Origin: Mya arenaria
Lineage: Eukaryota > Mollusca > Bivalvia > Myida > Myidae
Assembly: GCF_026914265.1 (NCBI RefSeq)
Contig: NC_069126.1
Coordinates: forward strand, 78,247,232 to 78,311,231
Reading direction: 5' to 3'
DNA: 64,000 bases
In this document: positions 1-64,000 of the stretch, one piece after another
Layout of the letters: the number at the start of each line of letters is the position of its first letter
How positions within the stretch are numbered: position 1 is the first letter of the stretch
Made by a program: the position numbers and the translations under genes
The notes under the pieces: model-generated
What the model was told of the DNA's origin: nothing
The model's database searches: none
Seen by the model: only the letters and a program-made list of their open reading frames with translations

Positions 1-335
1 TGTCAGTACATTTATTATATGCCTATCAATTTCCTTTTCCATATCCGACAGTGACAATACAGCACGCCGTTTTGAAAAATCCGTATCACCATACTGTCGT
101 TTTCTAATTCCGTATCATGCGAGTAACATGTGTAGTCTCAGAACTTAAAACCAAAAAACTGGTAAAACCTGTCAACTTTTATATAGAATACATAAAATTA
201 TCTAGCTTTACTCACCCTCCAGAAGCATCTAATAATTCAGGAACATGGTTCTTCAAAGAAACATGAGGATAAGCACGAAGCATAGAACACTTCCAATCTA
301 TCTAGACGACTGTAGATGTTTGCCATTTCGAAGTT
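1..335 (-). repeat. Dispersed repeat, family D (first copy)
   Basis: This stretch is the reverse complement, with many substitutions, of 51650-51965 inside tetraspanin intron 2. Shared landmarks are CATATCCRACAGTGA near the start, a CGTTTTCT/CCGTATCATG block, ACTGGTAAAAC, and the end block CACTTCCAATCTATCTAGAC. No coding potential was seen. It is truncated by the window edge, so its full length and type are unknown. Confidence 0.7.
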
Positions 336-364
336 CATAAATTAGAATTATCATAAACATGAGC

Positions 365-436
365 AGTTCGGTGTGTAGACATGAATCCGTCTCGACCTGC
401 GATCTCGACGGATACGTGTTTACACACCGAACGAGA
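365..436. repeat. Short inverted repeat (hairpin, ~30-bp arms)
   Basis: The arms begin TTCGGTGTGTAGACA and end TGTTTACACACCGAA, and both contain GATCCGTC-like cores around a short loop. The arms pair over about 30 bp with a few mismatches. It may be a tiny MITE remnant; no target duplication was identified. Confidence 0.6.
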
Positions 437-639
437 CGTGATACGGGTCATAATATACCCAATGTATTAGCTTTTAATACTTACGTTTAGCAGTAATTTG
501 CTTTATTATCAAAATGGGTTTTAATTTTACAGATTTGCCCACAATTGTCGTGTCATCAGCAATTAATGATAAAATTAATTAAGATAATCTAAGTGTATTC
601 CGGAGTTAATATTATTTTGCACCATGAATGTGAAAGCAG

Positions 640-2665
640 CGTTGACCCACAATCATTCTGTAAAATATTCATCATTATTATCTAACCTAAGTTGAATCTC
701 CAACATTCTATAACATAAGTTAACCTCCATCATTCTGTTACCTACGTTGAACCTCCATTATTATGTTACCTTCGTTGAACCTCCATCATTCTGTTACCTA
801 CGTTGAACATCCATTATTATGTTACCTTCGTTGAACCTCAATCATTATTTTACCTTCGTTGAACATCCATTATGATGTAACCTTCGTTGAACCTCAATCA
901 TTATTTTACCTTCGTTGAACCTCTATCATTCTTTAACCTTCGCTGACTCACCATTTGACTTTTACTCATGTTGAGCCACAATTATTCTGTAACATACGCT
1001 CATCCATCATTGATTTTAGATCATCAATCTGTAACTTTCGTTGTCCCATCTTTCACTAACTTGAGTGAAACCTCGTCCATCAACCACAATGGTGTAGCCT
1101 ACGTTGATCCTTATCATTCTGATACCTACGTTGAGCCTCCATCATTCTTTAACCTACGTTGAGCCTCCATCATTCTGTAACCTACGTTGAGCCTCCATCA
1201 TTCTGTAACCTACGTTGAGCCTCCATCATTCTGTAACCTACGTTGAGCCTCCATCATTCTGTAACCTACGTTGAGCCTCCATCATTCTGTAACCTACGTT
1301 GAGCCTCCATCATTCTGTAACCAACGTTGAGCCTCCATCATTCTGTAACCATCGTTGAGCCTCCATCATTCTGTAACCATCGTTGAGCCTCCATCATTCT
1401 GTAACCTACGTTGAGCCTCCATCATTCTGTAACCTACGTTGATCCTCCATCATTCTTTAACTTACGTTGAGCCTCCATCATTCTGTAACCTACATTGAGC
1501 CTCCTTCATTCTGTAACCTACGTTGAGCCTCTATCATTCTGTAACCTACATTGAGCCTCCATCATTCTGTAACCTACATTGAGCCTCTATCATTCCGTAA
1601 CCTACATTGAGCCTCCATCATTCTGTCTACATTGAGCCTCTATCATTCTGTAACCTACATTGAGCCTCTATCATTCCGTAACCTACGTTGAGCCTCCATC
1701 ATTCTCTAACCTACGTTGAGCCTCCATCATTCTCTAACCTACATTGAGCCTCTATCATTCTGTAACCTACATTGAGCCTCTATCATTCCGTAACCTACAT
1801 TGAGCCTCTATCATTCTGTCTACATTGAGCCTCTATCATTCTGTAACCTACATTGAGCCTCTATCATTCTTTAACCTACATTGAGCCTCCATCATTCTGT
1901 AACCTACATTGAGCCTCCATCATTCTGTAACCTACATTGAGCCTCTATCATTCTGTAACCTACATTGAGCCTCTATCATTCTGTAACCTACATTGAGCCT
2001 CTATCATTCTGTAACCTACATTGAGCCTCTATCATTCTTTAACCTACATTGAGCCTCTATCATTCTGTAACCTACATTGAGCCTCCATCATTCTTTAACC
2101 TATTTCGAGCCTCTATCATTCTGTAACCTACATTGAGCCTATATCATTCTGTAACCTACATTGAGCCTCCATCCTACATTGAGCCTCCATCATTCTTTAA
2201 CCTACGTTGAGTCTCCATCATTCTTTAACCTACGTTGAGCCTCCATCATTCTTTAACATACGTTGAGCCTCTATCATTCTGTAACCTACATTGATCCTCT
2301 ATCATTCTGTAACCTACGTTGAGCCTCCATCATTCTGTAACCATCGTTGAGCCTCCATCATTCTGTAACCTACGTTGAGCCTTAATCATTCTGTAACCTA
2401 CGTTGAGCCTATATCATTCTGTAACCTACGTTGAGCCTCCATCATTCTGTAACCTACGTTGAGCCTCCATCATTCTGTAACCTACGTTGAGCCTTAATCA
2501 TTCTGTAACCTACGTTGAGCCTCCATCATTCTTTAACCTACGTTGAGCCTCCATCATTCTGTAACCTACGTTGAGCCTCCATCATTCTGTAACCTACGTT
2601 GAGCCTCCTTCATTCTGTAATATTCGTTGAGCCTCCCTCATTCTGTAACATACGTTGATACTTCA
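640..2665. repeat. 28-bp minisatellite array (~70 copies)
   Basis: The unit is about 28 bp and contains CCTACGTTGAGCCTCCATCA followed by TTCTGTAA. The left edge (640-1150) is degenerate. The centre is more regular, with CTACG/CTACA and CTCC/CTCT variants clustered in blocks, as expected of local unequal exchange. 28 is not a multiple of 3 and stops are frequent, so it is non-coding. Confidence 0.95.
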
Positions 2666-3263
2666 TCATTTTGATTAACAATTTCTGTAACCTATGTCTT
2701 TTAGCATTATTCGTAGTTGTTTTCTGTTAGTTTTGCTTTAGTCTTCAACCTACCTTAGCACACCAGCAATCTGCACCATGTTGTTTAACACCTTAAGTAT
2801 GTTCAGAAATTACAGTATGTCTGTACTCTTGTTGTGTTATTTCGGATTATCCGAGAAGGCTTATTTTCGACTTTAGATTTTTGATGCCTATTTAATTGAT
2901 TCCTTATAATATGTTTGCTATTCCAGGCTTTCCTACTACCACGGGAACTACAACTTAATAACATTCCGAGTGTCATCCAACCAAACAAATTTGAAATATA
3001 TTCATCTACCAATGAACCCTGGCTTTATATTTGTTGATTGATGTTGTTTTAAAAACGATGAAGGCTTGAATTCAACTTGTGATTTGTTATTCAAATATAA
3101 CAACAAAAAGTTATGTTCTGGTCGAGGGTACCTTACAACGAAAGACCGATGGTTTTGAAATTTATTTACTAAATATACATTAGTTTGGCATTTCAGCTGG
3201 GTGTGATTATGTTAGTTTTATGTGTTTTATTGTTAAATGTGTTTGGTAACTCGAAGTCATTCA
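2666..3263. other. Unannotated AT-rich spacer
   Basis: I see no exon, RNA gene or repeat structure that I can support here. Confidence 0.5.
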
Positions 3264-3598
3264 TTTAAAGAGATCAGACAACAGATGATACAAAACTCGG
3301 TAAATACAGTATATCTCCAAAACAAGTCTATAATTGTCCATGCGATGTTGCTAACTAATCTGAGTTTCCCCGTTCAACAAAAGCGCATAATGGTTTCCCA
3401 GTTGAAATCATAGCTGTTTATGAGTAAATATAAATATACTAACCTTTTTTTTACTTACTGGGATTTACGTGGCAGACGACCCAAGTAAATTTCGAATTGG
3501 ATAAATGCGCAAAAACTGCGATAGATGCATGTGTCGAAAGCGTTGTGATATACCAGTAAGTAAGATTCAATGCGTTGTACACAACCTTTACAATATAG
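3264..3598 (-). repeat. Dispersed inverted-repeat element, family C (truncated copy)
   Basis: It begins with the terminal sequence around GACAACAGATGATACAA and runs through blocks found reverse-complemented at 44936-45374, such as TTACTGGGATTTACGTGG and CTGCGATAGATGCATGTGTC. It stops at about 3598, where the Gly-rich pseudogene sequence begins, so the far terminal repeat is missing. Confidence 0.65.
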
Positions 3599-3599
3599 A

Positions 3600-5035
3600 T
3601 GGTGCAAACACTGCCACCATCTGCACCTTTTCCTCCTGGGGCTCCATCCGACGAGATGGTACCATTCACAAGCAGGTAACTGGACACCTTAAGTTTAACA
3701 AAGCCTCCCCCATTTCCTCCGTCTTCAAACTGTACATTGCCTCCTCGATTACCACGATGGGATGGCTTGTACAGTCTACCGTAGTATTTACCTCCCCATA
3801 CATGCATAGCATTCCCTCCCATATCAGCTGCATAGGGGATTACCTTCTCAAGCACTGTAAGAGCCCCCATGTTAACGGCAATATGACCACCGCTTCTTGC
3901 ATTGGCATCACACTCACTTGAAGGTCTACCAGTGGCCTCCATTGAATCCAAACCTTTAAGGGCAACACTGCAGATAACATAGATATTCACCAGCCCCACC
4001 GCCTTCTGTCAATGAATCTTCCCAGGATGATCTCATGATTCCGCCTAAAATGAGCTCATTTGTCTGTATGTATATGTAACAACAACCCTTTCCACCTTGT
4101 CAACCCGAGGCCCTCCAGTGAGTGTAGATTTTACGAAATGGCACAGAAACATCTTATATCCATTAATTACCACCCACACCTCCAGCTGATGTGTTAGGCC
4201 CACCATTCTTGCCAATACCATGAGCAGTAATTGGGAACAGTGTGTCATCTTTTGCTGCTCATCAATTGTCGCTTAAAGCTGCTTCTCGTTTACTGCCACC
4301 TGGTTGACAAAGTTTGATTCTATGACGACTATCCGTTTTAGCTCCTCCAGGGTCCCTATTATCAACTTGAGACCACCAAGGCATCAGGTATAAGAAAGTG
4401 TGATAGAGACCAGTGTGTAACTGCCTGGCTCACGTGTGAGTCTGTATTCTCCATTGGCATATGAGGAGATACAGCTTGTCAGGAGCCCTGCAATAGTGCC
4501 TCCATTTTCCAAAACCAGGTTGTTAAATGTACATGCCCCCTTGACGTTCAGTGTCAGTCCGTCCACAGAGAGTATCACGTGAAAGGATGTTTTATTCACC
4601 AATCTCAACGTTGATGGTTGTAATAAACTCCCCAATGACCCTTTCACCACTGCAGCCCTGACCTTATTTTGGTCAGTCACATGAAGAGTTACGGTTGTGT
4701 CTCCAGTTATTTCAGCCATTCTTAGCTCTCTGTCTGCATCTTCGAATATGGCATTGGCATACCCGGAGAGTGTGAGCACTTTGTATGTGAAATCTTCATT
4801 AGCAGGGTGGACTCCACTAATGTTTGTGTTTGTCTGTTTCTGTACGTAGCTGTTCAGATCCCCTTCATTGTGCCCAGGTTGTGGTTATTGTCGCCTCCAT
4901 GGACAGTAGCCTCACCAGTGAAGGTTTATTGTGAAGTTACAATGATGAAGATCCTCCCTCCAGCTCCAACCCCTCCATATCCAAGGCCTGTCCCTACATT
5001 AGCCTTGAAATCAGTTGAAATGTTGAAATCAGAAT
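3600..5035 (-). pseudogene. Broken Gly-rich modular secreted-type protein
   Basis: On the minus strand, conceptual translation gives glycine-rich modules reminiscent of large repetitive extracellular proteins of marine invertebrates. Near 4900-5035 there is GYGGVGAGGRIFIIVTSQ followed by a stop, then TFTGEATVHGG. A non-Gly domain lies at 4384-4779 (LTLSGYANAIFEDADREL onward). At 3500-4000 there are further modules with KYYGRLYKPSHRGNRGG and DGAPGGKGADGGS. In-frame stops at about 4927 and 4855, and at least two frame changes, break the reading. No clean splice sites explain the breaks, so I call it a pseudogene. A poorly modelled multi-exon gene is possible but less likely. The family is recognised by pattern only and I cannot name it. 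Confidence 0.5.
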
Positions 5036-5067
5036 GATGCATGCATTTCCCCTACTGAGCGAGTTAC

Positions 5068-5076
5068 CCCCACACA

Positions 5077-5120
<44 letters not shown>

Positions 5121-5126
5121 CACACT
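5068..5126. repeat. Compound (CACG)n(CA)n microsatellite
   Basis: About nine CACG/CGCA units run directly into a pure CA tract. The reading frames across it (Thr-His-Ala or Val-Cys-Arg-Ala) are artefacts. Confidence 0.97.
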
Positions 5127-5614
5127 GAGCTCCATGAACAGTCGAGTGGTGTCGTACGCGAGCCCACCAAATACGCTAGAACTGTGGGTGCCCCATGGCC
5201 CCATGGGGAGAACCCCAGCCACCCCACAAGAGCTCCAAAAAAGTAATACCCCGGATTTCATTGGTTGTCACTTAATCCCGATTACTTACATCATTTATTA
5301 TAAATATTAAATGTATACTTTTTGAGAAATTTTATATCAAACAAGAATAGTGAATTAACAATCACAGATTATTTTAACGGTGCATGAATATAAATATAAT
5401 GCAAAGCATGTCTGGATGATAGCATCTTTTAAGCAGTTGGATTTTGTTTGGTGCGTTTGGAGCCTCATCGATTGAAAGCTTGGGTCCCCAAGGCAACTAA
5501 ATGGGGGCATTTGTACACAAAGTTTCCATGTTTTCGAAAGTACGTAAGGAAGGTCGTGAACAAAATTCAATAGTTTGAAGGAATATAAAAAAAATGGAAA
5601 AAACATGGAAACAA

Positions 5615-5955
5615 TAAAAGTGACACTCGTTTTTAAAATGTAACACATGTATATCAATCATATGTTGAGTGATAAACCTTTAACAACTTAATAATAATAC
5701 TAAATAATGCATTTATGGGAAATATTAATTACATGTTCTGATAACAAGATTGTAACCATGTACTTAATAGCTGAAAACGCACAAATATTAAGTTCTTGGA
5801 GGGTCTTAAACGATTCACATAATCAACTGTCGTCTCATCAGGTAGGAAATACCGTACTTTCTGCCCTTTTCTTTTAAATCAAAAACGGTATTCTTCATAA
5901 GAACCATTGTTTTCGATATTTATTCATCCTTTTCGGTAAATTAAAACTAGTGTAT
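5615..5955 (-). mobile_element. MITE-like element, family B (minus copy)
   Basis: It is the reverse complement of the family B elements at 8474-8809 and 61156-61500. Shared segments include GTGACACTC at one end, TAATAATGCATTTA-like central sequence, ACAAGATTGTAACC, and AACGGTATTCTTCATAAG near the other end. It has no coding capacity. It is probably non-autonomous, inferred from its length of about 340 bp and its copy number. Confidence 0.7.
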
Positions 5956-6035
5956 TAGTTGTGGCTCATCTTTTATGGGAGTAAGAGTGCATATTTAACT
6001 GAGGAATAATTTCATACTTTATCCAAACGATTAAG

Positions 6036-6292
6036 AGTTGTCCGGATAGCGTAGTGACTAGTGGTTAACGCACTCACTTCTCACAAAGTCCTCACGGGTC
6101 CATTCCCGGCCTGAGTGCATTTGAATTTTGTTTGTGGTCACTAAGCCGGACAAGTGGGTTTTCTCTGGTTACTCCGGTTTTCCCCAGAACACAAGACCAA
6201 ACTCTTGCTTAAACATCGGGCCAGCGAGAATTATCAATATAATGTTGTTATACCGTTTTTCACAATCGTTGTAAAATAAATGGGCCTTACCT
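6036..6292 (+). mobile_element. tRNA-derived SINE (plus copy)
   Basis: The head is tRNA-like (GTCCGGATAGCGTAGTGACT). An A-box-like region is followed by a B-box-like GGGTCCATTCCC. The body contains GGACAAGTGGGTTTTCTC, and the tail ends CACAATCGTTGTAAAATAAA. A closely related copy in opposite orientation lies at 6485-6726. The tRNA fold is imperfect, so this is a SINE head and not a functional tRNA gene. Confidence 0.8.
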
Positions 6293-6450
6293 AGTATGTC
6301 CCCGGGTAGCTGGGGCATTTGGCGGGGATTTTACCGGCAGTTTGTCCTCGCATGATGGGGATTTTACCTGGGATTTGCTGGACCGAAAGTCAAAGTCCAC
6401 GCTATTCCCCGGACCTGGGGGCGTGGTTACAATTGACTGGTGCATTATGA
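6293..6450 (+). mobile_element. Half of an inverted-repeat element, family F
   Basis: It matches the right halves of the elements at 57790-58047 and 59818-60135: GGGCCTTACCTAG, TTGGCGGGGATTTTACC, and the terminal GGCGTGGTTACAATTGACTG followed by GTGCAT. The left half and left terminal repeat are absent. It sits exactly between two oppositely oriented SINEs. Confidence 0.7.
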
Positions 6451-6484
6451 AGCATACGTGAAAATGTGGCTGAACTTATTTAAA

Positions 6485-6726
6485 CTTTATTTAATTTTAC
6501 AACGATTGTGAAACAAGCTATTACAACTTATATTAATCACTCTCGTTGGCACGATGTTGCGCGAGAGTGTGGTATTGTGTTGTGGGGGAAACCGGAGTAC
6601 CCGGAGAAAACCCACTTGTCCGGCTTGGTGACCACTAATCAAACTCACATGCGCCCAGGCCGGGAATCGAACCCGGGTCGCCTTGGTGAGAAGCGAGTGT
6701 GCTAACCACTGCGCTAACCGGACACC
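6485..6726 (-). mobile_element. tRNA-derived SINE (minus copy)
   Basis: Read on the minus strand it has a GTCCGGTTAGCGCAGTGG head, a B box GGGTTCGATTCCCGGCC, the GGACAAGTGGGTTTTCTC body and a CACAATCGTTGTAAAATT tail. It is less decayed than its partner at 6036-6292. Confidence 0.85.
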
Positions 6727-7387
6727 ACATGATACTGGCTGAACTTGCATTTCCTGTTCGACTAAAAATACAATATGTTGTACTTGGAATGATACTAAAT
6801 TGAATTTTACACATTTATGCCGCTTATTACCCGAGATCTCCTTGCCGATGCAAGTAAACAATGTAAATTTTAATAAATCGGAAGTGGAATCGAAAGCATG
6901 TCTCCTGTAATACCCGAAACGGTCATTTTAGGAAGTAAAATTGCACCTTCGAAATTATTAGTAAGTTTTCTTGTCTTTCTTTATTGTCTATTATCCAGTT
7001 TATTGGCTTAATGCTATGAAAGTAAGAATTTATTTAACTAGTTCTAAGACTTGCCCAGTCCATTAATACATTACGATAACCGGTGGATGAAGTAACACGT
7101 TAAATATTACATAATTTTCATATGAAGCAGCTGCATTGAGCTCACAGCAGTAAAGGTGTGTGAGTTATTTTTTTGGACACAACATGATACTGACAGCAGA
7201 CATAACAAATCATTGTCAAACAAACATTTACAAAATCGAGAACAAATATATGTTCTTGTTAAATATCTTCAAAACATTTATATTATTGATTTATTATCTA
7301 TATATATTTAGATTTGGTACCTTAAGGGAACACAATATAGCTTGATGCAAAAAAGAGTTATGCTAATTAATTATATGTAAAGCTAAT

Positions 7388-8120
7388 TTGACATTCCCTG
7401 TGCATTCCATGTTCATTCTCTGTTCATTCTCTGTGCATTCCGTATTCATTCTCTGTACATTCACTGTACATTCCATGTCCATCCCCTGCGCATTCACTGT
7501 ACATTCCATGTCCATCCCCTGTACATTCCCTGTTCATTCCGTGTTCATTCTCTGTGCATTCCCTGTGCATTCCGTGTTCATTTTCTGTCCATTCTCTGTG
7601 CATTCATCGTGCAGTCCCTTTACCCTGTTCCTTTAATGTACATACCATGTTCATTCTCTGTTCATTCTCTGTGCATTCCCTCTGTATTCCGTGTTCATTC
7701 TCTGTACATTCCTTGTGCAGTCCCTTTTTGTATTTCCCTGTACATTCCCAGTGCATTCACTGTGCATATCCCGTTGAATCTTTGTGTATTCTCTGTTCAT
7801 TCCCTGTGCTTTCTCCATGTGTATTCCCTGTGCATCCCCTGTGCATTTCACGTGCTTTCGACGGGCCTTCGATGTGCATTCCCTGTTCATTCACTGTGTA
7901 TTTCCTGTGCCTTTAGTATGCATACCCTTTGCATACCCTGTGTCTACCCTGTTAATTCCTTGTGCCTTCCCTGTGAATTTCCTTTGCATCCCCTGTGCAT
8001 CTTTTGTGCATTCACTGTACATTCCATGTCCATCCCCTGTACATTCACTGTACATTCCATGTCCATCCCCTGTGCATTCACTGGGCATTGTGCATTCACT
8101 GTTTATTCCATGTTTATTTA
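7388..8120. repeat. 11-bp minisatellite array (~66 copies)
   Basis: The unit is CATTCNCTGTN. Because 11 is not a multiple of 3, three units make an 11-residue periodic peptide (SVHSLCIPCSF type), so all frames of both strands look open. I treat these frames as artefacts. Confidence 0.93.
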
Positions 8121-8473
8121 GCGCATGTATCAATATTTACTTGAAATTTTAATAAGACGAAGAGAGTAAATAAAGTTATTTGTCGTTTAGTCTTAAACAA
8201 GTCCGTGTTACGAATTAAACAAACTTAACATATGAATGATCAAACAAATCTACTTTTTAATGTTAATAAAAGCAACATGTTATGGGTTCTCATATCGTAT
8301 TTAGTTTTGTTAAAGGGTGATAGTTCGTTTTTACCAACATCTTTTTTTTAGTCCAGCATTTGAGGAATGATTATTTCTTCTTCTATTGACACATATGCCA
8401 TAATTTTATGACCGGGTCACGATCAAGGATGCCAGAAATATCCAATAAGTTGAGGCATAAGTATGCATAACAC

Positions 8474-8809
8474 TTAAAGATGCACTCTCACTCCCAAATA
8501 AGATTCACCAAAATTAATTCAATAATTTCAACATACCAAAAAGAATCAATAAGTGTCGAAAACAACGATTTTAATGAAGGATACCGAGTATAATTTTGAA
8601 GAAAGGTGCAGAAAACACGGTATTTCTACCTTATGAGAAAATAAAATCATTTAATATTTGTGCGTTTATAGCTATTAAATACACGGTTACAATCTTGCTA
8701 TCAGTAATTCATATTTTCCTTAAATGCATTATTTAGTAAGTTTATCACTCAAAAATTATGTTTTGTATACATGTGTATGTATTTATTTTGAATAAGAGTG
8801 TCACCTTAA
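8474..8809 (+). mobile_element. MITE-like element, family B (plus copy)
   Basis: It begins TTAAAGATGCACTCTCACTC and ends GAGTGTCACCTTAA, giving ragged terminal inverted repeats. It is collinear with 61156-61500 and reverse-complementary to 5615-5955. Confidence 0.75.
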
Positions 8810-10359
8810 CGACTGAAAGTTTTACCCCGAGATAAGACATTGACTACCATAATATAACCGAAAAATGATACCAAAGTCGTGAGTCGCCCTTTAATCGTAC
8901 GATATTTAAGTTTGTTTCGGTATGACGCGCATGGCCCGATATTTTTTCTATTGTCATTATCTGTTTCGTTTTGTATAGGCCTGTAAGATCATTGGTGACA
9001 GTAGGCCTAGGTGATAGCACAGACAATAAAAATGATATTGAATTAATATCCTGCTGCAATTATACAATCTTGCGATCGTGGAGTATATTGCTGCATGGTT
9101 TTTTTAGCTTAAAGGTCTAAACGTGATATACCCGGTGTTAAAATTAGATAGTGTATAGACCAGGCTCTGTTTAAGGTAACCGAGTGCGGTTTATGTATTT
9201 GGAAAAGGATTCTGCAACTTTGGGTAAGATAGTTACTTTGCTATGTTTTCATCATATGCTTTCATTTATTCATCTAAGTGTATATATAATGCGATACGTA
9301 TACATATGTTTATTATTTAGTATGTGCATTTGTAATGTTTCAAATCTGAATATGATTCATATAGCTTTGATTTAAACTTATCGTACCCCGTTTTTAACAG
9401 TAATATGTACTTGACTGACGCTATGTTCGTTTCTTACTATGATAATTACTGTCCATTCATGTAAATCGATTTAAGAAGGCTATAGCGATAACATGGTTCA
9501 GTGCACACCAGGCTGTAATGATTTACAGCGAATGTATTTGAAACTTTGTCAAAGTTGTGTTTTTTCTTAAATCAAATAAACAAGATAAGATCAAATTGAG
9601 GCTATAAACACATGTTCATGCATTTTATACGGTTTAAATTTACGCTCAAGTGATCAATTTACCTGTATAAAGTTTACCTGTGTTCAAATTGAAAGTAGAC
9701 AATTGTTCATTAAATTAATATTATCACAAAAGATTTGGTTTATCAGTCCTTAAGCATATAAGCTATAAGCTTTAGCTATGCAATTGAACAAAAACTGTTG
9801 ACTCGTCAATTATTGGAAGAAAGTTAGAGAAGGAACACCAGAAACTTCAAAATCAGAAGGTAAACAAATAATATGCATTTCACCATTCCAATAAAGCAAG
9901 GGCATGTTTAACCTCTTACCTCAGTAATTCCCTTATGTACCATTTCGCGAAATATCAAGCTTAGAATTATTGTAATGTTTGAATTTGAGTCTGTAAAAAT
10001 GCCTCTTTTATAAGGTTGAAATACACGGTGCAATGAAAATCAGACTTTCGGAGTGAAAACTTACCATTTGCACAAACTATCAGAAACATGCTTAATTAAA
10101 AAAATGTGTCGATAAAACGGAATGTGTTGGAGTACGTTTCTTATATTAGCCGTATTTGTAGTTAAAAAAATCAGTTTCTACGTGCAGTCAACCTTAGGTT
10201 CATTAAGCATGTTCTGGTACTTACATGCTTAAAATTTTGGCAGGGTGATTTTGTGATACTCACAATAATATTAACAATTTATAGCCCGAAACGGTGCGTT
10301 CTGAGCGTATTTTATTACATTTTTCTCCGATATTGACATTAAACGTGAATATTGACGAT
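8810..10359. other. Spacer upstream of ceramide synthase
   Basis: This is AT-rich DNA with no supported gene or repeat. The promoter and any untranslated first exon of the downstream ceramide synthase may lie here or in 10460-11400, but I could not locate them. Confidence 0.4.
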
Positions 10360-10457
10360 TTATTTTATTATTATTATTAAATATTATTTATTTTTTATTT
10401 ATTTATTATTATTTATTTTATTTATTTTTTTTTGGGGGGGGGGGGAGGAGGGGGGTG
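10360..10457. repeat. (TTATT)n low-complexity tract followed by poly-G
   Basis: A run of TTA/TTATT units changes abruptly to about 11 consecutive G and then a G-rich tract. It is simple sequence with no coding potential. Confidence 0.95.
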
Positions 10458-11416
10458 CAGCCAACACTCCGCCCGAATCAGTCAGTGGGTATATGGTTAT
10501 TAATTCAAAGATGCGATGAAAATATGTATCATTCCGAAATTAAGAATAGGTTTTTGTTCATTAAGGGGTATTCGTGAAATTTAATCGTAAATTTCCGGCG
10601 CAGTTTTAGGAAATGGCAATATGAACCATTTGATGTAGATATTTTATGTTAACGTATTATGTTACTCACTGGGCTTTTAGCAATGGTTAAAGGTTGTTAG
10701 TATGTTCTCACAAACTTACAGTGTGTGTCGCATTACCAATTATTTTGTGTTAAGTTCATACTCATAACCTTTAACCTTTAACAGTTCTACATCATGTTGT
10801 GAAAACTACCTACTATTTTTTTACTTCTGCTTAACCCGATTAAAATGAAATTAACGTATTAAACTGAAGTAAACTGCCTCCTCATTTGACAAAATTTTAT
10901 GTTGACCACTAACATGGTGTTGGTGCTCTGAACATTTCCCATGTACTTCTATGCACTATGATATATCTAGAGCAGATTTTAATATAAACATCTGGTATTA
11001 TGATAATCTTTTATCAAATAAAATAATCGGGCGGACTATAAAGTCATGAACAGGAATGACATTTTTATAAGTATGACAAATAAAACATGTTTCAATGTTA
11101 AAAATAATACTTTCTTTGCAAAAGCGAGATTACAAACAAGGGAGAACGAACAAAACGCAAGCGTACTGTGCAATGAAGCTATATCGTAAAATGCACTTAC
11201 GGTATATCTCAGTTGGTTTAACCAAATCTTTATTACGTTTATCAACAATGCAGCAATAGAAATCAATACGAAGTATAAACCAGATTACGTTCAAATTGCC
11301 ATAAATTTATAGATAATTCTGGCTTAATACATTGCAATTGTACGTGTAGCTGAGAATAAAGGCTGAAAATGTTTCCAGCTCCAACAATTAACATTATTTC
11401 AATTTCATTCTTACAG

Positions 11417-14400
11417 AACAACTACCACTAACAGTGAACACGACAGCACTGTGCATCAATATTGATCATGGCGTCGTTCCTGTCAGACGCCTACGATTTG
11501 TTTTGGGACGAACGCTGGTGGTTTGGATCCAAGATAAATGGAACAAAATATGGCTGGAAGGACCTTGAGAATACTCCAGGATCGGACGTGTATTTTCCAA
11601 AGAGTGTGGATCTACATGGGGCCATTCTTCTTGGGGTATTCATAGTGGTGCTCCGATATTTCCTTGACAAGTAAGCTGTAATATATTATTTGAATAACCC
11701 GAATTGTGGGAAAAGGTAAAACTCTTGTGTAAAATAAAAAAAAACTCTAGAAAATAAAATAAAAACGCTATGTAGCTTCGAAATGTTAAGCACGTGAACG
11801 GAGAATAGCAGAACAAAACATGAGCTTATTTCGCATTATGCAACAAGGTATCTTGTCAAACGAATATGTACATGTAAACACAATATTCCTGCAGGTGATC
11901 ATGATGGCAAGTTAGTCAATATCAATAACATTTCTAGTATGGCAAAGGAATAAAGAGAATGTGCACGAATAGCAATATTGTGAATACTGGTAGATGTAGC
12001 GTACGAACCAGCCGCGCGGATAGCTCAGCTGGTTAGTGTTCCGGTGGCCGTGGGTTCGCGCCCCACACCGGACGCACTTTTCCTCTAGGTTTACTATAAT
12101 GGTGGCGGTAGTATATGGTATGAGTGCCTCTGTCGGCATAAAAGGTTAATGGGGGAGGAGTGTAGTGTGTGTGTGGGGGTAGGAACGTGTGTGGGTAGGA
12201 ACCAGCCGCCCAGTTAGCTCAGCTGGTAAGAGCTCCGTGCAAGTGTTCCGGGGGTCTAGTGTTCGAGCCCCACTTCGGGTGCACTTTTCCTCCCAGGGTT
12301 ACTTTATATATTTAATAAAGATATTTGATAAGATATATTATGAAAAAAAGCGATTGGTTAATGGTTATAACAATGATTTTACGATTCAAACTGATTAACA
12401 AGAATATTATACTATTTGCATTGTGTCAAGAATTTACATAAATTAACAATATATGGTTTGTTTATACTATTATCAAATAAATAAACACACATTGTTTAAA
12501 GGCGAAAAAAACTAAGAAAACCTTTCTAAATTACATGCTTAATTTTCTGCAAATATTTTCTCTCGCTTTGTGCAAACATTAAAAACAGTTGATGGTGTGC
12601 ACAATAAAGAATGCTTTTATGGAATAAGTGCATATCGACAGAGAATCGTGCAGACTCCTGGGAGTTTCTACTCGCACATTTCCCGATGTGTTATTTTTTC
12701 CCTGTCCATATATTTCCTCTGCCCATATCATTTGTACATGGGTTGTATCATTTTCAGATATGTAATATATCCCCTGGGGTATTATCTGGGTATCAAGAGG
12801 AAACGGCCGCTGAATCTGCCAACAATCCCGGCCCTAGAAACTCTATACAAACATAAAGTTAAACCGGACAGCAGGGTGCTACAGGTAAACAACAATGTTC
12901 AATTATGTATGATGTATACTTAATATTTGTTTTAAACCTTTGAATAGGACAATTAGTGTTGGCGCATTCGACGTATCGATTGTTGGCTTGGTCGTGGATG
13001 TTTGCTGTTCAGAGCGATCATAGTTGATCGAGTTCAGTACACATAAACTTAGAATATGAATGTAGTATTGATTCGCGATTAAATAGGCACGAATTGACAC
13101 CTTTTAAGCACAGATTTCATTGTAATTTCGTTTCAATGTATCTGGTATGTAATTATAAAAACGTTTAAACTAAATCTGGTGATCTCCGCGTTCGATAATT
13201 AACAAATCCGGCAAGCAAATTAAGCCATCCATCAGCTTTTAACTTTAACTGTTTACTTTAAACATACAATCAAATGTTCGTGATATATTAGATGAATCAG
13301 ACGTATATGTACAAGTTACAAATGCAATGTCGTTATAGAATAATCTATAACTAGAATGAAATTACAGCAAAGAGACAAAAGTATGAAATGTATCTTGAAA
13401 CACTATCCCATATACACCGTAAAAATGACACGTATATTTTAAGAGGTCAAAAATAAGGTGTTTCCGTGGCAAAAAGTTTCGTGTCATTAATTTTAATCGT
13501 AAAGAGAATTGTTGGTTGTACAGGGGGAAAAGTATGCAAAAACTGTGAAAGATACATGTGTCGTAATCGATATGAAATATCAATTTGTTAGATTCAATGC
13601 GTGGTACACAACGATAACAGTATTATTTAAGTTGTTGTCAATTTGATTTTGCTCTAAGCATTTGTATCATCTGGTGTCTAGTCCCTTTAACATACACAAT
13701 GTGCCCGGGGCTTGGGGCGTGGCCTTACGGTCAATGTTTTGAACATGGATACACCAAATCATTTCCAACTTGCCATATTACTGTCATGTTCTGTTGTGTT
13801 TGTGGACATTCAAGGTACTTGATACGTTTACAGCTCTCACTTCCGCTTAGAGCTGTCAGATTCCCTACACGCGATCGTTCCACATTATCACCTTTAGTGC
13901 ATTAAGCAAATAGCTGCTTTTATTGTATGACCTATAGATGATCCAGTCTCTTATTGATCCAGACAGTCAACGACGAGGACGCATCTCGGTTAATATGACT
14001 TTCTGCAAGTGAATATTAGATTATATTCAATGGCGTATTGATGTGATGACATTGTTACTCCTGGGAGAGGATACTTGACAAATTGCTGTATCAGCCTATT
14101 ACGTTTTAAGTCTTGTTCAACGGATGCTCTTGCACAATCTTCTTTAATTATAATACATGTTTGAACATCCATTCGTACGAACATTTTAAATATCGAAAAC
14201 CCGTGCATAGCTTTTGTCTTTAAATTATTATTGAGGAAGACATAGTTGTGAAAATATTCTTGGTGAACCACTTTGCCTACAGTTCCATTTACACCAGCGG
14301 ACCCAGGGGGTCGCACCCTGAAACAAAAGTAATCAACTTCGCCCAAAATGCACATTTTCGGACTAAAATATGTTATTATTTTCTTGGGACATTACCCCTT

Positions 14401-17400
14401 AACCCCCCTGCCAACTTTTTAAACCAATTAAAAAATCGTTTCTGAGGGGCGGGGGGGGGGGGCGGGGGGGGGCGCAAGAAAAGAGGTTACGCATACGCCC
14501 CCACCCCCACAATTAAGGCCTCCTCTAACGCAAAATCTTGCATAAATGTTTTAATTGATGAACTTGTAATGTCGCTTCATGCTAGTAGGATCATTTAATA
14601 CGATGATGTTTTGAATGTTAGATGTCCGCTTTTATATTGAATATTTGTGACATTCATCCTGATTTATTCTATTTGAAAGCAGGTAAAATGTCTCAAATCT
14701 ATTCACTTTAGAAACGTAACACCTTGTATCTGGATAATAAAAATGTGCCTTTTTATCATTATCACACGACACATGAAAACATAGTATCAATGTTATTTGC
14801 CGCAGAATGTTAAACCAGGGATCGACGTATTCCACCAGCGTTTTCGTTCTAATCTTGTATGTCAATCTATAATTGTATACGCGTATAGTAGGTACCAGTC
14901 ATGAATCTTGTGCATAATAACAGACTGTTTTGATGTTTTGAATAATAAACCCTAATATATACTTCTCTGCTTTAAACATTCGCCTCTCAGATATTGTAAC
15001 TTGACCTGCTATTTTACTAGACGTCGTGTTAAAGCTGCACTCTCACAGATTTGCCGTCTTTACAAGTGTTTTTTTTTTTTTTTTTTTTTTTTTTTTTGTC
15101 CTGGAACGAGCCAATATATGCGAAAATTCATGTAGACCAGTCATATACGACTGCTGCCAAAACATTAGATTACAGATTTTTTTATTTAAGTACAAAAATT
15201 GATGTTTTATGCATTTTTCTTGAACCGTTAGTAAAGGCTTTAGCCATAAAACATTTATTTTGGAACGGAAATATGAAAATCTGCGATCTGATCTTTTGTT
15301 AGCAGTTTTTTATCACTGGTTTGCAGATATTTACGCAAAATTTTGCTCATTCCTAGAAACAAAAAATGAAAAAGTTGTAAAAACGGTAAATCTGTGAGAG
15401 TGCAGCTTTAACTAAATATATCATTTTCTTTATAAACATTCCACATTATTGCTCATAAAATGTTCACTTTTTCAGGGTCTTTCAAAGCAATTAGACATGT
15501 CAGAGAACAGCATACAGAAATGGTTCCGTATCCGTCAGAAGATAGACAGAGTACCTATGATCAAGAAATTTGCTGATTGCTGGTAGGCAAATAGTACTTT
15601 TACTAGTCGCCACGATTGTTTTTTCAACATGCCGAGATTGTTTCGCGAGCAGGGGAGGAGGGTTCAATTAATCAATTCGATTGTTCAACCTTATGCTTTC
15701 CGTAACATAATATTATCAACTAATTGTTTAAGTAACAATTGGCAATTGGTCAATAAACTTAAGTTTTAAATTTTCAGGGAGATAAAATGGCAGGTCAAAA
15801 ACATAATGTATTAAAACTTGCACATTGTTGTAAACGCACTTTGCTCATAGCTTTTACATTCTTTTCAAATCATTTAATGTTTTCATTTAGTGTTTCATGA
15901 TTTGTTTAAATGTAGTATATAATGCCCTTATTTTGATGTACTGTAACAGTCGAACCCGATTGGGTCGAACTCCCAGGGACCGGCGAAAGTACCCCAAGCC
16001 TCGGATAATTCGAGCCAAGCAGAAATGCTGACCTTCAGTATATAAAGAAATCGGTCTTTTATCTCCAGTTCGAGCCAACGAAGAATTCGAGCCAAACGAG
16101 TTCGAGCCAACGGGGTTCGACTGTATTGGGTGACAAGGCATAATAGCAATAAATTGGTTGTCTAATACCGTACGTGTTTTCCTCTATTTCAGTTCCCACT
16201 TCATCTTCTACAGCATCGCCTTCATTTACGGATTAGTGGTTTTATGGGATGTAAGTTATCCTTATTGTTAATTACTTCAGCTGTTAAAACAGCCTTGTTA
16301 GGTATATGGTTACTCAAGAAAGAAGATCATTTGTAGGTATGCATTGTTTCATTAAAACCGCAAAATATATGTGGTAATTATGGCTTCATTACAAGAATCT
16401 TCCATGGCCGAGAGTGTAAGATAGGTTCATCCCGACCCGAGCGTAGGGTGTTTTGCGGAAATGAGGTTTGCCGAGCTTTACGGTCGTTTGATGTTACTCC
16501 AGACTATTGACAAATCAGGTGGCTAGATTTCCAATAAAAATATAAATCAGTTATCTTTGTCAACATCTGTTTTCGATAAAAAGTTTCAACGTCGGTTCTA
16601 ACCTTTATACAAATATATAAACCATTCTTTTTATTTGTTTGTTTTTTAGAAAACGTGGCTATGGGAAACTGGGAATTTTTTCCCTGGATGGCCTAAACAG
16701 GTACTTCCGCTTCGTTAGTTTAATCACTTTCGCAAGATAACCTAAAATATTTTGAATAGAGATTCAAAGATAAACTAGGTTTAATCTGATTATTTAATAT
16801 GTATGCTTTGTGACCTTGTAAGTCTCTCGTGCACAATGCCTGTCAGCTCTAAACCTCGTTCCTCTAACCAGGATCCTCCATCCCCTAACCAGGATCCTCC
16901 TTTCACTAACTATGGCCCTCTTTCCTCTGATAAGGGTCCTTTTTCCTCTGATAAGGGTCCTGTTTCCTCTGATAAGGGTCCTCATTCTTCTAATTAGGGT
17001 CCCCATTTCTCTAATTATGGTCATCTTTCCTCTAATCAGTATCATCTTTCCTCTAATTAGGGTCTTCTTCCCTCTAATCAGGGTCCCCATCTTCTTGTTC
17101 TGGTCCTCCTTCCTCTAATCAGGGTCCTCCTTCCTCTAATCAGGGTACTTGTCTCTGTAATAAGAGTCCTCGTTCCTCTAATCAGGTTCCTCGTTCCTCT
17201 AACCAGGATCCTCCTTCCTCTAACCAGGATCCGCCTTCCTCTAACCAGGATCCGCCTTCCGATTATGATGATCCTCCTTCCTCTGATGGTGGTCCTCCTT
17301 CCTCCTATCAGGGTCCTTTTTCCTCTAATCAGGGTCCTCTTTCCTCTAAACAGGTTTCTCGTTCCTCTTACCACGATCTTCCTTCCTCTAATGATGGTCC

Positions 17401-20400
17401 TCCTTCTTCTTATCAGTGTCCCCATTCCTCTAATCAGTGTCCTCGTTCCTCTCACCAGGATCCTCCTTCTTCTATTGATGGTCCTCATTCCTCGGGATCC
17501 TCGTTCCTATAATTTGGGTCATCTTTCCTCTAATCAGGGTTGTCGTTCCTCTAACCAGAATCGTCCTTCCCCTAATTAATGTCATCCTTTCTCTTATCAA
17601 GGTTCTCCTTTCTCGAATCAAGGTCCTCCTTTCTCGATTCAAGGTCTTCCTTTCTCTAATGAACGTCCTCCTTTCTCTAATCACTGCTCTTCTTTCTCTA
17701 ATCAATGTCCTCCTTTCTGTAACAAATGCCTCCCTGTCTCTAGTCACGATCCTCGATCCTCTTATCAGGGTTCTCATTCCTCTTATAAGGGTCCTCTCTC
17801 TCTAATCAGGGTCCCCGTTCCTATTACCAGGATCCTTTCTCCTTAATGAATAAAACGTTCCCCTGATCAATGTCCTCCTTCCCCTTACCAGGTTTCTCGT
17901 TCCTCTTATCAAGGTCCTTGTTCTTCTAATCAAGTTCCTCCTTACACAAATCAAGGTCCCCCTTCCTCTTTTTAAGGTGCTCATTTCTCGAATGAAGGTC
18001 CTCGTTGCTCTAATCAGGGTCATCGTTCCTCTTATCATGGTCCTCGTTCCTCTTATCAGGGCCCTCGCTCCTCTTATCATGGTCCTCGTTCTTCTTATCA
18101 AGGTCATCGTTCCTCTTATCAAGGTCATCGTTTCTCTAATCAAGGTCCTCGTTCCTCTGTTCATAATCCTCGTTTCTCTAATCAATATCCTTCTTTCTCT
18201 GATCAAGGTACTCATCTCTCTATTCAAGATCCTCGTTCCTCGAATGAAGGTCCTCGTTCCTCTTTTCAGGGTTCTCGTTTCTCTAATCAGGTTCTATATT
18301 TATCGTGTTTCTATTATATTATTTAAGTGACACTACGAAATAAATTCATGGCAGACAGAATGTACTTCTTAAAATACCTTATCGATTTTTTTCGCACAAC
18401 ACATATACAAGTCACTGATCAATAACCTTAGTATAAACTTTATTTATCTTTCAGCACGTTGTTCCAGAACTTTACTATTATTACCAGATGGAGCTTGGGT
18501 TTTACTGGGGACTTATATTCACCTTATGCTTTGACCACAGACGTAAGGTAATATTCGCATTGTAGATTGAACGACCTTGTCGTTTAACGAAACTATTTTA
18601 TACATGACTGGTTTGTAGATATGATCAGGAAACTTAGCACATGAAACAGGAAGGTATTTTTGCAGTCTTTCTCCACAGGGGGTACAGCCGTCTGTTTCAA
18701 TTTGTTTTCCCTATAAATCATCGTTCTTCAGTTCAAGTTTCTAAACTCTACATTGACATGTGATAAGGTTTAAGGTATAATGTTCAATCTATTGTTTTGA
18801 CAAAATAAAAGTCCTTTTTACTAGGGATGTAAACGAATGGCAAAATTGATATTCGAATATTTGGTAATTCTTTCGAACGAATATTCGAATATTCGATTAC
18901 CAAACTACATCTTTTAAAAGTTGTAGTAAACTGTTATAATATTCGCTAAAGTAATAGCCGTGGCCTTTTAGTTCTACCTTGTCGTAACCACTACACGCGG
19001 CGGACCCTGAATCTCACTTAATGAGCCTCTAAAATTCCTCTTTTTTAAAAAAGACAAAAGGTAATACATTATGATAAAATAAATCATATTCCTCTGCCTT
19101 CATATTTGTAAACAACGTGAACTTAGATGGATTTCTGGTCAAATGGCGTTATACGCCAATGGTGGGTCTTTCCGTAGGACGAACATCCTCGTTCTGGGAT
19201 TGACCTCTACTAAAAATATGGAAAAAAACAAACCAACTCGGGAACTAGTTAATTCCTTAATTGGTAGAGGCATTTAAAGTTACCGAAACTATTTGGATTT
19301 TTGTGTCACTTGTCTTACAACCAGTTATTGTTAAATTACGGGGACTTTTTATAGTACCCTACGATATGTCCCTAAATGACATATGACGCGTGTATAGCGT
19401 ATTGTCATCACATTAACACCTCAGGTATTATGGGACAATCGTTGTAAAACAAAGAAAAACGTTTTTACTGAAGAACTTAGTATGCTTGCAGACCAGGTTA
19501 TTGTATTGATTCACAATATATTATTATTAATAACCTCGAAGATCGTCGATCGGCCTGATTGTTCAAAACTATGTTAAAGTATGTATATACATCCAAAAGT
19601 GTATATGTCGATTGTGTATCTGTGTATATTGTTATGGCTGGTACACATATGTATATACATCCAAAAGTGTATATGTCGATTGTGTATCTGTATACAATGT
19701 ATATATTCATCCAATAGTGTCAACGTCAATTTTGTATCTGTGTATATTGTTGTGGCTGGCACACACATGTATTTACATCCAATAGTGTATTTGACGATAA
19801 TGTATCTGTGTATATTGAAATGGCCAGTGGCCTTATAGCGAATAAATGATTGTCATTGCCATTTCCATACATATGTATCCACTTCTAATACTAATATTTT
19901 CATTCTTTGCAGGACTTTATGGAGATGATAATTCATCATATTGCTACAATGTTCCTCATTTACTTCTCGTGGCAAATTAACTTCGTGCGAACTGGGTCGT
20001 TAGTTCTGTTTGTCCACGATGCTGCTGATCCTTGGCTCGCGGTAAGTATGAGATTTTGTTGCCAGTTAAGACAAAGTTTAGAAATAGTGTAAACTCGTAA
20101 ACCGACGCTTGGTGGCATTTACAGTGTTGCTTTTACCACTTTTGTCAATGAACAGCGTAAATCTAACGAGGCTGCTATTTACGTTTTGTGTATCGTATGT
20201 TCCTGCCTGATCCTTTATCCAGATTGATTACTTAAGAATGAAATTATAAAAAAAAACACGCCTGTATTGCTTCTAGATACGGTACTTTTAGTTCCTGATA
20301 TACTTTTTTAACATCAATTAGAATTGAAAGTAGCGATATCCACTATGTTTTAAGTATAAGTGTAGATCGGTACTAACAGTACTTGTTTCATTTAGAGCTG

Positions 20401-22357
20401 AACTATAATTCGTGGGGTGAATGTCAGAAGATGTTAAAACCGTCTATATTTCAATGTCCGTAAGTTACTTGCTTCTGGCATTAACCGACGTACTCGTGTT
20501 TAAAGCCGTACTCTCACAGATCGACAAAAAATGTTTTCAAAACGGTCAATCTTTGAGAGAGTAGCTTTAATGTTGCCAAGATGAAAAACATTATCTTTTA
20601 TTTAAGAATTGTTTTGACCGATGATATTTGCTCAACGTTATGCTGTTATTTTTTCAGCTGAGTAAGGCAACAGATTATTTGAAATGGGATTCTGCCAAGA
20701 CTGTTTGTTTTGTCACTTTCCTGGTTGTGTGGATATCAACTCGGCTGGTTTATTTCCCGTTCTGGTACGTGTTTGAATTGTCATATAGCGTAAACTATAT
20801 TACAAGAAATACTCATTGAAACATCTAGTTTTAATGGCAAGATATCGATGATAATTGATTGTTACAGTGTAGGATCGTAATGCATTTTACCGAGTGAGTA
20901 CCAAAAGTTATATTTCACGAGTGGCGCACTTTCGATGGTCTAGAGGTGAAATATATATTGCGATCTTACACTGAAACAAACATTTTTTTCTTCTATTTAT
21001 TATATGCCTAAATCGGAGTTAAAAGTCATTAAGTTACACTTTTTTCACGAGTTTAATTTATTCCAGAACAAACACAAACGTCAGATATTATTACAGCTAT
21101 TTAAAAGGAACACCATTTTACAAATGAAAGTATTGTATTCTTTAAAATTTTCAGTGTTGGTTATTAATTTTATTTTATTGTTTCAGGGTTTTACATGCTA
21201 CAACTTTCGGGAATTTCCGTGAAGGTCAACTTGAACAATATTTTCCTGTATATTTCGTCTGTAATGTACTATTGTACACCCTTATGGTTTTACATCTATT
21301 TTGGAGCTATAGTATTGGAAAAATCGCGTTCAAGACTTTGGAAGCGAATGGGGAGGTATGTATGACTAATGATTTTGTTTTACTTTTGTTACTTTATTCT
21401 GTCAAGGGCCTTAAAACTTGGTGTTTAAAAAGAGAATACCTTGCAGACGCCAAAATCGAGGTAGTTCTTTCAACCAGTGTAAAGGGGAATCTAGCCACCT
21501 TTATGTGGTAGTGGTCGTGGTGGTCATTTATACTCGCACTCGGGTAAGGCCCTTTCGGCGTGTGCATCGATAAAATTGTTAGTCATATTTGTTTTTTGGA
21601 GCATATAGGACAGACAGATTGTACCCCTGTTTAAAGAGCTACCATGTACGTGCACAAGATTGCACTGTCAAACGAGACCCCCCCCCCCCCCATTTAACGT
21701 CCCTGTCGGAAGACGATTAGCATTTCGTCTTCATGGTGCGGCGAGGAATCGAACCAGCGACCCTGGCTTGGCAGTCAAGTGTGTAATTACTAGACCATGT
21801 ATCAGCCACCTTTAGTGGGCAAAGATAGCTGAAAAACTATCTCAGTCTCAACACCATACATCTATTCCATTTATTAAAGAAAGTTACAATCATCTTCAAA
21901 ATATCTTCACCACCCAACATCAATAACAAGCAGGTCCATCAATATTCATTCAAACATAGTATCACCCAACCACGAACTATTTTTCTCGCAACCACGAACT
22001 ATTTTTCAACTTAAAGCTCTTTTGAACACTTTCAGCGTTAAAAGCTACACTATTTAATTGTGTTTTGGTATACCAGAGAACATATCACATGATAATATAA
22101 TTACATATAATAAATATCTTTGTAATTGCTAGTATCATGTAGTGACACACACGAAACTCACACATCAGATGCCTTTATTTTTTCATCTTACATTTTAATT
22201 ATCGATATTGTTGTGTTATGTGTTTCAGATAAAAGACATCAGAAGTGATTTTGAGAACGATTCCGATTTCGAAAAGAAGTCGTGCAATGTGCATACGACT
22301 AACGACTGCAATGGAAATGCACACGATCCATGTAGCAATGGAAATGTCCATTCCTGA
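11417..22357 (+). CDS. CERS: Ceramide synthase (Lag1/TLC family), complete, 10 coding exons
   Basis: It makes (dihydro)ceramide from a sphingoid base and acyl-CoA in the ER membrane. Coding exons are 11468-11670, 12758-12884, 15476-15582, 16193-16250, 16650-16700, 18455-18547, 19913-20041, 20658-20764, 21187-21355 and 22229-22357. All junctions are GT-AG and phases agree, giving 390 residues, the usual family length. The ATG at 11468 follows a likely acceptor at 11416, so a non-coding 5' exon probably lies upstream. The N-terminal DLFWDERWWF and NGT sequon (Asn24) suit the lumenal start. Residues 100-145 form a Hox-like segment ending KWFRIRQK and KKFADC. The Lag1 motif is in exon 7: DFMEMIIHH with His221-His222, then HDAAD at 248-252. 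The tail is acidic (IRSDFENDSDFE), a plausible phosphorylation region. Which mammalian CERS it matches cannot be told. Confidence 0.95.
12008..12160 (+). mobile_element. tRNA-derived SINE in CERS intron 1 (first)
   Basis: The A box TAGCTCAGCTGGTTAGTG and B box GGTTCGCGCCCC are well spaced, followed by GGACGCACTTTTCCTC. The acceptor arms do not pair well, so it is a tRNA-derived element and not a tRNA gene. A related copy follows within 50 bp. Confidence 0.75.
12200..12310 (+). mobile_element. tRNA-derived SINE in CERS intron 1 (second)
   Basis: The A box TAGCTCAGCTGGTAAGAGC and B box GTGTTCGAGCCCC are followed by the same GTGCACTTTTCCTC tail as the copy at 12008. Both are preceded by GAACCAGCCGC, suggesting a tandem pair or one duplicated insertion. 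Confidence 0.75.
13350..13692 (-). mobile_element. Inverted-repeat element, family C (diverged copy)
   Basis: It contains GCAAAAACTGTGAAAGATAC and GATTCAATGCGTGGTACACA, counterparts of the family C copy at 3264. It ends ATCATCTGGTGTCTAGTCCC followed by TTTAA, which is the family terminal repeat. The left end is diverged and its boundary approximate. It lies in CERS intron 2. Confidence 0.6.
14443..14512. repeat. G-rich tract followed by C-rich tract
   Basis: Runs of G interrupted by single C, then CCCCCACCCCCAC within 40 bp, lie in CERS intron 2. The tract could fold into G-quadruplex on one strand or hairpin across both. This is low-complexity sequence. Confidence 0.85.
15029..15411. mobile_element. 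MITE family A with perfect 22-bp terminal repeats
   Basis: The ends TTAAAGCTGCACTCTCACAG.. and ..CTGTGAGAGTGCAGCTTTAA are exact inverted copies over 22 bp. The 383-bp interior is AT-rich, has a poly-T run of about 27 bases near the left end and no coding capacity. Relatives lie at 20500-20570 and 62015-62345. It sits in CERS intron 2, 64 bp upstream of exon 3. Confidence 0.85.
15946..16128. mobile_element. Pogo/Tigger-like MITE
   Basis: The ends are CAGTCGAACCCGATTGG and CCAACGGGGTTCGACTG, with TA at the right junction. The interior repeats TTCGAGCCAA three or more times. The ends resemble pogo/Tigger terminal repeats, which is family knowledge. No transposase is present. It lies in CERS intron 3. 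Confidence 0.7.
16396..16490 (+). repeat. Dispersed repeat, family E (copy 1)
   Basis: It starts ATCTTCCATGGCCGAGAGTG and continues through CCCGAGCGTAGGGTGTTTTG and GAGGTTTGCCGAG. The same block occurs at 33908-33990 and, as a palindrome, at 37738-37877. It lies in CERS intron 4. Confidence 0.8.
16850..18305. repeat. 21-bp minisatellite in CERS intron 5 (~69 copies)
   Basis: The unit contains CCTCGTTCCTCTAATCAGGG plus one T. Because 21 is 7 codons, the minus strand reads as long Arg-rich frames (TLIRGRR repeats) and the plus strand as Leu-rich frames. Frames shift between blocks and lie inside an intron of a well-supported gene, so they are not genes. The pyrimidine bias of the plus strand is strong. 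Confidence 0.93.
18823..18925. mobile_element. Possible hAT-type terminal fragment
   Basis: TAGGGATGTAAACGAAT followed by repeated ATTCGAATAT palindromic blocks resembles the terminus of hAT-derived MITEs. No second terminus was found, so this is weak. Confidence 0.35.
19560..19835. repeat. ~68-bp tandem repeat, ~4 copies, CERS intron 6
   Basis: Copies share ACATCCAAAAGTGTATATGT and GTATCTGTGTATATTG, and two share ATGGCTGGTACACA-like ends. The short frames across it are artefacts. Confidence 0.85.
20500..20570. mobile_element. Miniature family A derivative (71 bp)
   Basis: TTAAAGCCGTACTCTCACAG at one end and GAGAGAGTAGCTTTAA at the other are diverged family A termini separated by only about 30 bp. 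It is either an internally deleted MITE or two merged ends. It lies in CERS intron 7. Confidence 0.65.
21676..21812 (-). mobile_element. tRNA-derived SINE fragment in CERS intron 9
   Basis: On the minus strand there is an A-box-like TGGTCTAGTAATTACACA and a B box GCTGGTTCGATTCCTCGCC, then a 13-base G run (C on plus). It reads as a decayed tRNA-derived repeat. Confidence 0.6.
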
Positions 22358-22589
22358 TTGTACACTAAAATAGACAACACAATATTTATCACATGCTATA
22401 CCTTGTTCTTGGCTTCGTGTAACAATCACGTATTGTTCTGTTTTACACATGTGTAATGTAGCAATATCACTCCGCACGTGTGCACACAATTTAGTTTGAC
22501 TTGCTTTACTGGTAGTATTCAAGAAAAGCATAATTATGTTTATTTATCATTTCGTTTTTAAGTCGACTATTCGAAGAATAATGGAGGGC

Positions 22590-23500
22590 CAAACTTATCG
22601 CTTCGGCGTTGGCGTCCGGTTAAAGTTTTAGGGCAAGTTGGCATTTCCAGTTATAACTCCAATTTCCTTCGTTCAATTCACTTCATACTTTACACAGTTG
22701 TTTATGATCACACAATCAGATTATATAACTATATATCACCCCAAATATAAATTATGGTCCAGCAACTTAAGTGAACGTTTTAGGGTACGTTGTGTCTGGT
22801 TCAAGTATTAGGGCAAGATGTGATATTCACTGATAACTACAATACTCTTTATTCAATAACTGCATACCTAACACAATTGTTAACGACTATTATACGATTA
22901 GGTTACACAACTCCATGTTTTCCTTAATACAAATTATGGCCCTTGATCAAATTTGGATAAAGTTTTTGTGCAACTTAGTATTTTAACTGAGATGTCAATA
23001 CCGTTCATTCAATGTACTTCAATCCTGACACAGTTGTTCACCGCCACAAAACCATAAGGCCGGGTTTGAACTCAGACCTCAAACGCCATTCATTCAATGG
23101 AGTTTATGCGTCACACAGTGATTACGACCAGCTTACAACTGTGTTACATAACACCGTATTATCCTTTATACATATTATTGCCCTTGATCGACTTAAAATT
23201 TGGTTAAAATTCAAGGGCAAACTTGAGTTTTGAACTCAGATCTCAAATACCGTTCATTTAGTGGACTGCATACATGTGTTCATGGCTATCACATTATTAG
23301 GTTACATAACTCATTCGATAAGGTTTCATTACTCATTCAATGGTTCAGTTCACATGGATTATTTTACTTATATGCTTGATGTTTTAGTCATAAATAATGT
23401 TGCCATGTTTTATACATTTTATATAGAAACAAATCTATCTATATATCTAACTCCATATCAACATTATTACAAATGATGGCCCTTGTTAAGACTTTTTTTA
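22590..23500 (+). repeat. Degenerate ~180-bp tandem repeat downstream of CERS
   Basis: Five diverged copies share GGGCAA(G/A) near the start, a TTCATTCAATG..CTTCAT block, ACACAGTTGTT..GA, and TATGGYCCTTGATC. It may overlap the CERS 3' UTR; no polyadenylation site was identified. Confidence 0.6.
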
Positions 23501-24463
23501 CTTTTTATATTGTTAATTTTTGACACTTTTTTGGATTGTTTTGACAGGAAATACAAAACAATACAGCGTCCAATTTTAAGGCAAAGCGTCGTGTAGTTAA
23601 GAAGGCTTTCCTCAGCTATGATTGTGATACAGGTTTATTTGAATCAAGTAGTTAGCTTTATTTAAATTATCAGATGAAACCGTGATACTTTATTTGTTTA
23701 TTTGTTGAAAAAGATTGTAAAAATCTTTATTCTTTTTGTATTTAATCAGAAAAAGACATCATAAACATACTACAAAATAACGACGTCACCGGATGTGAGT
23801 TCACATTGAAAAGAAAGGAAATATTGAGTATTTAGTCTCGTTTCCTGATATATCCTGAATATGCACCCAATTTGGAATGTAGTCTATTTATTATGCCAAA
23901 TATTAAACACGTTTTCCCTTACATCTTCATTTCAGTTATTTACCTTTAAAAGTCGCATCAGCTGCAAGAAATGTGACATACACTTTTTTTTACTTACATA
24001 CAGCGTATACATGTACGAGTATGGTGTAAAACTATTCTGTTTCGCATTATATTTCACTTAGAAGCTATCAGATTATTAATCAAGTAGATGGTCGGGTTGG
24101 CGTACCTGCTAGTAACAACCCGTACGGTAACAAGATGCGATAACAAACTGGACCCAATACTAAAGTCAAATTTCAATCTAAATCTTTACTCATTTAACCA
24201 AATAACATGAAAAATTATTTAAACTTATGTCGTTTTTCACACCTTAATATAAACGCATTCTCTTACAGTATATTGAGATTGAGATTGAGATTTCGTTTCA
24301 GTATTTTGTGATATTGAAGCCTGTTTTCTAATCCTCACTGAGGTATACACTTAATGCACTAAAGCAGGCCTTGTTTTGATACTTATTGGTCTCAGATAAG
24401 GCGCTCGGGTCAAATGATAAAGAAAGGATGATGCCGATTCAAAGAAACTGGATTTGAATAAAA

Positions 24464-24572
24464 AATACTCCGTTTCTAAATACTTCGTTTCTAAATACTC
24501 CGTTTCTAAATACTTCGTTTCTAAATACTCCGTTTCTAAATACTTCGTTTCTAAATACTCCGTTTCTAGCAC
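24464..24572. repeat. 15-bp tandem repeat (~7 copies)
   Basis: The unit TAAATACTTCGTTTC alternates with TAAATACTCCGTTTC, so the true period is a 30-bp dimer. The minus frame reads LETEYLETKY repeats, which I regard as an artefact. Confidence 0.9.
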
Positions 24573-24972
24573 TCTCCCCATGCCATAAACGCTCATTTTT
24601 TACACCAAAATAGGCTCATTAGCCTATGAGATATTTGAAATTCAGTGGCAGAGACAAATAATTATGCTTTTGCTTTCTGTATGGTATAAACACGTTTGGA
24701 TACTTATCTTTAGATATATTTGTACCTGATAGGTATGATAATTATCTCAACATTTTTTACTTGTTAATGTCATCTATTCAGATAACATTTTCCTTTCTTT
24801 GTCCGTGTAAAGTCGCCATCTTTTTCCCGATTAATATCTTGCCTGTTTTGTGCCTGAAGTATACGGATCCTAATCAGTTAAAACCCCTGCGTCTTTGTTT
24901 CAAATTTCTTGTTATTGCTCACATTTACATTGCTATTAACCACAGGGGCAGAAAGATATAACTTTAATTGAT

Positions 24973-25066
24973 CATACACACGCACGCACGCACACACGAG
25001 CACAGACACAGACGGAGAGAGAGAGAGAGAGAGAGAGACAGCGAGAAAGAGAAAGAGAGAGAGGGG
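24973..25066. repeat. (CA/CG)n then (GA)n microsatellite
   Basis: A short CACG-rich tract is followed by GA dinucleotides and a G-rich end. Confidence 0.93.
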
Positions 25067-25374
25067 GGCGGTGGGTAAAGGGGAGCATCGGGGTTTTACA
25101 CTACCGTTTTTGAAAAGGTTGAACGATAAGACCCTGTATATACATGTTGTGCTCCCTGTGTAATTAACTAATGTATTATAAGAACATACAATTAGTTATC
25201 TCCCCTTGTCCTAAAACTTGCTGCATCAGGTTTATTATTAGAAGAGTTAACTAACGCGATTGATGAACTCACTGAACTATTCATAGCACATGCTTGATCA
25301 TTATATGTGTCACGATTTAAATGCATTATGTCACATGTTCTCGAGACAATTTATTCATGTACTGAGAAGATAAG

Positions 25375-26738
25375 CAAAACGTTGCACATATACGTACTGA
25401 GCAAAACTTGACACATATACGTACTGAGCAATACTTAACACATGTGTGTACTGAGCAAACCTTAACACATATACGTACTGAGCGAAACTTAACACATATA
25501 CGTACTAAGAAATACTTAACACATATACGTACTCAGCAATACTTAACACAAACATGTACTGAACAAATCTTAACACATATATGTACTGAGCAATACTTAA
25601 GACGTATACGAACAGAGCAATACTTAACACATATATGTACTGAGCAATACTTAACATATATATGTACTGAGCAAAACGAAACACATATATGTACTGAGAA
25701 ATACTTAACACATATATGTACTGAGCAAAACTTAACATGTATAATTATGTTCTGAACAATACTTAACATATTAATGTACTGAGAAAAAAAATATACATAT
25801 ATGTACTTCGCAAAACTTAACACATAAACGAACTGAGCAATGCTTAACACATATAAGTACTAAGCAATACTTAGCACATATATGAACTGAGCAATACTTG
25901 ACACATATATGAACTGAGCAATACTCAACACATGTATGTACTCAGCAGAATTTTACACATATACGTACTGAGCAATACTTAACACATATACGTACTGAGC
26001 AATACTTAACTCATATACATACTGAGCAAAACGTAACACATATACGTACTGAGCAAAACTTAACACATTAACGTACTGAGCAAAACTTAACACATAAACG
26101 TTATGAGCAATACTTACCACATATACGTTCCGAGCAATACTTCACACATATAAGTACCGAGCAGTACTTGATGCATATACGTACTGAGTAATACTTCACA
26201 CATATACGTACCGAGCAGTACTTATCGCATATACGTACTGAGCAATACTTCACACATATACGTACCGAGCAGTACTTAACGCATATACGTACTGAGCAAT
26301 ACTTAACAAATATATGTACTGAGCAATACTTCACACATAAACGTACCGAGCAGTACTTAACGCATATACGTAATGAGCAATACTTACCACATATACGTTC
26401 TGAGCAATACTTCACACATATACGTAACGAGCAGTACTTAATGCATATACGTACTGAGCAATACTTAACACATAAACGTACTGAGCAATACTTCAGACAT
26501 ATACGTACCGAGCAGTACTTAACACATAAACGTACTGAGCAATACTTCACACATATACGTACTGAGCAGTTTTTAACGCATAAACCTACTGAGCAATACT
26601 CAACACACATACGTACTGAGCAATACTTACCACATATACGTTCTGAGCAATACTTAGCACGTACACGTACTGAACAATACTTAACACATATACGCTCTGA
26701 ACAATCCTTAACACATATACATACTGGGCAAAACTGAT
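25375..26738. repeat. 27-bp minisatellite array (~50 copies)
   Basis: The unit contains CTTAACACATATACGTACTG then AGCAATA. The 9-codon period produces VKYCSVRIC-type repeats on the minus strand and THIRTEQYL on the plus strand. Seven to eight more units at 29236-29445 belong to the same array copied by a segmental duplication. Confidence 0.95.
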
Positions 26739-27339
26739 GTGTACTGATAATGTCTAATTACACTAGCATTTGAAAGATTCAAATAAAGCATTCTGAAAAT
26801 GATATATTTCATAATTATCAAGTCAAATTGTTAGATCTTGAACATCAGCGTAATCCAAACATCTAAAAACTAAATTTAGAAATCAAAATTAAGCGTCCTC
26901 CTTCTATTGTTTATAGCTAAATCAATGGCATTGATTCAACACTCTGGCTATTGTTTTAAAAACAGTTTTCTTGGATCGCAAGTGATTAACCTCCGTATTC
27001 AACTGTGAAACAAATTCCGTGGACGGGGACTTAAAGATACGGCGAACACTGATTTGTTGTTATGTTTTGGGATGGGGTTATATTGAAATTGCAGGCGTGA
27101 GAACTCTTGACAATTGGTTTGCAGCACAATAGGTGGACACATGCTTTAGAACAGGCCAATGTAATGCTGATTCCTTTCTTAAGGCCTCGTATGTTGGCAA
27201 AACCTTCCATGCTCATCATGTAAAAGCATGTGCCGTGTACTCTCTTATGTATGGGGCATTTTCTGTAGAGATGAATCAGAAATTAGTAACAGCACATTTT
27301 CTATCACGCTGAGATTTGAAATTATTGTCATAATGTTTG

Positions 27340-29112
27340 TGAAAGCATTGTATGAAGGTGGTTTCTCTTTGTACAAAGAAGCTTTTTCGTCTCTATCCAA
27401 ATTATGCTCGTTTGTTGCCTTTATATGTTCGTGATATGTTTGTTTTTGTACAGAGAACCCCAAACGCTGCTCATCATTTTTGAGGTAAACTTACACAAAA
27501 CTCAACAAATGCACTTGACCATATGAATAGGCAAAATAATCTAGCTGTGTGAAGTTAGCTAAACATACGACATTGGACATTGGACATTCAAAATCGAATG
27601 TTGTGCTGGCACGACATTGGACATTCAAAATCGGCAATCTTAAAATTATTTAAAAAGGGTTAGAGATCACAAAAGCAATGACCCATTATAAATTTATAAA
27701 CACCAAGAGAGCATTGCCATTACGATTCCATCGCAATATTTGAAACTTAAGCATGATTCAGATAGACATGATGTCACATATGCAGATAAAGATTCAAATG
27801 AATATACTTATGAATGGTCGTGGATTATATGTAGACAAACAGTGATAATGCTTTCGAAATGGCATACTTTTAATAAGCTTAATTGTTTACAAACCACTGC
27901 TACACATCCAGTACCATTTATAAACGAAGTGAAGATAATTATATTCACAGTATATGATGACATATGGAAAATATACACATGCATTGATGATTCCAAAAAA
28001 TATAAATGTAATCGTTCCTACATCTACTTTATCTGGTTTTACATATTATAACACGAAATATTGTCAATGAGCCGATTAAGCAACCTATTACTGCCTGTCG
28101 GCTTATTTTTTATCGACTCAATTAGTCACAACATTCGATTTTGAATGTCCAATGTCCAATGTCGTGCCAGCAAAAAAATCGATTTTGAATGTCCAATGTC
28201 CAATGTCGTGCCAGCACAACATTCAATTTTGAATGTCCAATGTCCAATGTCGTGCTAGCACGACATTCATTTTTGAAATTCCAATGTCCAATGTCGTGCT
28301 GGCACGACATTCATTTTTGAATGTCCAATGTCGTGCTAGCACGACTTTAACTTTTGAAATCCCAATGTCCAATGTCGTGCTGGCACGACATTCGATTTTT
28401 AATGTCCAATGTCGTGCTAGCACGACTTTCACTTTTGAATGTCCAATGTCCAATGTCGTGCCAGCACAACATTCGATTTTAAATGTCCAATGTCCAATGT
28501 CGTGCCAGCACAACATTCGATGTTGAATGTCCAATGTCCAATGTCGTGCTAGCACGACATTCATTTTTGAATGTCCAATGTCGTGCTAGCACGACTTTCA
28601 CTTTTGAATGTCCAATGTCCAATGTCGTGCCAGCACAACATTCGATTTTGAATGTCCAATGTCCAATGTCGTGCCAGCACAACATTCGATTTTGAATGTC
28701 CAATGTCGTGCTGGCACGACATTCATCTTTGAATGTCCAATGTCCAATGTCGTGCCAGCACGACTTTTAATTTTGAATGTCCAATGTCGTGCCAGCACAA
28801 CATTCGATTTTGAATGTCCAATGTCCAATGTCGTGCCAGCACAACATTCGATTTTGAATGTCCAATGTCCAATGTCGTGCCAGCACAACATTCGATCTTG
28901 AATGTCCAATGTCCAATGTCGTATGTTTAGCTAACTTCACACAGCTAAATAATCTCATCAAAAATGATGGCGGAGCAATAGGACTCACTAAAACTGCAAG
29001 TCAGTTGCTGCGCCTGATGGTGTCTGGTCATGAAGTAGCCAGAGTTGTGCATGAAGTTCAATCGTGCATAAAATGTTTGAAACACGGGCAAAGTAAGGGT
29101 ATTGATATTTGG
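27340..29112 (+). pseudogene. Decayed exon of an unnamed invertebrate family, copy A, split by a transposon
   Basis: One frame reads VVSLCTKKLFRLYPNYARLL.., an in-frame TGA after NAAHHF, then GKLTQNSTNALDHMNRQNN to 27542. It resumes after the inserted element at 28956 with KNDGGAIGLTKTASQLL and MVSGHEVARVVHEVQ. It stops at GIDIW-TAA near 29112, where copy B reads on. The NYARLLPLY..QNN..KNDGGAIGLT..MV.G.EVARVV pattern resembles a widespread uncharacterised, possibly transposon-derived, invertebrate family. That resemblance is pattern memory and was not searched. Confidence 0.55.
27543..28946. mobile_element. Foldback transposon with 9-bp target duplication
   Basis: The element begins AGCTGTGTGAAGTTAGCTAA and ends with its inverted complement TTAGCTAACTTCACACAGCT. 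The terminal repeats match over about 75 bp with one mismatch. It is flanked by AAATAATCT at 27534-27542 and again at 28947-28955. The right arm (28125-28930) is a tandem array of ~35-45-bp units carrying GAATGTCCAATGTCCAATGT and the perfect palindrome GTCGTGCTAGCACGAC. The left arm has about two inverted units. The 480-bp middle has no recognisable transposase; a 103-residue frame at 27740-28051 is unrecognised. A 9-bp duplication with long inverted arms suits Mutator-like or foldback elements. Confidence 0.88.
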
Positions 29113-29235
29113 TAATAGAACGACAAAGCTTAACACAGAAAAGGTTTAATGCACATGTTCTCGCACTGAACGATACCATTTACACGGTGGAGAACCCACG
29201 TGACTCATTGGTAAAGTCCACGGCAAAAAATGTAA

Positions 29236-30141
29236 ACATATACGTACTGAACAATACTTGCCACATATACGTTCTGAACAATACTTACCACATATACGTT
29301 CTGAGCAATACTTAGCACGTACACGTACTGAGCAATACTTTACACATATACGTACTGAACAATACTTAACACATATACGCTCTGAACAATCCTTAACACA
29401 TATACATACTGAGCAAAACTAAACACATATACATACTGGGCAAAACTGATATGTACTGATAATGTCTAATTACACTAGCATTTGAAAGATTCAAATAAAG
29501 CATTCTGAAAATGATATATTTCATAATTATCAAGTCAAATGGTTAGATCTTGAACATCAGCGTAATCCAAACATCTAGAAACTAAATATAGAAATCAAAA
29601 TTAAGGGTCCTCCTTCTGTTGTTTATTGCCAAATCAATGGCATTGATTGTATGAAGGTGGTTTCTCTTTGTACAAAGAAGCTTTTTCGTCTCTATCCAAA
29701 TTATGCTCGTTTGTTGCATGTATATGTTCGTGATATGTTTGTTCTTGTACATAGAACCCCAAACGCTGCTCATCATTTTTGAGGTAAGCTTACACAAAAC
29801 TCAACAACTGCACTTGACCATATAAAAAGCAAAATAATCTCATCAAAAATGATGGCGGAGCAATAGGACTCAGTAAAACTGCAAGTCAGTTGCTGCGCCG
29901 GATGGTGTCCGGTCATGAAGTAGCCAGAGTTGTGCATGAAGTTCAATCGTGCATAAAATGTTTGAAACACGGGCAAAGTAAGGGTATTGATATTCGGTTA
30001 TATGAACGACAAAGCTTAACACAGAAAAGGTTTAATGCACATGTTCTCGCACTGACCGATACCATTTACACGGTGGAGAACCCACGTGACTCATTGGTAA
30101 AGTCCACGGCAAAAAAATGTAAACAAAAGGTCTCGATTCAG
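29236..30141. repeat. Segmental tandem duplication, copy B (empty site)
   Basis: It consists of seven to eight 27-bp units (29236-29445) followed by sequence collinear with copy A. At 29832-29840 it has a single AAATAATCT running straight into CATCAAAAATGATGG, which is the uninterrupted target site of the element in copy A. Confidence 0.85.
29648..30141 (+). pseudogene. Decayed exon of the same unnamed family, copy B
   Basis: It has the same reading as copy A, including the TGA after NAAHHF. One base is lost near 29829 (CATATAAAAAGC against CATATGAATAGGC in copy A), shifting the frame. Downstream it stays open where copy A is broken: RMVSGHEVARVVHEVQ, then ERQSLTQKRFNAHVLAL and IYTVENPRDSLV. 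It ends at a good donor, GATTCAG/GTATGT, at 30141/30142. The two copies carry different lesions, so both decayed after duplication, apart from the shared TGA. Confidence 0.55.
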
Positions 30142-30815
30142 GTATGTTTTTTTAAAGATAACTTTCTTAATACTGGGAGATTTTTGTCATTTTTGACCAT
30201 AAACCCCGCCATGGTTGTATAAATCTATCTCTAAAATCCTGAACTTTTCTGAAAATCTTGACCAACTGATTTCTCGAAGTTGAAAATTTCAGCAAAGTAC
30301 ACGGTTCCTGACAAATATATTTCCAAAATTGGGGTTAGCCGTAAGTAATTCATACGATAATCATATTTTCAGCAAGTTTTATGCATTTTGAAGTTTTCAG
30401 AGGCTTTGGTTTTATTTCTTATAGTTATTTTAAAGGGGAAAATGATCACAAACACAATTGATAAAGTGAACGGACATTAAGATTTGATAAAATACACGGG
30501 CGTTTTCCAACCATAGAAGGATCTCTCAGATTATAATTTTATGTGAAGTATTATATACTTTTCCGTTCTAAATACTCGTTTATATAACAGGGCTAAAATG
30601 TACATAAAAAGATGAAGCATAAGCAGGTTCCTGGGTTGGGTACTCGATTGGTATCTTTTTTTTATTTGAAGTGTCTAAATATAGAAATACTAAAAACAAC
30701 GAGTAGTGGAAGAATATATGAATTATATATAGATTTCGCTAAAGCTAAACACATCGTAATTTGCAAACCTGGTAAATAAGGGTGTAGATGGCACGTTTTT
30801 TTTGCTCTGAAAGCT

Positions 30816-31104
30816 ATGTATCCAAAAACCAATGCAAGGGAGAAAAACAATAATGGTTGTACAGATATATTCCAAAATTTAAACGGGACAAGACAATGTG
30901 ACATTATTCCATGTAGACCCTTTCTATTTGTATTATATGTTCACGGTCCTTGTACACATCACAAAAACCACTGTCAAAGCGGTATATTTGTCACAAATGA
31001 TATACCAGACATTGATGCGCTCATATTTGCTGATAACATAGCCAACGCCTGGTCAACACACATGTATACTGAACGATCACTCAAACAAAATGCACCATGT
31101 TGGT
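30816..31104 (+). pseudogene. Non-LTR retrotransposon reverse transcriptase fragment
   Basis: One open frame carries NLNGTRQCD, then HCQSGIFVTNDIPDI and LIFADNIAN. These correspond to the GTRQGD, (S)GI-V--EI-DI and FADD blocks of reverse transcriptases from non-LTR elements. The catalytic FADD reads FADN, and the glycine of RQGD is cysteine. The frame lacks the rest of the domain, so it is a dead fragment. The downstream 66-bp array starts about 140 bp further on. Confidence 0.7.
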
Positions 31105-31242
31105 AACGTGTAGCCGCAAATGCAGTCTTCACGACTTAATATTTTACGTTATCAATAATTCGCGAACGCTGTCATAGCTTAAAATTGTTTATCCGAAATA
31201 TCGTTAATCTAAACTTGGTGGTGGGGTTATCATGTGTGGTAG

Positions 31243-32500
31243 GTTAGGGTGCAGATCAGTGCTCGTTCGCATTGCTCATTGAGGGCGGAGGGTAAGCGTG
31301 TGCAGCAAGTTCGGGTACAAACCAGTGCTCGTTCGCATTGCTCATTGAGGGCGGGGGATAAGCGTGTGCTGCAGGTTAGGGTACAGATCAGTGCTCGTTC
31401 GCATTGCTCATTGAGGGCGGGGGATAAGCGTGTGCTGCAGGTTAGGGTACAGATCAGTGCTCGTTCGCATTGCTCATTGAGGGCGGGGGATAAGCGTGTG
31501 CTGCAGGTTAGGGTACAGATCAGTTCTCGTTCGCATTGCTCATTGAGGGCGGGGTATAAGCTTGTGCTGCAGGTTAGGGTACAGATCAGTTCTCGTTCGC
31601 ATTGCTCATTGAGGGCGGGGGATAAGCGTGTGCTGCAGGTTAGGGTGCAGATCAGTTCTCGTTCGCATTGCTCATTGAGGGCGGGGGATAAGCGTGTGCT
31701 GCAGGTTAGGGTGCAGATCAGTTCTCGTTCGCATTGCTCATTGAGGGCGGGGGATAAGCTTGTGCTGCAGGTTAGGGTGCAGATCAGTTCTCGTTCGCAT
31801 TGCTCATTGAGGGCGGGGTATAAGCTTGTGCTGCAGGTTAGGGTACAGATCAGTTCTCGTTCGCATTGCTCATTGAGGGCGGGGTATAAGCTTGTGCTGC
31901 AGGTTAGGGTACAGATCAGTTCTCGTTCGCATTGCTCATTGAGGGCGGGGTATAAGCTTGTGCTGCAGGTTAGGGTACAGATCAGTTCTCGTTCGCATTG
32001 CTCATTGAGGGCGGGGTATAAGCTTGTGCTGCAGGTTAGGGTACAGATCAGTTCTCGTTCGCATTGCTCATTGAGGGCGGGGTATAAGCTTGTGCTGCAG
32101 GTTAGGGTACAGATCAGTTCTCGTTCGCATTGCTCATTGAGGGCGGGGTATAAGCTTGTGCTGCAGGTTAGGGTACAGATCAGTTCTCGTTCGCATTGCT
32201 CATTGAGGGCGGGGTATAAGCTTGTGCTGCAGGTTAGGGTGCAGATCAGTTCTCGTTCGCATTGCTCATTGAGGGCGGGGTATAAGCTTGTGCTGCAGGT
32301 TAGGGTACAGATCAGTTCTCGTTCGCATTGCTCATTGAGGGCGGGGTATAAGCTTGTGCTGCAGGTTAGGGTACAAATCAGTTCTCGTTCGCATTGCTCA
32401 TTGAGGGCGGAGGGTAAGCGTGTGCAGCAAGTTCGGGTACAAATCAGTGCTCGTTCGCACTGCTCATTGAGGGCGTGGGTTATAAGCTTGTGCTGCAGGT
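31243..32500. repeat. 66-bp satellite-like array (19 copies), open on both strands
   Basis: The unit contains GTTCGCATTGCTCATTGAGG and GTTAGGGTACAGATCAGT, with AAGCTT or AAGCGT variants. Because 66 is 22 codons and no stop occurs in the unit, frames of more than 410 codons run through on both strands (CSLRAGYKLVLQVR and ALNEQCERELICTLTC). Variants are ordered: edge units carry AGGGTAAGCGTGTGCAGCAA and central ones TATAAGCTTGTGCTGCAG. No gene is inferred. Confidence 0.93.
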
Positions 32501-32779
32501 AATGGTACAAATATGTCCTCGTTTTTTAATGTTGTGCGTAAACTGTTCAGGGCACTATCCTCCGTGCTTTAGAATTTAACTTTGGGTGAATTAGCAGTGT
32601 GATCCGGAATAAATAAAAATGGATTGGGATACGCGAGTGCGGCAGGTTAGGGGGCCAATCAGTGAATCTGGGTTCCGACGACTTCCGTTAACGGTGTTGA
32701 AATGTACATTTTTGAAAATCATGCCCGGGCGAATAGCGCCTAAATGGAGCTACAGCAATTGTTAAAGAGGCATTCGTTT

Positions 32780-33530
32780 CTAGTCAAGTTAAGTGAAGTT
32801 TATTAAGTTATCTTGGTCACAGGCCCATAATACAAAAACATGTTTACATCAATGTCGTACGATAATATCATTGTCATTTTCATCACTATTTTAACAGTAT
32901 TAACAATAATATGAAGAAACCTATCAACATTTAGTAAGCGTGCACAATTGCTATGATAAATTGGCATGTGTGTAACAATATGTTATATTTTTTGCATAAA
33001 AGTTTGCTATAAAATACTTCCACAAAATAATTTTCTATTGTTATTTAATGTTATTACTATAAAGCTATCAGTTATAAGTTATCAGATGTCGCAGTAACAA
33101 AAACTATTTTACCTTATTTCTTTAATAAATATTTTATGCTTAAATTCAATACATTCTGTCTTTTGTTAATGTTAGGTGATAGACATTCATTAATATCGAT
33201 TTTTATTATTGCATCTAATTTATTCAATATACAACAAATAAAACAAACAAGAAAAACTGAATCGTTATTGTTTAGTATAGATTTCATACATTGTTTTTAA
33301 TGTACAAGTACACCTTACCGGCGCAGTCTGATAAACAAACGTTAGAAAATTCATTAGTTCTGATAAAAGTGTTATGAGAAGACATTTGCGTCAATTTCCC
33401 AGGGAAAACGTCATATCATATGACGACGTCGTTGTTTGACGGCATCATGTTAAGTTTCAAACAATATTGACGTTATTACTGACAACGATACACACGATAG
33501 TATTACATCATCACAAACTGTGATAAGCAG
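32780..33530. other. AT-rich spacer, possible repeat remnant
   Basis: AAGTGAAGTTTATTAAGTTA and GTCACAGGCCCATAATACAA at its start look like an interspersed repeat, but I have no second copy in the window. Nothing else is supportable here. Confidence 0.3.
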
Positions 33531-33533
33531 AAA

Positions 33534-33790
33534 ATGGCGACGTCAGACGAAGAAGCGGCGCACAGAACAGCTATTCAATTCTGTGTACAATCAGGAATGA
33601 TACCTATCAATACGTTACGCCAGACGAAGTTCACAGAACGTTACAAGAATGTTTCAAGAGCACTCGTGTATAAATGGCATGGTAGATTTAGCGCCGGTTT
33701 ACACCTCGTGGGCGGCCGAAGTACAAGGATTGCAGAACAGTGAAATTCGTGCAACTATTCGCAGGTTGGTTAATAATAAATTACTTAAAT
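33534..33790 (+). pseudogene. Transposon-type helix-turn-helix (GVQW/mariner-like) fragment
   Basis: The frame starts MATSDEEAAHRTAIQFCVQS and includes NVSRALVYKWHGRF, the N-terminal helix-turn-helix pattern of mariner-associated GVQW-type proteins. The frame stops at 33743. A second frame overlapping the end reads LQNSEIRATIRRLV, as expected for the continuation of that family, so an indel has split it. No catalytic DDE domain follows. It could alternatively be the first exon of a spliced gene, since CGCAG/GTTGGT at 33763 resembles a donor. Confidence 0.5.
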
Positions 33791-33907
33791 ACTTTAGATA
33801 AAAATATAACTTAAGATAAACTGATTATAATAAGAAAAACGTTTATGCTTGAAGTTGATTAAATGTTTAAATGATTAAGTGTTTAAAACTCTTATAACAT
33901 TATAAGT

Positions 33908-33990
33908 ATCTTCCATGGCCGACAGTGTAAGATAGGTTCATTCCGACCCGAGCGTAGGGTGTTTTGCGGAAACGAGGTTTACCGACATTA
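33908..33990 (+). repeat. Dispersed repeat, family E (copy 2)
   Basis: It is preceded by TATAAGT, starts ATCTTCCATGGCCGACAGTG and contains CCCGAGCGTAGGGTGTTTTG. The same sequence including its TATAAGTATC flank occurs reverse-complemented at 37800-37885, so the pair brackets the dehydrogenase gene. Confidence 0.8.
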
Positions 33991-34173
33991 CATTTGCTCC
34001 TTAAGATTATTGTGCCCTGAAGGTAAATCTCGTCCTACGAATGTGACATGAATCTAAGTAACGAAATCCTGACTTTCTAGCAAACAAGTAGGTTATTTGT
34101 GTAAATGTGACCTCCGCAGATAGGCGACACAATCTGTGTTAAACATCACAGTGAGGAGTTTGATCACAGGAAT

Positions 34174-34941
34174 ATGCGAAACATGAACAACTTAAATCTT
34201 GCTGGTAAGAAATTTCTTGTCACGGGAGCGGGGCGAGGGTTTGGTAAAGCAATTGCTAAAGCTCTTGATGCAAATGGAAGCAAAGTGTATGCAGCGAGCA
34301 AAAGTGTTGATACCTTGGATGCATTAAAAGCAGAGAACCCTTCGGTACATACCATCGCTGTTGATTTGTCTAACTGGGATGAAACAAGAACCAAACTTGC
34401 CAAAATCGAGCCACTGTATGGTCTTGTGAACAACGCGGGAATTTACAATACTTCTGATCAAGCCAGTGATACTTCAAGAGATATGCTTTATTATAAGTTT
34501 ATTGATACAAATCTTATGAGCGCTATTAACTGCATTCAGATCGCAGCAAAGGGGATGATCAAGATTGGCAATGGTGGATCCATCGTGAACAGGTCATCTA
34601 TGGGATACTTACACATTCCACACCCACCTTTGTACCAGATGTCATATAATTTAACAAAAGCAGCCCTTGACCAAGTCACAAGAGAATTTGCCGTGGAACT
34701 AGGGCGCTATAAAATACGGGTAAACTCATTAAATCCTATACTTGTGCGAACTGACATGACGGAGCATTTGTACCAAATGCTACCAGAATTAGCCGAGGAA
34801 TTAGGGACTGCAATACCTCTAAAAGAACCACCAACTATCAATAGCATTGTAGGTCCGGCGTTGTACTTCCTAAACGATTTGTCAGGTTTTGTGACGGGGA
34901 CTGTTAACGTTATTGGTGGTGGACTTACAAAAAGTTTTTAG
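34174..34941 (+). CDS. Short-chain dehydrogenase/reductase, L-xylulose/carbonyl reductase-like
   Basis: This is a cytosolic-type NAD(P)H oxidoreductase of the classical SDR superfamily, 255 residues, near the family's ~245-250. Visible motifs are the cofactor loop TGAGRGFG (17-24), VDL (63-65), NNAG (86-89), the helix Asn in FIDTN (113), SS (141-142), and the catalytic YNLTK with Tyr158 and Lys162 leading into AALDQV. The substrate-loop start is NPILVRTDM. The order and the C-terminal IGGG most resemble dicarbonyl/L-xylulose reductases, but the substrate is inferred. Two starts are possible, 34174 and Met4 at 34183; I use the first. ATCACAG/GAAT at 34168 could be an acceptor to a 5' non-coding exon. 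The coding region has no intron. An AATAAA lies at 35099. Confidence 0.9.
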   Translation: MRNMNNLNLAGKKFLVTGAGRGFGKAIAKALDANGSKVYAASKSVDTLDALKAENPSVHTIAVDLSNWDETRTKLAKIEPLYGLVNNAGIYNTSDQASDTSRDMLYYKFIDTNLMSAINCIQIAAKGMIKIGNGGSIVNRSSMGYLHIPHPPLYQMSYNLTKAALDQVTREFAVELGRYKIRVNSLNPILVRTDMTEHLYQMLPELAEELGTAIPLKEPPTINSIVGPALYFLNDLSGFVTGTVNVIGGGLTKSF

Positions 34942-35374
34942 CATAAACATTGCATATGTTATTACATGATATAACATCAAAGATGTCGTATGCTGTTTTG
35001 AAGTTGATGTTTAAAACATAGTTTTTTTTTAATTATGGAGTAGACGTAGATGTCAGGTAGACAAAACAAACTGTCCAGGATGAATTGTAATTCCCTAAAA
35101 TAAAGCAAGAGCATGTGCAAGTTTCTTGGTTATTTATGTTTATATACACAATTACACATACTAGTAGTATCTAGTAACTCAATTTCTCATTGTTTTTATC
35201 TACTAATGAAGGCGTTACGCCGAAACGTTTAAGATAATAAACTATCCGTGTTTGTGTGGTTTCTTTTATTCATATTCATTATTTATTACTAATACAATCA
35301 CACTTTTGAGACATTGTAGTTTAAAACTGTAATACTTGAATAGGAAAAATAGGCAATGATATCAATACAAATAA

Positions 35375-35572
35375 TACAATGAAAACGACAGGGACGATTA
35401 TACTTGAAAACGACAGGGACGATTATACTTGAAAACGACAGGGACGATTATACTTGAAAACTACTGGGACGATTATACTTGAAAACGACAGGGACGATTA
35501 TGCTTGAAAACTACTGGGACGATTATACTTGAAAACGACAGGGACGATTATGCTTGAAAACTACTGGGATAT
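35375..35572. repeat. 25-bp tandem repeat (~8 copies)
   Basis: The unit GAAAACGACAGGGACGATTA plus TACTT alternates in its last copies with a GAAAACTACTGGGACGATTA variant, forming a 50-bp dimer. Confidence 0.92.
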
Positions 35573-36305
35573 GCCTAAGCCCCAATTTCTAAAAAAATCT
35601 TCAGTCCCTTATTACAGGATAAAGCTAAGCTCACTTTTTTGTTTCTCGAATATATGCCTAACATTTACTTTTTTAAGATATAACATTTAAGAAGTATAGA
35701 AGTTTTACTTGTGAAGCACTTTTGAGCGTAAGTGCCTTATAAAAAGATTGCTATCTAAATGTGGTATTACAAATAAATAAATAAATAAAAGTGTGTAGCC
35801 TTTAGTGTTTTTTTTTCTGAGTAGAAATTATCTTCATGATAATAGCTATAAGTCATTTTTCATTCGTAAAATTCAAATTCAAGTATGTACTTTGGCAAGC
35901 AGAAATAAAATACTTAAGCCTTTTAGGCTAAAGGAGTTTCGAGAGATTGTGGCTTGTAGTTTAAATTTAAAATACGGTCCCTCTTTAAATGCACAAGGTA
36001 GGTGCCCAGACGACACTTTACAAGAGACGCCAACGTAGAAACGGAACGCAGACCACACACGCAACATCAACATACCAATACATTGGTAACTTAGCGACAC
36101 GTTATGCGAGCAAATTCATATCTGATTGAATGTCCATTAATTTATGCCTGAACTATACGAACTACTGTTGTTCTGGTCTTTATCGAAGTAAGTCAGTTAT
36201 TTTTATCGAAAATGTCGTTTATTATGTTAAAATTTGTTTTCATGTAAAGATATTTTGATGTCCACATTTTGATATAAATAATTTTAAAGACAAACCCGTT
36301 TGACA

Positions 36306-36677
36306 CACAGGCAGCAGTTACGTTGACAGGACCCCCCACCCTATGGCCACCCCCCTCTAAAAATCATATTGAAGTTGTACATTTTCTGAAACTTTATTAT
36401 GTTCTGTGACAGAGACAAGTTATTTGGAGACAATTGGTTGAAAAATAAGTTAGTAACGTGCTTTTCAAAAACACCAACCTACGTACGAGCGTCTTCACAT
36501 GTCAACCTTTACTATATATTAATAGTAAATATTGGGAAATTTTTTAGTGGAATTGTTGGTTGATATTTATGTTTTTATGATAAATGATCATGTTCCAATC
36601 ATTTTTGGTCTTTTTTTTTACTATTTTTTAAGGGGGTGGCTATAGGGTGGGTATTGTCAACGTAACTGCTGCCTGTG
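36306..36677. mobile_element. hAT-type MITE with 8-bp target duplication
   Basis: Terminal inverted repeats start CACAGGCAGCAGTTACGTTG and extend about 50 bp, including an ACCCTATGGCCACCCCC / GGGGGTGGCTATAGGGT pair. The element is bracketed by GTTTGACA at 36298-36305 and 36678-36685. An 8-bp duplication is the hAT signature. There is no transposase; the interior is AT-rich. Confidence 0.88.
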
Positions 36678-37299
36678 GTTTGACAGTATCGCAGCATTAT
36701 CATCGAAAAAAAAAAATACAAACAAAAGTAAGTATGAAGAAATAGTTTAAGTTATAACAACGTTCGTCAGAAGAAATGAGGGTCGATGTTGGCGACGACG
36801 ATCAGTTTGATGAATTTTTCTGCTGTTTCAAATAAGTTTGTAAAACAATTAAAATAAACGTTATTTGTTAGACCTTTTATAAACAATAAAATTTGGAGCC
36901 TTCGTCTAGATTCGGGTGTAGGACTGTTTGTTGATATGGGTTCAAGATGTAGTATGCTCTTGAAATGACCTCTATCGAATACATGACCATAGATGTCAAC
37001 AAAATACACTATCAATAAAGTTAACAATGCATAATGCGAAAAATGTAAAAAATAATGTCTACTTCGATGATGATATGATAATAACCTCATTTTTTAACAA
37101 TCATACATAAGGGTGCTTCCTTAAGGGGTTTCTTTCAGAATTAAGTTATCTTAATAACTTTCTATTTCTGACCGGTATTTTTGCAAGAACATATTCTCAC
37201 AAACATGCGAATTCATAACTAGTCAGTCAACTCGGAAGTAGGACAGAATCATGTAGAGTCAAAGATTAAGAAAAAGTTCGCAGTTTATCCAGCGTTTTC

Positions 37300-37735
37300 T
37301 CCCACCTCAGATAAGTAGATCCATTAATTTAACCATGCTAGAAATTCTTATCTTGCCCACGGGCGAAGATAAAATGCCCGTTAATGGTCACCACATTGTA
37401 ATTACCTCCCTTGATGAAGACTGTCGTCTGTAGCGTATCATTGAAACCTTGTCTTGTGGCAATATTTAGCACGCTAGTTAATTATTTCTCGCTTCAAATG
37501 TCACCAGAAAACAGTTTTCACGCACCTTTCAAGAAATAATGCTTCACTCTTCTTAGAACTATTTAAAGACCGATCAGACCATTTACATACTCTGAATCAC
37601 TGCGCGAATATCCATGACAACCACGAATTATCGCATATCCGTACGCAATTATTTTCCCTAAGCACAAAAGAGTTCTAGCAAAAAAATACATTTTTACTTA
37701 ATTTTGTTTAACTGAGGTGGGAGAAAAAGCATCTA
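37300..37735. mobile_element. Possible inverted-repeat element
   Basis: TTTTCTCCCACCTCAG at about 37298-37313 is mirrored by CTGAGGTGGGAGAAAA at about 37712-37727. The interior has no coding capacity. Family and target duplication were not determined. Confidence 0.5.
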
Positions 37736-37737
37736 TC

Positions 37738-37877
37738 ATAGCCGCTCGTGTAAGAGAGGTTCATCCCGACTCTCGCCCAAGGTGTTTTGCGGAAACTCGG
37801 TAAACCTCGTTTCCGCAAATCAGCCTACGCTCGGGTCGGAATGAACCTATCTTACACTCTCGGCCATGGAAGATACT
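37738..37877. repeat. Family E palindrome (copy 3)
   Basis: Two family E units lie head to head: GTGTTTTGCGGAAACTCGG reads into CGTTTCCGCAAATCAGCC, and the outer arms are GAGGTTCATCCCGAC and its partner GTCGGAATGAACC. The right unit matches copies 1 and 2 closely. The left is diverged. Confidence 0.8.
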
Positions 37878-38029
37878 TATAATCTTTATACAATAGTTCA
37901 GTTAAAGCAAAGGTTATGACATATGTGTCAATAATACAATGGGGATTACAGTGAGAAGTCATGTAAACAAAACCGCCTAAATGTCAAGCCTTAAACATCG
38001 AAGGATAAAGATAAATGATCAAATCGAAT

Positions 38030-41000
38030 GCTTCTAAGAACTGACCAAACATAACACATGCTATTATATATGCTCCTTAAAACTGGTCATTTATAACACA
38101 TTGTATTCTTAGTTCCAAAAAACTGGTCAAATATTACACATGTTATCCTTTACTACTTAAAACTGTTCAAGCATTACTCACGATATCCTATATGCTCCTT
38201 ATAACTGCCCAAGCATTACACATGCTATCCTATCCTCCTTATAACTGACCAAGCATTACACATGCTATCCTATCCTCCTAATAACTGACCAAGCATTTCA
38301 CAAGCTATCCTTTGCTCCTTATAACTGACCAAGCATTACACATGCTATCCTATGCTCATAATAACTTGTCAAACATTACACATGCTATCATATGCTCCTA
38401 ATAACTGACCAAGCATTACATATGCTATCCTATGCTCCTAATAACTGACCAAGCATTACACATGATATCCTAAACTCCTTATAACTGACCAAGCATTACA
38501 TATGCTATCCTATTCTCCTAATAACTGACCAAGCATAACACATGCTATCCTATGCTCCTAATAACTTGTCAAACATTACACATACTATCCTATGCTCTTT
38601 ATAACTGACCAAGCATTACATATGCTATCCTATGTTCCTAATAACAGACCAAGCATTACACATGATATCCTATACTTCTTATAACTGACCAAGCATTACA
38701 TATGCTATCCTGTTCTTCTAATAACTGACCAAGCATTACACATGATATCCTATACTCCTAATACCTTGTCAAGCATAACATATGCTATCCTATGTTCCTT
38801 AGAACTGACCAAGCATTATACATGCTATCCTATGCTCCTTTTGCATTACCAAGCATTACACATGATATCCTATGCTCCTAATAACTTGTCAAGTATAACA
38901 CATGATATCATATGCTCCTAATAACTGGTCAAGCATAACACACGTTGCCTAAACTCCTTATAAATTGTCAAACATAACACATGATATCGTATGCTCCTAA
39001 TAACTGCTCAAGCATTACACATGATTACCAATGCTCCTTATAACTGGTCAAGCTTTACACATGACACTTTTTGGTCCTAATAGATGATCAAACATACAGA
39101 TGTTATCCAATGCTCCTAATAACTGGTCAAGCATAACACATGATATCGTATGCTCCTAATAAAAGGTCAATCACTATACATGATATCGTATGCTCCTTAT
39201 AACTGATCAAGCATAACACATTATATCGTATGCGCCTAGTCACTGGTCAAGCAGTACACATGATATCGTATGCTCCTAATAACTGGTCAAGCATTACACA
39301 TGATAGTCTTTGCATCTAATAACTGATCAAGTACATGCTATCCTATACTCCAAATACCTGATATAGCATTGCACATGCTATTCTATGCTCCTAACTGATC
39401 AAGAATTACACATGATATCCTTTGCATCTAATAACTGATCAAGTATTAAACATGCTATCCTTTGCTCAAAACAACTGATCAAGCATTACACATGCTATCC
39501 GTTGCTTCTAATAACTAATCAAACATTACATATGATATCCGTTGCTCCAAATAACTGATCAAGCATTACACGTGGTATCCTATGCTCCTAATAACTGATC
39601 AAGCATCACATGCTATTCGTTGCTTCTTATAACTGTTTAATTATTACACATGCTATCCTATGCTCCTAACAACTGGTCAAGCATTACACCTGTGGCCTAT
39701 ACTCCTAATAACTTGTCAATCATTACACATGCTTTCCTATGCTCCTTATAACTGATAAAGCATTACACATGTTATTCTATGCTCCTAATAACTGGTCAAG
39801 CATAATACTTGATATCGTATGCTCCTAATAACTGGTCAAGCATAACACATGAAATCGTATGCTCCTAATAACTGGTCAAGCATAACACATGATATCCTAT
39901 GCTTCTTGTAATTTGTCAGGCATAACACATGATAGCATATGCTCCTAATAATTGGTCAAACATTATACATGTTTTCCTATGATCATAATAACTTGTCAAG
40001 CATAACAAATGATATCATATGCTCCATATAACTTATCAAGCATAACACATGATACTGTATGCTCCTAAAACTGGTCAAATAATATACATGTTATCCTATG
40101 CTCATAACAACTTGTCAAGCATAACACAAGATCTGCCCAAGCATAGCACATGTTACTGTATGCTCTTTATAACTGGTCTAGCATTACACATGCTAGCGTA
40201 TGCCCCTTATAACTGATCAAGCATTACACATGTAATCATATGCTCCTAATAACTAATCAAGCATTACACATATTATCCTATGCTCCTAATAACTGGTCTA
40301 GCGTTACACATTATATCGCACGCTTCTTATAACTGATGAAGCATTACACATGTTATCATGTGTTCCTTATAACTAATCAAGCATTAAACAAAACATCTTA
40401 TGCCCTTAATAACTCATCAAGCATTAAACACGATATCCTATGCACCTATTAACTAATCAAGCATTTTACATGACATATTATGCTCCTAATAACTGATCAA
40501 GGATTACACACGATACCATATGCTCCTAATAACTGATCAAACATTGCACATGCTATCAAATGCTCCTAATAACTGATCAAACATTACAAATGCTATCAAA
40601 TGCTCCTAAAAACTGATCAAGCATTACACTTGCTATTCTTTGCTCCTTACACCTGGTCATGCATTACACATACTATTCCTTGCTCCTTATAACTGCTCGA
40701 GCATTACACATGACATCCAATGCTCATAAAAACTGGTCATGCATCACACATGCTACCTTTGCTCCAAATAACTGATCAAGCATTACACATGCTATCCTTT
40801 GCCCGAACGACTAGTCATGCATTACACATGATATCCTATGGTTCGTATAATTGATCAAGTATTACACATGCTATCCTTTGCTTCTAATCACTGATCACGC
40901 ATTACACATGTTATCCTTTGCTTCTAACTACTGGTCAAGCATTACACATTCTATCCGTTGCTTCTAATAACTGATCAAGATTACACATGCTAATCTTTGC

Positions 41001-42330
41001 TCCTAACAACCGGTAATGCATTCTGTGAATATCCTATGCTCCTTATAACTGATCAAGATTGCACATGCTATTTTTTGCTCCTAACAACCGGTAATGCATT
41101 CTGTGAATATCCTATGCTCCTTATAACTAATCAAGCATAACACATGATATATCCTAAAAACTGGTCATGCATCACAAAAGCTATCCTTTGCTCCAAATAA
41201 CTGATCAAGCATTACACATGCTATCCCATGCTCCTAACAACTGATCAAGCATAATACATGATATTTGTTGCTTCTTATTACTGATCAAGCATTACACATG
41301 CTATTCTTTGCTCCTTACAAATTGTAATGCATTACACATGATATCCTATTCTCATAAATATTAATCAAGCATAACACACGCTATCCTATGCTCCTAATAA
41401 CTTATCAAGCAATACACTTGATATCCTATGCTCCTAATAACTCATCAAGCATTACAGATGATATTCTATGCTCCTATTAACTAATCAAGCATTTCACATG
41501 ATATCCTATGCTCCTAAAAATAGATTAAGCATGACACATGATATCCTATGCTCCTAATATATAATCAAGGATTATACACGATATTCTATGCTTATTATAA
41601 CTGATCAAGCATTGAACATGCTATCCTATACTCCAAATTACTGATCAAGCATTATACATGCTATCCTATGCTCCTAATATCTGATCAAGCATTACACATA
41701 CTATCCTTTATTCCTACAAACTGGTCATGCATTACACTTGCTATTCTTTGCTCCTAATAACTGCTCAAGCATTACACATGACATCCAATGCTTCTAAAAA
41801 CTGGCCATGCGCCACACCAGCTATCCTTTGCTCATTATAACTGATTAAGCATTTCACATGATATCATATGCTTCTTACAACTGGTCATACATTACACGTG
41901 ATATACATTGCTCCAAATAACTGATCAAGCATTACACATGATATCCTTTGCTCTTACAACTGGTCATGCTGTACACATGATAGCGTATAGTCCTAATCAC
42001 TGGTCATGCATCATAATTGTTTCCCTTTGCTTCTAATAACTGCTCAAGCATTACACATGATATCCTTTGCTCCCAACAACTGGTCATGCATTACACATGA
42101 TATCCTTTGCTTCTAATAACTGATGAAGCATTACACATGATATCCGTTGCTGCTAATAACTGCTCAAGCATTACACATGATATACTCTGCTCCTCATAAC
42201 TGATCAAGCATTACACATGCTATATTTTGCTCCTTATAACTGATCAAGCATTACACATGCTATCCTATGCTCTTCATTACTGGTCAAGGATTACACATGC
42301 TGCCCTTTGCTCGTTAATACTGTTCAATAA
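38030..42330. repeat. 40-bp minisatellite array (~107 copies, 4.3 kb)
   Basis: The unit contains AACTGATCAAGCATTACACA then TGMTATCCTATGCTCCTAAT. Divergence between units is high, with subtypes (GGTCAAGCATAACAC, GATATCGTATG, CTTTGCTCC) clustered regionally. This is the largest single array outside the tetraspanin intron. The period is not a multiple of 3 and stops are frequent, so it is non-coding. Confidence 0.95.
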
Positions 42331-42644
42331 CTCTGATGATAGCCAGTAACATCCTTTCATTTTTGTCATGAGGGTAGCCGTTCTTTGCTGCTACGATGTG
42401 ATGCCTCCGTGTTGTAACAATGAATGTTTCCAAGGATAGATCAGTAAATAAAAACTCCAGCAGAAGATGCAAGTTTATTATACAATTTATATACTCCAAC
42501 AGCATACAAGTCCGTAATAACTATTTTGTAGTCCATTATTTAACACAGAGTCTATTTTGTCACCAAGACAGAATTTAACGTCGTCAAGTTAAACCATTGA
42601 GGTAACACCGAGAATGTCATTATTGTTAAAGGTAGCCCCTTGGG

Positions 42645-42893
42645 CCGTATTCAATAAGCAACTTAGTAAATATATTTTCAACTTAGTGATCATTTCGTAA
42701 CTTTTGACATCGATTATTTTAATTACCCGCTACTTTTCCTCTGATATATTCATATCCATATGTTGTTTAGACCATTTTTTTGGTGTACAAACATTGATCG
42801 TTTTCTTATAATTTAAATTAGATTTTATTTATTTTTCACTAAGTTGAAAATTGTTACTAAGACGCTTATTGAATACGGTCCCTGGTGCCAATA
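42645..42893. mobile_element. MITE with GGGCCGTATTCAATAAG ends
   Basis: The left end GGGCCGTATTCAATAAGC..ACTTAGTAA is mirrored by TTACTAAGACGCTTATTGAA..TACGGTCCC at the right. A second inner inverted pair, TTTTCAACTTAGTGA and TTTTTCACTAAGTTGAAAA, strengthens the fold. There is no coding capacity. Confidence 0.8.
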
Positions 42894-43317
42894 TACGCTA
42901 TAAGAAGGTTAACAGAAAACTAAATACACAGTATATTATGACATTGGTAATACAAAATAAAATGTATCGATACAAAATAAAGTTCAAATTAAAACCATAT
43001 TTAATGAAATTTTATGAGGTTTAAGAATAAAGTTAACGGGCAACTTTCCATAGATGTGCGGCCTAATACATACATGCATTGATTTCCATTAATGATTTTG
43101 TTTTTGTGAGTGGTGGTATATGTGTACTCATCTTAAAGAATGGGGTTTAAACGCATAGAATGATCAAGATGACGCATTAATACATTACGATTAAGCAAAC
43201 AGCTGGAAATATATTACATTAAAATAGACATGTGTTAAACAGCTCTGTAGGCAAAGTATAGAGCATGGTATGTATGCACAAGTATTGAATTCATTATAAA
43301 TAAAACACCATTGGGTG

Positions 43318-43319
<2 letters not shown>

Positions 43320-43352
<33 letters not shown>

Positions 43353-43353
43353 C
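43320..43353. repeat. (TA)n microsatellite
   Basis: About 14 TA units after CATACA. Confidence 0.97.
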
Positions 43354-44154
43354 TGCAAAAGTTAATTTCAAAACGTGTCTTTGCTTGAAATTACTTTCAC
43401 GTTTTGTTACGAGATCTGTTAATCTCATCAAATGTTGCTTCAGAATTTGTCTTTGATATTAAGGAAGAAATATGCGCTATTTACAGGTAATAGTCTAGCC
43501 AAAATTCATTAAAAACATAATACATAGTTTATAATTGAGCTTAACAGATATTAGGATGGCTTTGTTTAATGTTGTAGGTAGGAACTTTAATAGTTCAATG
43601 TAAACTCGGACACGGGTATCAATACAAAAAGAACAAAAGGGCCAAGCAATGTAGTCAAACATTCAGAATTAACCCTGGTAGGAGGCACAAGGCAAGGGCC
43701 ATAACGACGATGAACTTGAGTCATAAAAGAACGAACACCACGTACAGAAATATATACAGCACAGATCACTCACGCATCAAATAAGCTACCGATAAAGATG
43801 GTGTTATAGCTTTAGAAAAAATCGTGAAACACGAGTTAAAAGCTGAAAGAAAATATCATATAATAACATAATTATCTACATAAAACATGTTTGTGATCCA
43901 GCACAGAATTTTTAAAAAACACACTGTTTAACATGTTTATAAAAATATACAATTTCACAAAATCAACGTTTCCAGACACATACATTCTTCTCTAATGATG
44001 AATGCAATTTTACCACCCATGTGTTTTAAGAATACCTCATCATTTATCCAATTAAATCAAATAAATATCACAGTCGTTTTATATCAGATGTCTTGTTTAT
44101 CACGTCTCTGTCTATATAAGTCCACCAGTTATGTCTTGTTTATCACGTCTCTGT

Positions 44155-47100
44155 TTATATCAGTCCACCAGTTATCCCCCTGTCTTTGAATATCAGGATT
44201 GCGAAGATGATTAACGCCAACTGAAATGTAAACAATACAACACAGCGTAAACCTCCGTATTCCAACAACATGAAGCCCCTTGACAGTTTTGCTCAATGTA
44301 AAACTAGCTACATGATTCCTCGAGACAGTAACCGTTGGCTGGGTGCAAATAATCAGCACGTCAAAATGGTAATGTTTACTACATATGATATGTACGCGAT
44401 TCCTCGCAATTAATTTTAATCATTAAAGTGCTTTTGTGTGGCTAAAGGTGTCCATGCAACGTTAATTGATACTGTACATAACATTTCCGAATGATTTCCC
44501 TGGTTACTAGGCGACATAAAACGTTTGAACCGCCGCGTAATTTTGAAAGGACAGTTCGAATTGAAACAGCAGTGTTCATTTCAACTGACTTGATATATGA
44601 AATTTTGTTTTGTTTTCGATCATACGATTTAGTTAATTTCTGTTCAATTTTTCCCGATAAGAAATATCGAAATTGTTCACTGGCTATTGACACACATAAG
44701 CAGTTTTACTTGTTTCAATGGTCATCAAGCGCTTTAATTTGTTAGTGCTTACTACGTATACTAGTTTGGCTCGGTGTAGAACTAGCTATAAGAAGTGACC
44801 ATCGGGACAGTAACAGCTGCATGTACAAGCTACCAATGTTTATATTGAGGGGGTCATAAGCGAATATCCACACAGGTGACCAACCATTGACGTTTTGGTG
44901 AGGAACGGTCATATTGAATACTCCATTTAGCCCAAATTTAAAGGGACTAGACAACAGATGATACAAATGAAAGGAAATAAAATTGTCAAAAACTGACATT
45001 GAATTGATATCATTCTGTTCAACGCATTGAATCGTACTTACTGATGAATCACATCGCTTACGACACATGCGTCTATCGCAGTTTTTTGCGCATTTTTGCA
45101 ATTCGAATTTGACTGGAGTTGCCTACCACGTAAATCCCAGTAAGGTTTAAAACAGCGTACGTATAGTTATCTGTACTCATAAACAGACATGATTTCAACT
45201 GGGGATACCAGTATGCTTTATTTTCAAACGGGGAGACAGTAAACTTGTTGCGTGTATCATTTTAATCACGTAAAGTGGCCTTTACTTGCTCGCATTGGCA
45301 ATTCTAGACTCGTTTTAAGGAAATACTGTATTAATTTTGCCGATTATCGGACCATCTGGTGTCTAGTCTATTTAATAAATAATGTCAATGTTAAATTATT
45401 AAATTTACCCTTTGGACATACATTTAATCTTTAAGAATTGTCATGTGAAAGCAATTTTAAAACTAATCTAGTTGCGCTAAGGAGTTGTGGAAGTAAAGTT
45501 ACCTGAGCACCGAGACAAAATTTTATAACTGGGATGTATTTCGCATTTTGGTCGTTGATAACTGATTTCCAGAGAGCGTCGGTGCAACCCTTAAAGAAAA
45601 AGTATTCAATCAAAACGTGTACAAATAAATATTTAATTACAAAAGAAAACGGCGAATAATAAGCGAGGGAAAATATTGACTTTGTAGTGGGTGGTTTCAA
45701 CACACCACATTTGACATTTTGTAAAAAAAAACATGGAGGAATATTTGAAACCATGTCAACATTTCCAAACGCCAAAGTACATATTTAACTTCATATTAAC
45801 TGGACACCCTCCGAAATAATACAAATACATTCTGCAATAAAGGTAATTCAAAAGCACAAAACGCTTCGAAAGTACAAAATAACCGTTTTTATTTTACCGA
45901 ATATATTGGCTGTTCATTGACAGAAAGTTTAGCACTGCAAAGACTAAGAGAGCGACATTCTACTTATATACGTGTTTTCAAAGAGTCGTTGTCGTACATA
46001 CATTATTAAGGTTCGACAGGCTCTCAATCTCTGCTGTCGTGTCGTAGCTGGTATCAGTCGCGTCCCCAGCACACGCAGACTTCCCGGATGTGTCAGAGGG
46101 TAGTGTCTTGCAACATGTAGTAGGTGTCAGGTTGTTTACGCCGTCCGTGCTTGATGTCTTCCAAGTCCCTCGGTTTTCAAAATCGGCATAGTTATTAGCG
46201 CCACAACAACTGTACTGTAGTATAGTCAAGATATTAGCATGATCATATACTTAAGCCCTAGTGACTTCTTTGTGCTACCGGCCGTATGTAAGCTGTACAT
46301 TAACAGATGAGAAAATGAAGAAAATGACAACAAAAATCTACGGATAAAGAATATTGAGTTTTGATGTACGCCTTTTAAAACACTACATATTTATAAAAGT
46401 ATTCCATATCGTGCCAAACTTTCGTTATGATAAGCTTAATCTTCGTGTGCGACGCGAAATTAATAATAACCATCGGCGGTTTTAAAGTATATCGTCACAT
46501 CAATATTATTTATCAAGTACCGAGAACAAAATACTCTAATATTCAGCGTATCTTTCCGCTAGTACACGTTGCTTGGGAACAAAATAATCAAATATTCCGC
46601 GTGTCATTCCGCTGGTACCCGTTGCGCCGGGCACAAAATACTCAAATATTTCCGCGTGTCATTCCGCTGGTACCCGTTGCGCCGGGAACAAAATACTCAA
46701 ATATTTCCGCGTGTCATTCCGCTGGTACCCGTTGAGCCGGGAACAAAATACTCAAATATTTTCGCGTGTCATTCCGCTGGTACCCGTTCTTTGGGAACAA
46801 AAAACTCAAATATTCCGCGTGTCATTCCGCTGGTACCCGTTGCGCGATCAAAATAATAGAGTGAATGCGTGGGTCCAAAACCAATATAGGAGTACAGGTT
46901 CCGTTATGAATGAATGGTTCACTTAGTCCTCGCTTTACACGAGTTTAGCTACTAGTAGCAGGTACACATTTCTGATATTGCAAGAATGCCCTACTGGTTG
47001 AGTTTGTAAATCCGAACAGTTTTGACAGTTTTTTAACAATATTTTTGCGAGTTTGGGTTCCAGTAACTTCAAACATGGCATTAATAATGTTTGGTTCAAA

Positions 47101-50100
47101 CCTCAGCCTCTGCTGAAGTACACATTCACAAAATAGTTTGATTCATAAACGCAAAACGTTCATTTCAAGCACAGTAAATCACCATTCAATCGGTAAAATG
47201 GAGTATACAAACCCCGATCGCTTTTAAAATTATATTTTATCTAAAAATAGATTGCTATTCCGTCATAGTTTGTTCTCATTTCTAATCAAACACACAATGG
47301 AAAGGGGATTCAACTCGAACAGAATCTAATCTTAGAAAATTTGAGTTGTGTCCCTTGCTTCAAAAATCTAAGAACATTCCTTACCCATGATATTGATTAC
47401 AGTGCGATTTAAAATCTGTGACGTCATTCCCCGCGTGCTGCATATTTACATTTCACCTGATTAGGAGTTTGACAGGGATTTATAATAAAAATACTCAACT
47501 AAACTTGACGAAAATTTGCATTCGTTGCTAAGGCAAGCGTTTGTATCGATCTAGATCATCGAATTATTGATCGAGGTAAACAAACGCGTGATTTAACATG
47601 TGTTCGGTATTTATGACTGTTCGGATTTACAAACTCAACCAGTATGGTTCGAAAGATGAAATAACACATTTATTTGCAAGTTAGAGTAACATTCTATTTC
47701 GAAAATCATTGCCACTGCGCGGAAAAAAACATAGTTCCTCTTTGAAACTTGATCTTCATTATTCTTTTTGCTACTGGACTTGTTCCTGTAGTCTTCATAT
47801 TATAATTAAAACGAAATTATACTTTTAATTGAATTGTTTATGTTGAAGTTATTAGGACGCGAATATGTCGGATAAATTAAGGGTGACTATTTAGAACGGA
47901 CGGTGGTATTTGAAAGGGACACGTTTGCGACACACAGGCTTTCTTATGAAAATAAAATGCGTGTATTAAATCTTGAACAGGGAATGAAACCATATAGCGT
48001 GTATAAATGGCATGTTGAGAAAGTCTGCCATGAGCGCTACTGGTATTTACAAAGCGCCCGAAAAAAAATAAACATTGGGCTATATTTCAGTTATGTTTGT
48101 TTAACTGGTATAATTTATCAATGTTCTATTTTACTTGCATTTTTTCTTGATTATACAATTAAGGTTTTAAAAGTATGAGATTTCAAACCTGCTGCATTGC
48201 GAAATTCCAGCCCATAGAAGTCGTCGTTGTTCCACGAAGTCCTTCATATTTGTCTATTGAATCAACCAGTTTGCTATTCAGGTGGGTTTTGAACTAAAAT
48301 ACAATGGAACCATTTTGTTTTAAACCTTGAATGAAATCGCTACGTTGGTATTCTGTAATTTAGCCTTTAAGATGGTAAGATATGCTTAAATATATTCAAA
48401 ATTATAAAAATATTGATTGACATCAATATCACGAGAGTTATTTTTACGTATGAATTCAATATTGAAAAAGGTAATTGGATAAAATGCAATTAATCAAAAT
48501 GTTCGTAATAAAATAGCAAAGTTTGTATAACTTACTGTGTCTGGAGACGCATATATCAGAATAATTAACACCACTTGGCCCAGAAATAGAGCAATCAATA
48601 TGATAGCGTACTGAAAGAAAACAAAAAAAATAACATTCAATTAATTTGTTTCTATCAAAAGTACAAACATAATCGATGAATTGGTTGATTGTCATATTTA
48701 GAACGACCAAAAGGCTAAAGAATACGAGATTATACTGACGTGATAGTGTTATTATTAATGCAGAGATCCAGCGAATATATAGGCTCATAAACTGTAAAGA
48801 CATAACAAACTCTACCTGGTCTGAGCAAATTACAGTACTAGGACATACTAATGTTTCAAATAACACCAAGTCATGTTTCATATACTCAGAATGTTCTACA
48901 ACACAAAAACATAAATGAATATTTAAATTTATAATACATATCATATAATGTAAGTACGTTCAAGTAATCTGAGCGTACTTAAGCATAAACGTACCACAAG
49001 TGCAAGTGTGCTGATGTTGCAACAGGCACTAAAGCATCCCAGAAATGAGACAGCAAGCAAGGCAAACCCAACACAGATCATGGCAATGGCGAGGTCACTG
49101 ACCAGGGCAGAGTAGTCGAAGTCGTCCAGGTTGAAACTTGAGTCACCTGTAGACAGACATGATAGTTTACATATAAAACAAGCCATGTTCACAGTATGCA
49201 TTACAATTGACTGTATAAGTATTAAGTGGAAAACATGGCAAACTTTTACAGAGTCGATAGCGAGGTCGTTGAACAAATAAGAATAGATATAATGCTCTCC
49301 AGACTGAAAGCTATGTCCGCTGGAAAGTTCTGATCAAATACGCCATGATCAAAAACTCTGATTATCAAATTAAATATGATTGTCATACATCAAGGGAACG
49401 AAAAGATATGAAAAAGAGAAGGGCTAACCCGATACAAATCATGACACTGGCGAGGTAGAGATAACCCGACACAAATCATAACACTGGCGAGGTAGAGATA
49501 ACCCAACACAAATCATGACACTGGCGAGGTAGAGATAACCCGACACAAATCATGACACTGGAGAGATAAAGATAACCCAACACAAATCATGACGTTACAG
49601 AGGTAGAGATAACCCGACACAAATCATGACACTGGCGAGGTAGAGATAACCCGACACAAATCATAACACTGGCGAGGTAGAGATAACCCGACACAAATCA
49701 TGACGTTACAGAGTTAGAGATAACCCTACACAAATCATAACACTGGCGAGGTAGAGATAACCCAACACAGATCATGACGTTACAAAGGTAGAGATAACCC
49801 GACACAAATCATGACACTGGCGAGGTAGAGATAACCCGGCACAAATCATGACGTTACAGAGGTAGAGATAACCCGACACAAATCATGACGTTACAGAGGT
49901 AGAGATAACCCGATACAAATCATAACACTGGCGAGGTAGAGATAACCCGACACAAATCATAACACTGGCGAGGTGGAGATAACCCGACACAAATTATTAA
50001 ACTGGCAAGGTAGAGATAACCCGACACAAATAATGACACTGGCGTGGTAGAGATAACGCGACACAAATCATGACACTGGTGAGGTAGAGGTAACTAGACA

Positions 50101-53100
50101 CAAATCATGACACTGGCGAGCTAGAGATAACCCGACACAAATCATGACACTGACGAGGTAGAGATAACCAGACACAAATCTTGACACTGGCGAGGTAGAA
50201 ATAACCCGACACAAATAATGACACTGGCGAGAAAGAAATAATCCGACACAAATCATGACACTTAACCGATAGAGAAAACCCGACATCAATGATAACAGTG
50301 GTGGGAAAGAGATAACCCGACACAAATCATGACACTGGCGAGATAGAGATAACCCGACACAAATCATGAAACTGACGAGGAGGAACAGATAACCCGATAC
50401 AAATCACGACACTGGCGAGGTAGAGATAACACGATACAATTCTTGACACTGGCGAGGTAGAGATAACCCAACACAAATCATGACACTGGCAAGGTAGAGT
50501 TAACCCGACACAAATCATGACACTAGCGAGGTAGAGATAACCCGACACAAATCATAACAGAGGCGAGGTAGAGATAACCCGACACAAATCTTGACACTGG
50601 CGAGCTAGAGATAACACGACATCAATCATGAAAGTAGCAAAGAAGGATCAACCTGACACATAGCATGACACTTGCGAGGTAGAGATAACACGACATCAAT
50701 CATGAAAGTAGCAAAGAAGGATCAACCCGACACATATCGTGACACTTGCGAGGTAGAGATAACACGACATCAATCATGAAAGAAGTGGAGAAGGATCAAC
50801 CCGACACATATCATGACACTGGCGAGGTAGAGATAACACGACATCAATCATGAAAGTAGCGAAGAAGGATCAACCCGACACATATCATGACACTTGCGAG
50901 GTAGAGATAACACGACATCAATCATGAAAGTAGCGAAGAAGGATCAACCCGACACATATCATGACACTTGCGAGGTAGAGATAACACGACATCAATCATA
51001 AAAGTAGTGAAGAAGGATCAACCTGACTCATATCATGACACTGGCGAGGTAGAGATAAACGGACAAGAATCAGACGATCTTGACGAAGGGCTTACCCGTC
51101 ACAAATCATGACAATATTGAGGTAGTACTTAATCGAAACAAATCAGACGATCTCGACGGAGGGCTAACCCGCCACAAATCATGACAATGGTGAGGTAAGG
51201 CTCAACAAACATACATCCTGGTATAAGCGACGCAGAGCTTACCCGCACAAATAATAAAAATAACACTCCAACGAGAATCACGACAATATTGAGGTAGGGC
51301 GAGCTTATATAATAACGATATATTTGAGTAGAACAATGCGTCGTTAGACTTACACATGAGAAAGTAAAGTTTCAGTGTTGCTGTAAAAATGGTTCCGACA
51401 ATGTTAATTTAACTGCTCTTAAGGTAATGTATTTGATTGTTTTGGCAATATGTCCTTGCTTGGATGTTTTGATTCCTGGTGTAAGTATGACCTATAAGGA
51501 GAGACTTGAGGGAAGTTCGTGAGTCAATCGCTATTTTTATCGATGACGCGAATTCGCCTTCGCATTCTGCTCATATTTATGATAATAAACATGGATAATG
51601 CAACAATTTATGGACTTCGAATGGCAAACAACTAGTTGCTGAAGTAGCTGTCTAGATAGATTGGAAGGAAGTGTTCTTTGCTTCACGCTTATCCTCATGG
51701 TTCTTTGAAGAACATGAGAACCAAGTTCCTGAATGCTTCTGGAGCGTGAGTAAAGTAAGATAATTCAATGTATTTAAAAGTAAACACGTTTTACCAGTTT
51801 TCTTTTGGTCACGTGAAAGTAGTTTCGAGATTACACACGGTACTCACATGATACGGAATCAGAAAACGACAGCATCATGATACGTATTTTCTAATACCAC
51901 GTGCTGTATTTTCACTGTTGGATATGGAAACTGAATTTGATAGCCATATAATAAGGTCATTTATTCCCTGCGCACACTTACTTTAAAAGGAATGTTATAT
52001 AGTATTGGCTAATCCATACTTAACTCAATACTACGGAAAAACTAATAGCATTCGAATAAAGTCAATACGAACACAGAAAAGGTTTTTAATAAAGATAAGA
52101 AACTAAAAATAAGTCCGTTTTCTTGAACGTACAAAATAATCCTACAAGTGCAATCCAGGATTTGACTAACACTTTATAAGCATCAGTACAAACACAGCAC
52201 ATCAAAATCATAAATTGGGTCGATGGTTAATTAAAAAAGACACCATTCCATACCCAAGTAATAACAATAGCAAGGTAGTACTAACTGAAGAAAACAGCGT
52301 TCCAACGAGAATCATGACAACATTGAGGTAGGGCTAGCTAGACAAAATGATTGTAATGACTAGGTAGGGATACAAGACACAAATCAAGACAAAAAGAGTG
52401 GTAAACTAACCAGACACAAATTCTGACAACAACTAGTCGGGGTAACACGACACCAATTTTGACAACAACGAGGTAGGATAACACGACACCAATTATGACA
52501 ACAACGAGGTAGGGTAACACGTTGCTAATTCTGAAAACAACGAGGTAGGATAACACGACACAAATTATGAAAACAGCGAGGTAAGGTAACACGACACCAA
52601 TTCTGACGAAAACGATGTAGGGTTACACGTCACCAATTTTGACAACAACGAGGTAGGATAACACGAAACCAATTTTGACAACAACGAGGTAGGATAACAC
52701 GACGCCACTTTTGACAACAACGAGGTAGGGTAACACGACACCAATTCTGACAACAGCGAGGTAGGGTAACACGACACCACTTTTGACAACAACAAGGTAG
52801 ATTAACCCGACACCAATTCTGACAACAGCAAGGAAGGGTAACGCGACACCAATTCTGACAACAGCAAGGAAGGGTAACGCGACACCAATTCTGACAACAG
52901 CATGGTAGGGTAACGCGACACCAATTCTGACACCAGCGAGATAGGTTAACACGACACCAATTTTGACAACAACGATTTAGGATAACCCGACAACAATTCT
53001 GACAACAGCAAGGTAGGGTAACACGACACCAATTCTGACAACAGCGAGGTAGGTTAACACGACACCAATTCTGCCAACAACGAGGTAGTGCAACACGACA

Positions 53101-56100
53101 CCAATCATGACAACAGCGAGGTAGGGTAACCCGAAACCAAGCATGGCAACAGCGCGCTCGGTAGGGTAATCAAACGCCTATTATGACAACGGCGAGGTAG
53201 AGTTATCCGACACCAATTCTGACAACAGCGAGATAGGGTTACTCGACACCAAGAATGATAACAGCGAGGTATAGTTATCAAACGCATATCTTGACAACAG
53301 CGAGGTAGGGTAATCACACGCCTATCATGACAACAGCGAGGTAGGGTAATCAGACACCTATCATAACAACAGCGAGGTAGGGTAATCAGACGGCTATCTT
53401 GACAACAGCGAGGTGGGGTAATCAGATGCCTATCATGCCAATAGCGAGGTATGTAATCAGACGCCTATCATTACAACAGCGAGGTAGGGTAATCAGACGT
53501 CTATCATGTCAACGGCGAGGTAGGGTAATCAGACGCCTGTCATGACAACAGCGAGGTAGGGTAATCAAACGCCTGTCATGACAACAGCGAGGTAGGGTAA
53601 TCAGACGTCTATCTTGACAATAGCGAGGTAGGGTAATCAGACGCCTATGATGACAACAGCGAGGTAGGGTAATCAGATGCCTATGATGACAACAGCGAGG
53701 TAGGGTAATCCGACGCCTATGATGACAACAGCGATGTAGGGTAATCAGACGCCTATGATGACAACAGCGAGGTAGGGTAATCAGACGTCTATCATGTCAA
53801 CGGCGAGGTAGGGTTATCAGATGCCTATCATGACAACAGCGAGGTAGGGTAATCAAACTCCTGTCATGACAACAGCGAGGTAGGGTAATCAGACGCCTAT
53901 GATGACAACAGCGATGTAGGGTAATCAGACGCCTATCATGTCAACAGCGAGGTAGGGTAATCAGACGGCTATGATGACAACAGCGATGTAGGGTAATCAG
54001 ACGCCTATGATGACAACAGCGAGGTAGGGTAATCAAACTCCTGTCATGACAACAGCGAGGTAGGGTAATCAGACGCCTATTATGACAACAGCGATGTAGG
54101 GTAATCAGACGTCTATCATGTCAACAGCGAGGTAGGGTAATCAGACGCCTATCATGACAACAGCGAGGTAGGGTAATCAGACGCCTATCATGACAACAGC
54201 GAGGTAGGGTAATCAGACGCCTATCATGACAACAGCGAGGTAGGGTAATCAGACGCCTATGATGACAACAGCGAGGTAGGGTAATCAGACGTCTATCATG
54301 TCAACAGCGAGGTAGGGTAATCAGACGCCTATCATGACAACAGCGAGGTAGGGTAATCAGACGTCTATCATGTCAACAGCGAGGTAGGGTATTCAAACGC
54401 CTAACATGACAACAGCGATGTAGGGTAATCAGACGCCTATCATGACAACAGCGAGGTAGGGTAATCAGACGTCTATCATGTCAACGGCGAGGTAGGGTTA
54501 TCAGATGCCTATCATGACAACAGCGAGGTAGGGTAATCAAACTCCTGTCATGACAACAGCGAGGTAGGGTAATCAGACGTCTATCTTGACAATAGCGAGG
54601 TAGGGTAATCAGACGCCTATGATGACAACAGCGAGGTAGGGTAATCAGATGCCTATGATGACAACAGCGAGGTAGGGTAATCAGACGCCTATGATGACAA
54701 CAGCGATGTAGGGTAATCAGACGCCTATGATGACAACAGCGAGGTAGGGTAATCAGACGTCTATCATGTCAACGGCGAGGTAGGGTTATCAGATGCCTAT
54801 CATGACAACAGCGAGGTAGGGTAATCAAACTCCTGTCATGACAACAGCGAGGTAGGGTAATCAGACGCCTATGATGACAACAGCGATGTAGGGTAATCAG
54901 ACGCCTATCATGTCAACAGCGAGGTAGGGTAATCAGACGGCTATGATGACAACAGCGATGTAGGGTAATCAGACGCCTATGATGACAACAGCGAGGTAGG
55001 GTAATCAAACTCCTGTCATGACAACAGCGAGGTAGGGTAATCAGACGCCTATTATGACAACAGCGATGTAGGGTAATCAGACGTCTATCATGTCAACAGC
55101 GAGGTAGGGTAATCAGACGCCTATGATGACAACAGCGAGGTAGGGTAATCAGACGCCTATCATGACAACAGCGAGGTAGGGTAATCAGACGCCTATCATG
55201 ACAACAGCGAGGTAGGGTAATCAGACGCCTATGATGACAACAGCGAGGTAGGGTAATCAGACGTCTATCATGTCAACAGCGAGGTAGGGTAATCAGACGC
55301 CTATCATGACAACAGCGAGGTAGGGTAATCAGACGTCTATCATGTCAACAGCGAGGTAGGGTAATCAGACGCCTATCATGACAACAGCGAGGTAGGGTAA
55401 TCAGACGCCTATCATGACAACAGCGAGGTAGGGTAATCAGACGCCTATCATGACAACAGCGAGGTAGGGTAATCAGACGCCTATCATGACAACAGCGACG
55501 TAGGGTAATCAGACGCCTATGATGACAACAGCGAGGTAGGGTAATCAGACGCCTATTCTGACAACAGCGATGTAGGGTAATCAGACGTCTATCATTTCAA
55601 CGGCGAGGTAGGGTAATCACACGCCTATTCTGACAACAGCGATGTAGGGTAATCAGACGACTATTCTGACAACAGCGAGGTAGGGTAATCAAACGCCTAT
55701 CATGACAACAGCGAGGTAGGGTAATCAAACGTCTATTATGTCAACAGCGAGGTAGTTTAATTAAACGCCTATCATGACAACAGCGAGGTAGGATAACCAA
55801 TCGTCTATCATGTCAACAGCGAGGTAGTTTAATTAAACGCCTATCATGACAACAGCGAGGTAGGGTAATCAAACGCCTAACATGACAACAGCGAGGAAGT
55901 GTAACCCGACACCAAGCATACCAACAGCTAGGCAGGGTAATCCGACACCAAGCAAGCCAACAGGTAGGTAGGGAAACCCGACACCAAGCATGCCAACAGC
56001 GAGGTAGGGAAACCCGACACCAAACATGACAACAGCGAGGTATGGAAACCCGACACCAAGATGACAACAGCGAGGCAGGGTAATACGACACCAAGCATGT

Positions 56101-59100
56101 CAACAGGTAGGTAGGGAAACCCGACACCAAGATGACAACAGCGAGGTAGGGAAACCCGACACCAAGCATGTCAACAGGTAGGTAGGGAAACCCGACACCA
56201 AGATGACAACAGCGAGGCAGGGTAATACTACACCAAGCATGTCAACAGGTAGGTAGGGAAACCCGACACCAAGATGACAACAGCGAGGTAGGGTAATACG
56301 ACACCAAGCATGTCAACAGGTAGGTATGGAAACCCGACACCAAGATGACAACAGCGAGGCAGGGTAATACGACACCAAGCATGTCAACAGGTAGGTAGGG
56401 AAACCCGACACCAAGATGACAACAGCGAGGTAGGGTAATACGACACCAAGCATGTCAACAGGTAGGTAGGGTAACCCGACACCAAGATGACAACAGCGAG
56501 GTAGGGTAATACGACACCAAGCATGTCAACAGGTAGGTATGGAAACCCGACACCAAGATGACAACAGCGAGGCAGGGTAACCCGACACCAAACATGTCAA
56601 CAGGTAGGTAGGGAAACCCGACACCAAGATGACAACAGCGAGGCAGGGTAACCCGACACCAAACATGTCAACAGGTAGGTAGGGAAACCCGACACCAAGA
56701 TGACAACAGCGAGGCAGGGTAATACGACACCAAGCATGTCAACAGGTAGGTATGGAAACCCGACACCAAGATGACAACAGCGAGGCAGGGTAACCCGACA
56801 CCAAACATGTCAACAGGTAGGTAGGGAAACCCGACACCAAGATGACAACAGCGAGGCAGGGTAATACGACACCAAGCATGTCAACAGGTAGGTATGGAAA
56901 CCCGACACCAAGATGACAACAGCGAGGCAGGGTAATACGACACCAAGCATGTCAACAGGTAGGTATGGAAACCCGACACCAAGATGACAACAGCGAGGCA
57001 GGGTAATACGACACCAAGCATGTCAACAGGTAGGTAGGGAAACCCGACACCAAGCATTCCATCAGGGAGGTAGGGAAACCCGACATCAAGCATGACAACA
57101 GCGAGGTAGCGTAACCTGACACCAAGCATGACAACAGCGCGGTATGTTTACCCGACATTAAGCATTACAACAGCGCAGTAGCGGGCACCTATTATGACAA
57201 CAGCGATGTGGAACTTGCAAACAATCATACCCGTGGAACTTACCTGATAAAAATCATGACAAAAGCGAGCTGGTGCTAACACCACACACATCGTGCCAAT
57301 AGCGAGGTGGTGCTAGCCCCACACACATCGTGCCAATAGCGAGGTGGTGCTAGCCCCGCACAAATCGTGACAATAGCGAGGTAGTACTGCCGCACACAAA
57401 ACATGACAATAGCGAGGTGGTTCTAACCCGATACCCAACAGAAATTAAGACAATCGAGCTTTAGTTTTAACTTGATAACTGACGTTTTTTAAGACAATAA
57501 AGAGGTCGCTTACAAAAACTGATCTATTTGACCGATAATATGTGTATTTGATCAATGTCAAAATTTAAACCTGTATTTACATTAGGCTCTTACGCTTTGT
57601 CATAAAGAAGTGTGGTTTAGTAAAATTATTTAACTATACTTTTGCACCTCTACGTAACCCTCTGAACGGTAAATGTTTATAGTGGATTTTAAAATTGTAT
57701 TTGAACAATGGCCATGTGTTATGTGTATCGTTAAAATGGACGTACGTTATTATAGTAGTACTTGGCTATATAGTGCATCTTATGCACCAATCAAGTGTAA
57801 CCACGACCACCATCCAGGGCACGGGTTATATCGGGGATAGCCGGTAAAATGGGCCGTGTTTTTACCTCCCAGGTGGCCCTGCAGTGCCGGGTGGGCCTTA
57901 CCTAGGGTCTCTGGGGGCGGAGGCACTTGGCGGGGATTTTACCAGCAGTTCGCCCCCGCATGACGGGTTTTACCCGGGCTTTGCTGGCCCGAAATTCAAA
58001 TTCCCCGCTATTCCCCCGGGGGCTTGATTACAATTGACTGATGCATTATCGTACATTTGAACTAGTTTAAACTTACTATAAACGCTTTGGGCAGCATTTT
58101 CAATATCATCAAGAACGCTTTCGATCCGAGGTCTAAGTACTTCATTTCCAAATTTCAAGATAAAGCCCCCGATGATCAGCGCCAGAGATGTAAGCTGTGA
58201 AGTATAACACACTAAAAGGTTACTAATATATTGACCCTCGGCAAAATATACCGTATAATTCATACCAACTATAAATATAGCATGCACTGCATGAAAAAGA
58301 AGGATTGAATATTTTAAAAGCAGAAAATGTGCTACAAGTTTCACATAGGCCAGACAAAGATTTATTTTAAATACTTTTGACTATAAAAATACACCAGATT
58401 GTACAGTTTCAATGTTTCTTCCGTATTGATTTATTTATATATTATTTATTCATGTATTATAAAAGGAACACGATACGGACACTTATTATTCCCTGCTCAC
58501 ACTTACTTTAATTAAAAGGAATATAAATACATCTTTGTTCAACCCGAAACTATAAGCAATCGGAACGAACACTTTACAAAGTTAATTAGAAATTAATATT
58601 CCGTGTACTTGAGTTTATTAAACCAATCTTTAAATGCGATCTAGGGTTACACTTATGCTTCATACACATCATTTAGTAAAAAAAAAAAAAAATCTTGTCT
58701 ATCTTCTCTATTGACACGTTGCGGTCCATATCGTCCGGTTTTCACACGTAATAGAAAACAGTTGAGTTGAATTTAGAATACAACCTATATTTACAGCCAA
58801 TGAACTTTTTAGATAGCCAATCATTAAGTACTCGGCTAAATCATTAAGAATTTTAACTTTCGATGGTGTTTAAAGATCCGCCCACTGCAACTCATCCGAT
58901 ACACAACCTCTGCGTCAGATTTTGCGCTGAAATTATGTCAGCCAATGTCGTTGAGTTCTATGTCAGGTAGATCACAGGAATTAAAATATTGAGACTAAAG
59001 AAGGACTAGTTTGCTTTGTTCACTCCGCCCATTCTTAATCATTTATAATTTAATTCATGTCATCTTATTATAGCGTACATTGTGTCGACGGTTTGTTAAA

Positions 59101-59222
59101 GACATATATCACTACTCCATGCCCAAAACATTTCAATAAAAGTAAATAGAAACAATACTAACGATGAAAATGATGTTTAGAACGACCAAAACAATCCTGC
59201 CCACGAATGTTAGCGCTCCCAT
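44155..59222 (-). CDS. Tetraspanin 1, complete, 8 exons
   Basis: This is a four-pass membrane organiser protein. Exons on the minus strand are 59222-59163, 58194-58077, 49146-48995, 48610-48536, 48293-48189, 46214-46002, 45589-45503 and 44220-44155. All phases agree and give 291 residues. The N-terminus MGALTFVGRIVLVVLNIIFI joins exon 2 to form TM1. TM2 is AMICVGFALLAVSFLGCF in exon 3. TM3 is AIILIALFLGQVVLIILIYA in exon 4. The large loop has YSCCGANNY (CCG at 173-175), TTCCKTLP, an SACAG cysteine and GCTDALW. TM4 with a short tail, FKDRGITGGLI, closes the protein. Exon 1's donor is GTTAGT, weaker than the rest. Intron 2 (58076-49147, 8.9 kb) is mostly minisatellite resembling exon 3. Partners and function cannot be told. 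Confidence 0.9.
44936..45374 (+). mobile_element. Inverted-repeat element, family C (full copy)
   Basis: The left end TTTAAAGGGACTAGACAACA and the right end TGTCTAGTCTATTTAA are inverted copies with mismatches. Interior blocks match 3264-3598 and 13350-13692 in reverse. It lies in tetraspanin 1 intron 7. Confidence 0.75.
46500..46855. repeat. ~55-bp tandem repeat (6 copies) in tetraspanin 1 intron 5
   Basis: The unit contains GTGTCATTCCGCTGGTACCC, then GTTGCGCCGGGAACAAAATA and CTCAAATATT. Copies are well conserved. GC content is higher than the flanks. Confidence 0.9.
46994..47642. mobile_element. Tc1/mariner-type MITE (TA target site)
   Basis: CTGGTTGAGTTTGTAAATCC..GAACAGT at the left is mirrored by ..GGATTTACAAACTCAACCAG at the right, and each end abuts TA (46992-46993 and 47643-47644). 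The element is 649 bp with no transposase and lies in tetraspanin 1 intron 4-5 territory (between exons 6 and 5). Confidence 0.8.
49420..51310. repeat. 37-bp minisatellite resembling tetraspanin exon 3 (block 1)
   Basis: The unit contains ATCATGACACTGGCGAGGTA with a preceding AACCCGACACAA. From about 50600 to 51050 the array switches to a 74-bp higher-order dimer in which one half reads ATCAATCATGAAAGTAGCGA. The unit at 49611-49641 matches exon 3 at 49065-49095 at 27 of 31 positions, same strand. The array begins 275 bp upstream (gene sense) of that exon. Confidence 0.93.
51650..51965 (+). repeat. Dispersed repeat, family D (second copy)
   Basis: It is reverse-complementary to window positions 1-335 and separates the two exon-3-like minisatellite blocks. 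Just beyond it, TTATTCCCTGCGCACACTTA recurs in similar form near 58488, hinting at further duplication within the intron. Confidence 0.7.
52255..57445. repeat. 36-bp minisatellite resembling tetraspanin exon 3 (block 2, ~5.2 kb)
   Basis: The unit contains GACAACAGCGAGGTAGGGTA followed by a variable half. Sub-blocks are: 52320-53150 with AACACGACACCAATTCT; 53150-55870 with ATCAGACGCCTATCAT; 55880-57060 a ~71-bp dimer with AACAGGTAGGTAGGGAAACC; 57270-57430 with TCGTGCCAATAGCGAGGTGG. In gene sense the units read YLAVVMIGV or LAIGTMCVGLA, recalling exon 3's LAIAMICVGFA. Minus-strand frames of up to 124 residues in it are artefacts of the 12-codon period. Confidence 0.93.
57790..58047. mobile_element. 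Inverted-repeat element, family F (copy in intron 2)
   Basis: The left end CACCAATCAAGTGTAACCAC and right end GATTACAATTGACTGATGCA are diverged inverted repeats. The interior shares GGGCCTTACCTAGG and TTGGCGGGGATTTTACC with 6293-6450. It ends 30 bp from the exon 2 donor of tetraspanin 1. Confidence 0.75.
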
Positions 59223-59817
59223 ATTTCAGATTTGTCTTGTATGCGTCAAAAAATATTGATAAAACACTGGTTTAAATACTCTTTTCAAAGCTTATCTTAA
59301 ACACTTTTACAAACTTACATTAATACAATGAGAGAAAAGTCTTCAAGCAACTGTTTGGCCAATATAAATTACAAGTACGATTTCAAGGTACTTATGAATA
59401 TTTCACAAGCCCAGCCCTATCATACGAGTATAATTTAAACGCGTATAATGACGTTCAAATTACACTGAATGTTGATAGTGGCAATTATACCCATTGAGAT
59501 ATTTGCGGACGACTTTCCTTAAATAGATTCACGAACTTGATTATCACGACAAACCTATAATATATATCACCTGTCTTATACATATATATATTGTTAAGAA
59601 GGCCATTAAAAGACTGTTTATGTATGTTTATACGACAGTAAAGAGTATTTTGAAATTTCAGCTTTAAATTCATTGAACTGATTCATTCTGTACTCGAACG
59701 AGTCACGATATCGGGTAAAGAATGTTTGAAGATACGCAAGCTGTCACTGAAAACTATTTGTTCGCTTATATCAAGTGCTTTGTTTCAATAGAGCTTCTAC
59801 TGGATGATTAACAGAGT

Positions 59818-60135
59818 TATGCACCAGACAATTGTAACCACGCCCCCCCCCAGGTCCGGGTTATAGCGGAGATATTGACTTTCAGTCCAACCAAGCCCGG
59901 GTAAAAAAACCGCCCTACGGAGACGAACTGATAGTTAAAGCCCCGCCAAATGCCCCCGCACCCAAGGAACCTTGGGAAGGCCATTTTCCCGCTATATTTG
60001 GCGCGAAGTCAAAACCACCCGGCTCTTCGGGGCCACCCGGAAGGTAAAAACACGGCCTTTCCCCCCGGCTATCACCGTTATACCCCCGGACCGTGGGGGC
60101 GGGTGGGCGTGGTCACAATTGACTGGGTTCATTTT
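59818..60135. mobile_element. Inverted-repeat element, family F (full copy)
   Basis: The left end ATGCACCAGACAATTGTAAC..CACGCC is mirrored by GGCGTGGTCACAATTGACTG at the right. The GC-rich interior has internal inverted segments. It lies about 600 bp upstream of the tetraspanin 1 start, between the two tetraspanin genes. Confidence 0.8.
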
Positions 60136-61155
60136 CCATAACAGCATTTTCGTTTTATTTTATAATGTACGCAAAGTGGATAACACTTTATGAAATGCAC
60201 ATATATCAAGTATCATTACTATAAACACGGTTTACCACTTTCCGAATAAAAAGCATGCATTTGTTAAAACAAAATAGTTAAGTTGAAAATTTGACGAATA
60301 TGTAGAGATAAGATATTTTTTTTAAATCTTGAAAAACGTTTGATTCCTGCAAATTAGTTTTAACTCTAAGCGGAACTCGATTAAACATGAAGACGAACCA
60401 ATATAGGTATTCATATAACCACTATCACAGCTAAAAATAAACTGTGTTTCACACCAGGATATCTTTTTTCACTAAATTTGTGATTTACGATGTTAATGAT
60501 TACCAGTTACGATTTAAAACGGGTTTATTTACAGTCCAGCTGTACTGTATGTATCAATATCCAATCGGAATTGATGATCAATGTAAAACCAATCAAGTAA
60601 ACCCTCGTTTTACATCATGAAATTTCATCTAAACAGGAACTTTAAATCTGGTTTATATTTTTTTTACGCAAATTTAATAGTAAGCATATTCCCAACGACG
60701 TACCATAACACACTTGAGCGGATTTCTTTTTAAAGATTTTATTTTTTAGAAGAGTAAATGTATTTAATTAACAGTTTAACAAACTAAATAAATCAGAAAT
60801 ATACTAAGTAGATCACTTGACTGTAATAAGTCATATCAAATTGAGAAACCATAGTATCCGTTTATTTCATGAAGATAATTAGAAATGAAAACAAATGAAA
60901 AGTTTTCAATGTTTAACAAAAATAATGTTTTCAATTACAATGGCTTCATTGTAGCTAAACATATTTAGAGTTGGACTTATAGCAAAACATATTCCTACTA
61001 AACAACAGGTTTTAACATCAACAATATATGTAACAAAATGGCGCAAACACAACAAAACACGTATGAAATGTTCGATCAGGACATAAACCGTCCATAAACC
61101 AATAAACATTGATTGGCAGAAAGTCAAAACAAATATGTTAACAATGTATTCAACA
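60136..61155. other. AT-rich spacer between the tetraspanins
   Basis: I see no gene or repeat that I can support. The promoter of tetraspanin 1 should lie between here and 59223 but shows no clear element. Confidence 0.4.
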
Positions 61156-61500
61156 TTAAAGATGCATTCTTATTCCCAAATAAGATTTACAACATGTAAT
61201 AATATTGTTTTAATATTCAAAAAGGTATGAATAAATATCGAAAACAATGGTTCGTATGAAGGATACTGAGTTCAATTTGAAAGAAATGAGCATAAAACAC
61301 GGTATTTTAACCTTATGAGACTATAGTCGACCACAGTAAATCTTTTAGCATTCACCAATCATTTAATATTTTTTGCTCTTTCTGCTATTATAAACACGGT
61401 TGCAATCTTGTCATCAGTAATTGATATTTTCCGGTTTATCAGTCAAAATTGATGTTTGTACATGTTTATGATTGATTTTGAATAGGAGTGTCACTTTAAA
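61156..61500 (+). mobile_element. MITE-like element, family B (third copy)
   Basis: It starts TTAAAGATGCATTCTTATTC and ends GGAGTGTCACTTTAAA. It is collinear with 8474-8809. It ends 33 bp past the stop codon of tetraspanin 2, so it may form part of that gene's 3' UTR. Confidence 0.75.
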
Positions 61501-61533
61501 CATCAGCTTATTTCATTTGATCTGTGAACTGTG

Positions 61534-63460
61534 TTACACAAGCCCACCCGTGATGCCCCTGTTTTTGAAGATCAGGATAGCGAAGATGATCAAGACAAGC
61601 TGAAATATAACAAAACAACCTATAACAGCAGTCACCTATCTAAAGGATATAAGTTTAAATGTACGTTTTGAAATGAACGTCAGTCGCAACAAAAAGCGAG
61701 GAGGAAGTAAGCTCGGACTTGCGAACGGAAATACACACGAACTGTTTATATTGTTGTAATGGACTAATGAACTGTACATTATAATTGAATAGTTAATGGT
61801 TCACTATTTATAACTTCATCTGAAACGATAAAGTTTTATTTAGATATAAAATTATGCTATATATGTTTAATATGAAAATTGAAACTGGGAATTACTACCT
61901 GACATATCAGAACGACCACGATTACTGGAATGAATCTTGCATTGTTTTCATTGATGACAGAGTCCCATATTCCATCTGTGCAGCCCTGAAAACAGAGAAA
62001 AGTTAAAATCACCCTTAAAGCTGCTCTCTTACAGAATTACCATTTTTACAAAAAAAAAAATATTTTGTCTTTGAAAGAGCAATTTGTGATAAAAGATTAC
62101 TGACAAAAGATCAGATTTTCATATTTCCGTTAGAAATTAATGTTTTATGGCTTAAACATTTACTAACGGTTTAAGGAAAATGCATAAAACATCAATTTTT
62201 GAATTTAAATATTGAAATCTGCGATCTATTTTTTTTTTCAGCAGTCTTATATAACTGGTTTCCATGGATGTTCGCAAAAATTGGCTCGTGTCAAGACAAA
62301 ACATAACAAAGTTGTCAAAACGTTCAATCTGTGAGAGTGCAGTTTTTTTCTGAGAAAGAATCTATTATTTCATTATTCGGAACAGAGCTGATTCCAGTAT
62401 TTCACTTATGCTGTCGTTTTATAACATTATTGATTGGTACTATACAACATTGTAAACTGTAAACTACCCATAAAAACGACCATCTGTTTTTTATGATATC
62501 CAATGTCGCCATCGACAAAATAAGTCAATATAAAAGTATAAAAATAACACATAATAGTAATACCGTAAACAAGTTGGATTCACTTTGAATTTCACTTGTT
62601 GAATCATAATTTGTATCAGAGTTCTTTCCAGCGCATTTTGCCGCCGCGGTGCTATCCTCTGGAAGGGTCTTGCAGCACGCCACTGGTGTGATGAGGTCTG
62701 TTATTCCGTTAGTTTCGTCGTATGCCTTCCACGTTGTACGCGAAGTAAAATCGGTGTAATCATTGGCACCACAGCAGTCAAACTGAAGATATGAATGTTT
62801 CATTTATAACGACAAGGGAATATATATAATATATGCAGTCGAAGTGTTCTGCATTAGGCAAAAGAAAATCGAGTAAGAAAATTTAAATGGAAAACATGAA
62901 TTAGTTATGTTCAATGGTTCTAGTGTATTATAATTTAAAGAAGATTTTCTTTCTGAGCAATTCAATTTCCTTGAATCTTTTTGGCAAATCAAAACAACCT
63001 TACGGCATTTTTAGTAGACTTATGCAATCATAGTATACCTGTTGCATTGCATAGTTCCATCCAATGGACTTGGTATCTGTTGCTTTCAAACCTTGGTAGC
63101 CGTCTAAAGTGGTCACAAGCTGCTCATTTATGTATTTCTTTAGGACCTGAAAATGTATTTGTCATCGCTTTCGAAATGTGTGCACCAATAACATTAAATG
63201 TTACTAAACTTCACTTATCGTATTTACTTTGCACAGATCTACATCAACAGCAATAACAATAACAGCAGCATCACACTATGATTAAAACACGGAGGGTTTA
63301 CCACCGAAACAAAAACATTCCTGTATTTAATGCCATAATCATGATCAGGGTGTTTTAACCCTTGAATGAGGTAACAGTTAAATACCTTTCCGGGAACAGC
63401 ATATACAAGAATGATGAGCGTCACTTGTGCCAGAAATATAGCGATAAGAACAATAGCGTA
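61534..63460 (-). CDS. Tetraspanin 2, last five exons (5' end outside window)
   Basis: Minus-strand exons are 63460-63386 (TM3, AIVLIAIFLAQVTLIILVYA), 63146-63039 (start of the large loop, ending NYAMQQ), 62782-62564 (FDCCGANDY, ACCKTLP, AKCAG), 61985-61899 (GCTDGIWDSV..) and 61599-61534 (TM4, FKNRGITGGLV, stop). They are in phase and give the last 184 residues. Sizes 75, 108, 219, 87 and 66 compare with 75, 105, 213, 87 and 66 in tetraspanin 1, so the genes are tandem duplicates. The N-terminus, TM1 and TM2 should lie beyond 64000. Exon 62564 uses donor GTATTA, which is weaker than usual. Confidence 0.9.
62015..62345. mobile_element. MITE family A (copy in tetraspanin 2)
   Basis: It starts TTAAAGCTGCTCTCTTACAG and ends ATCTGTGAGAGTGCAG, with the family's A-run near the left end and the CTGCGATCT-like interior reversed relative to 15029-15411. 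It lies in the intron between exons 62564 and 61985. Confidence 0.75.
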
Positions 63461-64000
63461 CTGAAAGGGAAAACATCACTTACTTACATTACAGTTGCGT
63501 GGGATAATGTTAATTCAAAATCTTTACAACAGCTGTATTTGTTGTCTGGTTAATTGTTTCATTTCGCGAGTACACCAGTGATCAGTGTGTTTATACCACG
63601 TGACAAATTACGTATTAAGGTACGTCAGAAGGTAACACTTTGGTTCGAATGAAGACATAAAACAAAGATAACTTTACCTTTTCTTCACCATTTGATAGGA
63701 AACAAAGGGCAGTTTATTCCAGCCCCGCCTTCGTTATGTTACCGGAATTTAGTTTAGATTAGTTTCTTTTAACACTTCGACAAATCTGTTTCCAAAATAA
63801 TGTGTTGGCAGTGCTCCATCGGTCGAAGTGTTTTAGAAACTAAACTCTCAATCAAACTCTAGTAAAACACCAAAAAGCGGGGCGCTTTAAGTGGCGTATA
63901 ATGATGAGCTATGTTTCATTTGAATTTTTGTTGAATGTCTTCATTCAAAGCCTTCCGACTAAGCATTTATGACGCAATTTAGCACGAAGTATACCCACAC
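63461..64000. other. Intron or 5' region of tetraspanin 2
   Basis: No further exon matching TM1 or TM2 was found before the window ends. The sequence is ordinary AT-rich DNA. Confidence 0.5.

Follow-up and report, generated by a model that had tools for sequence, protein, structure and literature searches.

A minisatellite in intron 2 of a tetraspanin gene of Mya arenaria and its probable origin from a fragment of the gene's own exon 3

The second intron of a tetraspanin gene of Mya arenaria (hereafter T1) contains a large minisatellite of about 190 repeats that is homologous to a fragment of exon 3 of the same gene, lies on the same strand as that fragment, occurs at a single locus in this genome and consists of several sub-families. 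The sequence makes it very probable that a fragment of exon 3 was copied into the gene's own intron 2 and was then expanded as a minisatellite. A piece of at least 34 bp, located within TM2, would have been copied in the same orientation to a point upstream of exon 3 in the gene sense, and this copy would then have expanded head to tail. Subsequently the array would have split into sub-families and grown by duplication of dimers and of larger (972-bp) pieces, to reach its present state, in which a dispersed repeat lies in a spacer of 945 bp. We infer that the copying preceded the tandem growth, and that the growth proceeded by slippage or unequal exchange.

The window, by which we mean the whole stretch of 64,000 nucleotides that was analysed (C5:78247232-78311231), is part of a genome of 1.216 Gb in 18 contigs. 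T1 is encoded on its minus strand and was modelled by means of open reading frames, Pfam and comparison with paralogs (Table 1). Exon 3 matches Pfam Tetraspanin with E 4.8e-5 (residues 15-48 of 51, 23.6 bits) and the large extracellular loop exon with 22.6 bits, both under the whole-protein cut-off of 32.1 bits; since single exons score under this cut-off, the gene call is based on the paralogs and on the exons as a set. When T1 exon 3 was used to search the genome at the protein level, 11 matches were obtained, five of which were used for site comparison: T1 itself, T2 and T3, which adjoin T1, and T4, which is present twice. This comparison did not include the six weaker matches (E 1.6e-4 to 0.82), whose loci score 14-18 against the T1 arrays. 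Intron 2 of T1 measures approximately 8.9 kb, of which the arrays make up about 7 kb. The corresponding introns of T2, T3 and T4 measure about 0.35, 0.68 and 0.54 kb, and an array-like score is absent from them among the matches listed.

A number of further observations concern these genes and their surroundings. Three related tetraspanin genes form a minus-strand tandem cluster, which covers 45978-59222 and 62525-64000 of the window as well as loci L002 and L003. The T4 exon 3 protein and its 34-bp segment are found twice on contig C5, at 5097839 (L030) and 77675936 (L031), some 72 Mb apart and in opposite orientation, either by duplication or as an assembly artefact. The window also contains a short-chain dehydrogenase in a single open frame (34111-34941; Pfam adh_short_C2, E 3.2e-37).

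Table 1. Features of T1 and of the arrays in its second intron (window positions)
Feature	Position	Strand	Remarks
Exon 1 of T1, coding part	59160..59222	-	contains MGALTFVGRIVLVVLNIIFIV
Exon 2 of T1	58077..58194	-	
Exon 3 of T1, TM2 region	48995..49146	-	Pfam Tetraspanin and match to exon 3 of three other genes
Exon 4 of T1, TM3	48536..48613	-	limits approximate
Large extracellular loop exon of T1 (part)	46020..46214	-	Pfam Tetraspanin, E 9.6e-5
Probable founder segment inside exon 3	49062..49095	-	34 bp matching array unit of 37 bp
Possible extra exon-like flank at left array edge (weak)	49404..49422	+	
Sub-array A	49423..51303	+	37-bp unit; degenerate right end
74-bp dimers within sub-array A	50610-51053	+	
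Spacer between A and B, not array	51310..52254	.	945 bp
Dispersed repeat in spacer	51502..51954	.	~450 bp
Sub-array B	52255..57445	+	36/37-bp unit; blocks B1, B2, B3 and right-end block
Head-to-tail duplication inside B	53489..55432	+	972 bp, 27 units, 962/972 identical

Two sub-arrays, A and B, can be distinguished. Both are made of head-to-tail units of 36-37 bp, inside the range of 10-100 bp that characterizes minisatellites, and TRF called them as 49425-51197 and 57251-57429 with a 37-bp period and 52413-57144 with a 36-bp period. Alignment with wraparound to a hand-typed consensus resulted in 198 unit rows (53 in A and 145 in B), a count that includes partial rows. Block B3 of sub-array B is built of 71-bp dimers. 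The array extent given in an earlier note on this DNA holds for the two sub-arrays, and the stretch between them is no array; a dispersed repeat was found in it. Copies of this repeat that are 80-84% identical occur on many contigs among the matches listed (1157 first-look candidates, 40 of them scored, the window itself included). The spacer is flanked by two copies of one and the same unusual unit variant, as compared by eye, and A and B were therefore probably once a single array. The 99% identity of the 972-bp duplication suggests, for this one assembly, recent array growth.

The arrays are bracketed, inside intron 2, by a 14-bp exact direct repeat (ATTACAATTGACTG) at 49200-49213 and 58027-58040, which is absent elsewhere in the window; among 1000 pairs of stretches taken at random, 5 attained a length of 14 bp. 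It could mark the boundary of a duplication or insertion, or could be due to chance. Judged by eye, its right copy seems to form the end of a stretch that resembles a mobile element.

The match between exon and array had been noted as 27 of 31 identities between exon positions 49065-49095 and the unit at 49611. We recovered this value, found the same at 49796, 50465 and 50798 (all + strand), and identified the unit at 49500 as the best single one (28/31, + strand). Two further observations of the earlier note were likewise reproduced: an exact copy of the segment's initial 18 bases is found in a unit near 49764, where the row starting at 49756 contains AACCCAACACAGATCATG, and units at the far end of the array read LAIGTMCVGLA in the gene sense (57343-57311). 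The exon origin that it proposed is supported, with the correction that the shared stretch is better given as the 34 bp of Table 1, which start three positions earlier; the array copies lie on the same strand as this segment. An ancestral unit, obtained as the vote of eight block consensuses and not as a full phylogenetic reconstruction, is identical to the exon segment at 29 of 34 positions. Single blocks match it at 22 to 29 of 34: the right-end block of B is best (29), followed by the main part of A (28), the left end of B (26), the degenerate right end of A (25) and the derived blocks B2 (23) and B1 (22).

By local alignment exon 3 scores 25 against the arrays, and the runner-up among 1506 tile scores is 18. 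The exon's two tiles also rank first of 1094 tile scores when A is taken alone (25, next 18) and when B is taken alone (24, next 16). A shuffled-sequence control had been proposed in terms of 27/31 counts; performed by local alignment score instead, with 2000 dinucleotide-shuffled exons, it reached at most 19 and thus not the observed match.

Genome searches with four units of A and six of B, using a DNA search that skips very common words, found one place each, namely T1 intron 2. Hence the same minisatellite was not found away from a tetraspanin in the clam's own genome, and A and B do not have the many loci of a dispersed satellite or transposon-borne repeat; of the intron's array region, the spacer alone contains a dispersed repeat. 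The DNA search located T1 exon 3 itself a single time in the genome. A 26-letter pattern that merges the letters of exon and unit, and that the exon therefore matches by design, was also searched genome-wide, allowing up to three mismatches. It gave 42 matches, 38 of which are at the T1 locus (37 in the arrays plus the exon itself), and its reversed control gave none genome-wide. Each of the four matches elsewhere has three mismatches. The idea that these are other tetraspanin exons proved wrong for all four: one lies in the reading frame of a receptor of the rhodopsin family (Pfam 7tm_1, E 2.1e-6, 27.9 bits at a cut-off of 30.5), two are near-copies of one another with stops in their reading frames, and the last is a different, 49-bp minisatellite that occurs at one place on contig 13 (L042). 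The score of the latter's consensus against the T1 exon is within background.

The paralogs allow the source gene to be identified. Compared with the 29/34 of T1, the segments of T2, T3 and T4 match the ancestral unit at 21, 22 and 19 of 34 positions. The ancestral unit carries the exon state at all 14 sites that are conserved across T1-T4 and the T1 state at all five T1-unique sites; since the latter is in large part a consequence of the 29/34 identity, it names the source gene and is no separate proof. Four of the five mismatches between exon and ancestral unit are at codon position 3 (p 0.029), three are synonymous, and all five are at sites that vary among the paralogs (p 0.056). Because voting removes many mutations of the array from the ancestral unit, these remaining, mostly synonymous differences are plausibly changes of the exon that took place after copying. 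A FastTree phylogeny of T1-T4 and 123 distinct units (from 192 of the 198 rows, six with more than three gaps having been dropped) places T1, on a branch of zero length, at the base of the clade formed by all array units (support 0.94), in a tree that rests on 34 sites and is weak within the array.

Chance resemblance between the exon and an unrelated minisatellite is very improbable. Among many diverse units some random match is to be expected, and ten other arrays, tested likewise, include two AT-rich ones of the window that reach 26 and 23 with distant tiles, while a different minisatellite in L002, just outside the window, scores 22 against the T1 arrays and the 49-bp minisatellite of contig 13 scores 18 against the exon. 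The scores of 26 and 23 stem, however, from long gapped alignments of low identity; one of these two AT-rich arrays has an exact separate unit copy nearby and the other an edge unit. Under this loose scoring the alignment score by itself is not unique, whereas the dense ungapped match to the exon is: in uniform random sequence amounting to both strands of the genome (2 x 1.216 Gb), a given 34-mer should find an ungapped 29/34 match 0.0006 times. The match moreover lies only about 330 bp from the array and on the same strand, both sub-arrays pick the same exon, and the mismatches lean to codon position 3. We give equally little credence to the reverse direction, in which the exon segment would have been taken from, or overwritten by, the array. 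T1-unique states common to array and exon could arise either way, but the array also has the state shared by the four tetraspanin paralogs at 14 of 14 sites, which makes it tetraspanin-derived in any case. The T1 segment is identical to T2 and T3 at 22/34 positions each, compared with 70/119 and 80/119 for the rest of the exon; it is hence not more diverged from them than the rest of the exon, and there is no sign of the array overwriting it. With respect to T4 it is somewhat more diverged (21/34 versus 83/119). Gene conversion from the array into TM2 would be possible in principle, but no trace of it is seen in the T2/T3 comparison. Paralog site states, mismatch pattern, tree and segment divergence, taken in combination, point from exon to array, and the paralog exons thereby bear out the earlier proposal that the exon is the source.

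A variant of this preferred explanation is that the array grew inside a duplicate of the whole of exon 3, which we regard as unlikely. It would account for the left edge of the array, where the match extends to exon position 49041: exon 49041-49095 aligns with 49404-49456 with score 27, and of 2000 random stretches 1.65% gave an extension past the unit that was as good (p about 0.017). Against it, no exon-3-like stretch is seen outside the arrays, the best scores being 11 in the spacer and 9-12 in the right flank. Extension tests at the right edge gave p 0.05 and 0.17, and neither the spacer nor the right edge of B shows significant exon-like remains. The unit corresponds to 49062-49095 only, and does not comprise the whole exon with its splice sites, as would a tandem exon duplication; that the splice sites are outside the unit, as had been stated before, fits an exon that runs from about 48995 to about 49146. 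The shared stretch is limited to 34 bp, and the outer edges of the founder are not firmly seen. A short direct repeat internal to the exon was considered as a seed for slippage and was rejected as weak and unconvincing: p is 0.06-0.07 in comparison with the ancestor and with A, and 0.006 in comparison with B2 and B3.

Copying of the exon fragment followed by tandem growth is the explanation that we retain. The array is probably an ordinary, neutral minisatellite, and presumably acts mainly as intron filler that is spliced out. Of the possible effects suggested in the earlier note, on splicing, on RNA pairing and on recombination with the exon, pairing at the RNA level between the array and exon 3 is improbable, given the sense orientation of the copies.

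Minisatellites abound in this genome: 324 kb sampled (the window and loci L002-L027) contain 38 arrays with a length of 250 bp or more (merged, period 15-150). Twelve of these have a unit-like match in their 2-kb flanks that is clearly above the null, eight of them at most 200 bp from the edge of the array and four further out; sub-array A with its exon is one of the latter four. Unit-like matches near arrays are hence not unusual in this genome. In the window a 44-bp minisatellite (28127-28922) has a 65-bp exact inverted copy about 500 bp away, at 27567-27631.

The 6-16/G1P3 gene reportedly has a minisatellite at an exon region that repeats the splice donor. The T1 array is likewise found at an exon region of a gene, but its unit lacks splice sites and it is wholly intronic. 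The origins of minisatellites are described, in the portion of PMC3389668 considered here, as very difficult to study. The same portion presents their birth by slippage at short separated repeats, with reference to Taylor and Breden 2000 and Haber and Louis 1998, and describes tandem repeats derived from transposable elements. As far as that account goes, slippage-born minisatellites and the T1 array both turn unique local DNA into head-to-tail repeats and have incomplete or degenerate end units, whereas the T1 founder is a recognisable coding fragment and convincing seed repeats are lacking. With repeats derived from transposable elements, as outlined there, the T1 array shares an identifiable parent sequence, which is however a coding exon, located a single time in the genome by the DNA search, instead of a mobile element. 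Intron minisatellites of fish genes are mentioned in PMC3045353, in the considered part of which no exon origin was noticed. Nor was any report of a minisatellite derived from its own gene's exon noticed among the titles and starts of abstracts listed, which is weak evidence of absence.

Because the founder is a coding exon and three paralogs are available, source, strand and direction can be read in this case. It is a tentative, rather doubtful generalization that short local fragments, exons included, which are copied nearby and tandemly expanded are a general source of private single-locus arrays in this minisatellite-rich genome; if this were true, the T1 array would be a case with a recognisable seed, its exon having been kept readable by selection. 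The seed of the T1 array appears to be still recognisable, and the age of the copying could be tested in related bivalves. In T1, coding DNA would have fed the growth of an intron, to the extent of most of its present length.
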